From: Terriglobales bacterium
GTDB lineage: Bacteria > Acidobacteriota > Terriglobia > Terriglobales > Acidobacteriaceae
Length of the DNA stretch: 64,000 bases
Direction of reading: 5' to 3'
Assembly (NCBI GenBank): GCA_035573675.1
Contig: DATMAB010000006.1
Coordinates: 62,001-126,000 of the forward strand
Part shown: one piece after another, positions 1 through 64,000 of the stretch
Layout: every line of letters starts with the position of its first letter
Numbering within the stretch: the first letter of the stretch is position 1
Notes under the pieces: model-generated
Seen by the model: only the letters and a program-made list of their open reading frames with translations
Told to the model about the DNA's origin: nothing
The model's database searches: none
Translations under genes and position numbers: made by a program

Positions 1-2517
1 GGCAACACCAACCTGCCCACCGGCACCCTCTGGGGACGCTACCAGGCATTCACGCTGGAGACCAATGGCCAGCTCACCCAGGCGTCCTCGTACCGGCCGC
101 TGGTGGTGGCCTACCGCAACGGCTCGCCGGTCCGCCTGGAGGAACTCGGCCGGGTCATTGACAGCGTCGAGAACGACAAAGTGGCGAGCTGGTTTCAGGG
201 AACCCGGGCCATCGTGCTCGCCGTGCAGCGCCAGCCCGGCACCAACACCGTAGAGGTCGTGGACTCGATCCGCAATCTGCTGCCTACGTTCCGCGCGCAG
301 ATGCCGGCTTCGGTCAGCCTCGACATCATGTTCGACCGCTCGGTCAGCATCCGCGATTCCGTCCACGATGTGAAGTTCACCCTGGTGCTGACCATGGCGC
401 TGGTCATCCTGGTGATCTTCCTCTTCTTGCGGAATTTCTCCGCCACCGCCATTCCCGCTCTTGCGGTGCCGCTTTCCGTGATCGGCACTTTCGCCGTCAT
501 GTACCTGCTGGGCTTCAGCCTGGATAACCTCTCGCTGATGGCGCTGACCCTCTCGGTGGGCTTCGTGGTGGACGACGCCATCGTCATGCTGGAGAACATC
601 GTGCGCCACATGGAGATGGGGAAGAAGCCATTCCAGGCGGCGCTGGAAGGCTCGAAGGAAGTCAGCTTCACCATTCTCTCCATGACCATCTCTCTGGTCG
701 CGGTGTTCCTGCCCGTGCTGTTCCTGGGCGGCATCATCGGACGCCTGCTGCACGAGTTCGCCGTGACCATCAGCGTGGCCATCCTGATCTCCGGCGTGGT
801 TTCGCTCAGCCTCTCGCCCATGATGTGCAGCCGTTTCCTGCGCCCCTCCGCCACCGGCGAGCACGGCCGGCTTTACATGCTCTTCGAGCGCATGTTCGAC
901 CGCCTGCTCTCGGCTTACGACCACAGCCTGGTCTACGTCATGCGCCATCGTTTGGCGACCATGGTGATCTCTGCCGGCCTCCTGGTGGCGACCGTGTACT
1001 TGTTCATCGCCATCCCCAAGGGCTTCCTGCCCAGTGAGGACACCGGCAGCGTGTTCACCTTCACGGAGGCGCGGGAGGGCATCTCCTTCGACGATATGAA
1101 GGAGCACCAGTTGAGGATGGCGGCCATCCTGCAGGCGCAACCGGAGGTCGCGACTACGTTCTCCGCCATCGGTGGCGGCGGCAGCGCCGCGGCCAACAAC
1201 TCCGGGCGCATTTTCGTCCGCCTGAAGCCGCGCAGCGAACGGGCGCACGTGGACGAGCTCATCGAAAAGTGGCGCTCCCAACTGGCCGGTGTCCCCGGCA
1301 TCCGGGCCTTCATGCAGAATCTGCCGCCCATCCGCATCGGCGGCCAGCTCACCAAGAGCCAGTACCAGTTCACGCTGCAGAGCCCGGACACCAACGAGCT
1401 CTACGAATACGCTCCCCTGCTCGAAAGCAAGATGAAGGAGCTGCCCGGGCTGCAGGACGTCACCAGCGACCTGCAGATCAAGAACCCGCAGGTGAACGTG
1501 GAAATCGACCGCGACAAGGCCGCCGCGCTCGGCGTCACCGCGGCCCAGGTGGAAGAAGCCCTGTATACCGCGTACGGCTCGCGCCAGATCTCCACCATCT
1601 ACGCGCCCAACAACCAGTACCGCGTCATCATGGAGCTGCTGCCCGAATACCAGGCCGACCCCGCGGCTCTCTCCATGCTGTATGTCCGTTCCTCCAGCGG
1701 CCAGTTGATCCCGCTCAACGCCGTGGCCAGCCTCACCCGCAACGTCGGGCCGCTCACGGTCAACCACCTGGGACAGCTTCCGGCCGTCACGCTCTCGTTT
1801 AACCTGAGACCGGGCGTGTCGCTGGGTGAAGCCGTCAGTCAGGTGGAGCGCGCTGCCGGCCAGACCCTGCCCGCCACCATCAGTACCAGTTTCCAGGGCA
1901 CGGCGCAGGCCTTCCAGGCTTCCCTGCAGGGATTGACGCTGCTGCTCATCATGTCGGTCGTGGTCATCTATCTGGTGCTGGGGATTCTGTACGAGAGCTT
2001 CATCCACCCCATCACCATCCTCTCCGGGCTGCCCTCCGCAGGCTTGGGCGCGCTGATCACGCTGATGCTGTTCCGCAGCGACCTGAATCTCTATGCTTTC
2101 GTAGGCGTCATCATGCTGGTGGGCATCGTGAAGAAGAACGCCATCATGATGATCGACTTCGCGCTGGAGGCGCAGCGCAACGCCGGCAAGGACGCGGCCG
2201 AAGCCATCTACTACGGCGCCCTGGTGCGCTTCCGCCCCATCATGATGACCACCATGGCGGCGCTGATGGGCACGCTGCCCATCGCTCTCGGGTACGGCGC
2301 CGGCGCCGAAGCGCGCCAGCCGCTGGGCCTGGCCGTGGTGGGGGGCCTGCTGGTCTCGCAGCTCCTGACTCTCTACATCACCCCCGTCTTCTACACCTAC
2401 ATGGAACAGTTGGTGGCCTGGCTGCGCGGCGAAAGCAAGCTGCGGCCGGTGGCAATCATTCCCCAGCCCGCCGAGAAGACTCTGGCTGCGGTGGGCGAGC
2501 CGGTACACCACGACTGA
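1..2517 (+). CDS. RND efflux permease, HAE1/AcrB type (5' truncated by window edge)
   Basis: Inner-membrane proton-driven pump subunit that works with a fusion protein and an outer-membrane channel. The frame is open from base 1, so the N-terminus lies outside the window; 838 residues remain of a usual ~1030-1060. The acidic pair of TM4 is visible in SVGFVVDDAIVMLEN (Asp near fragment residues 191-192), the hallmark of HAE1 proteins rather than metal-type CzcA. A second membrane block near the end contains GVIMLVGIVKKNAIMMIDFA. No partner gene follows; ~670 bp separate it from the next operon, so any fusion protein gene must lie upstream. The substrate cannot be told. Confidence 0.93.
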   Translation, partial: GNTNLPTGTLWGRYQAFTLETNGQLTQASSYRPLVVAYRNGSPVRLEELGRVIDSVENDKVASWFQGTRAIVLAVQRQPGTNTVEVVDSIRNLLPTFRAQMPASVSLDIMFDRSVSIRDSVHDVKFTLVLTMALVILVIFLFLRNFSATAIPALAVPLSVIGTFAVMYLLGFSLDNLSLMALTLSVGFVVDDAIVMLENIVRHMEMGKKPFQAALEGSKEVSFTILSMTISLVAVFLPVLFLGGIIGRLLHEFAVTISVAILISGVVSLSLSPMMCSRFLRPSATGEHGRLYMLFERMFDRLLSAYDHSLVYVMRHRLATMVISAGLLVATVYLFIAIPKGFLPSEDTGSVFTFTEAREGISFDDMKEHQLRMAAILQAQPEVATTFSAIGGGGSAAANNSGRIFVRLKPRSERAHVDELIEKWRSQLAGVPGIRAFMQNLPPIRIGGQLTKSQYQFTLQSPDTNELYEYAPLLESKMKELPGLQDVTSDLQIKNPQVNVEIDRDKAAALGVTAAQVEEALYTAYGSRQISTIYAPNNQYRVIMELLPEYQADPAALSMLYVRSSSGQLIPLNAVASLTRNVGPLTVNHLGQLPAVTLSFNLRPGVSLGEAVSQVERAAGQTLPATISTSFQGTAQAFQASLQGLTLLLIMSVVVIYLVLGILYESFIHPITILSGLPSAGLGALITLMLFRSDLNLYAFVGVIMLVGIVKKNAIMMIDFALEAQRNAGKDAAEAIYYGALVRFRPIMMTTMAALMGTLPIALGYGAGAEARQPLGLAVVGGLLVSQLLTLYITPVFYTYMEQLVAWLRGESKLRPVAIIPQPAEKTLAAVGEPVHHD

Positions 2518-3189
2518 GCAGGCCTGAATCGTTCTGCCAGGTATGTGCCCGGGGTCTGTACCCCGTGTACCTACCCCCCCATTTTTCTGCAAAATCTTGT
2601 TAACAAAGGACTTGACGAATTTGGGACGAGCAAAATATTCAAGGCAAATGGGTTAGAGGCAAAATCGTCAAAGCAAAGGAGTTATCCCTCCAAGCAATGC
2701 TATGCTCAATAACTATAGCAACATGGAGGAGAAGTGTCAAGCGAAAAGTTATCTGACCTGTCTCGAAGATAAGCAATGAGATAAGCACTGAGATGGGGCG
2801 GGCTTCTGCAACAGCGGGGCTCGGGTACACCGGAAAGGAGCCCCGGCCTCCTGGTCGCGGTTTGAAGGTCCAACCGCGACAACCCGGGAGTCGGTTCCCG
2901 AATTGCGTGAGCACGGACGAATCCCACGCCCATGGTGCGTTGCCGACATTTTGCCGCATCTCAGGCGGCAGTTTTTCGGCCGAATACAGTGCGAACGGTC
3001 CCAGCGCCAATCCGTCCAACTGCGCCCTTGTCCGAGCGAACTGCCGGAATCGAATCCGCCTGCTATAATCTCGTGTTTTCGCTGCCGCTCCTGTTGCGGC
3101 ACTGTGTACTCGCGACGCTCGCGCTGAGAATCTGATGTTCAACCGCGCGGCCTGCGGCCGGGGACGCGCACGACGCAATCGCCCGTTCG
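2518..3189. other. Non-coding gap with a cluster of hairpins
   Basis: I see no convincing gene here; the open frames present have no family resemblance. A 6-bp hairpin with loop CTGT at 2550-2565 follows the RND stop and may help end that transcript, though no T-run follows directly. AT-rich DNA lies at 2575-2770. Then three perfect inverted repeats come in a row: GGGGCTC 2816-2822 with 2838-2844, GTCGCGGTT 2854-2862 with its complement at 2872-2880, and CGGGA 2885-2889 with 2896-2900. They do not match a riboswitch or housekeeping RNA that I can recognise. The act promoter lies downstream of them. Confidence 0.5.
3041..3069 (+). promoter_or_regulatory. Candidate promoter of the act-cox operon
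   Basis: A perfect -10 hexamer TATAAT at 3064-3069 is preceded by TGC, giving an extended -10. CTGCCG at 3041-3046 lies 17 bp upstream as a weak -35. The predicted transcript would start near 3076 and have a leader of about 115 nt before actA. Confidence 0.6.
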
Positions 3190-3888
3190 ATGTCGCAGAT
3201 CTTTCATCGCAGCACGAACACCATCTCGCGGCTGACCATCTATGGAGCGGCGTTCGTGCTGGCATCGCTGGCCTGGACCACGGCTGAAGTGCAGCGTTCC
3301 GGCTACGTGACGCGCGAGGGCGACGCGCGCGAGCAGTGGCCGCCGTTCAGCCATCAGCACCATGTCGCCGGACTGGGCATCGATTGCCGTTATTGCCACA
3401 CCTCCGTCGAAACCTCGAGTTTCGCCGGCATCCCGCCCACCCGCACCTGCATGGGTTGCCATTCGCAGATCTGGAACAACGCTCCCATGCTTGAGCCCGT
3501 GCGTGAGAGCTTCCGCACCGGCAAGTCTCTGGCCTGGACGCGCGTTTACGACCTGCCCGACTTCGCCTATTTCGACCACAGCATCCACGTGGCCAAAGGC
3601 GTAGGTTGCACCACCTGCCACGGCTCCATCCAGAACATGGCGCTGACCTACCAGGCCGTCTCCCTGCAGATGGAGTGGTGCCTGGAATGCCATCGAGCGC
3701 CAGAGAGATTCCTGCGGCCCAAGTCGGAGGTGTTCAGCGTCTCTTACGAACCGCCGGTTGCGGGCAAGCCTGTCACCGTGGCGGGACAACAGTTTGAAAG
3801 CCAGTTGGAGCTCGGCCGCTGGCTCAAACGCGAGTACAAGATTCGCGGAACCATGGACCTGACCAGTTGTTCGACGTGTCATCGCTGA
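3190..3888 (+). CDS. actA: Alternative complex III pentaheme cytochrome c subunit ActA
   Basis: Periplasmic multiheme electron-transfer subunit of alternative complex III, the quinol:electron acceptor oxidoreductase that replaces cytochrome bc1. The 232-residue product has an N-terminal hydrophobic anchor (about 16-31) and exactly five CxxCH heme sites: residues 66-70, 87-91, 140-144, 164-168 and 227-231, the number expected for ActA. The last site is almost at the C-terminus. ATG 3190 is the first start after an in-frame stop at 3133; there is no clear Shine-Dalgarno. It is the first gene of the operon, 37 nt before actB. Confidence 0.93.
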   Translation: MSQIFHRSTNTISRLTIYGAAFVLASLAWTTAEVQRSGYVTREGDAREQWPPFSHQHHVAGLGIDCRYCHTSVETSSFAGIPPTRTCMGCHSQIWNNAPMLEPVRESFRTGKSLAWTRVYDLPDFAYFDHSIHVAKGVGCTTCHGSIQNMALTYQAVSLQMEWCLECHRAPERFLRPKSEVFSVSYEPPVAGKPVTVAGQQFESQLELGRWLKREYKIRGTMDLTSCSTCHR

Positions 3889-3925
3889 AGAAAGGCAGCG
3901 GAACGGGACGGAGCTCAAGGAATCG

Positions 3926-6900
3926 GTGAGCGCAGGGGACAAGTCGATGTGCGCGGCCGAGCGTGCCAGGCCCGCACCATCCGCGGCCAAGCCGCTGGAG
4001 TTGAACGAGGTGCGCGCATGTTTGCAGGCGGCGCGTGGTCCGCACTACTGGCGGAGCCTTGAAGAGCTCGCGGCCACGCCCCAGTTCACCGACCTGCTGC
4101 ACCGCGAATTCCCGCGCCACGCCACCGAATGGGACAACGCCCTCTCCCGCCGCCGCTTCCTCGAGGTCATGGCCGCTTCGCTGGCGCTGGCCGGCCTGAG
4201 CGGCTGCACCAGGCAGCCCACCGAGACCATTGTCCCCTACGTGCGTCAGCCGGAGGAGTTCGTTCCCGGCAAGCCGCTGTTCTACGCCACCGCCATGACG
4301 CTCTCCGGCGTCGCCCTGCCGCTGCTGGCGGAAAGCCACATGGGCCGGCCCACCAAGATCGAAGGCAATCCGGAACATCCGGCCAGCCTGGGCGCAACCG
4401 ACATCTACGCGCAGGCTTCTGTCCTCGGTCTTTACGATCCGGACCGCTCGCAGACGTTGCGCAATCTGGGCGAGGTACGACCCTGGACGTCGTTTCTCGG
4501 CTCCATGCGCGGCCCCATGGCCATACAGAAAACGACCGGCGGCGGCGGCCTGCGCATCCTGACAGAAACCGTGAGCTCGCCGACCCTGGCGTGGCAAATC
4601 GGCTCCCTGCTCAGGGATTTCCCCAACGCAAAGTGGCATCAGTACGAACCGGTGAACCGCGACAATGCCCGGGCCGGATCGCAGATGGCTTTCGGCCAGT
4701 TCGTGGATGCGCAATACCGCTTCGAGAACGCCGACGTCATTGTCTCGCTCGACGCCGACTTCCTCTCCAGCGGCTATCCCGGCTTCGTGCGTTATGCCCG
4801 CGACTTCGCCAAGCGCCGCAAGCTCGAAGCCGGCAACACGAAGATGAGCCGCCTGTACGTGGTCGAGAGCACGCCGACCAACACGGGCGCAGTGGCGGAC
4901 CATCGTTTAGCCATGCGCGCCACAGACATTGCCGGCCTCGCACATGCCCTGGCGGGTGCGTTCGGCATTGGATCCCACCAGGCGGCCGCGCAGTTCGAAC
5001 AGTGGTCTACAGCCATCGCCAGCGAATTGCAGGCTCATCGAGGCACGTCGCTGATTCTCGCTGGCGAGAACCAGCCACCGACCGTGCACGCTTTGGCCCA
5101 CGCCATGAACGAAGCGCTGGGCAACGTGGGCCGCACCGTCATCTATACCGACCCGGTCGCGGCCAACCCGGTCATCCAGACGGAATCCTTGCGCGAACTG
5201 GTTGCCGAGATGGAAGCCGGCAAGGTCGAGTTGCTGGTCATTCTTGGCGGCAATCCGGTGTTCAACGCGCCGGTCGACATTGCGTTCGCGAAGCATTTGC
5301 ACAAGGTCGGCTTGCGGGTGCACCTGGGCCTTTATCACGACGAGACCGCCGCCCTTTGCCACTGGCACGTGCCCGAGGCGCACTACCTCGAATCCTGGAG
5401 CGACGCCCGTGCCTACGACGGCACGGTCAGCATCGTGCAGCCGCTGATCGCCCCGCTCTACGACGGCAAGACCGCGCATGAAGTGCTGGCGGCGCTCACC
5501 GATCGCCCTGACCGCTCCGCCTACGAGATCGTCCGCGAATACTGGAAGACGCAGCATCCCGCATCCGATTTCGAAATGTTCTGGCGCCGCTCCCTGCACG
5601 ATGGATGGATCGAAGGTACTTCCTTCGCGCCAAGACAAGTGACCGCGAAAACAACGGCGTTCCCGCAGGCAGCCCCGATACCCGCCGCGCTCGAACTCAC
5701 CTTCCGCCCTGATCCTTCCGTGTATGACGGCCGCTTCGCCGGCAACGGCTGGCTGCAGGAACTTCCCAAGCCGCTCTCCAAACTCACCTGGGAGAACGCC
5801 GCGTTCTTCAGCCCCAGGACCGCCGAACGCGAGCGCCTGAAGACGGGCGACGTGATCGAGTTGCATTTTGAAGGACGCCAGCTCAAAGCGCCGGTGTACA
5901 TCCTTCCCGGCCAGCCGGATGAATCCGTGTGCGTGCATCTCGGTTACGGGCGTCATCGAGCCGGCCGAGTCGGCTCCAACATCGGGTTCAATGCGTACGC
6001 GCTGCGGAACGCGGGCTCCTTTTGGTTCGGCGGCAATCTGCGAATCGCACCGCAGCATGAGCGCCACGAACTTTCCGTCACCCACGGCCACTGGAACATG
6101 GAAGGCCGCGACCTGGTGCGGGCCGGCACCCTCGCCGAGTACGTCGCGAACCCACGCTTCGCGCACGAGCATCATGAAGAGCCTGCGCCCGGCCTCACGC
6201 TCTACCCGCCCCACAAGTACGAAGGCAATGCCTGGGGCATGGCCATCGACCTGAACTCCTGCATCGGCTGTAACGCCTGTGTTGTTGCATGCCAGTCGGA
6301 AAACAACATCCCCGTGGTGGGGCGCGAGCAGGTCATGGTCCAGCGCGAGATGCACTGGATCCGCATCGACCGCTACTTCGAAGGCTCGCTCGACGATCCG
6401 CGCATCTACTTCCAGCCCGTCCCCTGCATGCAGTGCGAGAACGCGCCCTGTGAGCCGGTCTGCCCGGTGGGCGCCACTGTGCACAGTTCCGAGGGCTTGA
6501 ACGACCAGGTTTATAACCGCTGCGTGGGCACGCGCTACTGCGCCAACAACTGCCCGTACAAGGTGCGGCGTTTCAACTTCCTGCTCTACCAGGATTTCGA
6601 GACGCCCAGCCTCAAGCTGATGCGCAATCCCGATGTCTCGGTGCGCAGCCGCGGCGTGATGGAGAAATGCACCTATTGCGTGCAGCGCATCAACGCCGCG
6701 CGCATCGCGGCAGAGAAGGAAGACCGGACCATCCGGGATGGCGAGGTGCAGACCGCCTGCCAGCAGGCCTGCCCCGCCGGGGCCATCATCTTCGGCAATA
6801 TCAACGACAAGGACAGCCGCGTGGCCCGGGTGAAGCAGGAAGCGCGCAATTACGGCCTGCTGGCGGAATTGAATACGCGACCACGGACCACGTATCTGGC

Positions 6901-6949
6901 TTCGGTGCGCAACCCCAATCCTGCTTTGGCAGCGGAGAAGAAGGCGTGA
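3926..6949 (+). CDS. actB: Alternative complex III subunit ActB (molybdopterin-oxidoreductase-like plus ferredoxin fusion)
   Basis: Large peripheral subunit of alternative complex III that passes electrons through iron-sulfur clusters. The 1007 residues show an N-terminal extension, then a Tat signal at about 74-94 (SRRRFLEVM followed by a hydrophobic stretch and LSGC). This extended Tat leader about 75 residues in is typical of the family. A molybdopterin-oxidoreductase-like region follows (~100-740); in characterised ActB this half lacks molybdenum. The C-terminal ferredoxin part has Cys 779, 782, 785 and 789 as the first cluster motif and three more Cys clusters up to ~940. GTG 3926 is used, with AAGGA at 3917-3921 before it. 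TGA overlaps the actC ATG. Confidence 0.94.
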   Translation: MSAGDKSMCAAERARPAPSAAKPLELNEVRACLQAARGPHYWRSLEELAATPQFTDLLHREFPRHATEWDNALSRRRFLEVMAASLALAGLSGCTRQPTETIVPYVRQPEEFVPGKPLFYATAMTLSGVALPLLAESHMGRPTKIEGNPEHPASLGATDIYAQASVLGLYDPDRSQTLRNLGEVRPWTSFLGSMRGPMAIQKTTGGGGLRILTETVSSPTLAWQIGSLLRDFPNAKWHQYEPVNRDNARAGSQMAFGQFVDAQYRFENADVIVSLDADFLSSGYPGFVRYARDFAKRRKLEAGNTKMSRLYVVESTPTNTGAVADHRLAMRATDIAGLAHALAGAFGIGSHQAAAQFEQWSTAIASELQAHRGTSLILAGENQPPTVHALAHAMNEALGNVGRTVIYTDPVAANPVIQTESLRELVAEMEAGKVELLVILGGNPVFNAPVDIAFAKHLHKVGLRVHLGLYHDETAALCHWHVPEAHYLESWSDARAYDGTVSIVQPLIAPLYDGKTAHEVLAALTDRPDRSAYEIVREYWKTQHPASDFEMFWRRSLHDGWIEGTSFAPRQVTAKTTAFPQAAPIPAALELTFRPDPSVYDGRFAGNGWLQELPKPLSKLTWENAAFFSPRTAERERLKTGDVIELHFEGRQLKAPVYILPGQPDESVCVHLGYGRHRAGRVGSNIGFNAYALRNAGSFWFGGNLRIAPQHERHELSVTHGHWNMEGRDLVRAGTLAEYVANPRFAHEHHEEPAPGLTLYPPHKYEGNAWGMAIDLNSCIGCNACVVACQSENNIPVVGREQVMVQREMHWIRIDRYFEGSLDDPRIYFQPVPCMQCENAPCEPVCPVGATVHSSEGLNDQVYNRCVGTRYCANNCPYKVRRFNFLLYQDFETPSLKLMRNPDVSVRSRGVMEKCTYCVQRINAARIAAEKEDRTIRDGEVQTACQQACPAGAIIFGNINDKDSRVARVKQEARNYGLLAELNTRPRTTYLASVRNPNPALAAEKKA

Positions 6950-8328
6950 TGGACGATCCCATCCAGGCCGAAGCTCGCAGCATCCCACGCCGCGCGCCGG
7001 TCATCGAGCCGGGGCACACGTTCGCCTCCGTCACCGACAAGATCAGCGCCATCGTCCTGCGCCGCAAGACTTCCCGCGGCTGGCTGCTGGGCTTTGCCAT
7101 CGCCTTCCTCCTGGCCAACGTGATGTTCCTGTCGCTCGGCTACCTGGTCCTGAAAGGCACGGGCATCTGGGGCATCAACGCGCCCGTGGGCTGGGGCTTC
7201 GCCATCATCAATTTCGTCTGGTGGATCGGCATCGGGCACGCCGGCACGCTCATCTCCGCCATCCTGCTGCTCTTGCGCCAGAGCTGGCGCACTTCCATCA
7301 ATCGATTTGCCGAGGCCATGACGCTGTTCGCCGTGGCCTGCGCGGCCATCTACCCCGGCATCCACGTCGGGCGCCCGTGGTTGGGCTACTGGCTCTTCCC
7401 TTATCCCAACACCATGGGGCTGTGGCCGCAGTTCCGCAGCCCGCTCATCTGGGACGTGTTCGCCGTCTCCACCTACGCCACTGTCTCGCTCATGTTCTGG
7501 TTCGTGGGCCTGATTCCCGACCTCGCCACCTTGCGCGACCGCGCCACCAACCGTTACGCGCGCATCCTCTACGGCATCCTGGCGATGGGATGGCGCGGTT
7601 CCGCCAAGCACTGGCATCGCTACGAGACCTGCTATCTTCTGCTCGCCGGACTGGCCACGCCGCTGGTGGTCTCCGTACACACGGTGGTCAGCTTCGACTT
7701 CGCGGTTTCCATCATCCCCGGCTGGCACACCACCGTCTTCCCGCCCTACTTCGTTGCCGGCGCCATCTACTCCGGTTTCGCCATGGTCATGACCCTGGCC
7801 ATCCCCATCCGCGCCGTCTACGGCCTGGAAGACTTCATCACCATGCGTCACCTGGAGAACATGGCCAAGGTGATGCTCGCTACCGGCCTCATCGTCGGCT
7901 ACGGCTACATGATGGAAACCTTCATGGCCTGGTACAGCGGCAGCACGTACGAGTGGTTCATGATCGTCAACCGCATGACCGGGCCCTACGCGCCGTTCTA
8001 CTGGCTGCTGATCGCCTGCAACATTCTCATCCCGCAGGTGCTCTGGATCCACAAGGCCCGCACCCACGTGCCCACGCTGTTCGTGATTTCGCTCATCGTC
8101 AACGTCGGCATGTGGTTGGAGCGCTTCATCATCGTCGTGACCAGCCTGCATCGCGACTATCTGCCCTCGTCCTGGGGCATGTACTGGCCCACCTTCTGGG
8201 ATTGGTCCACCTACGTCGGCTCCATCGGCCTGTTCCTCGCGCTGCTTTACCTGTTCATCCGCTTCCTGCCCATGATCTCGATCTTCGAGATGCGCACCAT
8301 CCTGCCTGAGGCGGAGGTCAAGGAATAA
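6949..8328 (+). CDS. actC: Alternative complex III membrane subunit ActC (NrfD-like)
   Basis: Polytopic quinol-interacting membrane subunit of alternative complex III, 459 residues with about ten hydrophobic segments and the NrfD/PsrC-like pattern (FVWWIGIGHAGTLISAILLL near residue 90). The frame is open further upstream inside actB, but ATG 6949 is chosen because it shares its A with the actB stop (TGATG) and starts the sequence expected for ActC. It ends in a TAATG overlap with actD. Tight coupling supports fixed stoichiometry with ActB and ActD. Confidence 0.94.
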   Translation: MDDPIQAEARSIPRRAPVIEPGHTFASVTDKISAIVLRRKTSRGWLLGFAIAFLLANVMFLSLGYLVLKGTGIWGINAPVGWGFAIINFVWWIGIGHAGTLISAILLLLRQSWRTSINRFAEAMTLFAVACAAIYPGIHVGRPWLGYWLFPYPNTMGLWPQFRSPLIWDVFAVSTYATVSLMFWFVGLIPDLATLRDRATNRYARILYGILAMGWRGSAKHWHRYETCYLLLAGLATPLVVSVHTVVSFDFAVSIIPGWHTTVFPPYFVAGAIYSGFAMVMTLAIPIRAVYGLEDFITMRHLENMAKVMLATGLIVGYGYMMETFMAWYSGSTYEWFMIVNRMTGPYAPFYWLLIACNILIPQVLWIHKARTHVPTLFVISLIVNVGMWLERFIIVVTSLHRDYLPSSWGMYWPTFWDWSTYVGSIGLFLALLYLFIRFLPMISIFEMRTILPEAEVKE

Positions 8329-8864
8329 TGAAGAAGCCGCCCATCTACGGACTGCTGGCCGAGTTCGACTCGCCCACCGCCATCGTGTTGGCCGCGCGCC
8401 GCGCCCATGAAGCCGGGTACCGCCGGATGGACGCCTACACCCCTTTCCCCATCGAGGAGCTCACTGAGGCCATCGGCTTCCACCATACCCGCCTGCCGGC
8501 CATCGTGCTGTGCGGAGGCATCCTCGGCGGCCTGGGCGGATACGCGCTGCAGTACTGGGCCTCGGTTATCGAGTATCCCGTCATTGTCGGCGGCAAGCCT
8601 TTCCACTCCTGGCCGTCGTTCATCCCCGTGACTTTCGAGACCACGGTGCTGATCGCGGCCCTGTCCGCGGTGCTGGGCATGCTGGCGCTGAACGGACTGC
8701 CCATGCCCTATCACCCGGTGTTCAACGTGCCCGAGTTCGCCCTGGCCAGCAACAATCGCTTCTTCCTGTGTCTGGAAGCGGAGGACGAGCAGTTCGATCC
8801 TGCGGTCTCACGCAGATTCCTGGAGGGCTTGGGGCCAAGCGGAGTCTGGGAGGTGCCGCATTAA
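8328..8864 (+). CDS. actD: Alternative complex III subunit ActD (DUF3341)
   Basis: Small membrane subunit of alternative complex III. The 178-residue protein begins with the family pattern YGLLAEFDSPTAIVLAARRAHEAGY and has two transmembrane segments (~63-82 and ~104-125). A conserved MPYHPVFNVPEFALASNNRFFLC stretch follows. No heme or metal motif is present, as expected. The start overlaps the actC stop by one base. The next gene begins one base after the stop. Confidence 0.92.
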   Translation: MKKPPIYGLLAEFDSPTAIVLAARRAHEAGYRRMDAYTPFPIEELTEAIGFHHTRLPAIVLCGGILGGLGGYALQYWASVIEYPVIVGGKPFHSWPSFIPVTFETTVLIAALSAVLGMLALNGLPMPYHPVFNVPEFALASNNRFFLCLEAEDEQFDPAVSRRFLEGLGPSGVWEVPH

Positions 8865-8865
8865 C

Positions 8866-9522
8866 TTGCTGCGCCAATCCAGCCTTGTGCGTCTGCTGCC
8901 TGCGGCGTTGGCGTTCGCTGGCGTCGTCGCGGTCGGCGGCTGCCGCCAGGACATGCATGACCAGCCCAAGTACATCCCGCTGCGTCCCAGCGACTTCTTC
9001 GCCGACGGGCGCTCCGCTCGCCCGCCGGTGGAAGGCACCGTGGCCCGCGGGCAACTCCGCGACGACGTGCATCTCTACACCGGCATGATCGACGGCAAGC
9101 CGGCCGAGACCTTCCCTTTCCCGGTCACGCGTGAAGTGCTGGAGCGCGGCCGCCAACGCTTCAACGCCATTTGCGCTCCCTGCCACTCCCGCCTGGGCGA
9201 CGGCAACGGCATCATCGTGCAGCGCGGCTATCGCCGGCCGGAATCGTTCCACACTGACCGCTTGCGCAAGGCGGCCGTCGGCTACTACTTCGACGTCATG
9301 ACGCGCGGCTTCGGCGCCATGCCCGACTACGCCCCGCAAGTCACTCCGCAGGATCGCTGGGCCATCGCCGCCTACATCCGCGCCTTGCAGTTCAGCCAGA
9401 GAGCGACTCTCGACGACGTTCCCGCCGCCGAGCGCAAGTGGCTGGAGCAAACGCGCGGGGAAGGCATGACTCCTGCGCCGGAGGTTCCACAGCCACCGCA
9501 GACCGGAGGGGGAACGCGATGA
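8866..9522 (+). CDS. actE: Alternative complex III monoheme cytochrome c lipoprotein ActE
   Basis: Periplasmic lipid-anchored monoheme cytochrome c of alternative complex III. TTG 8866 begins a lipoprotein signal ending in VGGC at about residues 25-28 (Cys28 would be lipidated). One CAPCH heme motif sits near residue 104, followed later by a Met-containing segment (FGAMPDYAPQVTPQDRW) that can supply the axial ligand. A GGGAGG-like site lies ~13 nt upstream; GTG at 8887 is an alternative start but would shorten the signal peptide. The stop overlaps actF (ATGA). Confidence 0.9.
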   Translation: MLRQSSLVRLLPAALAFAGVVAVGGCRQDMHDQPKYIPLRPSDFFADGRSARPPVEGTVARGQLRDDVHLYTGMIDGKPAETFPFPVTREVLERGRQRFNAICAPCHSRLGDGNGIIVQRGYRRPESFHTDRLRKAAVGYYFDVMTRGFGAMPDYAPQVTPQDRWAIAAYIRALQFSQRATLDDVPAAERKWLEQTRGEGMTPAPEVPQPPQTGGGTR

Positions 9523-10733
9523 GCGCTGCACCGCAATTCGCCGGCCTGGACTTCACGCCGCCTCCGGTGCTGGAGCTCATCCAGAAGCGTTCGCTCATCA
9601 TCGGCGCCGCGGTGCTCGTCTTGTGCGGCATCGGCTGGGGGATGAACGCCGACCAGTTCTTCCGCTCCTACCTGGTCGGCTACATGCTCTGGTTGGGCAT
9701 CAGCCTCGGCTGCTTCGCCTTCCTGCTGGTGCAGCATCTCTCCGGCGGAGGCTGGGGCCTGGTCATTCGCCGCGTGCTCGAGGCCGCTGCCAGCACGCGC
9801 GTCTTTTTCTTCCTGGCTGTGCTCTTTGTTCCAGTGGTGCTCGGCATGGGCCGGCTGTACGAGTGGACGCACGCCGACGCGGTCGCGAAGGACCATTTGC
9901 TCGCTCACAAGGCCGCTTACCTGAACACCGGCTTCTTCCTCGCTCGCGCGGCTTTCTACTTCGCCATCTGGCTCCTCTGGTCACGCTGGCTCGCCATCTG
10001 GTCCGAGCGCCAGGACAAGAGCGCCGACGTCCTGGTCCGCGCTCGCCTGCAATTCATCAGCGGCCCCGGCCTGCTCCTTTACGGCCTCACCGTCACCTTT
10101 GCTGCTGTGGACTGGGTGATGTCGCTCGATCCGCACTGGTTCTCCACCATCTACGGCATGCTGTTCATGGCCGGACAAGGCGTCAGCGCCATGTGCTTCG
10201 TCATCGCCATGGGCGTGCTGCTCACCAGGCACAAGCCCATGTCGGAGATCATGCGCGCCGAGCACTTCCACGATCTCGGCAAACTGATGCTGGCCTGCGT
10301 CATGCTCTGGGCCTATTTCGCTTTCTCCCAGTTCCTTATCATCTGGTCGGGAAACCTGGCCGAAGAAATCCCCTGGTACATCCGCCGCCTGGATAGCGGG
10401 TGGCAATTCGTCGCGCTGGCGCTCATCCTGTTCCACTTTGCGCTGCCCTTCCTGCTTCTGCTGTCGCGCGACCTCAAACGGCACGGGCGGCGCCTGGTGC
10501 GCGTGGCCATTCTCTTGCTGGCTGTGCGCCTGGTAGATCTGTTCTGGCTGGTCGCGCCCAATTTCGAAGCGCAGCACGGCGTCCAGGTCCACTGGCTGGA
10601 CCTGGCGGCGCCGGTCGGTATCGGCGGCATCTGGATGTTTGCCTTTGTCTGGCAGTTGCGGCGGCGGCCGCTCATGCCGCTCTACGATCCACGTCTGAAG
10701 GACATAATGGAATCACAACATGCAGCCCACTGA
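9519..10733 (+). CDS. actF: Alternative complex III membrane subunit ActF
   Basis: Second large polytopic subunit of alternative complex III, 404 residues with about ten transmembrane segments, homologous in plan to ActC. ATG 9519 overlaps the actE stop and is preceded by GGAGGGGGA at 9504-9512, a strong Shine-Dalgarno. The frame extends upstream inside actE but nothing supports that. The C-terminus faces a short overlap of 14 bases with the following small gene, so the two are translationally coupled. Confidence 0.92.
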   Translation: MSAAPQFAGLDFTPPPVLELIQKRSLIIGAAVLVLCGIGWGMNADQFFRSYLVGYMLWLGISLGCFAFLLVQHLSGGGWGLVIRRVLEAAASTRVFFFLAVLFVPVVLGMGRLYEWTHADAVAKDHLLAHKAAYLNTGFFLARAAFYFAIWLLWSRWLAIWSERQDKSADVLVRARLQFISGPGLLLYGLTVTFAAVDWVMSLDPHWFSTIYGMLFMAGQGVSAMCFVIAMGVLLTRHKPMSEIMRAEHFHDLGKLMLACVMLWAYFAFSQFLIIWSGNLAEEIPWYIRRLDSGWQFVALALILFHFALPFLLLLSRDLKRHGRRLVRVAILLLAVRLVDLFWLVAPNFEAQHGVQVHWLDLAAPVGIGGIWMFAFVWQLRRRPLMPLYDPRLKDIMESQHAAH

Positions 10734-11175
10734 GCAAAACCCGCAGCCGGGAGCGCCGCGCGTCGAGTCGACCGACATCAGCGCCCGCCCGGTGTTTCTG
10801 TTTGGCGTGGCGCTGCTGGTCGCTGCCGTCGTCATCTCGGCCGTGTTGTGGGCGCAGTTCCAGTATCTCGACCGTGCCGCCGCCCGCCGCGATCCCGAGG
10901 AAGATCCGATCCTCGCCGAGATGCGTCGCAAGGAACCGCCCCGCATGGGCCAGCCGGACCCGGTCGAGAAATTTCCCGAGCCGCGCCTGCAGTCCAACGC
11001 GGTCATCGAGCTCGACCGCATCCGCTTCACCGAACAGCGCAAGCTCTCGACCTACGGCTGGGTGGACCCCAAGGCCGGGGTCGTGTGGATCCCTATCGAG
11101 CGCGCCATCGAGCTGACCGCCGAACGCGGCCTGCCCGTGCGCCCGCAACCGCAAGCAACACAGAAGAAGGAATGA
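10720..11175 (+). CDS. One-TM protein in the alternative complex III operon, function unassigned
   Basis: A 151-residue protein with a hydrophilic N-terminus, one transmembrane helix (~27-46) and a charged periplasmic domain containing LSTYGWVDPKAGVVWIPIERA. No cofactor motif. It overlaps actF by 14 bases and the SCO gene by four, so it belongs to the operon. The ending (YGWVD...WIPIERAIEL) is a pattern I have seen in small proteins beside respiratory oxidases, but I cannot name a family. It occupies the place where a small accessory subunit such as ActG could be expected; that is inference only. Confidence 0.85.
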   Translation: MQPTEQNPQPGAPRVESTDISARPVFLFGVALLVAAVVISAVLWAQFQYLDRAAARRDPEEDPILAEMRRKEPPRMGQPDPVEKFPEPRLQSNAVIELDRIRFTEQRKLSTYGWVDPKAGVVWIPIERAIELTAERGLPVRPQPQATQKKE

Positions 11176-11177
11176 CG

Positions 11178-12023
11178 ATGTCGCGGCAGTCCACAATCCG
11201 AAGGTTGTCGCTGGCTGTGGTGATCGGACTCGCGTCGCCCGCGTTCGCGCAGCCGCCACAAGCGGCTCCGGCCCAGTCCGGCCTCCCGCCGCTGCTCGAG
11301 CAGGTCGGCATCGACCAGCGGCTCAACGAAACCATCCCCCTCGACCTCGCCTTCCGCGATGAAGCAGGGCGCTCGGTGACGCTCGGCCGGTACTTCGGCA
11401 AGCGGCCCGTGCTGCTTTCCCTCGTTTACTACACCTGCCCGATGCTGTGCGGCCAGGTGCTCAGCGGCACCACCAGCGCCCTGGGAGTGCTGAAGCTCGA
11501 GCCCGGCCGCGACTTCGAGCTCATCAGCGTCAGCATCAACCCCCATGAGACGCCTGCTGACGCCGCCCGCAAGAAGGAAGAAGTGCTCGCGCGCTACCGC
11601 CGTGCGGGCGCTGCCGAAGGCTGGCACTTCCTCACCGGCGAGCAGGCGTCTATTGACGCGCTGGCCAAGGCTGTGGGCTTCCGCTACGCCTATGACGCCA
11701 AGACCGGCCAGTACGCCCATGGCAGCGCCATCATGCTGCTCACGCCCGAGGGCCGCATCGCCCAGTACCGCATGGGGATCGAGTATTCGCCGAAAGACCT
11801 GCGACTCGGGCTGGTCGAAGCTTCCCGGAACAAGATCGGCAACCTGGTGGATCAGGTGTTGCTCTACTGCTATCACTTCGATCCCACCGCCGGACGCTAT
11901 ACCGCCGTCGCCATGAACATCCTGCGGCTGGCGGGCGCCGCCACGGTGCTGGCCCTGGGCACGTTCATCATTGTCATGCTGCGGCGGGATGCAGCGCATG
12001 CCCGCATGGGAGCGAGCGGCTAA
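11178..12023 (+). CDS. SCO1/SenC-family copper chaperone with C-terminal membrane anchor
   Basis: Thioredoxin-fold protein that delivers copper to the CuA centre of cytochrome oxidase. The 281-residue form has a cleavable signal peptide (to about residue 24), the copper-binding CPMLC (Cys87, Cys91) and the distant ligand His181 in YAHGS. A transmembrane segment near 255-275 anchors the C-terminus, unlike classical N-anchored SCO. AGAAGGA ends 6 nt before ATG 11178, which favours this start over ATG 11172 that overlaps the previous stop. It directly precedes coxB, whose CuA site it would load. Confidence 0.9.
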   Translation: MSRQSTIRRLSLAVVIGLASPAFAQPPQAAPAQSGLPPLLEQVGIDQRLNETIPLDLAFRDEAGRSVTLGRYFGKRPVLLSLVYYTCPMLCGQVLSGTTSALGVLKLEPGRDFELISVSINPHETPADAARKKEEVLARYRRAGAAEGWHFLTGEQASIDALAKAVGFRYAYDAKTGQYAHGSAIMLLTPEGRIAQYRMGIEYSPKDLRLGLVEASRNKIGNLVDQVLLYCYHFDPTAGRYTAVAMNILRLAGAATVLALGTFIIVMLRRDAAHARMGASG

Positions 12024-12025
12024 CC

Positions 12026-13015
12026 ATGGGCTTCGACCTTCCACTGTTCCCCGACCAGGCGTCCACCATGGCGACGCGCGTGGACCACCTTTATTTTTAT
12101 CTGCTCGCCGTCTCCGCCTTCTTCACCATCCTCATCACGGCGATGTTGATCTTCTTCGCCATCCGTTATCGCCGCGCCAGGCACCCGAATGCCGTCCCTA
12201 TCGAGGGCTCCACCAAACTGGAACTCGCCTGGACCGGCATTCCGCTGATCATCGCCATGTCCATGTTCGTCTGGGCAGCGAACATCTTCTTCGCCATGAA
12301 TCGGCCGCCGCGCGGCGCCCTGGAGATCTACGCCGTCGGCAAGCAGTGGATGTGGAAGTTCGAGCACGTCGGCGGGCAGCGCGAGATCAATCAGCTCCAT
12401 GTTCCCGTGGGCCGCGACGTCAAGCTCACCATGATTTCCCAGGATGTCATCCACAGCATGTTCTTCCCTGCGTTCCGCGTGAAGCAGGACGTGCTACCCA
12501 ACCGCTACACCACCGTCTGGTTCCATCCCACGAAGATCGGAACCTACCACCTGTTCTGCGCCGAGTATTGCGGCACCAAGCACTCCGGCATGATCGGGCA
12601 GGTGGTAGTGATGGAGCCGGCGCAATATCAGGCCTGGCTGGCCGGCGGCGCCCAGGGCGGTTCACTGGTGGCCTCGGGTGAGCGCCTCTTCCGCGACCTC
12701 GCCTGCGACACCTGCCATCGGCCGGACACCGGCGCCCGCGGGCCCGATCTCGCCGGCCTGTTCGGCAAGCCGGTGCGGTTCGCCGGCGGAGGCTCGGCAG
12801 TCGCCGACGAAACCTACATCCGCGAATCCATCACCAACCCGGCGGCCAAAGTCGTCGAAGGCTTCCAGCCCATCATGCCCACCTTCCAGGGACAGGTCAG
12901 TGAAGAGGGCCTGCTGCAACTGGTGGCCTACATCAAGTCGTTGCAGACGCAGACGCCGGCCGCTGCTCCCGGAGCGCCGCCGGCCGCGGCCGCTCCGCCC
13001 AGAGGGAATCCATGA
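12026..13015 (+). CDS. coxB: Cytochrome c oxidase subunit II with fused cytochrome c domain (caa3 type)
   Basis: Carries the CuA electron-entry site of the heme-copper oxidase. Two N-terminal transmembrane helices are followed by the cupredoxin domain with Cys178, Cys182, His186 and Met189 in [13 protein letters not shown] cytochrome c domain follows with heme motif CDTCH (227-231) and the axial Met in QPIMPTF; this fusion makes it a caa3-type oxidase. A Pro/Ala-rich tail ends the 329 residues. It starts 2 nt after the SCO stop and overlaps coxA by four bases. Confidence 0.95.
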
Positions 13016-14652
13016 GTACCGCTGTCGCCACTGCTCCCGAATCCATCCACCGCCGCCGGCACTATCTCAATGCCGACTACGGCATCCGCTCGTGGCTCTT
13101 CACCACCGACCACAAGCGCATCGCTCTGCTCTACCTGTTCTCCATCACGTTCTTCTTCGCGCTGGGCGGCCTGTTTGCCGTGCTCATCCGCCTGGAGCTG
13201 CTCACGCCCGCCGGCGACCTGATGACCTCGGACACCTACAACAAGGTGTTCACCATGCATGGCATCATGATGGTCTTCTTCTTCCTCATTCCCTCGGTGC
13301 CGGCCACCCTGGGAAATTTCCTCATCCCCATGATGATCGGCGCTCGCGACCTGGCGTTCCCCAAGCTGAACCTCGCCAGTTGGTACCTGTTCATGGCCGG
13401 AGGAGTCTTCGCCCTTTACTCCGTGGTGACCGGCGGCATTGACACCGGCTGGACCTTCTATACGCCGTTCTCCACCACCTACTCCAACACCAAGGTCATT
13501 CCAGCGGCCCTGGGCATCCTTATCGCCGGCTTCTCCTCCATCTTCACCGGGCTCAACTTCATCGTCACTGTGCATCGCATGCGCGCGCCGGGGCTGACCT
13601 GGTTCCGCCTGCCGCTGTTCGTCTGGGCCAACTACGCCGCCAGCCTCATCATGGTGCTGGGCACGCCGGTGCTGGCCATCACCATCATCCTGGTCTTCCT
13701 GGAGCGCGCTTTTCACATCGGCATCTTCGACCCGCGCCTGGGCGGCGATCCTATCCTCTTCCAACATCTCTTCTGGTTCTATTCGCACCCCGCGGTCTAC
13801 ATCATGATCCTGCCCTCGATGGGCGTCATGAGCGAACTGATCTCCGCCTTCTCTCGCAAGCGCGTCTTCGGCTACAGCTTCGTTGCCTTTTCCAGCGTCG
13901 CCATCGCCGTGTTCGGTTTCCTGGTCTGGGGACACCATATGTTCGTCAGCGGGCAGTCCGTCTATGCCGCCATGGTGTTCTCCATCCTCAGCTACCTGGT
14001 CGCCATTCCTTCAGCGGTGAAGGTGTTCAACTGGACGGCCACGCTCTACAAAGGCTCCGTCTCCTACCAGACGCCCATGCTCTACGCCTTCGGCTTCCTG
14101 GGACTGTTCACCATCGGCGGCCTCACCGGCCTGTTCCTCGCCGCCCTGGGCGTGGACGTGCACGTCACCGACACCTACTTCGTGGTCGCTCATTTCCACT
14201 ACATCATGGTCGGCGGCGTCATCATGGGATATCTCGGCGGACTGCACTTCTGGTGGCCAAAGATCACCGGCCGCCTCTATCCCGAAGGTTGGGCCAAGCT
14301 TTCAGCGCTGGTGGTTTTCCTGGGCTTCAACCTCACCTTCTTCCCGCAGTTTGTGCTCGGCTACCTGGGGATGCCGCGCCGCTACCACGCCTACCCCGAG
14401 GAGTTCCAGGTGCTGAACGTGATGTCCAGCGCCGGCGCTTCCATTCTCGGGGTCGGCTATCTGTTGCCGCTGTTCTATCTGCTGTGGTCCATGCGCTACG
14501 GCCCCGAGGCCGGCCCGAACCCGTTCGACGCCCGCGGACTGGAATGGCAAACCGCCTCGCCGCCGCCCACGCACAACTTCGAGCAGGTGCCCATCGTCCA
14601 GGAAGAGGCGTACGCCTACCACGCCGCCCAGGAGGTGCCGGTTGCAGGATAG
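13012..14652 (+). CDS. coxA: Cytochrome c oxidase subunit I
   Basis: Catalytic heme-copper oxidase subunit, 546 residues and about 12 helices. Visible ligands include the low-spin heme His in [16 protein letters not shown], the CuB/tyrosine motif in [15 protein letters not shown] (HPxVY, covalently linked His-Tyr pair), the second CuB pair in [10 protein letters not shown], and the heme a3/a His pair in [12 protein letters not shown]. This is the A-type (D/K channel) pattern. Overlaps coxB (ATGA) and extends 11 bases into coxC. Confidence 0.97.
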
Positions 14653-15379
14653 CCACGCCGCGGCGGCGCACCATCCCGCCTTCCAGCATCACTTCGAGAC
14701 CATGGAGCAGCAGCGCGAGGCTTCCACCCTCGGCATGTGGCTGTTCCTCATCACCGAGATCCTGTTCTTCGGCGGGATGTTCACTGTCTACCTCGTCTAT
14801 CGCAACTGGTACTTCGCCTCCTTCGCCGCCGGAAGCCTCACGCTCGATCTCACCCTCGGCGCATTCAACACCGTTGTGCTCATCGGCAGCAGCCTCACCA
14901 TGGCTCTGGCCGTTCACAGCGCGGAAACCGGCCAGCGCAACTTGCTGGTGGCCTTTCTCCTCCTGACCATCCTGTTGGGCGCGACCTTCCTGGGCGTCAA
15001 GGCGGTCGAGTACAGCCACAAGTTCGAGGAGCACCACGTCCCCGGGCCTTCCTTCCGTTTCGGCAGCGAGGAACTGCGCCACTTCCACGAGGAAGCCACC
15101 GCTCTGCGCTCCACCCAGATCCATGGCGTCGAGCTGGGCGAAGTGCAGTTGTTCTTTTCGCTCTACTTCGCCATGACCGGCATGCACGCGCTGCACATGG
15201 TCATCGGCATCGGCGTGCTGAGCGTGCTGGCGTGGAAGTCCCGCCGCGGCGTGTATTCGCCGGAATACTTCGCCCCGGTCGAATACGCCGGCCTCTACTG
15301 GCATTTCGTGGATATCGTCTGGATCTTCCTGTTCCCGCTGCTTTACCTCATCACGCGCCACGTGGGGGTGCATCCATGA
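14642..15379 (+). CDS. coxC: Cytochrome c oxidase subunit III
   Basis: Seven-helix-type subunit III of the oxidase, 245 residues. Family signatures are [18 protein letters not shown] near the N-terminus and [20 protein letters not shown] at the end. TTG 14642 is the start: AGGAGGTG at 14630-14637 is correctly spaced and lies inside coxA. The next ATG would remove the N-terminal 25 residues only. Overlap of the stop with the following gene (ATGA) continues the coupled operon. Confidence 0.94.
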
Positions 15380-15672
15380 GCGGACACGTCGTCCCTTTGA
15401 AGGTCTATTTCGCGATTTTCGCCACATTGATGGTGCTGACCGCGCTCACAGTGCGCGTGGCCTTTATCAACCTGGGACCCTACAACGCCGCGGTTGCGCT
15501 GGGAATCGCCACCACCAAGGCCGTGCTGGTCATCCTCTATTTCATGCACCTGCGCTACAGCAGCAAGCTCACCTGGATCGTCGTGCTGGCCGGCTTCTTC
15601 TGGCTGGGCATCTTGCTGGTCATCACCATGACCGACTACGTCACCCGCAGCCTGCCGCATTTGCCCACCTAG
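15376..15672 (+). CDS. Cytochrome c oxidase subunit IV (prokaryotic, CtaF/CoxD type)
   Basis: A 98-residue protein with three transmembrane helices, the last gene of the respiratory operon. The pattern TTKAVLVILYFMHLRYSSKLTW is typical of the short bacterial subunit IV (COX4_pro). ATG 15376 overlaps the coxC stop; the longer open frame upstream is a shadow of coxC. The 98 bp to the next, converging gene contain no obvious terminator hairpin. Confidence 0.9.
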   Translation: MSGHVVPLKVYFAIFATLMVLTALTVRVAFINLGPYNAAVALGIATTKAVLVILYFMHLRYSSKLTWIVVLAGFFWLGILLVITMTDYVTRSLPHLPT

Positions 15673-15770
15673 TTAGAGCGGACCCGGCAGGCAGAAAATG
15701 TTGCCATCCGGTCAACCGCGACTGGCCGAGACGAGTCCAAACCTCTCTCTCTGCCCCTGTGCCTCTGTGG

Positions 15771-16670
15771 CTAAGCCTTCCCCGGCAGCGCATCCCGTAA
15801 TGCCGCCAGCGACTTCTTCGAAAGCGTCGTCACCACCATGACGTTGCGCGCTTTCACTCGCGCCCGCGTGCGCGAGTCGCAGATCACCAGGTCCGCAGCT
15901 TCGGGCGGCGCATCCTTCGGTCCCAGCAGGCACTCCACGATCTCGTGCTTTCTTCCCGCGGCGGACGCGGCCAGCCCCCGCGCCGCCTCAATGAACTCCA
16001 TGCTCTCGGATGCGATGGCGATGACCGAGGGCTCGTCCAGCGCCCGCACCCGTTCCACAAACTCCTTCGCTCGCGGGAATTCCACCGGTACCGGCGCCGA
16101 GCGCCTGGGATACACATCCGGAAACTTTTGCAGCGCATGCACGGGCACGGCCAGCACCGCTCCGAGGGCCAGCCCCGGCGTGGCCTGCAATTCCTGCGGA
16201 GTGCACGCGCTGGCTGGCGACCCGGTCGCTTCCGCCAGGTCGTGCGCGATGATCTGTGCCAGCGCCCGGTCTTCTTCCACTACCAGATAGTGGTCCGGCG
16301 GCTGCTCGGCCATCCGCGCCCGCACCCGCTCGCGAATCTCCTGCAGCTTGTAGCCGCGCTCGCGCGCGAACGCCAGAAAGGCGTTGATCAGTTCGTCGAG
16401 GTCGCGCGCCTGCTCCAGCGCCGTGTGCTCGTCGGGCAGGTTGACGAACACGCCTGCGCCCGGCTTCATGACCACCCAACCCCGCTGCGCCAAGTGCCGG
16501 TAGGCATGGCTCACGGTGTTGTGGTGGATGCCGAGCTGCTTCGCCAGCTCGCGTACGCTGGGCAGCGCATCGCCCGGCTCCAGCTCTCCCGCGCCGATCG
16601 CCACCCGCACCTGCTCGATGATCTGCTCCCGCACCGAAACCGCACCCGTCTTCGACACGAGAATTTTCAT
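15771..16670 (-). CDS. GntR-family transcriptional regulator with a non-standard C-terminal domain
   Basis: N-terminal winged helix typical of GntR (YhcF/YtrA-like): SVREQIIEQVRVAIGAGELEPGDALPSVRELAKQLGIHHNTVSHAYRHL, residues ~13-60. The remaining ~220 residues look like a ligand-sensing alpha/beta domain but match none of the usual FadR, UTRA or aminotransferase partners that I know. ATG 16670 (MKILVSK) is chosen; the frame continues 25 codons upstream through a repeat-like spacer. It lies downstream of the DUF4198 gene with 58 nt between, and converges on the oxidase operon, whose regulation it might affect. Confidence 0.88.
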   Translation of the reverse strand: MKILVSKTGAVSVREQIIEQVRVAIGAGELEPGDALPSVRELAKQLGIHHNTVSHAYRHLAQRGWVVMKPGAGVFVNLPDEHTALEQARDLDELINAFLAFARERGYKLQEIRERVRARMAEQPPDHYLVVEEDRALAQIIAHDLAEATGSPASACTPQELQATPGLALGAVLAVPVHALQKFPDVYPRRSAPVPVEFPRAKEFVERVRALDEPSVIAIASESMEFIEAARGLAASAAGRKHEIVECLLGPKDAPPEAADLVICDSRTRARVKARNVMVVTTLSKKSLAALRDALPGKA

Positions 16671-16728
16671 TGCGTGTGACGGCTGGCAGCCGGAGATCTG
16701 GAAACTTGCAGCTCGAAACTTGAAACCG

Positions 16729-17517
16729 TCATTTCGGCACTTCAAACGTCAGCGTCGCGAAAAAGCTCCGCCAGTCGATCTCCGGATCACCCTGCGCCTC
16801 GACCATGTGGATGAGCCGCGCATACCACAGCCCCGGACGGTCCAGCTTCAACTGGGCGCGTCCGTTGGTGTCTGTTTCCGCGGTCACCGGGAATTCGTGG
16901 CCTTTCACGACCGCGCCCGCATACATCGCGCTTACTCGTACCCCGCCCAGCGGCTTGCCCAGAAACAACACCCGCACCGCGAGCGGCTCGTCTTTGGCGA
17001 GCGTCGCCGGGTCTTTCTCCGGCACGATCTCCAGCGCATGCCCCAAAGCCTCGCTCGCCGCCGTTCCGGCGGCGCCTACCAGCAGCTTGGCGTAACGCGA
17101 GTACAGTTCGCGGCCTTCGCTCGCGCTCTTGCCGCTCTCTGCGCGGGCCCGGATCACGTCCTTGAATCCTTCGCCCTCGATGTAGCCGTTGAAGTCCTTC
17201 GCTGCCAGGCGGATGTAGCGCGGCGCCACGATCATCTCCGCCACTCCGGCCTCCGGTCCTCCCGGCGCGCAGAACTGCTTGCCGCGCTTCGTGCCCTCAA
17301 GCGGCCGAACGCCGCCACCGGCCTTTACCTGGAAGCGCTCCACGCGGTCCGCCGTCACCGCGTTCATGGACGCAGGAAAGTGCTCTCCGATGCGCGCGCA
17401 TACGCGCTTTTCACCCCCGCGCTTTTCAGCCACCAGCCACAAGTCATGCGCGACGCCGTTCGCCGTCAGCAGACCCAGCACTGCCGCACAGATCATGAAA
17501 GTCCGTGTCCTCGACAT
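16729..17517 (-). CDS. Secreted DUF4198 protein
   Basis: 262 residues with a signal peptide ending after GVAHD (the His after cleavage is characteristic: HDLWL). The DUF4198 family comprises periplasmic beta-sandwich proteins often linked to metal (nickel, cobalt) uptake. The C-terminal part (VTAETDTNGRAQLKLDRPGLWYARLIHM) fits the family. ATG 17517 was chosen over an upstream Met because the signal peptide then starts properly, and a TAGAAT -10-like box at 17526-17531 (minus) lies only 8 nt before it. Function not established. Confidence 0.82.
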   Translation of the reverse strand: MSRTRTFMICAAVLGLLTANGVAHDLWLVAEKRGGEKRVCARIGEHFPASMNAVTADRVERFQVKAGGGVRPLEGTKRGKQFCAPGGPEAGVAEMIVAPRYIRLAAKDFNGYIEGEGFKDVIRARAESGKSASEGRELYSRYAKLLVGAAGTAASEALGHALEIVPEKDPATLAKDEPLAVRVLFLGKPLGGVRVSAMYAGAVVKGHEFPVTAETDTNGRAQLKLDRPGLWYARLIHMVEAQGDPEIDWRSFFATLTFEVPK

Positions 17518-17656
17518 AGCGCCGTATTCTACCGGACCCGTCGAACACCGGCGTCTTTGGGCTTTGTCTTTCAATGAATTCAATGAAGAAATGGTTCAAT
17601 GAGCAAATCCTTCATCGCCACTCCGCGTTATACTCTCCCTTCACCCGAGGTGCCTC

Positions 17657-18274
17657 ATGGCCTTCTGCACATCCTGCGGAGCGAATATCCCTGATGCCGC
17701 CGGCTTCTGTACCAGTTGCGGCAAGAAGGTCGAAGGAGCCGTGCCGGTTGCTGCTGCGCCTGCAACTACCGCTCCCGGCGATGCGCCGTCAAAGTCCGGC
17801 AGCGGCCTCAAGATCGTTCTTATCGTGCTGGGCGTCTTCTTCGTCATCGGCATGGTGGTGGTCGGCGCTGTCAGCTACGGCGCCTACCGCATTGCGCAGC
17901 AGGCCCGCATCGAGACCAGCGGCGCTGAGACCCGTGTGGAAACACCCTTCGGCACCGTGGAAACTCATCAGGACGTCGAGAAGGCCGAAGAGTCCCTGGG
18001 CGTCGCTATCTATCCCGGCGCCACCGCGAAGCCCGGCGGCTCCAGTTCAGTCGAGTTCGGCGGCATGAAGGTCGCGAGCGGCGTTTTCGAAACCGACGAC
18101 GATCCCGAGAAGGTGATGGAGTTCTACAAGGAGGAGTTCCCCAAGGCCCGCATCATGGCCCAGGATGGCGACACGCAGTCGCTCATGGCCGACACCAAGG
18201 ACGGCTTCATCACGGTCGCCATCGCACGCCAGGACTCCAAGACCGTCATCACCATTGCCCGCACCGAGAAGTGA
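17657..18274 (+). CDS. Zinc-ribbon membrane protein, function unknown
   Basis: 205 residues. The N-terminus is a zinc ribbon with two CxxC pairs (CTSCG at 4-8 and CTSCG at 18-22). A Pro/Ala linker, one transmembrane helix (~52-72) and an extracytoplasmic domain containing YPGATA and EKVMEFYKEEFP follow; the latter resembles domains of small secreted bacterial proteins of unknown role. ATG 17657 has GAGGTG just upstream. AT-rich repeats with TTTCAATGA flank it on both sides (17571-17610 and 18329-18352). Confidence 0.85.
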   Translation: MAFCTSCGANIPDAAGFCTSCGKKVEGAVPVAAAPATTAPGDAPSKSGSGLKIVLIVLGVFFVIGMVVVGAVSYGAYRIAQQARIETSGAETRVETPFGTVETHQDVEKAEESLGVAIYPGATAKPGGSSSVEFGGMKVASGVFETDDDPEKVMEFYKEEFPKARIMAQDGDTQSLMADTKDGFITVAIARQDSKTVITIARTEK

Positions 18275-18337
18275 TGCGCTCCCGGCGGCCAGGGCTTCGC
18301 GAGAAGCTCCGCTGGTGGGCGCAGGCTTTTCAATGAT

Positions 18338-21300
18338 TCACTGATTGATTGATTCAACCGCCGTCTCCCCGCTCGCCGCCGCCAGCTTCTGGGCCACGTC
18401 TTTCAGCTTCCGCAAATCCAGCTTCCCCGTCCCGAGATAGGGGATGTTGTCGACGTGGAAGAACTGACCGGGCTTGGGTTTCCACAGCGGCGGCAGCTCA
18501 CAGTTGGCGAACTGTTCCAGTACCGGCTCCAGCTTCTCCTCGGGCAGGGTGTGCAGCACGATGAGCCGCTCGCCTTTCTTATCGTCCGGAACGCAGGTCA
18601 CGGCGAACACCTGCTCGGTGATATCGGCTATCTCCTGCAGCTTCTCCTCGATCTTCACATGCGGCACCATCTCGCCGGCAATTTTGGAGAAGCGGCTCAA
18701 CCGGTCCGACACGATCAGGAATCCGTCCAGGTCCATGGAGGCGATGTCGCCGGTGTTGTACCAGCCGCCGCGCAGCACCTCCGCGGTCTTCTCCGGGCGT
18801 CCCAGGTAGCCCGTCATCACGTTGGGACCGCGCACCAGCAGCAGCCCCGGTTGCCCGATCGGCACCGGCTCCTGCGTTTCCGGATGCACGATGCGCACGC
18901 TCACGCCCGGCAGCGGGTGCCCGATCGACCCCCGCTTGGCGCCCACCTGGCGGAATCCGGGCGCTCGATAATCGCGCGTGTTCACCGCCACGGCCGGCGC
19001 GCATTCGGTGCAGCCGTAGCCTTCGAGCGGGCGCAGGCCGAACGTGTCCTCGAACGCCATCGCCACGCGGTCCGGCAGCTTCTCCGCCCCCACCAGCACG
19101 AACTGCAGGCTGCCGAAGTCCTCCGGCGAGCAGCGCCGGATGTAGGCCTGCAGGAACGTCGGCGTCGCCACCAGGAACGTGGCCTGGTAGTCGCGCGCCA
19201 GCTCGCTGATGCCTTTGGCGTCCAGCGGATTGGGATGGAACACCACTCCCACACCCAGTGTCGCCGGCAGCCATAGCGTCACCGTGTACCCCATGGAGTG
19301 GAAGAACGGCAGGATGCCAAGGATGCGGTCCTTCGGGCGCAGCGCGAACGTCTGCGCGATCTGCTCCAGGTTCGAGCCGATGTTGAAGTGCGTGAGCATC
19401 ACGCCCTTGGGGTCGCCGGTCGAACCGCTGGAGAAGATCACCGTGGCCAGATCGTCGAGCGAGGTCCGTTTCTCTGCGCCTAGCGCCGTCTCCACCAGCT
19501 CCTCGGGGAACGTCCACGCGATCAGCAGCGACATCAGCTTCTCGTGTAGCCGCGGCTTCTCCACCACGTCTTCCAGGAAGACCGCGCGCGTCGGGACCTC
19601 GATCTTCACTTTCTCCAGGAAGAGCCGCGAGGTGATCACTGTCTGCAGGCTGCACTGCCGCGCGCACGACTCCAGCACCTCTGCGGACGCCGTGTAGTTC
19701 AGGTTCACCGGGATCTTGCCCAGGAACGAGGCCGCGATGTTCACCAGCGCGCCGCCCACCGAAGGCGGCAGCAGCACGCCCACCATCTCCTGGCCCTTCC
19801 ACACGCCGGCCAGGCGATGGGCTACGAACATGGCTTGTGTGAGCGTGGTCGCGAAACTCATGTGGGGCACACGTCCGTCGGCCATGGCGAAACGGAACGG
19901 ATGCCACCGCGCCCGCCGCAGGAACATGCGGTGCAACGGGCGCATGCGCGCGCGATGATGCTTGTAGGCTTCCGTCTGCAACTCCATCACCGCCTGCCGC
20001 ACCTCCATGGGGGTCGCCGAGGGCGACAGCGGCTTGCCGAAGCTCACCGTCACCGGATACGGCACGCGCCGCGGCACCTTCCACAGGAAGCGCCCGCGCT
20101 CGAAGCTGAAGATCGAGCCCCACACCTCGTCCAGATGCACCGGGATAATGGGCGCTTCGATGCCCTTCATGATCATCTCCAATCCCCGGCGGAAGGGCAG
20201 CAGGTGTCCGATGCGCGTAATCTGTCCTTCGGCGAAGATGCACACCACTTCGCCGTCGCGGATGGCGTCGCTGGCCGCGCGCAGCGAGCGGATCATCTCC
20301 CGCGGCCGCAGTTGCGACGAAATCGGAATGGCCCGCATGACCCTGGCGAACGGCTTCACGATGGGATGCTCGTAGATCCCTTTGAACATGATGAAGCGCA
20401 CCCGCCGGTCCGTGGCCGCCATCAGCAGCAGCGCGTCCACGAATGACAGGTGATTACAGACGAACAGCGCACCGCCTTTCTCCGGGATGTTGTCTCGTCC
20501 CTCCAGTCGGATGCGGTAGACGGAGTGCGTCAGCAGCACCAGTCCCAGGCGCAGCAGCGCGTCCGGCAGCAGGAAGATCGCGTACCCGGTCGTCGCCAGG
20601 GTCAGCACCGAACAGAACAGGAAGATCTCGTGCGGCCCCAGGCCCACTTGCGTGAGGGCGAAGTTGGCCGCCGCCGCCAGCCCCACGGCGATCCACGAGA
20701 TCAGGTTCGCGGCCGCGATCACGCCGCCCCGGCGCTCTTCCTCCGGGCGATGCTGCAGCAGTGCGTTGATGGGAACGATGAAGAACCCGGCGAAGAATCC
20801 CAGCAGGCCCAACAGTGCCAGCACTTCGCGGAAGCTGTGGCCGCCGTACGCCAGCGCCCCGCCGAAAATCATCATGCCCAGCGACCCCAGCGGCACCAGG
20901 CCGTACTCGATCTTGTTCCCGGAAAGGTAGCCGGCCGCCAAACTGCCCAGGCCGATGCCCACCGCGATGGCGGCCGAGAGATATCCGTTCTCCACGTAGC
21001 CCAGCCGCAGCACGTCGTTCCCGAAAAGCAGGATGTTCAGTTGCAACAGCGCGGCGATGAAGAAGAAGTAGGTGTTGCCGGCCACCGCCAGCACCAGCAC
21101 GCGGTCGCCGCGGATGTGCGTGATCTGCTCCCATAGTTCTGCCAGGAAATTGGCGCGAAACTTCTTTTCGGGATCGGCAGCGGCGAGGCGCGGGATCCCC
21201 GTGGCGAACGTCAGCCCGATCACGGCCAGTCCCAGCAGCAGCGCACCCGACCACGCCTGCCGTCCCGCGAACCACTCCGCCAGCAGCGGCCCGGCGATGA

Positions 21301-21784
21301 TGCCGGCGAGGATGGCCAGGAACGTTCCCAGTTCCAGCACGCCGTTGCCCCACGACAACCGCTTCTCCGGCAGCAGCTCAGGCAGGATGCCGTACTTCGT
21401 AGGCGCGAACAGCGCGCTCTGTGAACTCATCAGGAACAGCGCCGCCAGGCATAAGGGGATGTTGTGCAGCGCCAGGGCTGCCAGCGCCACCAGCATCACT
21501 CCGACTTCGAGCAACTTCGTGGCCAGCGCGACCGTGCGCTTGCTGAAGCGGTCGGCCAGAAAACCGCCGCTCATGGAGAACAGGATGGGCGGGGTGGCGA
21601 ACACGATGCCCAGCACCAGCACCAGCCGGTCGCGTTCCGCCGCCGGCAGGTTCATCCCCAGGATGAGGAAGAACAGCAGGTTCTTGAACGCGTTGTCGTT
21701 GAACGCGTTCTGGAACTGCGCTGCAATCAGGCACCAGAAGCCGCGCAGGCCGCCCGGCGGCAGGGCATCTTCGGCTCTCGCCAT
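18338..21784 (-). CDS. Acyl-phospholipid remodelling fusion: MFS transporter, PlsC acyltransferase and acyl-ACP/CoA synthetase
   Basis: Resembles Aas with a LplT-type flippase fused to it: imports lysophospholipid and re-acylates it. The 1148 residues show ~12 membrane helices of an MFS carrier (1-420), then a PlsC acyltransferase with the catalytic NHLSFVD (HX4D) motif, then an AMP-binding ligase with SSGSTGDPKGV as the ATP loop and a C-terminal DGFLIVSDRLSRFSKIAGEMV hinge. ATG 21784 is preferred over the TTG-region start at 21844 because TACAAT (21811-21816, minus) would place the transcript start downstream of 21844. The stop lies inside TGATTGAT repeats. Confidence 0.9.
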   Translation of the reverse strand: MARAEDALPPGGLRGFWCLIAAQFQNAFNDNAFKNLLFFLILGMNLPAAERDRLVLVLGIVFATPPILFSMSGGFLADRFSKRTVALATKLLEVGVMLVALAALALHNIPLCLAALFLMSSQSALFAPTKYGILPELLPEKRLSWGNGVLELGTFLAILAGIIAGPLLAEWFAGRQAWSGALLLGLAVIGLTFATGIPRLAAADPEKKFRANFLAELWEQITHIRGDRVLVLAVAGNTYFFFIAALLQLNILLFGNDVLRLGYVENGYLSAAIAVGIGLGSLAAGYLSGNKIEYGLVPLGSLGMMIFGGALAYGGHSFREVLALLGLLGFFAGFFIVPINALLQHRPEEERRGGVIAAANLISWIAVGLAAAANFALTQVGLGPHEIFLFCSVLTLATTGYAIFLLPDALLRLGLVLLTHSVYRIRLEGRDNIPEKGGALFVCNHLSFVDALLLMAATDRRVRFIMFKGIYEHPIVKPFARVMRAIPISSQLRPREMIRSLRAASDAIRDGEVVCIFAEGQITRIGHLLPFRRGLEMIMKGIEAPIIPVHLDEVWGSIFSFERGRFLWKVPRRVPYPVTVSFGKPLSPSATPMEVRQAVMELQTEAYKHHRARMRPLHRMFLRRARWHPFRFAMADGRVPHMSFATTLTQAMFVAHRLAGVWKGQEMVGVLLPPSVGGALVNIAASFLGKIPVNLNYTASAEVLESCARQCSLQTVITSRLFLEKVKIEVPTRAVFLEDVVEKPRLHEKLMSLLIAWTFPEELVETALGAEKRTSLDDLATVIFSSGSTGDPKGVMLTHFNIGSNLEQIAQTFALRPKDRILGILPFFHSMGYTVTLWLPATLGVGVVFHPNPLDAKGISELARDYQATFLVATPTFLQAYIRRCSPEDFGSLQFVLVGAEKLPDRVAMAFEDTFGLRPLEGYGCTECAPAVAVNTRDYRAPGFRQVGAKRGSIGHPLPGVSVRIVHPETQEPVPIGQPGLLLVRGPNVMTGYLGRPEKTAEVLRGGWYNTGDIASMDLDGFLIVSDRLSRFSKIAGEMVPHVKIEEKLQEIADITEQVFAVTCVPDDKKGERLIVLHTLPEEKLEPVLEQFANCELPPLWKPKPGQFFHVDNIPYLGTGKLDLRKLKDVAQKLAAASGETAVESINQ

Positions 21785-21849
21785 CCTCGCATTCCCCAAA
21801 GACTGGCGGGATTGTACCGTTCCTTCCCACAGCGCAGCCACCATTGCTC

Positions 21850-22641
21850 ATGCATCGCCCCCGGGAGCACAATGACGCCGTGCCCGGTGCGAACCATCTC
21901 GCCGTCGAATTCCGCCAGGTTTCCTTCCGGGCGGGCGAGCGCACGCTGCTCGCGGACCTCAATCTCGAGGTGCGTGCCGGTGAAACCCTGGTGCTGCTGG
22001 GCCGCAGCGGATCGGGCAAGACCACCGCGCTCAAACTCATCAATCGGCTGCTGGAGCCGAGCGCGGGCGAGGTCCGCGTCGAGGGCCGCTCCACTCGCGA
22101 GTGGGATGCCATCGCCCTGCGCCGTCGCATCGGCTACGTCATCCAGGAGACCGGCCTCTTTCCCCATTTCACCGTCGAGCGCAACGTGGAAGTGGTGCCG
22201 CGCCTGGAACGCTGGCCGGAAGAGCGCCGCCGCGCCCGCGTGGAAGAACTCCTGGCACTGGTGGGCCTGGAACCAGCGCAGTTCCGCGCGCGCTACCCGC
22301 ACCAGCTCTCCGGCGGACAACGCCAGAGGGTGGGCGTGGCGCGGGCGCTCGCCGCCGACCCTCCCATCCTGCTGATGGACGAGCCCTTCGGCGCGCTCGA
22401 TCCGCTGACTCGGGCGGAGATTCAGCGCGAATTCCTCGCTCTGCAGCGCCGCCTGGCCAAGACCATCGTCTTCGTCACCCACGACCTGCGCGAAGCGCTG
22501 CTGCTCGGAACGCGCATCGGGCTGGTGGACGAAGGCCGCCTGCTCGGCCTGTACTCGCCGGAGGAGTTCACGCGTTCGACCGATGCAGCGGTGGTGTCCT
22601 ACTTGGCGGCGTTTCGCGGCGTGGACGGAGGCGCGCCCTAG
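21850..22641 (+). CDS. Osmoprotectant (glycine betaine/choline-type) ABC transporter ATP-binding protein
   Basis: 263-residue ATPase of the OpuCA/ProV type. Walker A is GRSGSGKTT, the signature LSGGQRQRVGVARALA and Walker B ILLMDEPFGALD, with the H-loop in VTHDLREALLLG. It lacks the C-terminal CBS pair that senses ionic strength in OpuCA/OpuA, so osmotic gating would have to be different. ATG 21850 is the first ATG; TTG 21844 and GTG 21880 are alternatives. The permease and binding-protein genes follow, but only after a 640-bp gap. Confidence 0.88.
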   Translation: MHRPREHNDAVPGANHLAVEFRQVSFRAGERTLLADLNLEVRAGETLVLLGRSGSGKTTALKLINRLLEPSAGEVRVEGRSTREWDAIALRRRIGYVIQETGLFPHFTVERNVEVVPRLERWPEERRRARVEELLALVGLEPAQFRARYPHQLSGGQRQRVGVARALAADPPILLMDEPFGALDPLTRAEIQREFLALQRRLAKTIVFVTHDLREALLLGTRIGLVDEGRLLGLYSPEEFTRSTDAAVVSYLAAFRGVDGGAP

Positions 22642-23067
22642 ATCCTGTCAAGCAGTTTTTTTCTTGGGGGCGATGAGAACAAGAGGGGCGAGGGACCCGC
22701 AGGCCCGCAGGGCCGGAACAGATTAGCCCAGCCCGTAAGGGCTGGGTACCGGTGGAGGTAGGATGCGGCCAGCCCGTGAAGCGGGCGACACGGAGGAGGC
22801 CACAAGTGCCGCAATCCTTCGTCAGCAACATGCTCCCTGTCGAACTCGTCGTTGAAGCTGCTAGTCTTACGCCATGTCTTGGGGAGCCGTAGTGGCGGAA
22901 GCGGTTTGAACTGTCGTTGAGCAGTTTTCCCTCGCGCTCACCGAAGAACTGTTCGGCAAGGGCTTCCGGAGCAAGAAGCGAAAGCCACCGACCCTCCCGC
23001 CTCTCCTGTCGTCCGCTGACCCTCTGCAGTAACTTGCAAGAAATCAGCCCATCGCGCAAAGAATCTC

Positions 23068-23096
23068 TTGACACCCCATTGTCTTTTTGTTATTAT
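23068..23096 (+). promoter_or_regulatory. Near-consensus sigma-70 promoter of the osmoprotectant permease
   Basis: TTGACA at 23068-23073, a 17-bp spacer, and TATTAT at 23091-23096. This is the closest match to consensus in the window. Predicted start near 23103. Confidence 0.75.
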
Positions 23097-23102
23097 TCAA
23101 CT

Positions 23103-23152
23103 GCTGTGATTGATTCACAGCTAAGTCCTTCGGAATCAAAGACCGAGGACTT
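23103..23152 (+). promoter_or_regulatory. Operator-like palindrome and leader hairpin
   Basis: GCTGTGA-TTGAT-TCACAGC (23103-23121) is a perfect 7-bp inverted repeat placed exactly at the predicted transcript start. It is followed by a second stem, TAAGTCCT(T)CGG paired with CCGAGGACTTA (23122-23153), with one bulged base. They could be a repressor site, a 5' stabilising hairpin, or both. Confidence 0.5.
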
Positions 23153-23281
23153 AAGCTCTTTGAAATCAAAGACCTCCGCACACCGCGACCGGCAAGTCCT
23201 GTGTTTTCAAAGACCCAGGGTATAGGGGGAGGGGGTATTGCCGCTCGTCTTTTCTCCCCGGCCGGAGTACCCTCTCCACCC

Positions 23282-23911
23282 ATGTTCGACTTCCTGCTGA
23301 AGTATCGGGCTGAAATCTTCACCCTGAGCCTGGAGCACTTGTGGCTGGTAGGCGCGGCGATGGCGCTGGCGGTGGGCATTGGGCTGCCGCTGGGTGTTTT
23401 GCTCACGCGCGTGCCGGGACTGAGGCGTGCGGTGCTGGGTTCGGCCAACGTCATGCAGACCATTCCCAGCCTGGCGTTGTTTGGCTTCTTGTTGCCGCTG
23501 CCCTGGCTGGGAGCGCGCGCCGACCGCCTGGCCATCACCGCGCTGACGCTCTATGCCCTGCTGCCCATCATCCGCAACACCTACACCGGCATCATGGGCG
23601 TGGACCCGGCAGTGCGTGAGACCGCACGCGGCATGGGCATGACCGACGGCCAGGTGCTGTGGCAGGTGGAATTGCCGCTGGCACTGGGCGTCATCCTGGC
23701 CGGCGTGCGGGTGGCGGCGGTGATCAGCGTGGGCGTGGCGACCATCGCCGCCGCCATCGGCGCGGGCGGCCTGGGCGAGTTCATCTTCCGGGGCGTGGCC
23801 AGCGTCAACAACCAGTTGATCCTGGCCGGAGCGGTGCCCGCGGCCGCGCTGGCCTTGCTCGCCGATCAGGGATTGGGATTGCTCGAACGGCGCTTGCGGC
23901 CTGCGGCGTAA
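23282..23911 (+). CDS. Osmoprotectant ABC transporter permease (OpuCB/ProW type)
   Basis: 209 residues with five or six transmembrane helices and the permease EAA-type loop (VDPAVRETARGMGMTDGQVLWQVELPLALGVILAGVR). The sequence VMQTIPSLALFGFLLPL is typical of the OpuCB/OpuCD/YehY group. ATG 23282 is chosen by match to the family start; the frame is open for 27 codons upstream without a good ribosome site. Only one permease gene is present, so the transporter is presumably a permease homodimer. The binding-protein gene follows 125 bp downstream. Confidence 0.9.
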   Translation: MFDFLLKYRAEIFTLSLEHLWLVGAAMALAVGIGLPLGVLLTRVPGLRRAVLGSANVMQTIPSLALFGFLLPLPWLGARADRLAITALTLYALLPIIRNTYTGIMGVDPAVRETARGMGMTDGQVLWQVELPLALGVILAGVRVAAVISVGVATIAAAIGAGGLGEFIFRGVASVNNQLILAGAVPAAALALLADQGLGLLERRLRPAA

Positions 23912-23924
23912 CGAAAGGGAGATT

Positions 23925-24013
23925 GGCGCTGCATGGCCATGCTGAGCGAAGCGGAGCATCCCTATCTCCGACAATCGCACTCGAGTAGGGATTCCTAGCT
24001 TCGCTCGGAAATG
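23925..24013. repeat. Dispersed intergenic repeat
   Basis: The segment reads as the pair GCTGAGCGAAGCGGAGCATCC and GGGATTCCTAGCTTCGCTCGG, complementary in part (CGAAGC/GCTTCG). Elements of this style are common between genes in Acidobacteriota. It lies between the permease and the binding-protein genes and may form a hairpin in their joint transcript. Confidence 0.5.
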
Positions 24014-24036
24014 ACTTGAGGACGGCCGCGAATCAG

Positions 24037-24915
24037 ATGAAGCGATTGCGATGCATCGCGCTTCTGGCGCTCGTTGCACTCGCGGGCTGCGGCCCCGCGC
24101 GCGAAGAGCGCATCGTCATCGGCTCGAAGAACTTCACCGAGCAAGTCGTTCTGGGCGAACTGATGGCGCAGCACATCGAAGCGCGCACCGGGCTGCCCGT
24201 CGAGCGGCGCTTTTACCTGGCAGGCAGCTACATCTGCCATCAGGCGATTCTCGCGGGCCGCCTCGATCTGTATGTCGAATACACGGGCACGGCGCTCTCG
24301 GCCATCCTGAAGCAGGAGCCACACGGAACCAGCGCGGAAGTGCTGGAGCGCGTGCGGCACGGTTACGGCGAGCAGTTCGGCCTGGAAGTGGGTGAGCCGC
24401 TGGGCTTCAACAACACCTTTGCCATGGTGATTCGCGGCGAGGACGCACAGCGGCTGAATTTGCGCACGCTCTCGCAATCAGCGGCGCAGGCGCCGCGGTG
24501 GCGATTAGGCATCGGCTACGAATTCCTGGAGCGGCCCGACGGCTACAAGGGCCTGGTCGCCACCTACGGCCTGCGTTTCGCCGAGCCGCCGCGGGTGATG
24601 GACCTGGGACTGCTCTATCGTGCGCTCCAGGAAAGACAGGTGGATATGGTCGCGGGCAGCGCCACCGATGGCGTAATCTCCGCGCTGGGCATGGTGGTGC
24701 TGGAGGATGATCGGCATTACTTCCCGCCCTACGATGCGGTGCCCATCGTGCGCAGGGAAACGCTCGCGCGGCATTCGCAGGTGCGCGCCGCTCTGGCCGA
24801 ACTGGCGGGCCGCATCACCGAGGACGACATGCGCCGCCTGAACTACGCCGTGGATGGCGAGCATCGCGACGTGAAAGACGTGGTGCGCGAGTTCCGGCAG
24901 GCGAAGGGATTGTGA
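24037..24915 (+). CDS. Osmoprotectant ABC transporter substrate-binding lipoprotein (OpuCC type)
   Basis: 292 residues starting with a lipoprotein signal MKRLRCIALLALVALAGC, so the mature protein is anchored at Cys18. The binding domain shows IVIGSKNFTEQVVLGELMAQ and YVEYTGTALSAIL, diagnostic for the quaternary-ammonium (glycine betaine, choline, carnitine) binding family. ATG 24037 is preferred to TTG 24016 because the signal peptide then starts MKR. It lies in the same transcription unit as the permease. Confidence 0.92.
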   Translation: MKRLRCIALLALVALAGCGPAREERIVIGSKNFTEQVVLGELMAQHIEARTGLPVERRFYLAGSYICHQAILAGRLDLYVEYTGTALSAILKQEPHGTSAEVLERVRHGYGEQFGLEVGEPLGFNNTFAMVIRGEDAQRLNLRTLSQSAAQAPRWRLGIGYEFLERPDGYKGLVATYGLRFAEPPRVMDLGLLYRALQERQVDMVAGSATDGVISALGMVVLEDDRHYFPPYDAVPIVRRETLARHSQVRAALAELAGRITEDDMRRLNYAVDGEHRDVKDVVREFRQAKGL

Positions 24916-24969
24916 TAGGTTGCAGGCCGTCCTCAAGCTGAGCACGTTCATGCGCAATGAAGGTGATCT

Positions 24970-26229
24970 ATGCAACAAACTCGTCCTCGATTTCTAGGTT
25001 GGGGTTGGAAGCTCGCACTGCCACGCATGGCGCTCGCGGCCCTGGTTGCAATACCGCTGCCGGCAATCGGCGCCGAGAAGCCGAAGGTGCGCGCCATCAC
25101 CGCTTTCGTGAAGCTGGATCGCGCGCGTTACCAGCACCAGGTGCACGAGGCGCTGGGGATGCTGCGGCAGGCACGGCAGGCGTTCCAGCAGGCGGGATAC
25201 GAGGTGCAGTCGCTGCGCATCGCCACGCAGCCCTTCCCGGAGTATGTGCGCGGGCTGTCGCGGGAGGAAGCGCTGGCCTTCTTCAAGGAGTACGACGAGC
25301 TGGCGCGCGCCGAGCAGTTCGACCCGGCGATCGGCCCGGCGATGCCGCTGGACTCGGACGATGCGGCGCAGGCCGATCTGCTTGTGGACATCCTGCGCCA
25401 GACCAAGCTGTTGAATGCCAGCCTCACGGTGGCCGATGAGCAAGGGGTGCACTGGAGAGGAGTTCGGGCCGCGGCCCGAATCGTCAAGTCGCTCAGCGAA
25501 ACGTCGCCGCAGGCCAACTTCAACTTTGCGGCCGCGGCGCGCGTCCCCTCGGGCACGCCGTTTTTCCCCGCCGCGTATCACAACGGCGAAGGACACGAGT
25601 TTGCCATCGGCCTGGAGTCAGCCAACGTAGTGGCCGAAGCGCTGGCTTCGTCGCGGGACCCGGAACTGGCACGGCATGCGCTGGAACTGGCGCTCGGGCA
25701 ATACGCCGACCAGATCGAGCAGGTCGCACTTACCGTGGAACTGCGCACGGGATGGAAGTATGGAGGGCTCGATCTTTCGCCCGCGCCGCTGAAACAGGTC
25801 TCGATCGGCGCGGCCATCGAAGGCTTCACCGGCCACCACGTGGGTGCGAGCGGCACCATGACCGCCGTGGCCGTGATCACCGGCGTGCTGCGCTCGCTGC
25901 CGGTGAAGCGCGCCGGTTATTCCGGGCTGATGCTGCCGGTGCTGGAGGACGAAACGCTGGCCCGGCGCTGGAGCGAAGGCGCCATCACGGTGGACGAACT
26001 GCTGGCTTACTCGGCGGTGTGCGGCACCGGCCTCGATACCGTCCCGCTACCGGGCGAGATCACGGCCGAGCAACTGGAGCGCATCATCGGCGACATGGCG
26101 ACCATGGCCGTGCGCTTGCAGAAGCCTCTTTCCGCGCGCCTGATGCCGGTGGCCGGAAAACGCGCCGGCGACAAGACGGAGTTCAACGATCCGTTCCTGG
26201 TGAATGCGGTCTTACAACCGCTGCCTTAA
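24970..26229 (+). CDS. Secreted DUF711 family protein
   Basis: 419 residues. A signal peptide (to ~GAEKP, residue 35) precedes a DUF711 (PFL-like) domain, with conserved stretches such as IGLESANVVAEAL and SIGAAIEGFTGHHVGASGTMTAVAVITGVL. Cytoplasmic members (UPF0210) are paired with an ACT-domain regulator; this one is exported and alone, which is the unusual point. The gene begins 54 nt after the binding protein and may be co-transcribed with it. Function unknown. Confidence 0.82.
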   Translation: MQQTRPRFLGWGWKLALPRMALAALVAIPLPAIGAEKPKVRAITAFVKLDRARYQHQVHEALGMLRQARQAFQQAGYEVQSLRIATQPFPEYVRGLSREEALAFFKEYDELARAEQFDPAIGPAMPLDSDDAAQADLLVDILRQTKLLNASLTVADEQGVHWRGVRAAARIVKSLSETSPQANFNFAAAARVPSGTPFFPAAYHNGEGHEFAIGLESANVVAEALASSRDPELARHALELALGQYADQIEQVALTVELRTGWKYGGLDLSPAPLKQVSIGAAIEGFTGHHVGASGTMTAVAVITGVLRSLPVKRAGYSGLMLPVLEDETLARRWSEGAITVDELLAYSAVCGTGLDTVPLPGEITAEQLERIIGDMATMAVRLQKPLSARLMPVAGKRAGDKTEFNDPFLVNAVLQPLP

Positions 26230-26328
26230 GAGGACTCCGCCCAGGATTTGCACCGATAACACGGATTTCCAAGCATGAACACTTCGGTTTGCATCGGCGT
26301 TCATCTGTGGTGAATCCGCAGCTGTCTC

Positions 26329-27852
26329 TTAACGAAGAAATGGCATCGCCCAGTGGACCAGGGCCACGATGACGACGATACCGGCCAGGTCCAGCAACAG
26401 GCCGTAGCGGATCATGCGGCCCAGCGGGATGTACCCCGAGCCGTAGACGATGGCGTTGCACGGGGTGGAAACGGGCAGCATGAAGCCCAGGCTGGCAGCG
26501 AAGGTCGCGCCGAGCGCGGGCTCGAGCGGGTCCAGGCCTGAGGCGCGCGCGATGGCGATGACGACCGGAACGATCATGTTCGCAGAGGCGGTATTCGACG
26601 TGGTCTCGGAGAGCAGCACGGCCGCGACCGTGGAAGCGATGAGCAGGCCGAGTGAGCCGTGCAGAGGCAGCAGGCCGGTGATGCCGCGGCCGACCGCTTC
26701 CGCCAATCCGGTCTGGAAGCTGAGCACACCCAGCGCAAAGCCGCCCCCGTAGAGCAGCACGACGCCCCAGTCGATCTTTACCGCTTCTTCCCAGGTGATG
26801 GCGCGGCGATCGCCGTCGCCCGGCAGCAGGAACAGCAGCAGCGCTCCGACCAGAGCGGCCACGGCTTCCGGCAGGCGCTCGGAGAGCAGGCGGTAGGCCG
26901 GGCTGTTCGCACCGGCGAACAAGCCCACGAAACCGGGAACGACCCACAAGGCCACGGTGACCAGGAAGGCGGCGAAGGTGGACTTCTGCGCGCGCGTCCA
27001 GGGTCCGAGCTTCTGCTTTTCGCGATGCAGCATTTGGCTGCCGCCGGGGATTTCCGCCACGCCCGCGCCGCTCAGGTAGTTCAGGTAGGCGAACAGGAAG
27101 AAATAGAGCAGCAGCACGACGGGCGCGCCGATCATCACCCAACGGAAGAAGGGGAACTCGACGCCGGCAAGCTGGCGGATGAAGCTGAGGCCGATGAGGT
27201 TGGGCGGCGTGCCGATGGGCGTGGCCAGGCCCCCGATGGAGGCCGCGAACGAGGTCATGAGCATGAGCCCGGTGGCATAGCGGCGTGCGGAGACGCCGCC
27301 CACGCCGTCCGTGTACTCGAACAGGAAGGCCAGAATGGACAAGCCGATGGCGAACATCATGGCAGTCGTGGCGGTGTTGGAAATCCACGCCGAGGAAAAC
27401 GCGGTGACCGCGCCGAAGGCGAACAGGATGCGTCCCGGGCGCGCACCCACCCAGCGCAGAGAGAGCACGCCGAAAGCCAGCCTGCGGTGCAGGTTGTGGA
27501 CGAACAGAGCGCGCGCCAGAATGAAGGCGCCGATGAACAGGAACATCAACGGGTCGGCGAAGGGAGCGAACACGTCCTTGGCGGGCGCCACCTCGAGCAG
27601 CACGCAGGCCGCGGCGCCGGCCAGCGCCGTCACGGGCAGCGGCAGTGCCTCGCTCATCCAGAGCACGACCACCGCCACCATCACCGCCGCCAGACGGTGC
27701 GCCTCGGGCGGAAGATTCGGGAAGGGCGCGAGCAGCACCGCGAGAAACGCGGCCGGCGCCAGCCACAGGCCGACGCGGCGGCGCAGGCGCTCGAAGCGCA
27801 TTTCGCCGGCGCTCAGCTTTTCCAGCGCGTGATGTGGAGGATCCACGGCCAC
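26329..27852 (-). CDS. SLC13/DASS-family sodium:anion symporter
   Basis: 507 residues with about 11-12 membrane segments. The two Ser-Asn-Thr signatures of the DASS fold are present: AWISNTATTAMM near residue 160 and SETTSNTASANMIVPV near residue 425; these line the Na+ and dicarboxylate sites. Dicarboxylate, citrate or sulfate may be the substrate; the sequence does not say which. ATG 27801 (MRFERLRRR) is a possible later start. Diverges from the AzgA gene, 93 bp away. The 99 bp upstream of its stop side contain tandem-like repeats. Confidence 0.9.
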   Translation of the reverse strand: MAVDPPHHALEKLSAGEMRFERLRRRVGLWLAPAAFLAVLLAPFPNLPPEAHRLAAVMVAVVVLWMSEALPLPVTALAGAAACVLLEVAPAKDVFAPFADPLMFLFIGAFILARALFVHNLHRRLAFGVLSLRWVGARPGRILFAFGAVTAFSSAWISNTATTAMMFAIGLSILAFLFEYTDGVGGVSARRYATGLMLMTSFAASIGGLATPIGTPPNLIGLSFIRQLAGVEFPFFRWVMIGAPVVLLLYFFLFAYLNYLSGAGVAEIPGGSQMLHREKQKLGPWTRAQKSTFAAFLVTVALWVVPGFVGLFAGANSPAYRLLSERLPEAVAALVGALLLFLLPGDGDRRAITWEEAVKIDWGVVLLYGGGFALGVLSFQTGLAEAVGRGITGLLPLHGSLGLLIASTVAAVLLSETTSNTASANMIVPVVIAIARASGLDPLEPALGATFAASLGFMLPVSTPCNAIVYGSGYIPLGRMIRYGLLLDLAGIVVIVALVHWAMPFLR

Positions 27853-27945
27853 GGGCGAGCAAGGTAAACGGCGCAGGAGCGGGACGTCAAACGGCGGACA
27901 TTGTCCGCTTATGAAGATGAATGGCCTGCTCGGGGGTAGGGTTCA

Positions 27946-29316
27946 GTGTTGGGGAATCGGTTTCCACTTCGGTATATTTTCCCGGCCCGGGGAGAGACGC
28001 CCATCGGCGACCGCATCCGCAGATACTTCGAGTTCGAAGCACACCGCACGGACTTCCGCCGCGAGGTGCTCGGCGGGGTGACCACGTTTCTGACGATGTC
28101 CTACATCGTCGTGGTGAATCCTGCGATTTTGAGCGCGGCGGGCATTCCGGCGGGTCCTTCGGCGGAGGCCACCATTCTGACCGCCATCTTCGGCACGCTG
28201 CTGATGGGCCTGTACGCACGGCGGCCGTTCGCGGTGGCTCCGTACATGGGCGAGAACGCGTTCATCGCGTTCACCGTGGTGGGCCTGCTGCACTTCTCCT
28301 GGCAGGCGGCGCTGGGCGCGGTGTTCCTGGGCGGCGTGCTGTTCATCCTGCTCACGGTAATGCGGGTGCGGCAGTGGCTGGTGAGCGCCGTGCCGCCCAC
28401 GCTGCGCTACAGCTTTGCGGTGGGTGTGGGACTGTTCATGACCTTCATCGGGCTGAACGTCAGCGGGATCGTGAAGCTGGGAACGCCGGGCGCGCCGGTG
28501 CACATCGGCGACCTGCGCTCGGCCGCTCTGCTGGTTTCCGTTTTCAGCTTCCTGCTGATGGCGGTGCTGATGATCCGCCGCGCCCCGGGCGCCATCCTGT
28601 TGGGCATCCTGGGAAGCACCGTGGTGTCCTACGTAGCGGGAGTGGCTGCGCCTCCGGAAAAGGTGCTGAGCATGCCGCCGAGTTTGGAACCGATCTTCCT
28701 GAAGATGGACCTGGCAGGCGCGCTCGACCTGGGCTTCTTTGCCGTGGTGCTGACGGTGTTCGTGATGTCATTCGTGGACACGATGGGCACGCTGATCGGG
28801 GTGGCGGCGCGCGCGGGCTTCCTGGACGCCGAAGGCGACCTGCCGCAGATCGAGCGCCCCATGCTGGTGGACGCGCTGGCCACCACGTTCGCCGCCGCGG
28901 CAGGCACGACCACGGCGGGCGCGTACATCGAATCGGCGACGGGCGTGGAAGCGGGCGGGCGCACGGGCTTTTCTGCGGTGATTACCGCCGGGCTGTTCGG
29001 GTTGACCCTGTTCTTCTCGCCCTTTGTCGCGGCCATTCCGCCGCAGGCCTACGGGCCGGCGTTGATCATCGTGGGCCTGCTGATGCTGGAGCCTATCACG
29101 CGCATCAACTTCGGCGACCTGACCGAACTGATCCCGGCGTTCGCCGTGGTCACACTCATGAGTTTCACCTACAACCTGGGCATCGGGATCACCGCCGGGT
29201 TCGTGCTCTATCCCTTCGCGAAGCTGGTGGCCGGACGGAGCCGCGAAGTGCGTTCGGGAATGTGGGTGCTGGGGGCGCTGTCGCTGCTGTTCTACGTCTT
29301 CTACCCGTACGGGTAG
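27946..29316 (+). CDS. AzgA-type purine (hypoxanthine/guanine) permease
   Basis: 456 residues, ~12-14 helices, of the AzgA/NCS2 nucleobase:cation symporter group. The diagnostic motif GTTTAGAYIESATGVEAGGRTG is at about 325, and the N-terminal EVLGGVTTFLTMSYIVVVNP is typical. GTG 27946 is the start offered by the frame, with TAGGG four nt before it; a later start cannot be excluded since homologues begin close to FEFEAHRTDF. Hypoxanthine or guanine as substrate is inferred from family membership. Confidence 0.88.
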   Translation: MLGNRFPLRYIFPARGETPIGDRIRRYFEFEAHRTDFRREVLGGVTTFLTMSYIVVVNPAILSAAGIPAGPSAEATILTAIFGTLLMGLYARRPFAVAPYMGENAFIAFTVVGLLHFSWQAALGAVFLGGVLFILLTVMRVRQWLVSAVPPTLRYSFAVGVGLFMTFIGLNVSGIVKLGTPGAPVHIGDLRSAALLVSVFSFLLMAVLMIRRAPGAILLGILGSTVVSYVAGVAAPPEKVLSMPPSLEPIFLKMDLAGALDLGFFAVVLTVFVMSFVDTMGTLIGVAARAGFLDAEGDLPQIERPMLVDALATTFAAAAGTTTAGAYIESATGVEAGGRTGFSAVITAGLFGLTLFFSPFVAAIPPQAYGPALIIVGLLMLEPITRINFGDLTELIPAFAVVTLMSFTYNLGIGITAGFVLYPFAKLVAGRSREVRSGMWVLGALSLLFYVFYPYG

Positions 29317-29325
29317 AAGACGGCG

Positions 29326-29374
29326 GTTAGCGGTCAGCAGTCAGCTCTTAGCTTTTGGCTCTTGGCTGAGGCAG
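29326..29374. repeat. Tandem heptamer array
   Basis: Seven-base units GGTTAGC, GGTCAGC, AGTCAGC, TCTTAGC, TTTTGGC and TCTTGGC run head to tail directly after the AzgA stop. One of several such arrays in the window. Confidence 0.75.
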
Positions 29375-29437
29375 TCCCAGCGTTGCGCCTAGTGGTAAGC
29401 TTTGGAGCCTTAAACTCACGCGGTGCGAGGTGCAGGA

Positions 29438-30214
29438 ATGGCTGCTGGCGACGACAAGTTCTACCGGCCCCGGATCCTGGAACGCAAGGACTTTGCTCCC
29501 GACCTATGGAGCATCCGCGTTGATCCGGGCGGCGAATTCAAGTTCGCCGCGGGCCAGTACGCCACGCTGGCCGTGCAGACCGAACAGAAGCTGGTGCAGC
29601 GGCCGTACTCCATCGTCTCCTCGCCGTACGAGAAGGAGATCGAGTTTTTCTTCGAACTGGTGCCGCAGGGTGAGCTGACGCCGCTGCTCTACAAGCTGCA
29701 GCCGGGCGATGAAGTGCTGATGCGCAAGGCCGCAAAGGGCCACTTCACCATCGACTTCAAGAGCGGGCGCACCAGCCACCTGCTGCTGTGCACGGTAACG
29801 GGCATGGCGCCCTACGTCAGCTACCTGAGGACGCTCTATCGCGATTGGAAGGAGGGCAAGTATCCGGAGCCGCATCGCTTCTTCCTGGTGAGCGGAGCCA
29901 GCCGGTCGTGGGAGATGGGTTATCGCGGGGAGACGGAAAAGATCGCCGGCGAAGTGCCGTGGCTGGAAGCCGTGCACACCATCAGCCGTCCGTGGGAGGA
30001 CCCGGAATGGAAGGGCGAAACCGGCCGCGTGGATGATCTGATCCGCAAGTACACCGATCTGTGGCAGCTCGATCCGGCGAAGACGACCGCCTATCTCTGC
30101 GGACATCCGGACATGATCGAGAACGGCAAGGGCATCCTCAAGCGCAAGGGTTTCGCCAAGGAAGCGATGAAGGAAGAGGTGTACTTCATTCCCGGCAAGG
30201 GTGGCGGGACGTAG
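29438..30214 (+). CDS. Ferredoxin/flavodoxin-NADP+ reductase
   Basis: 258 residues of the plant/bacterial FNR fold. The FAD domain shows RPYSIVSSP (the RxYS flavin motif, ~residues 55-63), then KGHFTID; the NAD(P) domain shows CTVTGMAPYVSYLRTL, and the C-terminal part has YLCGHPDMIENGKGILKRKGF. Close to short bacterial FPR enzymes, which supply or drain electrons between NADPH and ferredoxin. ATG 29438 with GCAGGA upstream is preferred to the GTG at 29423. It stands alone, followed by a differently transcribed methyltransferase. Confidence 0.9.
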   Translation: MAAGDDKFYRPRILERKDFAPDLWSIRVDPGGEFKFAAGQYATLAVQTEQKLVQRPYSIVSSPYEKEIEFFFELVPQGELTPLLYKLQPGDEVLMRKAAKGHFTIDFKSGRTSHLLLCTVTGMAPYVSYLRTLYRDWKEGKYPEPHRFFLVSGASRSWEMGYRGETEKIAGEVPWLEAVHTISRPWEDPEWKGETGRVDDLIRKYTDLWQLDPAKTTAYLCGHPDMIENGKGILKRKGFAKEAMKEEVYFIPGKGGGT

Positions 30215-30274
30215 AGCGGGCAGGTGCGCGCCGAAGGTGCAAGGCTGCGGCCGCGCCTGCTATAAGGTTGGGCC

Positions 30275-31174
30275 ATGGCCAGGGCCCTGAAGCGAATCGC
30301 GCGCCGCAACGGGTTCCTGTACGTGCTGTACAACATCCCGCGGCTGCTGAAGGGGTATTACCCCATCTTCCTCGACTACGCGGTGCGGCCGGTGCCGCGC
30401 TACGGTTACGGTCGGCCTCCGCACCCGCAGCTCTACGCGCTGTTCTCCCAAGAGAAGGCGCGCTATCGTGAGATGCTGCGTGGTTTCCTCGCCTTGGAGC
30501 CGTTCCTGGTGAAGATTCCTCTCCGAGCGGAGAAGCATTCGACCGAGCCCTGCTGGATCAACAACTGGCTGGACGGGTTGGATACCCTGGCCCTGTATGC
30601 GCTGGTGGCGCAGCGCAAGCCGGCACGCTACATGGAAGTCGGCTCGGGCTATTCGACCAAAGTAGTGCGCCGCGCCCTCCGCGATCACGGGCTGGGGACG
30701 CGGGTGACGTCGATCGATCCGCGGCCACGCGCCGAGATCGACGCCCTGTGCGACGAGGTGATCCGTCACGGCCTGGAAGATGTGGAACTGGCGCGTTTCG
30801 ACGAGCTCGGCCGAGGCGACATGCTGTTCGTGGACGGCTCGCACCGCAGCTTCATGAACTCCGATGTGACGGTGTTCTTTCTCGACGTGTTGCCGCGGCT
30901 GAAACCGGGCGTGCTGGTGCACGTTCACGACATCGACCTGCCGTACGACTACATGCCGGAACGCGCGGAGTGGTACTACTCGGAACAGTATCTGCTGGCG
31001 GCCAGCCTGCTTGCGGGGCACCAGGATTACAGCATCGTGCTGCCCAATGCGTTCATCAGTAAGGAGCCGGACGTGATGGAAGTGTTGCAGTCCTTCTGGT
31101 CGCGGCCGGAGCTGGCGGGCGTCGCGCCGAAAGGCGTCTCCTTCTGGCTGGAAACGCGCACGAAGACGGAGTAA
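30275..31174 (+). CDS. Class I SAM-dependent methyltransferase-like protein (Methyltransf_24 type)
   Basis: 299 residues. The central Rossmann part contains YMEVGSGYSTKVVRRAL (SAM loop, ~120), TSIDPRPR and DMLFVDGSHRSFMNSDVTVFFLDVLPRLKPGVLVHVHDI, the pattern of Methyltransf_24 proteins often acting on sugars or cell-surface polymers. The substrate is unknown. An extended -10 box (TGC-TATAAG, 30258-30266) ends only 8 nt before ATG 30275, so the mRNA may be leaderless or nearly so. Confidence 0.85.
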   Translation: MARALKRIARRNGFLYVLYNIPRLLKGYYPIFLDYAVRPVPRYGYGRPPHPQLYALFSQEKARYREMLRGFLALEPFLVKIPLRAEKHSTEPCWINNWLDGLDTLALYALVAQRKPARYMEVGSGYSTKVVRRALRDHGLGTRVTSIDPRPRAEIDALCDEVIRHGLEDVELARFDELGRGDMLFVDGSHRSFMNSDVTVFFLDVLPRLKPGVLVHVHDIDLPYDYMPERAEWYYSEQYLLAASLLAGHQDYSIVLPNAFISKEPDVMEVLQSFWSRPELAGVAPKGVSFWLETRTKTE

Positions 31175-31186
31175 TCAAGACCCATC

Positions 31187-32389
31187 ATGTCCACGAAGAG
31201 TCCGGTCTCCACCAAGCGGATGGTCAGCGAGAAAGCGGAGCGGTTTACCGAGAGCGTGATCCGCGAGATGACGCGCCAGGCGATGCTCCACGGCGCGGTG
31301 AACCTGGCGCAGGGATTTCCGGATTTTGCGGCGCCGGAGCAAGTGAAGCGTGCGGCACAGCAGGCCATCGCGGCGGACATCAACCAATACGCCATCACCT
31401 GGGGCGCGAAGAGCCTCCGCCAGGCGATTGCGCGGCAGATGCAGGCGTGGCAGGGATTGGAGGTCGATCCGGAACGCGAGATCACGGTGTGCTGCGGCTC
31501 GACCGAGGCCATGATCGCCTCCCTGATGGCGGTGACCAACCCGGGCGATGAGGTGGTAATCTTCGAGCCCTTCTACGAGAACTACGGGCCGGACGCCATC
31601 CTCTCCGGCGCCCAGCCCCGGTTCGTGAAACTGCGTCCGCCGGAGGATCCTGCGGGCGAATGGACGTTCGACCGCGAGGAGCTGCGCGCGGCCTTCAACG
31701 AGCGCACCAAAGCCGTCATCGTCAACACGCCCAACAATCCCACCGGCAAGGTGTTCACGCACGCGGAGCTGGAGTTCATCCGCGACCTGTGCGTGGAGTT
31801 CGACGCGCTGGCGCTCACCGACGAGATCTACGAACACATCCTGTACGACGGGCGGGAGCACATCTCCATCGCGCGGCTGGAGGGCATGCGCGACCGCACC
31901 GTGACCATCAACGGGATGTCGAAAACCTACAGCGTCACCGGCTGGCGGGTCGGCTGGGCGGTCGCGGCGCCGCACTTGACTGGCGCCATCCGCAAAGTGC
32001 ACGACTTCCTCACCGTGGGTGCAGCCGCACCGCTGCAGGAGGCCGGCGCTGCGGCGCTGGCTCTGCCGGCGACGTACTATCAGGAGCTGGCGGCTGCGTA
32101 CCGGGCGCGGCGGGAGCGGATGCTGGCGGCGCTCCACCAGGCGGGCTTCCTCGCCTACGTGCCGCGCGGCGCGTACTACATCATGACCGACATCCGCAGC
32201 TTCGGCTTCCCGGACGATGTGGCCTTTGCCCGCTACCTGGTGGAAGAGGCCGGGGTGGCGGTGGTGCCCGGCTCCAGCTTCTACAACCATCCGCGCGACG
32301 GCGCCCAGCAGGTCCGCTTCGCCTTCTGCAAGAAGGACGCGACCCTGGACGAAGCGGGAAAGCGGCTGCTGAAGCTCGCGAAGGAGTAG
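31187..32389 (+). CDS. PLP-dependent class I/II aminotransferase
   Basis: 400 residues, fold type I. Features: NLAQGFPDFAAPE near the N-terminus, VNTPNNPTGKVF, DEIYEHILYD and the Schiff-base lysine in NGMSKTYSVTGWRVGW, and a C-terminal arginine in QQVRFAFCKKD. The LAQGFPDF opening groups it with kynurenine/glutamine/methionine transaminases (YbdL-like) more than with AspC. Starts 12 nt after the methyltransferase and is probably co-transcribed with it. Donor and acceptor are undetermined. Confidence 0.9.
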   Translation: MSTKSPVSTKRMVSEKAERFTESVIREMTRQAMLHGAVNLAQGFPDFAAPEQVKRAAQQAIAADINQYAITWGAKSLRQAIARQMQAWQGLEVDPEREITVCCGSTEAMIASLMAVTNPGDEVVIFEPFYENYGPDAILSGAQPRFVKLRPPEDPAGEWTFDREELRAAFNERTKAVIVNTPNNPTGKVFTHAELEFIRDLCVEFDALALTDEIYEHILYDGREHISIARLEGMRDRTVTINGMSKTYSVTGWRVGWAVAAPHLTGAIRKVHDFLTVGAAAPLQEAGAAALALPATYYQELAAAYRARRERMLAALHQAGFLAYVPRGAYYIMTDIRSFGFPDDVAFARYLVEEAGVAVVPGSSFYNHPRDGAQQVRFAFCKKDATLDEAGKRLLKLAKE

Positions 32390-32428
32390 GAATTTGTCAT
32401 TGTGAATTTGTAATTGGTAATTTCTCTC
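32390..32428. repeat. AT-rich tandem heptamer array
   Basis: Units AATTTGT, CATTGTG, AATTTGT, AATTGGT and AATTTCT fill the whole gap between the aminotransferase stop and the EVE gene start. The downstream ATG has no Shine-Dalgarno other than what the array offers. Confidence 0.65.
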
Positions 32429-32429
32429 C

Positions 32430-32813
32430 ATGCCCTATCTATTGAAAACCGAACCGTCGGAGTATTCCTTCGACGACCTGGTGCGCGACAAGAAGACGCT
32501 GTGGGACGGCGTGACCAATCCGGTGGCGTTGAAGAACCTGCGCGCCATGAAGCCGGGCGAGAAGCTGGTGATCTATCACACCGGCGATGAGAAGCGCGCC
32601 GTCGGAACGGCTTCGGTGGCGAAGGTGGACGCAAGCGACCCGAAGTCCCCGCAAGTCATCATTGCGGCGGGACAGCCTCTCAAGACGCCGGTGACGCTGG
32701 CCGAGGTCAAGGGAAGCCGGCTGTTCGCCGACTCGCCGTTGGTGCGGCAGGGCCGGCTCTCCGTAGTTCCGCTGAGCGGAGCGCAATACAAGTTCCTGAC
32801 AGGAGCCCAGTGA
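32430..32813 (+). CDS. EVE domain protein
   Basis: 127 residues, nearly all one EVE domain (PUA-like fold), beginning YLLKTEPSEYSFDDLVRD and containing LRAMKPGEKLVIYHTGDEKRAVGTA. EVE domains recognise modified bases in DNA or RNA (5-methylcytosine and related), and often occur with restriction systems. Here the neighbours are metabolic, so a housekeeping or RNA-linked role is more likely. Stop overlaps the next start (TGATG). Confidence 0.92.
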   Translation: MPYLLKTEPSEYSFDDLVRDKKTLWDGVTNPVALKNLRAMKPGEKLVIYHTGDEKRAVGTASVAKVDASDPKSPQVIIAAGQPLKTPVTLAEVKGSRLFADSPLVRQGRLSVVPLSGAQYKFLTGAQ

Positions 32814-33808
32814 TGCGTCCGTACGGGTTGGCTTTCATTCTTCTGATGGCGACTGCCGCGCTGTTCGCCGCGGCGCCGGCAGGCGAAATCGAAGTTCAGA
32901 TAAAGGAGTGGGACGTGCCGACACCCTCGTCGCGCCCTCACGATCCCGCGGTCGCGCCCGATGGCGCGCTCTGGTACACCGGCCAGAACGCGAACACGCT
33001 GGGACGGCTGGATCCCAAGACGGGCGCCATCCGCGAGTACGCCATGAAGACGCCGCAGTCGGGTCCGCATGGCCTGGTAGCCGACGCCGAGGGCAACATC
33101 TGGTACACGGGCAATTACAAGGCGCACGTCGGCAAGCTCGACGCGAAGACCGGCACGGTGACCGAGTACGCGATGCCGGATGCGCGCGCGGTGGATCCGC
33201 ACACGCCCATCCTCGACCAGAAAGGCGTGCTGTGGTTCACGGTGCAGCGCGGGAACATGGTCGGGCGCCTCGACCCGAGAACAGGCAAGGTGGAACTGCG
33301 CGAATCGCCCACGACGAATTCGCGCCCCTACGGGATCGTGGTGAACTCGAAGGGCGTTCCGTTTTTCTGCGAGTTCAACACCAACAAGCTGGCCAGCATC
33401 GATCCGGCGACCATGAAGATCACCGAGTACACGCTGCCGGAGGGGGCGCGGCCGCGGCGTCTGGCCGTCGCTTCGGACGATACCCTCTATTACACCGACT
33501 ACGCGCGTGGCTACCTGGGTCACCTGGATCCGAAGACCGGCAAGGTCGAGGAGTGGCCCACGCCCGGCCAGCCCATGCCCAATCCGTACGGGATCGCCAT
33601 CACGCCGGACGGGATGGTATGGTTCAGCGAAGCCGGGGTCAGCCCGAACACCTTGGTGCGCTTCGATCCGCGGACGAAGACGTTCCGTAGCTGGCCGATT
33701 CCTTCGGGCGGCGGCGTGGTGCGTCACATGGTCGCGACTCCGGACGGGAAACTCTATCTGGCGTGCAGCGGGGTGAACAAGGTGGCGGTGGTCGAGGTCC
33801 GTCAGTAG
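32813..33808 (+). CDS. Secreted Vgb-like (streptogramin-lyase-type) beta-propeller protein
   Basis: 331 residues with a signal peptide (cleavage after AAAPA) followed by about seven repeats of the form G-LW(Y/F)T-----GRLDPKTG---EY, a beta-propeller of the Vgb/YncE-SMP30 type. Family resemblance to virginiamycin B lyase does not show that it degrades streptogramins; most environmental members are of unknown role. ATG 32813 is favoured over GTG 32810 because AGGAG at 32801-32805 is correctly placed. It converges on the SnoaL-like gene with a 7-bp overlap. Confidence 0.88.
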   Translation: MRPYGLAFILLMATAALFAAAPAGEIEVQIKEWDVPTPSSRPHDPAVAPDGALWYTGQNANTLGRLDPKTGAIREYAMKTPQSGPHGLVADAEGNIWYTGNYKAHVGKLDAKTGTVTEYAMPDARAVDPHTPILDQKGVLWFTVQRGNMVGRLDPRTGKVELRESPTTNSRPYGIVVNSKGVPFFCEFNTNKLASIDPATMKITEYTLPEGARPRRLAVASDDTLYYTDYARGYLGHLDPKTGKVEEWPTPGQPMPNPYGIAITPDGMVWFSEAGVSPNTLVRFDPRTKTFRSWPIPSGGGVVRHMVATPDGKLYLACSGVNKVAVVEVRQ

Positions 33809-34209
33809 CGCGTGACGCCCATGACCTTCCACACCGGTTCGTTGTCGGCATAGACGCGCCACTCCGCCACCAGGCCCTCGCGGACGACGGCCAGCCAGGC
33901 CGCGGGAATCTCCCACTGCCGCGCTGGATCCAGGTCACCCTGAACGGCGTACGTGCCACGAGCGTTGCCGATCAGGGCCGCGGCATCACCGCGCTCGAAG
34001 CTGTACTCCACGATGATGGTGTAATCAGGGAACCAGGCGAAGTAGGTGCGCCAAGGCTCGCGCATGTTGTCGCGTCCGCGCACTTCGTTGCCCAGCCCGT
34101 CCACGAAGCGATGGTCCTCGGTCATGAGAACACACATGGCCTCCACGTCGTGGCGGTTGATGTGCTCGACGAACTGCAGGGCGATACGGAGAGAATCCGG
34201 TTGATCCAT
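33802..34209 (-). CDS. SnoaL/NTF2-like small protein
   Basis: 135 residues with the NTF2-like cone fold pattern: helix ALQFVEHINRHDVEAMCVLMTEDHRFVDGLGNEVRG, then RTYFAWFPDYTIIVEYSFERGDAAALIG and a C-terminal strand set. Such proteins are small-molecule isomerases, hydrolases or binding proteins; the role is not predictable. ATG 34209 chosen over GTG 34218. It is transcribed away from the DUF72 gene, 71 bp apart. Confidence 0.82.
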   Translation of the reverse strand: MDQPDSLRIALQFVEHINRHDVEAMCVLMTEDHRFVDGLGNEVRGRDNMREPWRTYFAWFPDYTIIVEYSFERGDAAALIGNARGTYAVQGDLDPARQWEIPAAWLAVVREGLVAEWRVYADNEPVWKVMGVTRY

Positions 34210-34280
34210 CGCGTGCACAAGAATGCGGCACGGAGCCTGCGTTGTCCAGCTTCCGCGGCGGGTGATAGATTGCGAAGGCC

Positions 34281-34994
34281 ATGGCCCGACTCTACGCCGG
34301 CACCTCGGGATGGTCGTATCCGAGCTGGAAGCCGGACTTCTACCCTGCGAAGCTGCCGTCGAAGAAGTTTCTCGAGTTCTACGCCACGCGGCTGAACTCG
34401 GTGGAGCTGAACGTCACTTTCCGCCGCTTTGCCACGGCCTCCATGCAGCAGGGTTGGATCAGCGTGACGCCGGCGGAGTTCCGCTTCTCCGTGAAAGCGC
34501 ATCAGAACATCACGCATGTGCTGCGTATGCGCAATGCGGAGGAATTCACCCGCAGCTTCCTCGGTTCGCTGCAGCCCATGGCGGAGGCGGGCAAGCTGGG
34601 CACGGTGCTCTTCCAGTTGCCTCCATTCCTCAAGTGTGACGCCGCGTTGCTGGCGGACTTCCTGACACTTCTTCCGCGTGCCGCCCGGCCGGCGTTCGAG
34701 TTCCGCCATGCGTCCTGGTTCCGCGACGAGGTCTACAAGCTGCTCGCGGATTCCGGCGCCGCGCTGTGTGTCGCAGAAAGCGAAAAACTGGAAGTTCCGG
34801 AGGTCGCGACTGCGGACTTCCTCTACTTCCGGCTGCGCAAGCCGGAGTACTCGCCGGCGGAGCGCACGGAGATCGCAAACAAGACGCGGGGACATCTGGC
34901 TGCAGGCCGCGATGTGTTCGTGTACTTCAAGCACGAGGAGACTCCAGACGGGGCGCGATACGCCGAAGAGCTCCTGAAGACCCTGCAGGCCTAG
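34281..34994 (+). CDS. DUF72 (YecE-like) protein
   Basis: 237 residues of the DUF72 TIM-barrel family: LYAGTSGWSYPSWKPDFYP at the start, NSVELNVTFRRF, RFSVKAHQNITH, LFQLPPF and FEFRHASWF, all family landmarks. Biochemical role unknown. A candidate promoter TTGTCC (34242-34247), 18-bp spacer and TAGATT (34266-34271) ends only 9 nt before the ATG, suggesting a very short leader. Confidence 0.88.
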   Translation: MARLYAGTSGWSYPSWKPDFYPAKLPSKKFLEFYATRLNSVELNVTFRRFATASMQQGWISVTPAEFRFSVKAHQNITHVLRMRNAEEFTRSFLGSLQPMAEAGKLGTVLFQLPPFLKCDAALLADFLTLLPRAARPAFEFRHASWFRDEVYKLLADSGAALCVAESEKLEVPEVATADFLYFRLRKPEYSPAERTEIANKTRGHLAAGRDVFVYFKHEETPDGARYAEELLKTLQA

Positions 34995-35064
34995 AGATTC
35001 GTTTCTGACACGACGCGTAGTAGAGCGCGTACACTGAACCCAGGCTCCGACTCGGGAGACCACG

Positions 35065-36507
35065 ATGGCGGAGATCATCACGGCGGCGAAGTCATTCGGC
35101 TTCCTGCTGGGCGGAGAATGGCGCACCGAGGGAGATGCGGTTGAAGTGCGCTCGCCGTTCGACGGCTCGGTGGTGGGCACGACCTTCCGTGCGACGTCGC
35201 AGCACATGGACGCCGCCATCGCGGCGGCCGTGCAGGCGTTTGCCGTCACGCGCAAGCTGCCCGCGTACGAACGGCAGCGGGTGTTGAGCACCGCGGCGCG
35301 AACGATCGCCGAGCGGCGCGAGGAGCTGGCACGGACCATCGCGCTCGAAGCTGGCAAACCCATCAAGACGGCGAGAACGGAAGTCGACCGCGCCATCCTT
35401 ACCTTTTCCATCGCCGCTGAAGAGAGCACGCGAATCTATGGCGAGTACCTGCCGCTCGACCTGCAGGCCGCCACCGCCGGCCGCTGGGCGCTGGTGCGCC
35501 GCTTCCCCATCGGTCCCATCGCTGCCATCACGCCCTTCAACTTTCCGCTGAATCTGGTGGCACACAAGATCGCGCCGGCCATCGCCGCCGGCTGCACCAT
35601 GGTGCTGAAACCTGCGCCGCAAGCGCCGCTGAGCGCGCTTTCCCTGGCCCAGATCGTCCACGACGCCGGCTGGCCGGCAGGCGCGCTGAACGTGCTGCCG
35701 GCCGCCAACCCGGTCGCGGAAATGCTCGTCACCGACGATCGGCTCAGGATGCTGACCTTCACCGGCAGTGCTGCAGTGGGCTGGGAGCTGAAGAGGAAGT
35801 CCGGCAAGAAGCGGGTAACGCTGGAGCTGGGCGGCAACGCCGGCGTCATTGTGCATTCCGACGCCGACATCGCCTACGCTGCCGAGCGCTGTGCCATGGG
35901 TGGTTACTCGTACGCCGGGCAGAGCTGCATTTCCGTGCAGCGGGTGCTGGTGGAGGCCGGAGTGCACAGCCAGTTCCTGCGCGAGTTCGTGCCGCGCGTG
36001 CAGGCGCTGAAGCTGGGCGATCCGCTGGACGAAGCCACCGACGTCGGCCCGCTGATCAGCGAAGACGCGGCGCGCCGCGCCGAACAGTGGATCCGGGAAG
36101 CGGTGGCCGGCGGCGCCCGGCTGCACTGCGGTGGAGCACGCCGCGGCTCGATGGTTGAGCCCGCGGTGCTCACCGGCACCACGCCTGCGATGAAGGTGAA
36201 CTGCGAAGAGGCCTTCGCGCCGGTCGTGACTGTGGAGCCGTACGAGGACTTCCAGGAAGCGCTGCGCCTGGTAAACGATTCGCCGTACGGGCTGCAAGCC
36301 GGGCTGTTCACCAGCGACGCGCGCCTGATCTTCCGCGCCTACGAGGAACTTGAGGTCGGCGGGTTGATGGTGGGCGAAGTACCGACCTTCCGCATCGACC
36401 ACATGCCCTACGGGGGCACCAAGGACTCCGGTTTGGGACGCGAGGGACTGCGCTACGCCATCGAAGAAATGACCGAACGCCGCCTGCTGATGATGAACCT
36501 GCGCTGA
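35065..36507 (+). CDS. NAD(P)-dependent aldehyde dehydrogenase
   Basis: 480-residue ALDH. Catalytic features are the general base Glu in VTLELGGNAG, the nucleophile Cys in GGYSYAGQSCISVQR, the Asn in ITPFNFPLNL and EEAFAPVVTVEPY. The overall pattern is nearest to the lactaldehyde/phosphonoacetaldehyde/glyceraldehyde-3-phosphate (non-phosphorylating) subgroup, but the substrate is not fixed by sequence. GGGAGA precedes the start. CTGACA (35005-35010) and TACACT (35030-35035) may form its promoter. It converges with galT, stops 2 nt apart. Confidence 0.9.
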   Translation: MAEIITAAKSFGFLLGGEWRTEGDAVEVRSPFDGSVVGTTFRATSQHMDAAIAAAVQAFAVTRKLPAYERQRVLSTAARTIAERREELARTIALEAGKPIKTARTEVDRAILTFSIAAEESTRIYGEYLPLDLQAATAGRWALVRRFPIGPIAAITPFNFPLNLVAHKIAPAIAAGCTMVLKPAPQAPLSALSLAQIVHDAGWPAGALNVLPAANPVAEMLVTDDRLRMLTFTGSAAVGWELKRKSGKKRVTLELGGNAGVIVHSDADIAYAAERCAMGGYSYAGQSCISVQRVLVEAGVHSQFLREFVPRVQALKLGDPLDEATDVGPLISEDAARRAEQWIREAVAGGARLHCGGARRGSMVEPAVLTGTTPAMKVNCEEAFAPVVTVEPYEDFQEALRLVNDSPYGLQAGLFTSDARLIFRAYEELEVGGLMVGEVPTFRIDHMPYGGTKDSGLGREGLRYAIEEMTERRLLMMNLR

Positions 36508-36509
36508 GG

Positions 36510-37520
36510 TCAGCCGACCGCTTCGCCCTCGGGCGCGTCGCGCAGGCGCGCGGCGTCGGATTCCGGGGTCGAATCGCGTTGACGCGAGGCAACAAGGCCA
36601 AGGGCTTCTGCGGATTCCGATTCCGCCGGAAGCAGCGGATAGAAGTGCGCGTGCAGGTGCCACTCGCTGTGCGGAAAACCGTCCGTGGGGCGCTGGTGCA
36701 GTCCCATCACGTAAGGAAGCGGCGCGCGGAAAAGATTGTCGAAGCGGGCGGTAAGGCGGCGCATTACGTCGGCCAGCGCGTCTCTCCCTTCGCTGTCCAG
36801 CAGGTCGAGCCCGGTCGTGTGGCGCCGGCTTATCACCATGGTCTCCAATCGCTGCGCCGCCCAGAAGGGCGCCAGCGCGGTGAACAGCGCGTTCTCACAC
36901 ACCACGCGCTCGCGATACACCTGCTCCAGCGCCAGGTAATCGCAGAGCAGGCAGGTCTGGCGCGCGTCGTAGTATCCGGTGAACGATGCCTGTTCGCGAA
37001 AGGGCCGGCTGGGAAGGCTCGAACCGGCCCAGATGTCGCAATGGGGGTGTCCGCCGCGCCGCTCAACGATCTGCACGTAACGGATGCCGGGCGTCTGCCC
37101 GAGCGCAGTGTACTGCTCCGCCCAGGCGTCCACTACCGCGCGCGCTTCGGCAGGAGTGAACAGCGGGAAGGAGAGATCATGCCGCGCCATGTAGGCCACC
37201 TGGCGGCAGATCCCCGGCTCGCCCTGTACGATGATGAGGCTGCCCTCGTCGAGGGTAACCTCCGGCGCTCCGGGCAGCAGTGCCGGCATGTCGTCCTCGA
37301 AGACGGCGACACCGTCATAATCAGGATTCCGGACGCCTCCGGTGCGTTCGTTGCCGGGGCACAGCCGGCAGCGCGGATCGTAGATGGAGGCCGCCGGTGG
37401 AGCCGCTTTGGCCGCTGGCAGTCCCGGATTCAAGGCGCGTTGCGGCGAAACCAGCACCCACTCGCGCAGCAGTGGGTTGTAGCGCCGGTGGGGCTGGTCG
37501 CGGAACAGATGGAGTTCCAT
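36510..37520 (-). CDS. Divergent galactose-1-phosphate uridylyltransferase (GalT)-family protein
   Basis: 336 residues of the two-lobed GalT/HIT fold. Retained: RYNPL-EWVLVSPQRA, the zinc pair CRLCPGN (51-56 region), ETMVISRRHTTGLDLL, and WHLHAHFYPLL. Altered: the catalytic motif is HPHCDIW where E. coli GalT has HPHGQIW. The nucleophilic His stays but the following Gln is Asp. About seven residues before it are missing, with VERRG in place of VFENKG, and the C-terminal hexose-binding stretch (KFMVGYE in E. coli) is not recognisable. It may use another sugar phosphate or be impaired. ATG 37520. Confidence 0.85.
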   Translation of the reverse strand: MELHLFRDQPHRRYNPLLREWVLVSPQRALNPGLPAAKAAPPAASIYDPRCRLCPGNERTGGVRNPDYDGVAVFEDDMPALLPGAPEVTLDEGSLIIVQGEPGICRQVAYMARHDLSFPLFTPAEARAVVDAWAEQYTALGQTPGIRYVQIVERRGGHPHCDIWAGSSLPSRPFREQASFTGYYDARQTCLLCDYLALEQVYRERVVCENALFTALAPFWAAQRLETMVISRRHTTGLDLLDSEGRDALADVMRRLTARFDNLFRAPLPYVMGLHQRPTDGFPHSEWHLHAHFYPLLPAESESAEALGLVASRQRDSTPESDAARLRDAPEGEAVG

Positions 37521-37599
37521 CGCGCCGCATCATACTCCGCGCACCCGGCGAAGGCGATGGAGGCTCCGGGCACAGGGTGGTTTCCTAGTCACGAAGTCA

Positions 37600-37615
37600 T
37601 GTGACCTGGATCACA
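37600..37615. promoter_or_regulatory. CRP/FNR-family site TGTGA-N6-TCACA
   Basis: Perfect match to the CRP consensus (TGTGACCTGGATCACA). Its centre, 37607.5, lies exactly 41.5 bp upstream of the start predicted from an extended -10 (TGA-TGTAAT, 37634-37642), class II geometry for a plus-strand transcript. It is also 80 bp upstream of galT on the other strand. Confidence 0.65.
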
Positions 37616-37648
37616 TCCCGCCCCGCGGGGTGCTGATGTAATCGCAGC

Positions 37649-37717
37649 ATCCACGCTCACCGGTCCGGGATGGCAGCGATGCTGCAAAGCAAGCTGCTGT
37701 CCCGGACATGATTTTTT
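37649..37717 (+). ncRNA. Candidate small RNA with Rho-independent terminator
   Basis: No plus-strand gene lies upstream, yet a strong plus-strand terminator is present: a 15-bp stem 37663-37677 / 37693-37707 (two G.U pairs), loop of 15 nt, then TTTTTT at 37712-37717. Together with the CRP site and extended -10 just upstream this defines a ~70-nt transcript. No open frame of note is inside. Expression is inferred, not shown. Confidence 0.4.
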
Positions 37718-37750
37718 GGGGGGATCGGCAGCGTGCGCGGGGACATCAAC

Positions 37751-37779
37751 AAAAAGGCCGGGCGGAGTGCCGGTCCTTT
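37751..37779 (-). terminator. Terminator of the Cys-rich protein gene
   Basis: Read on the minus strand: AAGGACCGG, 8-nt loop, CCGGCCTT and then a run of T. The stem has one A.C mismatch. It lies 20-48 nt after the stop codon at 37799. Confidence 0.55.
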
Positions 37780-37798
37780 GACCACTAGAATGCGGCGT

Positions 37799-38230
37799 CT
37801 ATTGCCCGTGCGCCATCGCCGCACAGCAGCCGGCGCCCGCATGCTTTGCGTGACCCTGGCAGCAAGCTGCTCCCTGGGCACAGCAGCCGGCAGCGCCTTC
37901 GGCTCTCATCTTGCAGCAACCGCCTTCGCCGCAGGCGGCTGATCCGCTCGCCTGCTTCCTGGCACAAGCCATCGATTCGCTGACCGTCTGCTGGAACTCG
38001 GCCAGCAAGCGGGCGTGCTCGTCGGAGGCAGCCTTGCGCGCGGCGTCATCCTTGGCAGTGCGCACGCGCTCGAAGCTGGCCGTGAGGTCAGCGGCCATCT
38101 TCATCACTTTTTCGTGCTTGGCCATCATGGGACAGCCAGCCGGCGTCGCCGGAGTTGAGCTCTGCCGGGCGAGCGCACCTGTGACCAACACCGCCAGCGA
38201 AATCAGAACGATTGCGTACAAACGCTTCAC
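37799..38230 (-). CDS. Secreted Cys/His-rich, probably metal-binding protein
   Basis: 143 residues: signal peptide (MKRLYAIVLISLAVLVTGALA), a helical stretch with CPMMAKHEKVMKMAADL, and a C-terminal third with most of the 11 cysteines in CC pairs plus His and Met (GCCKM, GCCAQ, CCQGHAKHAGAGCC). This composition suggests a periplasmic soft-metal binder such as for copper. GTG 38230 has GAGAGGAGA upstream. It diverges from the RND efflux operon, with two CRP-type sites between. TAGGAT at 38273-38278 (minus) sits where a class II promoter for this gene would need its -10. Confidence 0.78.
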   Translation of the reverse strand: MKRLYAIVLISLAVLVTGALARQSSTPATPAGCPMMAKHEKVMKMAADLTASFERVRTAKDDAARKAASDEHARLLAEFQQTVSESMACARKQASGSAACGEGGCCKMRAEGAAGCCAQGAACCQGHAKHAGAGCCAAMAHGQ

Positions 38231-38299
38231 CGGATCTCTCCTCTCATGGAACGGGACTTGTGCCTCGTCGGCATCCTACGTGCACCCCGGGAGCCGGTC

Positions 38300-38315
38300 T
38301 GTGACAAGAATCACA
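38300..38315. promoter_or_regulatory. CRP/FNR-family site TGTGA-N6-TCACA
   Basis: Perfect palindrome arms (TGTGACAAGAATCACA). Its centre lies 41.5 bp from the start predicted by the minus-strand -10 TAGGAT (38273-38278), so it would act on the Cys-rich protein gene. Confidence 0.65.
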
Positions 38316-38347
38316 GGCGTCATGAGGATTGTAGCCCGTGACCTGCC

Positions 38348-38363
38348 CGTGATATCCGTCACA
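38348..38363. promoter_or_regulatory. CRP/FNR-like site CGTGA-N6-TCACA
   Basis: One mismatch from consensus (CGTGATATCCGTCACA). TACCCT at 38386-38391 is a possible -10 placing the start of the efflux operon about 42 bp from the centre of this site. It is 48 bp from the 38300 site (centre to centre). Confidence 0.5.
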
Positions 38364-38418
38364 GCCGGTTGTGCGTTGCCCCGAATACCCTGACCGGGAG
38401 AGTGGGAGGTACCGCGTA

Positions 38419-39789
38419 ATGCTGTCACTCATTCGACCCGCCAGAGCTTTTCTGGTCTGGATGGTGGTTCTGCCCTGCTGCTCAGCGCAAGGGCAGGCGC
38501 CGCCGAATCTGACCCTGCCCCAAGCCGTGGCCAGGGCGCTGGAAGCCAATCCGATGCGTGCCGCCGCGGTCGCGGACCGCGATGCCGCCGCCAGCGGAGT
38601 GCGTGAGGCGCGTGCCGAGCTGCTGCCTTCCGTTTCCTTTTCGGAAGGATTCACACGCAGTACGGACCCGGTGTTCGTCTTCGGAACCAAGCTGCGGCAG
38701 GAGCGCTTCACCGCCGCCGATTTCGCGCTTGCCGAGTTGAACACGCCCGCGCCCATCAATAATTTCTCCACTCGCATCTGGACCGAGTGGAGCCTGTTCG
38801 ATTCCGGAGGCAAGCTGTTCAAGCTGGCGCGCTCGAAGCGCCTGAGCGAGGCCGCCGACCTCCGGTTCGAGCGCACCGAGCAGGAGATCGCCTTCCGCGC
38901 GGTCGAGGCGTACCTGGCGGTGCTGGAAGCCGAAAAGCAGCGGCAGGTGGCGGAGCAGTCGCTGCGCACCGCTGAGGCCGTACGCGATCGCAGCCAGGCG
39001 CGGGTCGCGGCCGGTGTGGCCGTCGAGTCCGACCTGCTCAGTGCCCGCGTCAATCTAGCTGAACGGCAGCATCAGCTCCTGCTCGCGGACAACGCCGCCA
39101 AACTGGCGCGTGCGCAGTTGAATAGCGTTCTGGGGGAACAGATGGGTACAGGCTTCGAGCTGGCTGAAGTCTCGGACGCGGCGCCGCCCGCGGTTGAGCC
39201 TCTCGAGGCGTTGGAGCAGCAGGCGTTGGCGAAGCGGCCGGACCTGCGCCGGATCGAGGCGCAGCTGGCGGCCCAGGCGAAGAGCGTCTCTGCGGCCAAA
39301 TCCGCGTTCGGGCCGCGGGTGAATCTGTTCGCCGGCTGGGAAGCGCACAACCAGGAGCTGACCAGCGGCGGCAACACCAACTGGACGGGCGGGGTCGAGC
39401 TGCAGTTCGACCTGTTCCAGGGCGGGGCCAAGGCGGCGCGCCTCTCCCGCGAGCGGGCTGGCGCGGCGCGCCTGGCAGCGTTGCGGCAGGCCGCGCAGGA
39501 TGCGGTGCGGCTCGAGGTCCGCCGCGCCTACTACGACCTCGACGCGGCACGCCAGCACGTGGAGGTGATGCGCGCCGCGATGTCGGAAGCGGGTGAGAGC
39601 CTGCGCATCACGCAGAACCGCTATGACGCCGGGCTCAACACCATCACCGACCTGCTGCGGGTCGAGGAAACCTCGCGCCGCACGCAAAGCGACTACTGGG
39701 GCGCAGTGTTCCGGCTGCGGAGGGCACAGGCTGCGCTGGAACTGGCCACAGGCATTCTGGGTCCCCATTCTCCGGCGGTGCAACCATGA
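38419..39789 (+). CDS. TolC-family outer-membrane efflux protein
   Basis: 456 residues with signal peptide (to SAQGQ) and two repeats of long amphipathic helices typical of OEP trimers; VAYLAVLEAEKQ-like helices and RVNLFAGWEAHN...GVELQFDLFQGG are landmarks. It forms the exit duct for the next two gene products. GGGAGGT at 38404-38410 sets ATG 38419; the upstream in-frame Met at 38371 would lie before the predicted promoter. Overlaps the fusion-protein gene by ATGA. Confidence 0.92.
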   Translation: MLSLIRPARAFLVWMVVLPCCSAQGQAPPNLTLPQAVARALEANPMRAAAVADRDAAASGVREARAELLPSVSFSEGFTRSTDPVFVFGTKLRQERFTAADFALAELNTPAPINNFSTRIWTEWSLFDSGGKLFKLARSKRLSEAADLRFERTEQEIAFRAVEAYLAVLEAEKQRQVAEQSLRTAEAVRDRSQARVAAGVAVESDLLSARVNLAERQHQLLLADNAAKLARAQLNSVLGEQMGTGFELAEVSDAAPPAVEPLEALEQQALAKRPDLRRIEAQLAAQAKSVSAAKSAFGPRVNLFAGWEAHNQELTSGGNTNWTGGVELQFDLFQGGAKAARLSRERAGAARLAALRQAAQDAVRLEVRRAYYDLDAARQHVEVMRAAMSEAGESLRITQNRYDAGLNTITDLLRVEETSRRTQSDYWGAVFRLRRAQAALELATGILGPHSPAVQP

Positions 39790-40901
39790 CGCGTATGTGG
39801 AAGTTGTCCTCTTTTCTGATCATGCTTGCCTTCGTACTGTCGGGGTGCAGCGAGAAGAAAGCGGAACCGGCAGCGGCCGCCGAGACCGTGCGCGGCGTAC
39901 GCGTGGTCGCCGTGACCGCGGAGCCCGCGCCGGATTTCGCAGAGGTCACCGGCACGGTTCGGGCAGCACAGACGGCGATTGTGTCCAGCGAGACCATGGG
40001 CATTCTGCGCCACGTGGCTGCCCGCGAGGGCGAACGCGTCCGGCGGGGGCAAGTGCTGGCGCTCATCGATGATTCCGCGCCTCAGGCCGCGCTGCACCGC
40101 GCGCAGGCTGGAGTGCGCGCCGCCGAGCAGCAGGCGGCTGCGGCAGAAGCCGACTACAACCTGGCCTCCGCGACTTTGCGGCGTTATCAGGACCTGCGGG
40201 AGAAGAAGTCGGTGAGCCCGCAGGAGTTCGACGAGATTCAAGCCCGCCACGACGCCGCCGCAGCGCAGCGCGAGATGGCGCAGGCCGGGCGCGTTCAGGC
40301 CCAGGCCGAGCTGGCGCAGGCACAGACCGCCTTCGGGCACACGCGGGTGCGCGCGCCGTTCGACGGTTTAGTGGCGGAGAAGCGCGCCGACCCGGGCACG
40401 CTCGCCACTCCCGGCATGCCCCTGTTCGTGGTCGAAGACACCAGCAGCTTCCGCGCCGAGGCTCCCGCGGATGAACAGGACCTGCAATACCTCGCCATCG
40501 GGAAGTCCGTTCCCGTGTTCGTGGAAGCGCTGGGCATGGAGTTCACCGGAAGAATCGCCCAGGTGCTGCCCGCGGCCGATCCGGCTAGCCGCAGCTTTCT
40601 GGTGAAAGTGCAGTTGCCGCAGGACGCGAGGCTGCGTTCCGGTCTGTTCGCGCGTGTGCGTTATGCACGCGGCGAACGACCCATGCTGCGGGTGCCGCGC
40701 TCCGCTGTGCTGGAGCGAGGGCAGGTTCGCGCGGTCTTCCTGCTCGACCCGGACGGCATTGCCCGCCTGCAGTTTGTGACCCTGGGCCGGGAACAGGGCG
40801 AGCGGGTCGAGGTGCTCTCCGGACTGAAGGCGGACGACCGTATCGTGGCCGATCCGGGCAGCCGTGACCTGGCCGGCAAGCGAGTCGAGGTGGCGCCGTG
40901 A
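39786..40901 (+). CDS. RND efflux periplasmic adaptor (membrane fusion lipoprotein)
   Basis: 371 residues, lipoprotein signal ending LSGC (Cys21). Order: lipoyl half ([30 protein letters not shown]), alpha-hairpin (~90-175, Ala/Gln-rich), second lipoyl half ([33 protein letters not shown]), beta-barrel and membrane-proximal domain. It links the pump to the TolC-like channel. Start and stop both overlap neighbours by four bases. Confidence 0.93.
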
Positions 40902-43900
40902 ACGCGTTGCGCGCCGCGGGCAAGCTGGCCCACGCCTTCATCGACTCCAAGCTCACGCCGCTGGTCGTCGTGGCCTCCATCCTGCTGGGCCTGTTCGCGA
41001 CGTGGCAGACGCCACGGGAGGAAGAGCCGCAGATCGTCGTGCCCATGCTGGACGTCTTCGTCCAGGTGCCGGGCGCGTCCGCCCGCGAGGTGGCCGAGCG
41101 CGCCACCATCCCCATGGAGAAGCTGCTGCGCGAAGTGCCGGGCGTCGAATACGTCTACTCCATCACGCGGCCGGGGATGAGCCTGGTGATCGTGCGCTTC
41201 TATGTGGGCCAGAAGGAAGAGGATGCCATCGTCAAGACGTACAACAAGCTCTATTCCAACTTCGACCGCATCCCGCCTGGCGTTTCGCAGCCGCTCATCA
41301 AGGTGCGCTCTATCGACGATGTGCCCATCCTGGCGCTCACGCTCTGGGGAAAAGGCTACGACGGGTATCGGCTGAGGCTCATCGCGGCGGAGCTGGAGGA
41401 TTCCCTCAAGCAACTGGACGACGTTTCCGAAACCACCATTCTGGGCGGGCGTCCACGCCGCCTGCGCGTGGTGCTCGATCCGCAGCGGCTGGCCGCCTAC
41501 GGGGTCACGCCCGCCGGCGTGGCTTCCCAGCTCGAGCAGGCGAACCGCCGCGGACAGGCGGGCAGCTTCGCGCGCGACAACCAGGACTTCCTGGTGGATG
41601 CCGGCAGCTTCTTCACCTCTGCGGAAGAACTGCAGAAAGTCGTGGTGGGCGTGGCGCAGGGACGCCCCATCTACCTGCGCAACGTCGCCGACAAGCTGGA
41701 GGACGGCCCAGCCGAGCCGGAGAGCTACGTCCAATACAGCAACGCGGCCGGCAGCGGCGCAAAGGACACGGCTGAGTACCCGGCCGTCACCATCACGCTG
41801 GCCAAGCGCAAGGGCGCGAACGCCACGCTGATCGCTCACGCAGCGCTGGAGAAAGTCGAGTCGCTGCGCGGGTATCTCCTGCCGGCGGACCTGAACGTCA
41901 CCGTGACCCGCAATTATGGCGAGACCGCCAAGGACAAGTCCGACGAGCTGCTGAAGCACCTGCTGTTGGCCACGCTTTCCGTCACGCTGCTCATCGCGCT
42001 GGCGCTGGGCTGGCGCGAGTCCGGCGTGGTGCTGCTGGCCATCCCGGTCACGCTCGCGCTGACGCTTTCCATCTTCTACTTTTACGGCTACACGCTGAAC
42101 CGGGTGACGCTGTTCGCCCTCATCTTTTCCATCGGCATCCTGGTGGATGACGCCATCGTCGTGGTGGAGAACATCGTGCGCCACTTCCGATTGCCGGAGA
42201 GTCGCGGGCGAACGCTGAGCGACGTTGCCGTGGAAGCCGTGGACGAAGTGGGCAATCCCACTATCCTCGCCACCTTCACCGTGATCGCGGCCATCCTCCC
42301 CATGGCGTTCGTCCGGGGGCTGATGGGGCCGTACATGCGGCCCATCCCGGTCGGCGCCTCGGCGGCCATGATGTTCTCGCTGGTAGTGGCGTTTGTGGTC
42401 TCGCCCTGGGCGGCATTGCGCCTGCTGCGGCACTACAGCGAATCGGCGGCCGGTGAACACGAGGCCGAAGGCTGGACCACGCGTACCTACCGCCGGTTGA
42501 TGACGCCGCTCGTGGCCCATCGCCGCCGCCGCTGGATTTTTCTCGGCGGCATGGTGGGCCTGTTGCTGCTGGCCGTGTTGCTCATTCCGCTCAGACTCGT
42601 ACGCGTGAAGATGCTGCCCTTCGACAACAAGAGCGAGTTCCAGATCATCATCGATATGCCCGAGGGCGCCACGCTCGAAGAGACCGCGCGCGTGGCGCAG
42701 GCGCTGGGACGCTACGTCGCACAGCAGCCCGAGGTCGTGAACTACCAGATCTACGCCGGGCTCTCCGGTCCTTACAACTTCAACGGCCTGGTGCGCCATT
42801 ACTTCCTGCGCCGCGGCCCGAACGTGGCCGATATCCAGGTGAACCTGCTCCCGCGCCACGACCGCGACCAGCAGAGCCACGCCATCGCCCGCCGCATGCG
42901 TCCCGAGCTGGAAAAGATTGCGCGTCCCTTCGGCGCACGCATCAAGGTGGCGGAGGTGCCGCCCGGCCCTCCGGTGCTGCAAACCATGGTGGCGGAAGTC
43001 TACGGGCTTGATTACACGCGCCAGATCGCGCTGGCCGCCGAGATCCGCAAGATCTTCGAGCAGACTCCGGGCGTCACCGATGTGGACTGGTACGTCGAAG
43101 ACCCGCAGACCCGTTTCGACATGAAGGTGGACCTGGACAAGGCCGCGCTGCACGGCATCTCTGCCGCCGACGTCACCCGCACGGTGGAGATGGGACTGGG
43201 TGGCGCCGTAGTCGGCCTGCTGCACGCGCCTGAAGCACGCGAGGACGTGCCCATCGAAGTGCGCCTGAGCCGCGCCGGGCGCTCCGGTGTTGAGACGCTC
43301 GGCTCCCTGCGCCTGCCCACGCCTCAAGGGGGATCCGTTTCGCTCGCGGAAGTCACCACCACGGAAAGGAAAACGCTCGAGCCTTCGGTCTATCGCAAGA
43401 ACATGCGGCCTGTCGTTTACGTCACCGGAGACTTGGCGGGCGCAGAGGAGAGCCCGGTCTACGCCATCCTCACCATGCGCAAGACCATCGCGGCGCTCAA
43501 GCTCCCGGAGGGTTACGAGATCGCCCAGTACTCCAGCGTTCTGCCCGAACGGTCCGATCGCTACGCCATGAAGTGGGACGGCGAGTGGCACATCACCTAC
43601 GAGGTCTTCCGCGACCTGGGCCTCGCGTTTGCCGCCGTGCTGGTGCTGATCTACGTGCTGGTGGTGGGCTGGTTCCATTCATTCCGCACGCCGCTGGTCA
43701 TCATGGCGCCCATTCCGCTGACCCTGGTAGGCATCCTGCCGGCGCACGCGCTGATGGGCGCGTTCTTTACCGCCACCTCGATGATCGGCTTCATCGCCGG
43801 CGCCGGCATCATCGTGCGCAATTCCATCATCCTGGTCGACTTCATCGAGCTGCGCCGCCGCCAGGGCATGCCGCTCGAAGATGCCGTGGTGGACGCGGGC

Positions 43901-44116
43901 GCGGTGCGCTTCCGTCCCATGCTGCTCACCGCGGCTGCGGTGGTGGTGGGCGCGAGCGTCATCCTGTTCGATCCCATTTTCCAGGGGCTGGCGATTTCGC
44001 TGATGGCGGGCGAAGTCGCCTCCACCCTGCTTTCCCGCATGGCCGTGCCCGTGCTCTACTACATGAGCCAGCGCGGCCACGCGGCGGAACTCTCTGCCGA
44101 TGAGGAGGAGGTATGA
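40898..44116 (+). CDS. RND efflux permease, HAE1-like
   Basis: 1072 residues, full length. Two repeats of one plus five helices with large periplasmic loops. TM4 has [22 protein letters not shown] with the double Asp of drug pumps, not the single-Asp/Glu layout of CzcA metal pumps; yet a Cys-rich protein is divergently encoded, so the substrate could be either. Residues 1-30 are amphipathic then TM1 ([17 protein letters not shown]). GTG 40898 overlaps the adaptor stop; the last codons overlap the DUF2892 gene. GAGGAGGAGG precedes that next start. Confidence 0.93.
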
Positions 44117-44331
44117 CCGTCAATGCAGGTTTGCGGGCCGTTGCCGGGACTTTCGTTCTGCTCTCCCTGGCGCTGGGCTACTGGGTAAGTCCTTACTTCT
44201 TTCTGTTCACCGCCTTCGTGGGACTGAATCTGTTGCAGTCGGGCTTCACCAATTGGTGTCCCATGATGCTCATCCTGCGCAAGCTGGGCATGCCGGAAGT
44301 CTGCCCGCCCAAGACGGCGCCGGTGAAGTAG
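44113..44331 (+). CDS. DUF2892 small membrane protein
   Basis: 72 residues with two transmembrane helices and the motif [17 protein letters not shown], as in the YgaP-type C-terminal domain (inner membrane, Cys-containing). DUF2892 proteins often sit in redox- or sulfur-linked operons. Overlaps the RND gene (ATGA) and is thus part of the efflux operon. Its role there is unknown; the CP motif may bind metal or react with thiols. Confidence 0.88.
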
Positions 44332-44416
44332 GGTGGCGAACGTCTTGGGTCTGGCAGGCTACCGACAGCGCTCCCGAACGCGCGAAGGCGCGCCGTTGTG
44401 AAGGGGAGGCAGACCG

Positions 44417-44530
44417 ATGAGCACGCTCGCTTACGGGATCTCTTGCGCAGCCTTCGATTTCTGCATGGCGGCGTATTTCTATGTGCGCGGCACCGAGTGG
44501 AAGGCCGCGTGGAGGCCTCCGCAACCCTGA
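44417..44530 (+). CDS. Possible 37-residue membrane peptide
   Basis: Starts ATG 44417 with GGGGAGGC at 44403-44410, a good Shine-Dalgarno. The peptide has one hydrophobic stretch with two Cys ([20 protein letters not shown]) and ends [10 protein letters not shown]. It follows the DUF2892 gene by 85 nt on the same strand and could be a small efflux-operon protein. Evidence is only the ribosome site, composition and place. Confidence 0.4.
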
Positions 44531-44597
44531 GGATCGAGCACCGCGAAGAAAAACCGATACCCGCAGCGCCTGTTCAGGGGATTCGGCTTGGAAAAGT

Positions 44598-44674
<77 letters not shown>

Positions 44675-44854
44675 ACGCGTGCGGATGGGCAGAAGAACAG
44701 GAGCCGCAGCAGACGGAGCGGCTCCGCATTCGATTCTCGCAGCGGCAATTATAACAAACAGGCGCTCCTCGCCGATTGCCGCTCTTGCGCCCGAACCGTT
44801 TTCCGAACGGAGTCGGGAGACTCCACAGCAGAAGCGAACGCCGCGTCCCCGCTT

Positions 44855-45394
44855 CTATTTCTCCACGCGCAGGTTGTTGGTCACGGAGAACAGACCGGAG
44901 ACGCCCTTGGCACGGATGCCGGCGGTGTTCTTGTCGGCCTCGCTGTCCACTACTCCCTCGAGCGTGGCGTGGCCTCGCTTGACGATGATGCGGATGGGCG
45001 GGTTCACCCCCAACGCATAGCGCTGCAGCGACGGGAATCCATAGATCGCGCGATACAGGCGCAGGCGCAGACGATCGTCGTTCTGCGAGGCGGGCAGGAC
45101 CTCGATCTGGTTGTCCACCTGCTCCACACCTTCAATGCTCTTCACCGCGCGCTCGGCGTCAGACTTGAGCGTCTCCCGCGTGACCTGCCCCACCAACGTG
45201 ACCTTGTACCCTTCGACCTTGAACGCGATGTTGTCGAACACGCCCAGATAGGGGAGCATCAGCAGCTCATGCCGGACCTCTTTGATAATCCGCTGCTGGG
45301 CCCGCTCCGAGGGCTGCTCGCCCTGCCCCAGGAGCGTGGCCGGAATCAATAGCGCAACCAGGCTGGCGACAACCATCAGCTTGCGTAGCTTCAT
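44855..45394 (-). CDS. Secreted BON-domain protein
   Basis: 179 residues: signal peptide (to LLGQG), then two BON domains (~40-105, with VTLVGQVTRETLKSDAERAVKSIEGVEQVDNQI, and ~115-178 with ATLEGVVDSEADKNTAGIRAKGVSGLFSVTNNLRV). BON domains bind phospholipid or form periplasmic scaffolds (OsmY-like). ATG 45394 is set by GGAGAGGAG seven nt upstream; the frame extends 26 codons further without reason. It is divergent from purM. Confidence 0.92.
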   Translation of the reverse strand: MKLRKLMVVASLVALLIPATLLGQGEQPSERAQQRIIKEVRHELLMLPYLGVFDNIAFKVEGYKVTLVGQVTRETLKSDAERAVKSIEGVEQVDNQIEVLPASQNDDRLRLRLYRAIYGFPSLQRYALGVNPPIRIIVKRGHATLEGVVDSEADKNTAGIRAKGVSGLFSVTNNLRVEK

Positions 45395-45531
45395 AGGCAA
45401 CTCCTCTCCATATAGATGCGCCGGCGGGCCGCTGCGGATAAGGGAGAACCGGCCAGCGCACAGCTTTCGCATGTGTTTCTCATAGCTTTCTTATGACCGC
45501 GGCCGGGCCACAGAGCCTCCGGTACCAACGA

Positions 45532-45540
45532 TGCTACAAT
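45532..45540 (+). promoter_or_regulatory. Extended -10 of purM
   Basis: TGC-TACAAT: extended -10 with five of six consensus bases. No good -35 is seen. The leader to the purM GTG is about 45 nt. Confidence 0.5.
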
Positions 45541-45590
45541 AACGCCTCTTTTGCGCGGTAGGTGGGGCCTTCCGCGCTTCCAGGAAGCGA

Positions 45591-46643
45591 GTGACCCAGC
45601 CTCTGGCCAAGACGCGCACCATCCGCTACGCCGACGCCGGCGTGGATATCGAGCGCGCCAACCGGGTCAAGCAGCGCATCAAGTATCTGGCCCACCGTAC
45701 CTTCACCCGTGGCGTGCTGAGCGAGATCGGCGGTTTCGGCGGACTGTTCGCGCTGGATAAGAAGCGCTACCGCGAACCCGTCCTGGTCTCCAGCGTCGAT
45801 GGCGTAGGCACCAAGCTGAAGGTCGCCTTCGAGATGGACCTGCACCACACCGTGGGGGCCGACCTGGTGAACCACTGCGTCAACGATATCGCCGTGCAGG
45901 GCGCCACGCCGCTGTTTTTCATGGACTACCTGGCCACCGGGACATTGAGACCGGAAGTGGCGGAAAAGATCATCAGCGGCATCGCCGCTGCCTGCAAGGC
46001 GAACGGATGCGCGCTCATCGGCGGAGAAACGGCAGAGATGCCGGGCTTCTATCCCCCGGGCGAGTACGACCTGGCGGGCTTCATCGTGGGCGTAGTGGAC
46101 CGCGAGCGCATCCTTACCGGCAAGCAGGTGCGCGCCGGGGACGTGCTCGTCGGGCTGCCCTCCAATGGCCTGCACACGAACGGCTACTCGCTGGCCCGCA
46201 AGCTGCTGTTCGAAGTGGCCCGCTACACGCCGGAGACCTTCGTCAGCGAGATCCGCTCCAAGGTGGGCACTGAGCTCATGCGCACCCACAAGAGCTACTG
46301 GCCGGTGGTCCGGCGGCTGCTCGACGGAGAAGCCGTGAGCGCCATGGCGCACATCACCGGCGGCGGCATCACCGAGAACCTGCCGCGGGTGCTGCCGCGC
46401 AACTGCGGGGCCGTGGTCGAGTTGGGCTCCTGGCCGGTGCCGCCCGTCTTTGACCATCTGCAGAAGCTGGGCAACATCCCGCGTGAGGAGATGCTACGCA
46501 CCTTCAACATGGGTGTCGGGATGGTGCTGGTGGTGCCGACAGCCAAGTTCAAGAAGGTGCAGAGCGTGCTCGACCGCGCCAGTGAAAAGGGATATACCAT
46601 CGGCCGCATCGTGCGCGGCGAGCGGCGGGTCACCTACTCCTGA
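45591..46643 (+). CDS. purM: Phosphoribosylformylglycinamidine cyclo-ligase (AIR synthetase)
   Basis: Fifth step of purine synthesis, FGAM to AIR with ATP. 350 residues, the usual length. Landmarks: SSVDGVGTKLKVAFEM, NHCVNDIAVQGATPLFFMDY, GGETAEMPGFYPPGEYDLAGF and HITGGGITENLPRVLP. GTG 45591 has AGGAAG upstream. The stop TGA is the first base set of an inverted repeat that fills the gap to purN. Confidence 0.97.
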   Translation: MTQPLAKTRTIRYADAGVDIERANRVKQRIKYLAHRTFTRGVLSEIGGFGGLFALDKKRYREPVLVSSVDGVGTKLKVAFEMDLHHTVGADLVNHCVNDIAVQGATPLFFMDYLATGTLRPEVAEKIISGIAAACKANGCALIGGETAEMPGFYPPGEYDLAGFIVGVVDRERILTGKQVRAGDVLVGLPSNGLHTNGYSLARKLLFEVARYTPETFVSEIRSKVGTELMRTHKSYWPVVRRLLDGEAVSAMAHITGGGITENLPRVLPRNCGAVVELGSWPVPPVFDHLQKLGNIPREEMLRTFNMGVGMVLVVPTAKFKKVQSVLDRASEKGYTIGRIVRGERRVTYS

Positions 46644-46748
46644 TTTGGTAATTGGGTAATTTGGAAATTTGGTAAGTGAAGATCAGCTCTCCGGGCAGTC
46701 AGATTTCTCAATTACCGAATTACCCAATTTCCCAATTCCCCAATCACC
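46641..46748. repeat. Inverted repeat between purM and purN (empty element)
   Basis: Left arm 46641-46679 and right arm 46710-46748 are complementary at 32 of 39 positions by eye (left TGATTTGGTAATTGGGTAAT..., right ending CCAATCACC). The arms consist of ~8-nt units of GGTAATTT type. The loop is about 30 nt. The left arm supplies the purM stop; the right arm abuts the purN ATG with no Shine-Dalgarno. Confidence 0.75.
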
Positions 46749-47351
46749 ATGAAGAATCTCGGCATCCTGCTCTCCGGACGCGGCACCAACTTCCAGGCCA
46801 TCGCGGATTCCTGCGATGCCGGCCGCATCCCAGCTCGCATCTCGGTCGTGATCTCGAACCGCACTGAGGCTCCGGGCATCGCGATCGCGCGCCAGCGCGG
46901 GCTCCCTGCGCTGGTCATTCCTTCGAAAGGCAAGCAGCGCGAAGAGCATGACCGCGAGGTGGTGGCGGCGCTGCAGGAGGCAAAGGTCGACCTGGTCTGC
47001 ATGGCCGGGTACATGCGCCTGCTCTCGCCCTGGTTCGTGCAGCAGTTTCCGCAACGTATCCTCAACATCCATCCTTCGCTGTTGCCCGCTTTCCCCGGCC
47101 TCGAAGCCCAGAAGCAGGCGCTGCAATACGGCGTGAAAGTCAGTGGCTGCACCGTGCACTTCGTGGATGAGCAGCTCGACCACGGCGCCATTCTCGTGCA
47201 GCGTACCGTGCCGGTGCTGGATACCGACGACGAGCACACGCTGGCGGCGCGCATCCTCGAACAGGAGCACATTGCGTATACAGAGGCGATCAATATTGTG
47301 CTCGGGGGAAGATTTGAGGTTGTTGGGCGGAGAGTGGTCAGGAAAGATTGA
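46749..47351 (+). CDS. purN: Phosphoribosylglycinamide formyltransferase
   Basis: Third step of purine synthesis, formyl transfer from 10-formyl-THF to GAR. 200 residues. Landmarks: GILLSGRGTNFQAI, AGYMRLLSPWFV, RILNIHPSLLPAFPG (catalytic Asn/His) and GCTVHFVDEQLDHGAILVQ with the catalytic Asp. ATG 46749 stands directly after the inverted repeat and has no Shine-Dalgarno. Its TGA stop is part of the next repeat copy (47347-47380). Confidence 0.97.
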   Translation: MKNLGILLSGRGTNFQAIADSCDAGRIPARISVVISNRTEAPGIAIARQRGLPALVIPSKGKQREEHDREVVAALQEAKVDLVCMAGYMRLLSPWFVQQFPQRILNIHPSLLPAFPGLEAQKQALQYGVKVSGCTVHFVDEQLDHGAILVQRTVPVLDTDDEHTLAARILEQEHIAYTEAINIVLGGRFEVVGRRVVRKD

Positions 47352-47380
47352 CGATTTGTTCATTTGCTCATTGAGGATTT
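47347..47380. repeat. Repeat copy A, left arm of the four-helix-bundle element
   Basis: Octamer-like units (TTTGTTCA, TTTGCTCA, TTGAGGA) behind ATTGACGA. Complementary to copy B: 27 of 30 positions identical to the reverse complement of 47741-47770. Contains the purN stop codon. Confidence 0.85.
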
Positions 47381-47386
47381 GGCCGC

Positions 47387-47758
47387 ATGAATCAAGCCGA
47401 AGCCCTGAAACAACGCACCACGCAGTTTGCGTTGCGAATCCTGAGGCTTTGCAGGGCCCTGCCCCGAACCGATGAAGGTCGTGTAGTTTCGCGGCAATTG
47501 CTTCGCTCTGCTACTTCCGTCGCCGCGAACTACCGCGCGGTTTGCCGAGCGCGTTCCAGGGCCGAGTTCACTTCACGCCTCGGTGTGGTCGTTGAGGAAA
47601 TGGATGAAACTGCATTCTGGATGGACTTCCTCATTCAAGGAGAGTTCCTGCCCGCAGAGCGACTCGACGGCCTGAGAAAGGAGGCGGATGAGTTGCTCGC
47701 AATCTTCGCCGCTTCGCAACGGACCGCCAAGGGTCGACAGTCTTCAATGAACAAATGA
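47387..47758 (+). CDS. Four-helix-bundle protein (S23/Avd family) inside an inverted repeat
   Basis: 123 residues with the family pattern LKQRTTQFALRILRLCRALP, VSRQLLRSATSVAANYRAVCRARSRAEFTSRLGVVVEEMDETAFWMDFL: four amphipathic helices, basic. The family is named after proteins encoded in intervening sequences of 23S rRNA and includes Avd of diversity-generating retroelements; members form pentamers and bind nucleic acid. No reverse transcriptase is near. ATG 47387 starts 7 nt after copy A, without Shine-Dalgarno. The last residues (SSMNK) and stop are encoded by copy B. Confidence 0.9.
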   Translation: MNQAEALKQRTTQFALRILRLCRALPRTDEGRVVSRQLLRSATSVAANYRAVCRARSRAEFTSRLGVVVEEMDETAFWMDFLIQGEFLPAERLDGLRKEADELLAIFAASQRTAKGRQSSMNK

Positions 47759-47770
47759 ACAGATCGTCAA
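47741..47770. repeat. Repeat copy B, right arm of the four-helix-bundle element
   Basis: On the minus strand TTGACGATCTGTTCATTTGT and on; pairs with copy A over 30 bases, 29 of them if G.U is allowed. The end of the four-helix-bundle gene lies in it. Confidence 0.85.
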
Positions 47771-47818
47771 TTCAATTTAATGTGTCCGACTCGCAATCCG
47801 TCTGCGGGCCACCGCTTT

Positions 47819-47853
47819 TCAATCTTCAATGACCAAATGAGAAAATCGTCAAT
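47819..47853. repeat. Repeat copy C, same family and orientation as copy B
   Basis: Reverse complement matches copy A at 29 of 34 positions. It is separated from copy B by about 48 nt and ends 5 nt before the tyrS -10 box. Confidence 0.8.
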
Positions 47854-47858
47854 CCCTC

Positions 47859-47864
47859 TATAAT
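47859..47864 (+). promoter_or_regulatory. tyrS -10 box implying a leaderless mRNA
   Basis: Perfect TATAAT whose last base is 7 nt before the A of the tyrS ATG, so transcription would start at or next to the start codon. No -35 hexamer is seen; the region holds repeat copy C. Confidence 0.5.
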
Positions 47865-47871
47865 CCCTCCG

Positions 47872-49140
47872 ATGGCTTCTTTTCGTTCCGTCGACGAACA
47901 GCTTGAACTCCTGAAGAAAGGTGCGGCCGAGATCATTCGCGAGAGCGAGCTCCGCGAGCGCCTGGAGCACTCACGCAAGACGGGCACGCCGTTGCGCGTC
48001 AAGGCGGGCTTCGACCCCACGGCGCCCGACCTGCACCTGGGCCACACCGTCCTCATCCGCAAGCTCAAGCACTTCCAGGACCTGGGGCACACAGTGATTT
48101 TCCTGATCGGCGATTTCACCGGCATGATCGGCGATCCCACCGGGCGCTCGGCCACCCGTCCGCCGCTCACCCGCGCCGAGATTGATAAGAACGCCGAGAC
48201 CTACAAGGCCCAGGTGTTCAAGCTCCTGGACGCGGAGAAGACCGTGGTCGACTTCAACAGCCGCTGGTTCTCCAAGTTTACGGCCGAGGACTTCATCCGC
48301 CTGGCGGCCAAGTACACCGTCTCGCAGATGCTCGAACGTGAGGACTTCCACCAGCGCTTCGACCACGAAAAGCCCATCGCCATCCACGAGCTGCTCTACC
48401 CGCTGGCCCAGGCGTACGACTCGGTGGCGCTGAAGGCGGATGTCGAGCTGGGCGGCACCGACCAGAAGTTCAACCTGCTGGTGGGCCGCGAGATCCAGCG
48501 CGCCTACGGCCAGCCCTCGCAGGTCGTGCTCACTACGCCGCTGCTCGAAGGCACCGACGGCGTGCAAAAGATGTCCAAGTCGTTCGGCAACGCTATCGGC
48601 ATCACCGAGCCGCCGCTGGAGATGTACGGCAAGCTCATGTCCATCTCCGACGAGATGATGTGGCGCTACTGGGAACTGCTCACCGACGCCTCCATGAGCG
48701 CCATCGAGAACATGAAGCGCCAGGTCTCGGGCGGCAAGCTCCACCCCATGAACGCCAAGAAGGGTTTGGCCGCGAAAATCGTAGCCGACTTCCATTCCGA
48801 GAAGGCCGCGCAACAGGCCGCCGACGACTGGGCCAAACAGTTCCAGAAGGGCGAAGTGCCGGAGAGCGTGACAGTCATCACTGTGCGCGTCGTCGACGTC
48901 AGTTCTATTCGTCCGGGATCTCTCACGGTGGAGGGCACAATACCACTGCAATTAGATAAGGTGCTGGCCAAGACTGGTCTCGCAGCTTCAAGATCTGAGG
49001 GAATGCGCAAGATTCGCGAGGGGGCGGTAAGCATCGACGGTACGGTTGAGCGGAGTCAGTCGATCGCAATCGACCGGTTACCAAAAGAATTCGTCCTCCG
49101 GCTGGGACGAAGACTATGTCGGGTTCGCGTCGAGAGCTAG
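47872..49140 (+). CDS. tyrS: Tyrosyl-tRNA synthetase
   Basis: Charges tRNA-Tyr. 422 residues, class I catalytic core with the HIGH-type motif [10 protein letters not shown] (~50-59) and KMSKS in [11 protein letters not shown] (~229), and a C-terminal S4 RNA-binding domain ([27 protein letters not shown]). The arrangement matches the long TyrRS (TyrZ-like) group. The start has no Shine-Dalgarno but a -10 box immediately before it. Confidence 0.97.
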
Positions 49141-49170
49141 TCCCTTAACCGCACCAGCCCTAGCCTACCC

Positions 49171-50028
49171 TCAACCAATCACCCGCAGCGCTCGTCGCTC
49201 CACCGAAACCTCAATCGGCGTCTGGCAGATGTACTCACCGTCAGCGTAAACGTCGAGTGGAGTTGCCGTCTCGATCCGCACGCGCTCGGCCTGGTAGTAC
49301 GTGACCTCCGGCATCTCGATGTGCCGTCCGGAGTAGACGCGGTGCAGGCAGCGCATCAGGCGGGTGCGGGAGGCGTCGCGGATCAGGCACAGGTCCAACC
49401 GGCCGTCGTCCGGCAGCGCGCGCGGCGCGATTTTCATGCCTGCCCCGTAAGCCGAGGCATTCGCAAACGCCACCATCCAGGCCCGCCCTGCGAACGCATC
49501 TGTGGGCGCTTCCGCGCCTTCCGCCGCAATGCGGAACTCGCACGGGTGGAAGGCGGCGATCGCCGCCAGCGCCGCCAGCACGTAACCGCCATGCGCGCGC
49601 AGCCACGCCGGCATAGCATTGGCGCGGCGGTTGGCCTCGGCGTCCACTCCGGCGCCGCCCACGCAGCAGAAGTAAGTCGCGCATGCGGTATCACTGGTGG
49701 CCGGGCTCCGGATCACGCCCAGGTCCACGTCGCGGACGCTGCCGGCGCCGGCGGCGAACTTCCGCCAGGCGGCCAGCGCGTCGGCCGGACGCAACAGGCC
49801 CAGCGCCCGCGCGAAGTCGTTGCCGCTGCCGTGCGGCACGGGCAGCATGGGAATGCCGCTGCGCGCCAGCCGGGCAAGCTGCCGATGGATGGTCCCATCG
49901 CCGCCCAGGATCAGCACAGCCTCGGCGTCCTGCGGCGAATCCGTCACCGCGATCGGCACTCCGCACTCGCGGAATGGCCGCAGTTCGCTCTCACTGGCAT
50001 TAGGCCCGAGGATGGCGGCGGCCGGCAC
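49171..50028 (-). CDS. Diacylglycerol/lipid kinase (YegS/DgkB type)
   Basis: 285 residues of the DAGK catalytic family: LILGGDGTIHRQLARL (GGDGT nucleotide loop, ~42-46) and VPHGSGNDFARALGL (~65-78), then the beta-sandwich domain ending LDVYADGEYICQTPIEVSV. Phosphorylates diacylglycerol or a related lipid, keeping it out of the membrane pool. GTG 50028 is the first start in frame, but the frame is open further upstream; the N-terminus is a little short, so a non-standard earlier start is possible. Confidence 0.88.
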   Translation of the reverse strand: MPAAAILGPNASESELRPFRECGVPIAVTDSPQDAEAVLILGGDGTIHRQLARLARSGIPMLPVPHGSGNDFARALGLLRPADALAAWRKFAAGAGSVRDVDLGVIRSPATSDTACATYFCCVGGAGVDAEANRRANAMPAWLRAHGGYVLAALAAIAAFHPCEFRIAAEGAEAPTDAFAGRAWMVAFANASAYGAGMKIAPRALPDDGRLDLCLIRDASRTRLMRCLHRVYSGRHIEMPEVTYYQAERVRIETATPLDVYADGEYICQTPIEVSVERRALRVIG

Positions 50029-50108
50029 GGCCGTGCACTCTACACCGCCGCCTGCGGTCGCAGCCAGCGCGGAGCCTCCCGGACGGTGCTAGACTAGGCG
50101 TCTGCCCC

Positions 50109-51020
50109 ATGAGTAACGACGGCAAATCGCGCACCTTCCTGTGGATCGTGGTCGGAGGCGGGGCGTTCTTCCTGTTCCTGCTGGCGGTGTTCACGCTGGT
50201 CTACGTGAGCGTGAAGTCGGATGCGGACAGCGCCTTCGCCGGGTTCGGTGACCGCATCGCGGTGGTAGATATCGAAGGTGTGCTCATCGATTCCAAGACC
50301 ACCGTGGAGCACATCAAGAAGTACGGGGACGACCGCTCCATCAAGGCCATCATCCTGCGGGTGAACACGCCCGGCGGTGGCGTGGCCGCCTCGCAGGAGA
50401 TCCACGACGCCGTCAAGCGCGTGCGCGAAAAGAACAAGAAGCGCATCGTGGCCTGGATCAGCACCGTGGGCGCGAGCGGCGGTTACTACATCGCCGTGGC
50501 TACCGACAAGGTGTACGCCAACCCCGGCTCCATCGTGGGCTCGGTGGGCGTGATCGCGCAATATTACATTTATCCCGAGCTCATCCGCTGGCTGAAGCTG
50601 AAAGACATCACGCTCAAGACCGGCGAATTCAAAGACACCGGCTCGCCCGCGCGCGACATCACCCCTGCCGAGCGCGAGTACCTGCAGAAGCTGATGAATG
50701 ACATGCACGCCCAGTTCGTCCAGGCCGTCGCCGAAGGCCGCAAGCTCAAGGAAGAAGAAGTGCGCGCCCTGAGCGATGGCCGCGTGTGGACCGGCCAGCA
50801 GGCCCTGCCGTTGAAGCTCGTCGATCAACTGGGGGACTTCCAGGCCTGCGTGGATGACACCGCGAAGGCGGTGGGCATCGAGGGAGAGCCTACGTTAGTC
50901 CGTCCCATCAAAGAGCGTCGCACCCTGCTCGACGTGCTGTTCGGCGACGCCAGCGCCTGGTTCCCCGACCGCTCCAAGCTGATGGAAACGCACGTCGGTT
51001 TTTATTACCTGTGGAAGTAA
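50109..51020 (+). CDS. sppA: Signal peptide peptidase SppA, short form
   Basis: Membrane-anchored serine protease that degrades cleaved signal peptides. 303 residues, half the length of E. coli SppA, as in Gram-positives and archaea. One N-terminal helix (~12-34), then ILRVNTPGGGVAASQEIHDA, the nucleophile Ser in TVGASGGYYIAVATD and the base Lys in LKTGEFKDTGSP. An extended -10 (TGC-TAGACT, ending 50095) lies 13 nt before the ATG. Confidence 0.93.
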   Translation: MSNDGKSRTFLWIVVGGGAFFLFLLAVFTLVYVSVKSDADSAFAGFGDRIAVVDIEGVLIDSKTTVEHIKKYGDDRSIKAIILRVNTPGGGVAASQEIHDAVKRVREKNKKRIVAWISTVGASGGYYIAVATDKVYANPGSIVGSVGVIAQYYIYPELIRWLKLKDITLKTGEFKDTGSPARDITPAEREYLQKLMNDMHAQFVQAVAEGRKLKEEEVRALSDGRVWTGQQALPLKLVDQLGDFQACVDDTAKAVGIEGEPTLVRPIKERRTLLDVLFGDASAWFPDRSKLMETHVGFYYLWK

Positions 51021-51092
51021 AGCTGCGGTAGGATAGGCGCGCCGCGGGGTCCCCGCCCGCACGAAGAAACCGGCTGTCGGAGAGAGGCACCC

Positions 51093-51371
51093 ATGACCAA
51101 GGCGGACCTGATCGATCAAGTCTCGCAACTGGTGGAAGTGACGCGCAAGGACAGCGAAGTCATCGTGGAGACGATCTTCGACAGCATCGTGCGCTCCCTG
51201 CGCGCCGGCGACAAGATCGAGATCCGCGGCTTCGGCAGCTTCCGCACCCGCAAGCGCAAACCCCGCGTCGGCCGCAACCCCAAGACCGGCGACCGCGTCG
51301 AGGTCCCGGCCAAGACCATCCCCTATTTCAAGCCCAGCAAGGAACTCAAAGACCTCGTCAACAGCAAGTAG
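51093..51371 (+). CDS. HU/IHF-family DNA-bending protein (IHF-beta-like)
   Basis: 92 residues: MTKADLIDQVSQLVEVTRKDSEVIVETIFDSIVRSL dimerisation helices, RGFGSFRTRKRKPRVGRNPKTG and VPAKTIPYFKPSKELK DNA-binding arm. The IPYFKPSKEL ending and RKPRVGRNPKTG arm are nearer to IHF-beta than to HU. GAGAGAGGC precedes the start. Stop is followed at once by a heptamer array. Confidence 0.93.
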   Translation: MTKADLIDQVSQLVEVTRKDSEVIVETIFDSIVRSLRAGDKIEIRGFGSFRTRKRKPRVGRNPKTGDRVEVPAKTIPYFKPSKELKDLVNSK

Positions 51372-51441
51372 CTGCCAGCTTCTAGCTTTTGGCCTTTAGC
51401 TCTTGGCTCTTAGCCCTTGCATTTTTCATTTTGACTTTTGC
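51372..51441. repeat. Tandem heptamer array of about ten units
   Basis: Units CTGCCAG, CTTCTAG, CTTTTGG, CCTTTAG, CTCTTGG, CTCTTAG, CCCTTGC, ATTTTTC, ATTTTGA and CTTTTGC in perfect 7-base register. It starts right after the HU/IHF stop and runs into the 3' end of the pgeF frame. Confidence 0.8.
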
Positions 51442-52320
51442 ACCCGGACGCAGTCCGACGACTCCCATCATCCGTCCCGTCGTCCCCTTCTCAGCGCGGT
51501 GGGAGAACAACAGGTCCGTCCGGCACGACGTGCACAGTGGCGAGGCCCAGATGTGGCGCGGCCTAAGGCCGGCGGAGACCAGTTGCCTGCGGTTGGCCTC
51601 CACCAGGTCGAGATGGAGCTTGTGCAAGTCGCTGTGGCCCGGAGCGCGTGCGGTGAGGAACAGCAACGGATATCGCTCCCGCACGGGATCGGATTCCGAA
51701 ACTTCCCGGAAGAGCGCAGCGGCATAGTCGAACTGGGAAAGGAAGCGCTCGCGGACTTCGCTTCCGACCTCATAACAGCAGGCATGAATGCCCGGGCCGA
51801 GCGCGGCCAGCAGTCTCCGCGGGTCGCTCCCGTAGCGCTGCCGCATCACGCCCACGCCTTTTTCGACAATGCGCGCCAGCGTCCCCCGCCACCCGGCATG
51901 AAAGACGCCGACCGCACGATGTTCCGGATCGACCAGCAGCACGGGCAGGCAGTCGGCCGTCTGCACCGCCAGCAGCAGGCCGGGGACGTCGGTCACCATG
52001 CCATCGCCTGCCAGCGCCGATTTCGGCACGTGATCCAGGCCGTGGATCACATCGGAGTGCACCTGCCGCAGCGTCATCAGCTCGGGTCTTGCGCGTCTTC
52101 CAGGGGCCAGCGCCGCCAGGAAGCGCCGGCGGTTCTCCACCACGGCGGCGCGCGCATCCTGGGCGCCGAAGCCCAGGTTCAAGGCGTGGCCGCCGTAGCG
52201 GCGGGTGACGCCTCCGCGGCGCGTGCTGAACCCATGCAGCAGCCAGGGGAAGCGGGAGAGCGCAGGCGCGCGCAGGATCTCGAGGCGTGCGGTTCGGCGG
52301 GCGGCCGGCACGCCTTCCAT
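51382..52320 (-). CDS. pgeF: Laccase-domain protein PgeF/YfiH (purine nucleoside or peptidoglycan-editing enzyme)
   Basis: 312 residues of the DUF152 family, cytoplasmic zinc enzymes acting as purine nucleoside phosphorylase/adenosine deaminase, and in E. coli removing wrong residues from peptidoglycan precursors. Zinc ligands are visible: His in LRQVHSDV, Cys in QTADCLPVLL, His in GVFHAGWRG. The normal end is TTGRMMGVVGLR; here about 20 more residues rich in Lys/Ala follow, translated from the heptamer array. ATG 52320 chosen; the frame upstream is a shadow of the next gene. Confidence 0.9.
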   Translation of the reverse strand: MEGVPAARRTARLEILRAPALSRFPWLLHGFSTRRGGVTRRYGGHALNLGFGAQDARAAVVENRRRFLAALAPGRRARPELMTLRQVHSDVIHGLDHVPKSALAGDGMVTDVPGLLLAVQTADCLPVLLVDPEHRAVGVFHAGWRGTLARIVEKGVGVMRQRYGSDPRRLLAALGPGIHACCYEVGSEVRERFLSQFDYAAALFREVSESDPVRERYPLLFLTARAPGHSDLHKLHLDLVEANRRQLVSAGLRPRHIWASPLCTSCRTDLLFSHRAEKGTTGRMMGVVGLRPGAKVKMKNARAKSQELKAKS

Positions 52321-52338
52321 TTTATCGGTCGGCGCGGT

Positions 52339-52367
52339 TTGCCGGTGCCGCACGCCTCCGCTATAGT
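52339..52367 (+). promoter_or_regulatory. Promoter of the 119-residue protein gene
   Basis: TTGCCG (52339-52344), 17-bp spacer, TATAGT (52362-52367). Predicted start ~3 nt before ATG 52378, hence an almost leaderless mRNA. Confidence 0.55.
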
Positions 52368-52377
52368 CGATGCCACG

Positions 52378-52737
52378 ATGTACCACGACTTCCGCGCGCG
52401 CGACCGCTGGACCGGCGAAGAGCTGCACTGCGTCTACAAGGCTCTGATCGTGGCCATCGCCACCCGTCACGCCGATGCCGTTGACATCAAGTTCCTGGTC
52501 AACGGCCGCCCGGTGTGGATCAGCCTGCCGCACCCCGCCTGGGTCGAATACCGGAAGCGCACCGGGCAGACCATTACCGATCCGCTGGCCGTAGCCATCG
52601 CCGGCCATTTTCTGAAGAAAGCCATCGAGTCCGGTTTGGAAAGCGGCCGCGAAATGTACACCCTGACGGTGGAAGAGACGCTGGAGCACCTGGAGCAGGT
52701 GCGGGCAGAAACGGCCGTGACCCCCGCACCAGGGTGA
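52378..52737 (+). CDS. Conserved-looking hypothetical protein
   Basis: 119 residues, soluble, no signal peptide: MYHDFRARDRWTGEELHCVYKALIVAIATRHADAVDIKFLVNGRPVWISLPHPAW, then a helical C-terminus. I do not recognise a family. The single good promoter directly before the ATG and codon use like its neighbours make it a likely real gene. The longer frame on this strand upstream is the shadow of pgeF. Confidence 0.75.
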   Translation: MYHDFRARDRWTGEELHCVYKALIVAIATRHADAVDIKFLVNGRPVWISLPHPAWVEYRKRTGQTITDPLAVAIAGHFLKKAIESGLESGREMYTLTVEETLEHLEQVRAETAVTPAPG

Positions 52738-52758
52738 ATTTTCGCGTCACTCGGGCCT

Positions 52759-52774
52759 TGTGACGCAGGCCACA
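52759..52774 (+). promoter_or_regulatory. CRP/FNR-like site upstream of pckA
   Basis: TGTGA-CGCAGG-CCACA, one mismatch from TGTGA-N6-TCACA. A -10-like TAGCGT at 52797-52802 would put the start about 42 bp from the centre. It lies 134 bp before the pckA ATG; CRP control of a gluconeogenic gene would be sensible. Confidence 0.45.
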
Positions 52775-52907
52775 GCGGCCTTTGGCATCAATAGGTTAGC
52801 GTGAGGGTGTGGCAAACCCGCTTCTCTGACCGCACGTGAAGCTGGAATCCGGGCCTTCGCATCAGGCAGAATTGAAGCTTTGGCCCGAGTCGAGGAGGCC
52901 CGCCCTC

Positions 52908-54503
52908 ATGTCTGATGATGCCCTGATGAGCGCCATTGCCGCCCTGGTCCACGGCAAGGATGTCCATCGCAACCTGCCTCCGGGAGCCCTTGTAGAGCAC
53001 GCCATCCGCAGGAGCGAGGGCCGCTTGGCCTCCAACGGCTCCCTGGTTTCCGAAACCGGCAAGCGCACCGGCCGCTCCCCCAAGGACAAGTTCACGGTCA
53101 AGGATGAGATCACCGCCGACCGGGTGGACTGGGGCGCTGTCAACCAGCCGTTCGATCCGGCGAAGTTCGACGCCTTGTGCGACCGCGTGGTGGACTACCT
53201 GGCTCACCGTACCCTGTACGTCCAGGACCTGTTCGCTGGCGCCGACCCGCTCTACCGCCTCCCCATCCGGGTGATCAACGAGCTGGCCTGGCACAACCTG
53301 TTCGTGCGGCAACTGTTCGTCCGGCCGTCGCCGGGAGAGTTGGCCTCACACAAGCCCGAGTTCACGGTCATCTGCGCCCCCGAGTTCCATGCCCAGCCGG
53401 CACGCGATGGCACAGCCTCGGAAGCGTTCATCGGAGTGAACTTCAAGCGCCAACTGGTGCTTATCTGCGGCACCAGGTACGCGGGCGAGATGAAGAAGTC
53501 CATCTTCAGCGTGATGAACTTCCTGCTGCCGCACCGCAACGTATTCCCGATGCACTGCTCGGCCAATGTGGGTGCGGATGGCGTGACCGCGCTGTTCTTC
53601 GGACTTTCCGGAACCGGCAAGACAACCCTCTCGGCCGACCCCGGCCGCCGCCTCATCGGCGACGATGAGCACGGCTGGAGTGAGACCGGCATCTTTAACT
53701 TCGAGGGCGGCTGCTATGCCAAGTGCATCCGGCTCTCGCGCGAGAACGAGCCCCAGATCTGGAACGCGCTGCGTTTCGGGGCCGTGCTGGAAAACGTGAT
53801 CATCTCGCCGGAGACGCATGAACCCGATTACAACGACGACCGGCTAACGGAGAACACGCGCGCCGCCTATCCCGTAGATTTCATCGACAACGCCGTGATT
53901 CCCGGCATCGGGGGACACCCCAAGCACGTCGTCTTTCTCACCGCGGACGCATTTGGCGTGTTGCCCCCCATTTCGCGGCTCAGCCCGGAACAGGCTATGT
54001 ACCACTTCCTCTCCGGCTATACCGCCAAGGTCGCGGGAACCGAGGCGGGCGTGGGCTCCGAACCCCAGGCCACGTTCTCCACCTGCTTCGGCGCGCCCTT
54101 TTTGCCGCTGCGTCCCAAGGTCTACGCGGAGATGCTGGGCGACCGGTTGCGCCGCCATCAGGCGCAATGCTGGCTGGTGAACACCGGTTGGTTCGGAGGG
54201 CCGTTCGGCGTAGGCAAGCGCATGAACCTGCCCTACACGCGCGCCATGGTGCGCGCCGCCGTCGATGGCCGCCTGGAAAAGGCCGAGTACACGGCCGAGG
54301 CGGCCTTCGGCCTGAGCATCCCGAAGTCCTGCCCGGACGTTCCCTCGGAGCTGCTGAACCCGCGCAATGCCTGGCGCGACAAGTCCAACTACGACAAGCA
54401 GGCGACCCACCTGGCCGAACTCTTTGCCAGGAACTTTGAGCGGTTTGACGCGCCGGAAGCGGTGCGCGCCGCGGGGCCGGCAAGAGCAGTGGTCAGCGGC
54501 TAG
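52908..54503 (+). CDS. pckA: Phosphoenolpyruvate carboxykinase (ATP)
   Basis: Oxaloacetate + ATP to PEP, entry to gluconeogenesis. 531 residues, the family length. Landmarks: [15 protein letters not shown], the kinase-1 loop [26 protein letters not shown], the metal-binding Lys/His region (MHCSANVG) and [25 protein letters not shown] 52908 is set by GAGGAGG (52892-52898); the frame also opens at GTG 52836, but that start has no ribosome site. Confidence 0.97.
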
Positions 54504-54537
54504 AAGCCATCTCATGCCGCCGGGCTTAAATCGGTCT

Positions 54538-54606
54538 GTATCAGGGCACGGCTTTAGCCGTGCCGAGGGTCCGTGAAATCATGGGCTTTAGCCCCTGAAG
54601 AGAGAT
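54538..54606. repeat. Dispersed palindromic repeat, copy 1
   Basis: GTATCAGGGCACGGCTT-T-AGCCGTGCCG at 54538-54565, followed by a second palindrome GGGCTTTAGCCCC (54584-54596). The first palindrome is shared with 58980-59007 except for one loop base. Confidence 0.75.
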
Positions 54607-54695
54607 GTCAAAACCCTCTCGGCCCAATTATGAGATAGCTAGATAGCTTGATAGCTTCTAGTGGCTGGTTCGAGTGGCGAGTAACCGACTCCAGG

Positions 54696-54953
54696 ATGTT
54701 TTCCCGCAGGGTCCGTGTCGAATACGAAGCTGACGGCAAGCGCCAGCCCTGTCCGCTGAAGTGGCTGGACAGCTTCGCCATGCGCAGTTTCACCAACTCC
54801 CCCGTCTTTGACGACACCCTTCCCGCCGCCGATGGCCTGCTGGAGATCGGCGCACGAGTGCCGCTCCGGGAGTTGCGCGCCGCCATGGAAGATTGGTTCC
54901 GCAGGAAGAGCTATCTGCCAAGGGAAGCCGTGCTGATCGTAGAGGAGAGGTAG
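54696..54953 (+). CDS. Small hypothetical protein
   Basis: 85 residues (MFSRRVRVEYEADGKRQPCPLKWLDSFAMRSFTNSPVFDD...). No membrane segment, no known motif. The frame opens 16 codons earlier, but that part is repeat DNA (ATAGCTAG/ATAGCTTG units at 54633-54660). No strong ribosome site precedes ATG 54696. Its stop is followed at once by a TTCTCAG array. Probably real from composition and length, but unassigned. Confidence 0.6.
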   Translation: MFSRRVRVEYEADGKRQPCPLKWLDSFAMRSFTNSPVFDDTLPAADGLLEIGARVPLRELRAAMEDWFRRKSYLPREAVLIVEER

Positions 54954-54988
54954 TTCTCAGTTCTCAGTTCTCAGTTCTCAGTTCTCAG
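54954..54988. repeat. Perfect tandem repeat, five copies of TTCTCAG
   Basis: Five identical heptamers head to tail directly after a stop codon; the most regular of the arrays in the window and likely variable in copy number. Confidence 0.95.
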
Positions 54989-55028
54989 ACCCCTAGCCCC
55001 GATTCGCTCTGTGTCTCTGTGCCTAATC

Positions 55029-56783
55029 CTAGCCCGGCGGTCTTGACCAGGGCGTGCCGGCAAGCGCTGTCTGCGGCGCGGCGTCGCGCATGACCTTCAT
55101 CACCATCAGGACTTTGTCGTCCACGTGCTGGCCGCCGGCGGCGAACTGGTTCACTTCCTCAAGCACCGAATCCACAATCTGCTGCGCGTTCTTGGCGCGG
55201 TGGCGGGCGACCGCTTCGGCCAGGCGCTCGACCCCGAATTCCTCCGCCCGGACGTTGGAGGCTTCCAGGATGCCGTCGGTGCAGCACACCAGCACGTCGC
55301 CCGGCTCCAGCCGGACCGAGCCGCGCTGGTATTCGGCCTGCGGGAACAGTCCCACGATCAGGCCGCCCTCCTCCAGCCGCTTGTATCCGCCGCTCGCCCG
55401 AACCAGCAGCGGCGGCACGTGCCCGGCGTTGATGTAGTGCAGGCCGTTGCGCCGCGTGTCCACCAGCCCGAGAAAGATGCTCAGGTACTTGGTGGACTTG
55501 GCGTCGTGGTACATCATCTCGTTGAGCGAAAGGGTGAGCACTTCGAGCGAGTGCAGGTGCATCACCAGGGCGCGCAGCGTCGCCTGCAGGTTCGACATGA
55601 CGAGGGCGGAAGAGACGCCCTTGCCTTCGACGTCCGCCACCACCAGCAGCATCGACTGCGGTCCCAGACTGAGGAAGTCATAGTAGTCGCCGCCCACGGC
55701 ATAACAGGGTTCGTTGACCACGGCCAGCTCGAAGCCGGGCACGACGGGCGGCGAGAGCGGCAACAGGTTGCGCTGGATGGAACGGGCCAGCGCCAGCTCC
55801 TTCTCCAGGCGCTGCTTCTCCATGGCCTCGCGGTGCAGGCGGGCGTTCTCCAGCGCCAGCGCCATGTGCCCGGAGAGTTTGGTGAGAAAGTCTTCGTCCT
55901 CCGCGGTGAACGGTCCGCCCGTCGTCTTGTTCAGCAACTGGATGACGCCCACGATCTCGCCGGTGTGGTGCCGGATGGGCAGGCAGAGCAGCGACCGTGT
56001 GCGGTAGTTGAACTTCTGATCGAAGCTGCTTTCGTGGAAGTCGAGCTTGTAGGCGTCTTCGGCGTTCACGGTCTCGCCGCTCTGGGCCACGCGCCCGGCC
56101 ACGCCGCGCCCGAAGGGCATGCGGATCTCCTCGCGGTCGAGCCCGGAGGCCACGATGGACCACAGTTCCTGATGCGGCTTGTCCACCAGGAAGACCGTGC
56201 CCCGGTCGGCCTGCGTCTCCTTGCGGGCGATGCTGAGGATCAGGTCGAGCAGCTCGGCGAGGTCCAGCGTGGAATTGAGCAGGCGTGTGGCCTCGAACAG
56301 CAGCGAGAGCTGGGTGATGGCCTTGCGGCTTTCCTGCGCGGCCAGCGCTTCGTGCACGCTGATGCCGGTGACCTCGGCGTAGAGCCGCCACCAGCGCAGC
56401 CGCTCTTCGTCCACCTCCGCGCGCGAATAGCTGGCGATAACCCCCACCAGGCGTTCGCGGGCCACCAGCGGATAGGCGGAGAGGCGGGTGAGGCCGGTGC
56501 GCCGCACGAACTCCTGGTCGTCGCCGCCGAAGCTGGCCAGTTCCAGGTTCTCGGCCAGCTTGCGGGCATCGGCCAGCTTGCCGATCGCGCCTTCGCCGGC
56601 GGGCGCGTAATCGTGGCGGTGGTGTCCCGGCTCGCCCGCGGCGTGGGTGAGGTAGGCGGAGCGGGAGGATTCGTCCCAGAGCCACAGTTCGGAGCGCTCG
56701 GCGTCGAACTCGGTGGCCAGCACGCTGGGGACCTGGGCCAGCACCTCGTCGGTGGAACGGGGCGAGGCAGCGCGCGCCATCAC
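55029..56783 (-). CDS. GAF-domain PP2C-type (RsbU/SpoIIE) protein phosphatase
   Basis: 584 residues. Two GAF sensor domains (~10-150 and ~165-325, the second ending FTAEDEDFLTKLSGHMALALENARLHREAME), a coiled linker LEKELALARSIQRNLLP, then the PP2C-like SpoIIE domain with metal-binding Asp in YAVGGDYYDFL, VVADVEGKGVSSALVMSNLQATLRAL and CTDGILEASN. Such proteins dephosphorylate anti-anti-sigma factors or related partners; no partner gene is nearby. GTG 56783 is the first start, but the frame continues upstream for 46 codons (to a stop at ~56922) with GAF-like sequence (SRDYVTAFAAVMARAASPRS) and no ATG, GTG or TTG, so the true start may be unusual. Confidence 0.9.
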   Translation of the reverse strand: MMARAASPRSTDEVLAQVPSVLATEFDAERSELWLWDESSRSAYLTHAAGEPGHHRHDYAPAGEGAIGKLADARKLAENLELASFGGDDQEFVRRTGLTRLSAYPLVARERLVGVIASYSRAEVDEERLRWWRLYAEVTGISVHEALAAQESRKAITQLSLLFEATRLLNSTLDLAELLDLILSIARKETQADRGTVFLVDKPHQELWSIVASGLDREEIRMPFGRGVAGRVAQSGETVNAEDAYKLDFHESSFDQKFNYRTRSLLCLPIRHHTGEIVGVIQLLNKTTGGPFTAEDEDFLTKLSGHMALALENARLHREAMEKQRLEKELALARSIQRNLLPLSPPVVPGFELAVVNEPCYAVGGDYYDFLSLGPQSMLLVVADVEGKGVSSALVMSNLQATLRALVMHLHSLEVLTLSLNEMMYHDAKSTKYLSIFLGLVDTRRNGLHYINAGHVPPLLVRASGGYKRLEEGGLIVGLFPQAEYQRGSVRLEPGDVLVCCTDGILEASNVRAEEFGVERLAEAVARHRAKNAQQIVDSVLEEVNQFAAGGQHVDDKVLMVMKVMRDAAPQTALAGTPWSRPPG

Positions 56784-57021
56784 CGCCGCAAACGCCGTGA
56801 CGTAATCCCTGGAGCCCGTCTTCCTGGTCTTGCCTTCAGCCGCGGTGGCGATGGCGGGTTCCTCTCCCGAAGCCGCTTCCCAAAAGGGGAAGCAGCGCGA
56901 TGCTTCAATCCCCGGCGGTCTTCAGACGCATGGAAGGCAACCGGCGGGGCTGATTGGCGTAACTATATGCGGCGCGGGCCGGGGGTTGCAAACAAGCCCA
57001 CGTGCGAGAACACTGCGCTGC

Positions 57022-57567
57022 CTACTTGTCGTACTTCAGCAGCGAGTATACGTCTTCGCCTTTGAGCTTCTCGCGGCCCTTGAGAAAGTCCAGCTCCACG
57101 ACGAATCCCACCCCGGCGATCTCGGCGCCCAGCGACTTGGCCAGGCCCACGCAGGCGCTGGCCGTGCCGCCCGTGGCCAACAGGTCATCCACGATGATGA
57201 CGCGCTGCCCGGCCTTGACCGCGTCCTTGTGAATCTCCAGCGTATCGGTGCCGTACTCGAGCTCGTAGGTCCACTTGGCGGTTTCGGCGGGGAGCTTCTT
57301 GGGCTTGCGCACGGGGACGAAGCCGGCGTTCAGCCGGTAGGCCAGCGCCGGGCCGAAGATGAAGCCGCGCGCCTCGATGCCCAGCACCAGGTCGATCTCC
57401 TTCAGGATGTAATGCGCGGTGAGGGCGTCGATCAGCATGGCGAAGCCGCGCTTGTCCTTCAGCAGCGTGGTGATGTCGTAGAAGTTGATGCCGGGCTTGG
57501 GAAAGTCCGGAACTTCGCGGATGAGCTTCTTGAGCGGCGCGACGTGGTTGTTGATCTCTGAGGACAT
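57022..57567 (-). CDS. apt: Adenine phosphoribosyltransferase
   Basis: Adenine + PRPP to AMP in purine salvage. 181 residues. [16 protein letters not shown]-terminus, [19 protein letters not shown] (base site) and PRPP loop [14 protein letters not shown]. Starts 5 nt after the acylphosphatase stop, so they form an operon with efp upstream. Complements the purine permease AzgA at 27946 in salvage. Confidence 0.96.
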
Positions 57568-57572
57568 GCGGT

Positions 57573-57851
57573 TTACCAGACTCCTTCGATGCGGAAAGTG
57601 TTGAGCCCGGCGACCGGCTGGGCCTCGTGCTCATCCACGGCGTCGACCCGCGCGGCCCGCGGACCGGCCTGTAGCCGGGCGCGCAGCGCGGTCACCTGCT
57701 CACGCGTCCCCATGGCCAGGACTTCGACCGAGCCATCGGCGTTGTTGCGCACCCAGCCGTGAATGCCGAGCGTGCGCGCCTCGCGCTCCACGAACCAGCG
57801 AAACCCTACGCCCTGCACGCGCCCGCGGACGATGTAGCGACGAGCTTCCAT
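57573..57851 (-). CDS. acyP: Acylphosphatase
   Basis: 92 residues, hydrolyses carboxyl-phosphate bonds. Catalytic Arg in [16 protein letters not shown] and Asn in [17 protein letters not shown] are both present. Start ATG 57851 stands immediately against a repeat with no Shine-Dalgarno. Lies between efp and apt. Confidence 0.95.
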
Positions 57852-57924
57852 GTCAGTTGCCAGCGGTCAGTTGCCGGTCAGCGGCTGCCAGGCCCGATTG
57901 CTGAGTGCTGACTGCTGAATGCTA
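57852..57924. repeat. Heptamer arrays of opposite orientation between efp and acyP
   Basis: Left part (57852-57883) has GTCAGTT/GTCAGCG-type units; right part (57898-57924) has complementary-style units TGCTGAG, TGCTGAC, TGCTGAA. Pairing is weaker than in the other elements. The right part contains the efp stop and the left part abuts the acyP start. Confidence 0.6.
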
Positions 57925-58485
57925 CTTGACCCGTTCCAGATACACGCCTTCGGCGGTATCCACGCGGATCTTCTCGCCGGCATTGATGAAGGGCGGCACG
58001 TTCACCACCAGCCCGGTTTCGAGCTTGGCCGGCTTCATCACGCTGGAGGCGGTGGCGCTGCGCAGCCCGGGCTCGGTTTCCACCACCTCGAGGTCCACCG
58101 TCTGCGGCAGTTCCACGCCGATGGGCCTGCCTTCGTGGATTTCCACCTTCAGGGTGATGTTGGGAATAATGTAGTCCACGGCCTCGCCCAGCACATCGGG
58201 TGCGAGCACCACCTGCTCATAGGTCTCGGTGTTCATGAAGTGATACCCGGCGCCGTCGTGGTACAGGTACTCCATTTCGACCTCATCCACCACCACTTTT
58301 TCGACGTCGTCCTCGGCGCGGAACCGGTGGTCGATGAGCGAGCCCGTGCGCAGGTTGCGCAGCTTGGCCTGGATGAAGCCCCGCTTGTTGCCCGGGGTGC
58401 GGTGCTCCACGCTGAACACCGCATGCAGGTCCTTGTTGTGCATCACGATCATGCCGGGGCGCAACTGGGTGGCGGTCACATACAT
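57922..58485 (-). CDS. efp: Elongation factor P
   Basis: Rescues ribosomes stalled at proline stretches. 187 residues with three OB-like domains and the ending NAGEKIRVDTAEGVYLERVK. The loop that reaches the peptidyl-transferase centre reads TPGNKRGF: the residue aligned with the modified Lys34 of E. coli (PGKGQAF) is Asn33, with Lys next to it. Hence neither the EpmA lysylation nor EarP rhamnosylation type. First gene of the efp-acyP-apt group. Confidence 0.95.
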   Translation of the reverse strand: MYVTATQLRPGMIVMHNKDLHAVFSVEHRTPGNKRGFIQAKLRNLRTGSLIDHRFRAEDDVEKVVVDEVEMEYLYHDGAGYHFMNTETYEQVVLAPDVLGEAVDYIIPNITLKVEIHEGRPIGVELPQTVDLEVVETEPGLRSATASSVMKPAKLETGLVVNVPPFINAGEKIRVDTAEGVYLERVK

Positions 58486-58650
58486 GCGAGCCGAACGTCT
58501 CCTTCAGCGATCCTGGATCGTAAGCCGCGGACGCGGCTCCTTCCGGCGGCCTGTCTCGAACCGGCCGCCATTTCGATACTTCATTTTACACGCCGGCTGC
58601 GCGACTTGAGAAATCGGCCGGGCGTATGATGAAACACGCGGAGGTGCCTT

Positions 58651-58923
58651 ATGTCCAAGCGTCAGGAAGGCGAATATCGTCCGGCCGGACGGGGTGTGGC
58701 TGGCGTGGCAGCGGCATTCTTTCTTATCGGGACGGCAGTGGGAGCAGCGGTGGCGCTGCTGGTGGCGCCGCATTCCGGGCGTATCACCCGGCGGCTCCTC
58801 AGGCGGCGGGCCGAAGACGCCGCCGACCTGGTGGCCGAACGCGCCGAAGAACTGCGCGAGCGCGGCGAAGAAATACTGGAATCGGCCAAGGAAAAGGTCT
58901 CGAAGTTCCCGCTGAAACGCTAG
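58651..58923 (+). CDS. YtxH-like small membrane protein
   Basis: 90 residues: one transmembrane helix (~17-38, GVAGVAAAFFLIGTAVGAAVALLVAPHSG) and a charged helical tail (RRRAEDAADLVAERAEELRERGEEILESAKEK) typical of YtxH/general-stress proteins. GGAGGTG at 58640-58646 sets the start; TATGAT at 58625-58630 may be the -10. Unknown function. Followed by a short heptamer array. Confidence 0.85.
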   Translation: MSKRQEGEYRPAGRGVAGVAAAFFLIGTAVGAAVALLVAPHSGRITRRLLRRRAEDAADLVAERAEELRERGEEILESAKEKVSKFPLKR

Positions 58924-58943
58924 TGGCCAGTGGTTGGTGGTTA

Positions 58944-59125
58944 GGCGCTGTCTCACGAATACCGGGCTCGGTCGGATTCGTATCAGGGCACGGCTTCAGC
59001 CGTGCCGTACGCGGCGCTCCAAATGATTTTCGGTGAGCGCGGGGCTTCAGCCCCGCGTTGGAGGCCGCATCCAGATGCGTTTTAGCCCTGGACGGCTCGG
59101 CTCACGACAGTTGTGAGACGGCTTC
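58944..59125. repeat. Composite palindromic repeat, copy 2
   Basis: Bounded by short inverted ends (GTCTCAC 58950-58956 and GTGAGAC ~59113-59119). Inside are GTATCAGGGCACGGCTT-C-AGCCGTGCCG (58980-59007), also present at 54538, and GCGGGGCTTCAGCCCCGC (59039-59056). No gene is seen between the YtxH stop and the TonB stop. Confidence 0.7.
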
Positions 59126-59161
59126 TTGTCAGCAAAAGCGGTTGGCCGTACCGGCCTCTCG

Positions 59162-60070
59162 TCAGTAGAGGCGGAAGTTGACTTCGATGGCGACCTGGAC
59201 GGGCACCGGGGTGTTGTCTTTGCGTCCTGGCTCGAAGCGCCACACCTTCACCGCCTCGATGGCCTTTTCATCCAGCCCCATGCCCAGCGAGCGGGCGATG
59301 CGGATGTCGTGAACCCGCCCGTCGGGGCCGATCACTACGTTCAGCACCACCGTCCCCTGGTATTTCGCTTTGCGGGCCTCTTCCGAAAACTCCGGGTCGG
59401 TTTGATAGATCAGCCGCGGAGCGCTCACGCCGCCGCCCACGCGATAGGCGCCGCCGCCGATGCCGCCGCCCCAGCCCGGCCCCACGCCCGGCCCGCGTCC
59501 TGAGCCCACGCCCCCGCCCGACCCGGAACCGATGCCGCCTCCGAATCCGGTGCCGTTGGAGAGCGCCAAAGCGTTTGAGAGCGGATCGCCAAGCTGTCCG
59601 CCCTGCGGCAGGCGCAGTTCCGGCGGCACTACGACCGTGGGTTCCACCGCCAGCTTCGGATCGGGATTGCGGATGATGGCCGTAGGCGGCGTGATCTGCG
59701 TGCGCGAGAGCTTGGGCAGGTTGCCCTTGGAGGCGGCCAGCTTGTCGCGATCGCCGCCGCCGCCGCCCCCGCCGGCCTCGTCCTTGGCGGGCGGCAGGAT
59801 GTAGGGGCTGATGTCGGTTACCAGGCTGGCCACCTGGGTGCGGATGACCTCATGCTTCCTCACCACGAACGTGGTGGAGATGAGCAATAGGATGGCCGCC
59901 AGCACGTGCACTAGAAACGACAGAACAAAACTGTTGGGCTGCTGCGCGTAGGTGCCGTAGCCTGCGCCAAACAACGTCGGCAGTATATCCGTCTGCTGGC
60001 GCGGGTTCCCGGAGGGCCCACGCATCCCGCCGGGGCTCACCGGGGCACGGTTTACGGTAGAGGTCGACAT
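59162..60070 (-). CDS. TonB-family energy transducer
   Basis: 302 residues: hydrophilic N-terminus, one membrane anchor (~50-68, LSFLVHVLAAILLLISTTFVV), a long Gly- and Pro-rich periplasmic spacer with GGGGGGGD and GSGSGGGVGSGRGPGVGPGWGGGIGGG, and the TonB C-terminal domain (YQTDPEFSEEARKAKYQGTVVLNVVIGPDGRVHDI...WRFEPGRKDNTPVPVQVAIEVNF). Probably couples proton force to an outer-membrane receptor. No ExbB/ExbD or receptor gene is in the window. Confidence 0.93.
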   Translation of the reverse strand: MSTSTVNRAPVSPGGMRGPSGNPRQQTDILPTLFGAGYGTYAQQPNSFVLSFLVHVLAAILLLISTTFVVRKHEVIRTQVASLVTDISPYILPPAKDEAGGGGGGGDRDKLAASKGNLPKLSRTQITPPTAIIRNPDPKLAVEPTVVVPPELRLPQGGQLGDPLSNALALSNGTGFGGGIGSGSGGGVGSGRGPGVGPGWGGGIGGGAYRVGGGVSAPRLIYQTDPEFSEEARKAKYQGTVVLNVVIGPDGRVHDIRIARSLGMGLDEKAIEAVKVWRFEPGRKDNTPVPVQVAIEVNFRLY

Positions 60071-60128
60071 CCCACCTCATAGTATAGACGCTTATACGGA
60101 AGAATGGGTTTTCAAATCAGGGAACCCT

Positions 60129-61211
60129 TTACCCTCTTCCTCCTCCGAAAAGCGCAGAGAAAAACGCGCCGATGGCGCCGAAAAAGCCTCGCTTCTTCTT
60201 CTTGACGGCCGGGGACGACTCCGCCGCCTGCGCCGCAGGAGCCGGCGGCGGCCGCAACTCCGGCAGCGGAACCGGCGCTTCCGGCAAGCTGCGCAGATCG
60301 GCGCGCGCCACGCGCTGCGGCGGCGCCGGCACAATGTCCGTAGCGCGGAACACGAACGGAGCATCGATCTGTACCCGAATCTCCCCCGGCACCGCAGGCG
60401 GCGGAGGAGCGGTAACGTCGGACTTCGCTACCGGCGGGCTCCACGCTGCTTCCGGGGGCGTGAGCGAGCCCGGCTTCCACTCCAGCGCCTTGGGATCGGG
60501 CGCCGGAGGCGCGGCTTCCGCGCGCTTCGCTTCCGGACTTGCGGAAGCATGGGCCTCACTCGCCGCCTTCGCGCTCGGCTGCGCAGGGACCGCGGCTTCG
60601 GCGGTCTTCACCGGTTCGGGCGCAGGGGGGCACCCGCAATCGGCCGCTGCCGTCTCCGGATCGGCCACGCGCCCGTTGCGGAATACCACTTGCTCCCCGG
60701 GCTTCACCTGGAAAGTGCCGTCGCCGAACTGCTCGTAGACGATGAGCGCCGCCGTGTTCCGCGGCAGCGAACGCACGCAGGTGCGCCCCCGGTCATCGGC
60801 GCGAATGGCGAAGTGGAAACTCCCCGGGCCGGAGAGCATCATGCGGAAGTCCGGCGTCATCACGTTGTCGGCGGAAGCGGCCAGGTCGAAGTGCAGCTCG
60901 AGCGCGCCCTGGCTCAGCGCCCACAGCAGGTCGCGCCCGCTCTTCGAGGCCGTGACGGAAACCGTGGTCCGCGGGCAGACCCGCACTTCCCCGCCGCGCT
61001 CCAGCCGCACCAGGGCCGCTTCTCCGGCCGCCGTCACCGAAGATCCGCTCAGCAGCCGGGTGCCGCTGCCGGTGAGGACCATCGCTCCACGGACCGTCGC
61101 TGAAGTGGAGAAGACTTCACCAATCGCCTCCTGTGCCGCGGTCGGCGGCACGCTCACACACAGCGCGGCGCACAGGCAGGCGATTCGCACACTGGAATGG
61201 CAGCCGGGCAT
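60129..61211 (-). CDS. Secreted FecR-like protein with a Pro/Ala-rich tail
   Basis: 360 residues: signal peptide (to TAAQE), a FecR-type beta-domain (~25-170; GSSVTAAGEAALVRLERGGEVRVCPRTTVSV...LELHFDLAASADNVMTPDFRMMLSGPGSFHF), a ~150-residue Ala/Pro linker, and a C-terminus KKKKRGFFGAIGAFFSALFG that looks like an amphipathic or hydrophobic tag. ATG 61211 follows a TTG at 61214. Located beside the TonB gene, with which it may act, but it is not linked to a sigma factor as classical FecR is. Confidence 0.8.
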   Translation of the reverse strand: MPGCHSSVRIACLCAALCVSVPPTAAQEAIGEVFSTSATVRGAMVLTGSGTRLLSGSSVTAAGEAALVRLERGGEVRVCPRTTVSVTASKSGRDLLWALSQGALELHFDLAASADNVMTPDFRMMLSGPGSFHFAIRADDRGRTCVRSLPRNTAALIVYEQFGDGTFQVKPGEQVVFRNGRVADPETAAADCGCPPAPEPVKTAEAAVPAQPSAKAASEAHASASPEAKRAEAAPPAPDPKALEWKPGSLTPPEAAWSPPVAKSDVTAPPPPAVPGEIRVQIDAPFVFRATDIVPAPPQRVARADLRSLPEAPVPLPELRPPPAPAAQAAESSPAVKKKKRGFFGAIGAFFSALFGGGRG

Positions 61212-61289
61212 CAACCGGAAACAAGGCTACGCCGCCGGAACGCGGCCGTCTAGAGTGAGAATTACCCTCGGGGTTTCGAGGTGGCCAAA

Positions 61290-61400
61290 GCTGTCATCTT
61301 CCAGCCCGCAAGGGCGGCATTCGTTAGCCCCGCACGGAAGTGCTGGGCCGAACGTGGAGAGAGGCACGAGCCCCGTAGGGGCGGCACATCAAGTTCTCAG
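61290..61400. repeat. GC-rich hairpin repeat
   Basis: Segments CAGCCCGCAAGGGCGGCA and AGCCCCGTAGGGGCGGCAC form short hairpins; same style as 22690-22800. It fills the gap between the FecR-like and PilZ genes. Confidence 0.55.
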
Positions 61401-61406
61401 TACCCG

Positions 61407-61796
61407 CTAGGTCTGCGTGTCGGAAATGAAGTCGTATTGCTCGATGGCCGCCGCCACCCCGACCTTCGACGCGTTGGGGTTCTCTTCCACCCGCACCACC
61501 TTGCCCTTGCAGCGCACCCGGATGCTGTCGGTCAGTGTGATCTCCGAGGGCAGGGTCAGGGTGAACTCCAGGTCTGAGCCTACCGCCAGTTTCGAATCCA
61601 CGTAGAAGTAGACGCCGCGGGCGCTTACATCGCGGGTCAGGGCGGACTCATCGTGGGTCTTCCCGTCAGCGAACTTGACGCTGACCGGAAGCTGCAGGGC
61701 GAACCGGCGCGTACCCCTCTGTTCCGGTTCTGTCGCAGACGGAACCGGCTTCCCTTCGGTTTCAGGCATCCGTGCCTCTCCGTCGAGTGGGGGCAT
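61407..61796 (-). CDS. PilZ-domain protein
   Basis: 129 residues, a single PilZ domain. The c-di-GMP binding elements RGTRRF (RxxxR) and DVSARGVYF (D/NxSxxG) are both present, so it can be expected to bind c-di-GMP. The start may be ATG 61796 or ATG 61769 (MPETEGK). No motility or polysaccharide gene is adjacent, so the output is unknown. Confidence 0.92.
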   Translation of the reverse strand: MPPLDGEARMPETEGKPVPSATEPEQRGTRRFALQLPVSVKFADGKTHDESALTRDVSARGVYFYVDSKLAVGSDLEFTLTLPSEITLTDSIRVRCKGKVVRVEENPNASKVGVAAAIEQYDFISDTQT

Positions 61797-61884
61797 GAAA
61801 CGGCAGCCGTCGAGGCTGGTTAAGCATCTCGCCGTTCCGGGCTGCTGTCAAGGAGTATCTCCGGCACGGAAGTATCTGCCCCTG

Positions 61885-62490
61885 CTACGCCCGAACGCGT
61901 GCTGGCGCGGGTTTCCACAAGGCCAGGAAGTTGGCCAGCATGCGCTTCCCATCCTCGGTCAGCACGCTCTCCGGATGGAACTGCACGCCTTCGACGGCCC
62001 AGTGCCGGTGCCGCAGCCCCATGATGACCGCCTCCCCTTCCCCGCGCACGGTGCGGGCGCTGACCTCCAACTCGCGCGGCAGGCCGTGCCGGCTGACCAT
62101 CAGCGAGTGATAGCGGGTCGCGGTCAGCGGCGAGGGCAGGCCGCGAAAAATCGTCCGGCCATCGTGTTCCACGCGGCTGGTCTTGCCGTGCATCAGGCGC
62201 GGCGCACGAACTACGCGTCCGCCGAACGCCTCTCCGATGGCTTGGTGCCCGAGGCAAACGCCCAGAATGGCCGCCCGCCCGGCAAAGCGCCGGATGAGCG
62301 GGATGGAAATGCCCGCCTCCCGCGGCGTGCCCGGCCCCGGCGAGATCACGATGCGCTCCGGCCTGAGCGCTTCCACCTCTTCCAGCGTCACCTGATCGTT
62401 GCGCCGCACCTCCACCTCCGCCCCCAACTCGCCCAGGTACTGGACCAGGTTGTAGGTAAAGGAATCGTAGTTGTCGAGAACGAAGACCAT
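61885..62490 (-). CDS. trpG: Anthranilate synthase component II (glutamine amidotransferase)
   Basis: Supplies ammonia to TrpE (may also serve PabB). 201 residues: [19 protein letters not shown], the oxyanion segment [10 protein letters not shown], catalytic Cys in [10 protein letters not shown] and His/Glu in [13 protein letters not shown] 62490 is directly against the inverted repeat, which leaves no Shine-Dalgarno. In most bacteria trpG follows trpE directly; here a four-helix-bundle gene stands between them. Confidence 0.95.
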
Positions 62491-62520
62491 AGTGGCTAGT
62501 GGTCAGTGGTTAGTGGTTAG
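62491..62520. repeat. Left arm of the trpE/trpG four-helix-bundle element
   Basis: Heptamer units AGTGGCT, AGTGGTC, AGTGGTT, AGTGGTT. Identical to the reverse complement of the right arm at 27 of 30 positions. It contains the four-helix-bundle stop codon and touches the trpG ATG. Confidence 0.9.
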
Positions 62521-62893
62521 TTTCGGAAGCCCCTCGATCGCCGAGGGACGACATTAGACCGTTCAGAATTCTACCGACCTCGGCGGAATGAGAGGTCAGG
62601 GCATCGGCGTCCTTCCTGCTCAGGTACTTCAGCTTCTCGGCAATGCGCAATTGCGTGTTGAGTTCGTACAAGGAACCCCTTGCATGACCAAGGAACTGTT
62701 TGAACTCGCCGGTCGAAAGCCTGCCCTGGCCTTCCGCAATATTGCTCGGAATCGAAACTGCCGCCCGGCGTAACTGCGCCGTCAGTCCGTAGACTTCGTC
62801 CCTTGGGAAACTCTTGGTAGCTCGATAGACCTCCGCGACCAGGTCAACGGCCTTTTGCCACGCAATCAGGTCCTCATACGAGTGTAAGGCCAT
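62510..62893 (-). CDS. Four-helix-bundle protein (S23/Avd family) between trpE and trpG
   Basis: 127 residues, family pattern HSYEDLIAWQKAVDLVAEVYRATKSFP, YGLTAQLRRAAVSIPSNIAEGQGRLSTGEFKQFLGHARGSLYELNTQLRIAEKL. It belongs to a different subgroup from the protein at 47387 (DLxxWQKA versus LKxRTxxFALR), so the two are not a recent duplicate. ATG 62893 has AAGGGG six nt upstream. Final residues TNH and the stop are encoded in the repeat arm. No reverse transcriptase nearby. Confidence 0.92.
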   Translation of the reverse strand: MALHSYEDLIAWQKAVDLVAEVYRATKSFPRDEVYGLTAQLRRAAVSIPSNIAEGQGRLSTGEFKQFLGHARGSLYELNTQLRIAEKLKYLSRKDADALTSHSAEVGRILNGLMSSLGDRGASETNH

Positions 62894-62920
62894 CTTTCGC
62901 CCCTTTCGGTTTTCTGTTTG

Positions 62921-62950
62921 CTAGCCACTAGCCACTAACCACTAGCCACT
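62921..62950. repeat. Right arm of the trpE/trpG four-helix-bundle element
   Basis: Heptamer units CTAGCCA, CTAGCCA, CTAACCA, CTAGCCA. Complement of 62491-62520. Supplies the TAG stop of trpE (62942-62944) and its last codons. Confidence 0.9.
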
Positions 62951-64000
62951 TGATGCCCGCGCCATTTCCACCGCCCGCATCACCCCCCTCGCCTTGTTCC
63001 AACACTCCTCCCACTCCCGCTCCGGCCGGCTGTCGGCCACGATCCCCGCGCCCGCCTGCACGTACGCCCGGCCGTCCCGTGCCAGCAGCGTGCGGATGGC
63101 GATGCAGGAATCCAGGTTGCCGGCGAAGTCGGCGTAGAGCACCGCGCCGCCGTAGAGACCGCGCCGCACCGGCTCCAGCTCCTCGATGAGCTGCATCGAG
63201 CGCACTTTCGGGGCCCCGGTCAGCGTGCCCGCGGGGAAGCAGGCCGTGAAGGCGTCGAGCGCGTCCAGCCCCGGACGCAGGCGCGCCTCCAATGCCGACA
63301 CCAGGTGCATCACGTGCGAATAGCGCTCCACGAACATCAGGTCGCGCACCCGCACCGAGCCGTATTCCGCCACCCGGCCCAGGTCGTTACGCCCCAGGTC
63401 CACCAGCATCACGTGCTCGGCGCGCTCCTTTTCGTCGGCGCGCAATTCTTCTTCCAGACGGAGGTCGGCGGTCTCGTCGGCGCCGCGCGGGCGCGTTCCC
63501 GCAATCGGCCGGTACTCCAGCCGTCGCCCCGTGACCTTCACCAGCATCTCCGGAGACGACCCCAGCACTTCGGTCTCTCCCATGCGCAGGTAGTAGAGAT
63601 ACGGCGAAGGATTGACGGCCCGCAGAGCGCGGTAGATGGCGAACGGCTCCACGCCCGGCTGAAAGTCGCACCGCAGCGAGAGCACGGTCTGGTACACGTC
63701 CCCGCGCGCAATGTGCCGCTTGATGCTCCGGACGCCCTCCATGTACTGCCGGCGCGTTGCGCTGCTGCGCACTTGCATACGCCGCAGTCGCCCCGCAGCC
63801 TGCAAGCCGCGCAGGTCCGCAGGACGCACACCGCGCGCCAGGCGTCGCTCGATGGCAGCGATATCCTCCACCGCCCGCTCATATGCGCGCCGCAGCGCCG
63901 CCGCCGATTTGTCCCCCACGTCGGCTGCGGCCAGAATGTGGATCTGGTGGCGCACGTGGTCGAAGGCCAGCAGCCGGTCGAAGAACATCAGGACGCCGTC
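62942..64000 (-). CDS. trpE: Anthranilate synthase component I / PabB-type chorismate-binding enzyme (N-terminus beyond window)
   Basis: Makes anthranilate from chorismate with TrpG. The visible 352 residues are the chorismate-binding domain: YRPIAGTRPRG, EKERAEHVMLVDLGRNDLGRV, FPAGTLTGAPKVRSMQLIEELEP and YVQAGAGIVADSRPEREWEE, all active-site landmarks. The frame is open to base 64000. TrpE rather than PabB is favoured by the trpG neighbour, but not proven. The stop and last residues SSG come from the repeat arm. Confidence 0.93.
   Translation of the reverse strand, partial: DGVLMFFDRLLAFDHVRHQIHILAAADVGDKSAAALRRAYERAVEDIAAIERRLARGVRPADLRGLQAAGRLRRMQVRSSATRRQYMEGVRSIKRHIARGDVYQTVLSLRCDFQPGVEPFAIYRALRAVNPSPYLYYLRMGETEVLGSSPEMLVKVTGRRLEYRPIAGTRPRGADETADLRLEEELRADEKERAEHVMLVDLGRNDLGRVAEYGSVRVRDLMFVERYSHVMHLVSALEARLRPGLDALDAFTACFPAGTLTGAPKVRSMQLIEELEPVRRGLYGGAVLYADFAGNLDSCIAIRTLLARDGRAYVQAGAGIVADSRPEREWEECWNKARGVMRAVEMARASSG

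Follow-up and report, generated by a model that had tools for sequence, protein, structure and literature searches.

The trpE-trpG junction of this Terriglobales bacterium raises the question of why a gene for an S23-family protein should lie between two inverted heptamer arrays, in the narrow space between the stop codon of one gene and the start codon of the next. In the window (the whole stretch of DNA analysed, 64,000 nt), the gene order on the minus strand is trpE, S23 gene, trpG, and the junction contains the following features.

62942..63988, minus strand: trpE, 3′ part; the frame extends past the window
62921..62950, minus strand: upstream arm, AGTGGYT x4.3 (by TRF and complementarity), containing the trpE stop at 62944-62942
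62510..62893, minus strand: S23-family four-helix-bundle gene, 127 aa, between and codirectional with trpE and trpG
62491..62520, minus strand: downstream arm, inverted AGTGGYT-type array, containing the S23 stop at 62512-62510 and abutting the trpG ATG
61885..62490, minus strand: trpG

When read on the minus strand, the arms are AGTGGCTAGTGGTTAGTGGCTAGTGGCTAG (first arm, 62950-62921) and CTAACCACTAACCACTGACCACTAGCCACT (second arm, 62520-62491). They are complementary at 27 of 30 bases, and TRF identified both as period-7 tandem arrays, in which AGTGGYT-type heptamers are inverted relative to each other. The stop codons that fall within them are TAG for trpE and TAA for the S23 gene, and the downstream arm stands directly 5′ of the trpG ATG (62490-62488). 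This arrangement had been proposed by a first-pass annotation made from the letters alone, and its claims of 27 of 30 complementary bases, of a trpE stop in one arm and of a cassette stop in the other arm touching the trpG ATG all agreed with the coordinates. The cassette measures 460 nt. Besides the S23 gene, the single ORF of at least 60 aa between the arms was an antisense frame of 61 aa; unlike a classical transposon, the cassette encodes no transposase between its arms.

The first-pass assignment of the enclosed ORF to the S23 family was borne out by profile searches, in which the ORF passed the curated cut-offs of both TIGR02436 (127.2 bits, cut-off 24) and PF05635 (134.4 bits, cut-off 33.8). 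Its structure, predicted from the single sequence with a mean pLDDT of 75, is a four-helix bundle, and its closest solved relative was XCC0516 of Xanthomonas campestris (2GSC; E 1.3e-28; Foldseek rank 1). Four NCBIfam models matched the protein, namely two PRK12275 hypothetical-protein models, TIGR02436 and, below its cut-off, Avd; no Y1/HUH or transposase model was among these matches. To our knowledge, S23 proteins have no catalytic domain. When the gene was compared with its orthologue in the congener G001, dN was 0.07 and dS 1.38, values which indicate that the trpE-trpG S23 gene evolves under constraint.

Thirty trpE-trpG loci from 41 genomes, the organism's own (G000) included, were compared. 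The cassette was present in G000, G001, G002 and G024 and was 5′-truncated in G004. In six loci (L206, L212, L214, L215, L220 and L222) trpE and trpG abut within about 4 nt, and in the remaining loci trpG was further away, inverted or not found nearby. The empty junctions of these relatives show that the cassette was inserted. The first-pass annotation had set the same gene order without repeats in relatives against its view that each protein belongs with a repeat; such junctions do exist, and they leave that pairing intact. In G001 the insert splits TA|A and ATG, and the counterpart in G006 reads TAAATG; when empty and filled trpE-trpG sites were compared by eye at one site, no evident target-site duplication was seen. 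In L201 and L221 a heptamer array follows trpE, and L221 also appeared by eye to retain an S23-like remnant.

The position of the cassette relative to its neighbours was also examined in 148 elements with enough flanking sequence. The upstream gene was codirectional with S23 in 119 of 145 cases. Both neighbours lay on the S23 strand in 80 elements and both on the opposite strand in 17; with a second gene picker the corresponding counts were 68 and 15, the class counts differing between the two pickers because neighbour genes were chosen by ORF length and GC3. The median distance between the stop of a codirectional upstream gene and the beginning of the arm was -2 nt, and convergent neighbours were close on both sides (35 and 26 of 48 within 15 nt). 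Insertion targeted by sequence to stop codons was considered and set aside, given the closeness of convergent neighbours on both sides; no target specificity is claimed, because in compact operons most tolerated insertions must land at stops.

To express how general the inverted arms are, the 260 nt preceding an S23 gene were aligned locally with the reverse complement of the 260 nt following it, and the best match gave the arm score. Control windows had the same geometry shifted within the same loci and were thus mostly coding sequence. The set from the organism's own class comprised 83 elements, after frame-broken matches had been merged, L025 (whose genes are in L061) left out, and six weaker PF05635 matches in G002, G004, G005, G010, G011 and G019 likewise left out. 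Scores of at least 30 were reached by 66 of these 83 elements and by 2 of 476 controls; the trpE-trpG element scored 45, and the highest of the 476 control windows from the same locus set scored 43. The same threshold was reached at 72 of 80 genome loci from many phyla (Acidobacteria, Planctomycetes, Deltaproteobacteria, Chloroflexi, Bacteroidetes and others) and on 28 of 31 viral contigs (31 of 32 scored, one being too short), compared with 4 of 785 controls. It was also reached at 26 of 35 loci from seven genomes and gammaproteobacteria (35 of 38 scored, three being too short; several repeat records of the many-phyla and viral sets), compared with 1 of 198 controls, and at 28 of the best 30 XCC0516-type matches in the family of G414, compared with 2 of 177. 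Control windows thus reached 30 at a rate of about 1% or less, and elements without clear arms by score numbered 17/83, 8/80, 3/31, 9/35 and 2/30, respectively. Most sampled S23 genes sit between inverted arrays whose two arms share one unit, and the trpE-trpG cassette is one case of this general rule.

Among 168 arms with a score of at least 26, the period was 7 in 127, 8 in 16 and 9 in 1, with none clear in 24. Octamers were considered as the mark of one S23 subgroup but showed only a tendency, occurring in 6 of 15 elements of a divergent group and in 10 of 125 of the main group. On the S23-sense strand of the upstream arm, the units of 127 elements shared a weak core, NNNAGTN, that was strand-specific (log-likelihood per element 2.30, compared with 1.72 with random strand). 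Moreover, the arms mirror each other in register, with an identity of 0.890 compared with 0.855 after unit shuffling (98 elements). Contigs that IMG/VR classes as viral (L161-L192) likewise carry S23 genes between heptamer arms. In Planctomycetes, L101 and L126 have very long S23 arms of about 130-200 nt, composed of GTGGACG and GTGGTCA heptamers.

The organism's own assembly (3.16 Mb) contained 11 PF05635 matches, and by eye all 11 S23 genes were flanked on both sides by inverted short tandem arrays, mostly of differing units. The 7-nt units were AGTTCTC, AGTGGYT, AGTGGCC-like, AGCAATC, GCGATAA, CTCTCCG, AGTACCG and GAACTAT, and the 8-nt units were ATTTGYTC and AATTTGGT. Nine of the 11 elements had an arm score of at least 30, with L003 at 29 and L004, the arms of which are GC-rich and less regular, at 28. 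The L001 gene has an internal stop and the L008 gene is truncated. The window itself holds a second S23 element as well as arrays that stand without an S23 gene.

46643..46748, no strand: inverted octamer array pair ATTTGGTA / CAATTACC, without S23, just 5′ of ORF 46749
47346..47379, plus strand: upstream arm of the second S23 element, made of ATTTGYTC-type octamers; it overlaps the end of ORF 46749-47351, which we take to be purN-like
47387..47758, plus strand: divergent S23-family gene (TIGR02436, 77.7 bits)
47746..47775, plus strand: near downstream inverted arm of the 47347 element
29343..29367, plus strand: solo heptamer array, AGCTNTT type, without a matching own S23 unit
54949..54993, plus strand: solo heptamer array AGTTCTC x5; S23 element L001, located elsewhere in the genome, has this unit
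57894..57924, minus strand: solo heptamer array, GCTGANT type, for which the closest S23 unit is that of L005

The first-pass annotation had described the 47347 element as identical in architecture to the trpE-trpG cassette. This had to be corrected, given that its units are octamers and that it has two candidate downstream arms, of which the further one (~47821-47854) scored best; unlike in the trpE-trpG cassette, neither touches the next start codon (near 47872). The octamer pair at 46643..46748 was nearest to the unit of S23 element L011. At 61303-61393 the window also contains REP-like palindromes between genes. Judged by eye, palindromes of this kind flank Y1 transposase genes, which would give these genomes an example of their own of a gene-plus-repeat system, RAYT/REP-like, next to that of S23.

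Solo arrays of this sort were found throughout the 464 kb of the own genome that was searched. Of the 62 arrays with a period of 7 or 8 that a strict detector identified, 60 lay apart from S23 genes; densities were 11.2 and 2.2 per 100 kb, compared with 0.2 and 0.1 after block shuffling. When the 60 solo arrays were compared with 8 of the 11 own S23 units (L004, L008 and L010 left out), 33 matched, whereas 300 draws of foreign unit sets gave 7.3 matches on average and never more than 21. An inverted partner within 400 nt accompanied 10 of the 60, and none in controls. The strands of solo arrays relative to tandem neighbours were divided 14:14, compared with 80:17 for S23 cassettes. Only 6 of the 60 lay inside long coding-like ORFs. 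A gene 3′ end was no more than 25 nt away for 21 of 50 solo arrays, and a 5′ end for 16 of 52 (5′ distances being rough); 8 of 54 intergenic solo arrays lay between divergent genes. AGTTTCG-type arrays were also present in the own genome, where no S23 element has that unit. At L224 16354-16420 and L231 8061-8130, different unit families stand end to end, as if arrays land beside arrays.

When arrays near S23 genes were excluded, array density followed S23 count across 16 genomes (rho 0.81, p 1.7e-4), a statistic to be read with the relatedness of the genomes in mind, as they are not independent. Six S23-free genomes had 0, 6.7, 0, 0, 0 and 0 arrays per 100 kb, two genomes with one S23 gene had 0, and eight with at least 3 had 12.9, 12.5, 3.7, 1.7, 1.7, 8.3, 7.5 and 10; each genome was sampled over 16-100 kb of chosen contigs (the own genome over 464 kb), and some density values derive from one to five arrays within 20-80 kb. 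One genome, G014, had no PF05635 match yet had 4 arrays in 60 kb; its array types (L248-L250) were GGCAACT, AGCAATC and AGTTGCC. When G000 was compared with its congener G001, several arrays were absent at the homologous place. At one shared site (L224 17495-17538 and L342), array length and register were similar and every unit differed, the unit being AGTGGTC in G000 and AGTNNCG in G001. This site may have been rewritten in concert, with independent insertion as the alternative.

The correspondence between protein and unit was assessed among S23 elements at non-homologous sites. Unit similarity rose with protein identity, from 0.42 below 25% to about 0.66 at 70-80% (140 elements). For 124 heptamer elements the Mantel r was 0.30, a value reached by 0 of 500 permutations (maximum 0.13), and in 75 tree-independent pairs unit changes tracked protein distance (r 0.69). 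At equal protein identity, unit pairs from the same genome were not consistently more alike than pairs from different genomes. The first-pass proposal that each protein goes with its own repeat thus holds as a graded rule and fails as a one-to-one rule, as exemplified by L145 and L111, the proteins of which are 83% identical and the units clearly different. These comparisons show that the S23 gene and its arms evolve together. Recognition does not follow from that alone, since a gene and arms that merely move as one piece would co-diverge as well. The case for a protein-repeat match is stronger in trans, where solo arrays match the units of resident S23 elements. A residue-by-base covariation scan of the 75 independent pairs, stratified by protein distance, remained at chance level (family-wise p 0.51). 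Among the 30 XCC0516 orthologues (L381-L410), one helix-4 column, the best of 15 listed, separated the unit types, with T in 16 of 17 GGGAATC orthologues and N in 13 of 13 GGGATTC orthologues; the single exception has mixed arms. The GGGATTC orthologues fall in two branches of the protein tree, and outside the Xanthomonas-type orthologues the same column was suggestive (p 0.07).

These orthologues provide a link to heptamers already described. A published study of two xanthomonads counted 186 and 183 GGGAATC-type arrays and 70 and 75 cases in which they form inverted pairs; the arrays are mostly intergenic, lie nearer the 5′ neighbour and, in the main text of that report, are tied to no gene (PMC4692102). 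That main text contains no occurrence of S23, four helix or XCC0516. The family of G414 (233 genomes) is taken here as that of Xanthomonas, judging by 62-70% identity to XCC0516 and by the heptamer. All of the best 30 XCC0516 orthologues in this family had GGGAATC- or GGGATTC-type arms. The GGGAATC-type heptamer of Xanthomonas is the arm unit of XCC0516 orthologues, as read from the arms of these 30 genes. The median number of GGGAWTN x3 matches was 75.5 in the 30 orthologue genomes (all with at least 5), 3 in 48 genomes with other S23 matches and 0 in 155 genomes without a match, where overlapping windows were counted separately, S23 arms were included, the pattern had been chosen from those arms and the genomes are related to one another. 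Among the 155 genomes without an S23 match, 21 had at least 5 and 12 had at least 20 GGGAWTN matches.

An S23 gene with inverted repeats is already known from the intervening sequences (IVS) of 23S rRNA. The Coxiella IVS resembles the cassette in its S23 family, its terminal inverted repeats and its size (428 nt, compared with 460 nt here), and heptamer direct repeats before its S23 ORF have been described (PMC4990558). It differs in that the cassette lies between the protein-coding trpE and trpG and not inside a 23S rRNA gene, in that solo arrays occur elsewhere in the genome, and in that no sign of selection on RNA pairing was seen. RAYT/REPIN systems, which have also been described (PMC8049555), are alike in that inverted copies of a short repeat enclose one gene and further copies are scattered over the same genome, and both kinds of system occur side by side in three genomes (G000, G002 and G008). 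However, S23 is a four-helix bundle without a Y1/HUH match, Y1_Tnp matches lying elsewhere in the genome, and REPs are palindromes with a GTAG or CGTC tag, whereas S23 units are tandem heptamers of the NNNAGTN type, or octamers. The Xanthomonas GGGAATC and Nostoc GGGGAYT arrays (PMC4692102) share with the present system the GGGAATC-type arm unit of the 30 XCC0516-orthologue genomes, but are tied to no S23-type gene in the main text of that paper. Abundant, dispersed heptamer arrays were also reported as TAACTGA in Beggiatoaceae (PMC4679880) and GGGACCG in Geobacter metallireducens (PMC2700814); both, compared here by description, were read there as possible regulatory sites, and the term S23 does not occur in the main text of either paper. 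The Avd protein of DGRs has a similar fold (Foldseek 4dwl, 8ub7 and 8ub8, ranks 11-13, E 0.07-0.15), but the DivGenRetAVD score of 37.7 bits was below the cut-off of 80 and G000 gave no PF00078 match.

The explanation towards which we lean, with slightly better than even confidence, is that S23 acts in trans as the partner of a heptamer family scattered through the genome, in the manner of RAYT/REPIN systems, with an unrelated protein and no known nuclease. The cassette would then be the gene-bearing member of a two-part repeat system, in which an S23 gene is flanked by inverted arrays with a unit (7 nt, sometimes 8) tied to the S23 lineage, and in which gene-less arrays of such units are spread over the same genome, mostly between genes. 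An S23 oligomer (2GSC has five chains) may recognise its own array as DNA and may steer a host or other nuclease or polymerase, such that arrays are copied into new sites at gene ends; solo arrays would be non-autonomous copies. The gene-bearing copy would be kept where a host operon transcribes S23, which would account for the orientation bias of the cassettes. That S23 recognises or spreads arrays is what we infer from sequence comparison. DNA seems the likelier level of recognition, since arm mismatches have no G.U bias and solo arrays are mostly unpaired and unoriented.

A rival reading, that the arms act as an RNA hairpin, would make the cassette an mRNA version of the 23S IVS: the arms would pair in the transcript, S23 would bind the stem or RNase III would cut it, and the cassette would be removed from, or isolated within, the trpE-trpG mRNA. 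The excess of cassettes codirectional with both neighbours (80 compared with 17, or 68 compared with 15 by the other picker) and the mirroring of the arms in register (0.890 compared with 0.855) are consistent with this reading, as is the Coxiella 23S IVS, which is described as having an S23 ORF, inverted repeats, heptamers and RNase III cleavage (PMC4990558). However, in 187 non-redundant of 195 elements, then restricted to 162 with a score of at least 28, arm mismatches were wobble-compatible in 177 cases and incompatible in 164 (p 0.52), a test that gave the RNA stem no support. Moreover, 50 of the 60 solo arrays lack an inverted partner within 400 nt, and the strands of solo arrays are evenly divided, so that most cannot form such stems. 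The RNA-stem test suggested in the first-pass annotation is thereby less favoured, and we consider the hairpin reading unlikely. A purely regulatory role, in which S23 would be a sequence-specific DNA-binding regulator or nucleoid protein, the arrays its operators and the arms autoregulatory, without mobility, also seems rather doubtful, although it would accommodate the association of units and S23 in trans, the constraint on S23 and the possible concerted unit change at the shared G000/G001 site. Against it, solo arrays lie near 3′ ends (21 of 50 within 25 nt) as well as 5′ ends (16 of 52), few (8 of 54) occupy gaps between divergent genes, empty S23 sites exist, and the absence of several arrays at the homologous place in the congener suits spreading repeats better than stable operators.

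The remaining explanations assign the arrays to another agent. Y1 (RAYT-type) transposases, present in 33 of 41 genomes, might drive the heptamer arrays with S23 as a passenger. Their number does follow array density in the 16 genomes (rho 0.75; partial 0.55, compared with 0.66 for S23), and S23-orthologue genomes with Y1_Tnp have more arrays (median 102.5 compared with 12, p 0.0095). Among 20 Y1 matches in three genomes (L421 left out), however, 17 carried inverted flanks of their own that scored at least 30 and looked to the eye like palindromic REPs; only 1 of the 20 had a heptamer array nearby. G025 has arrays and 4 S23 genes with no Y1_Tnp match, the median array count was 0 in 134 genomes with Y1_Tnp and without an S23 orthologue, and the 6 orthologue genomes without Y1_Tnp all had at least 5 arrays. 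RAYT ownership of the arrays is thus not supported and we hold it to be improbable; because Y1 number follows array number, Y1 transposases could be helpers. A reverse-transcriptase partner was likewise rejected. PF00078 had no match in G000, G001, G002 and G008, the S23-richest genomes searched, and 10 of 41 genomes have one; an Avd-like retro-process would therefore need another enzyme. Finally, polymerase slippage, proposed for heptamers in general (PMC4692102, PMC4679880), might create arrays in which S23 genes merely land, and the arrays of the S23-free G014 would fit such an origin. Insertion into a tandem array would, however, give direct and not inverted arms, the arm units vary with the S23 lineage, and arrays track both the presence of S23 and its unit, so that slippage is scarcely credible as the source.

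A broader version of this proposal, to which we give a little short of an even chance, is that S23 proteins are the missing drivers of bacterial heptamer repeats, each lineage reading its own heptamer as DNA, with arrays that multiply in trans and are rewritten as specificity shifts. Such a system would propagate repeats without a nuclease or with the aid of a helper, and would resemble none so far described. No publication joining S23 with dispersed heptamers was found in the open-licence literature, judged mostly from listings. The proposal joins two questions, namely what S23 (PF05635) does when it is not part of rRNA and why bacterial genomes have an excess of heptamer tandem repeats, and it makes a testable prediction, that the arms of an S23 gene should foretell which repeat is dispersed in its genome. 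Such a cassette can sit exactly between a stop and a start codon even in so central an operon as trpE-trpG. If S23 reads a variable heptamer, the family would constitute a large natural set of matched protein/DNA-unit pairs.
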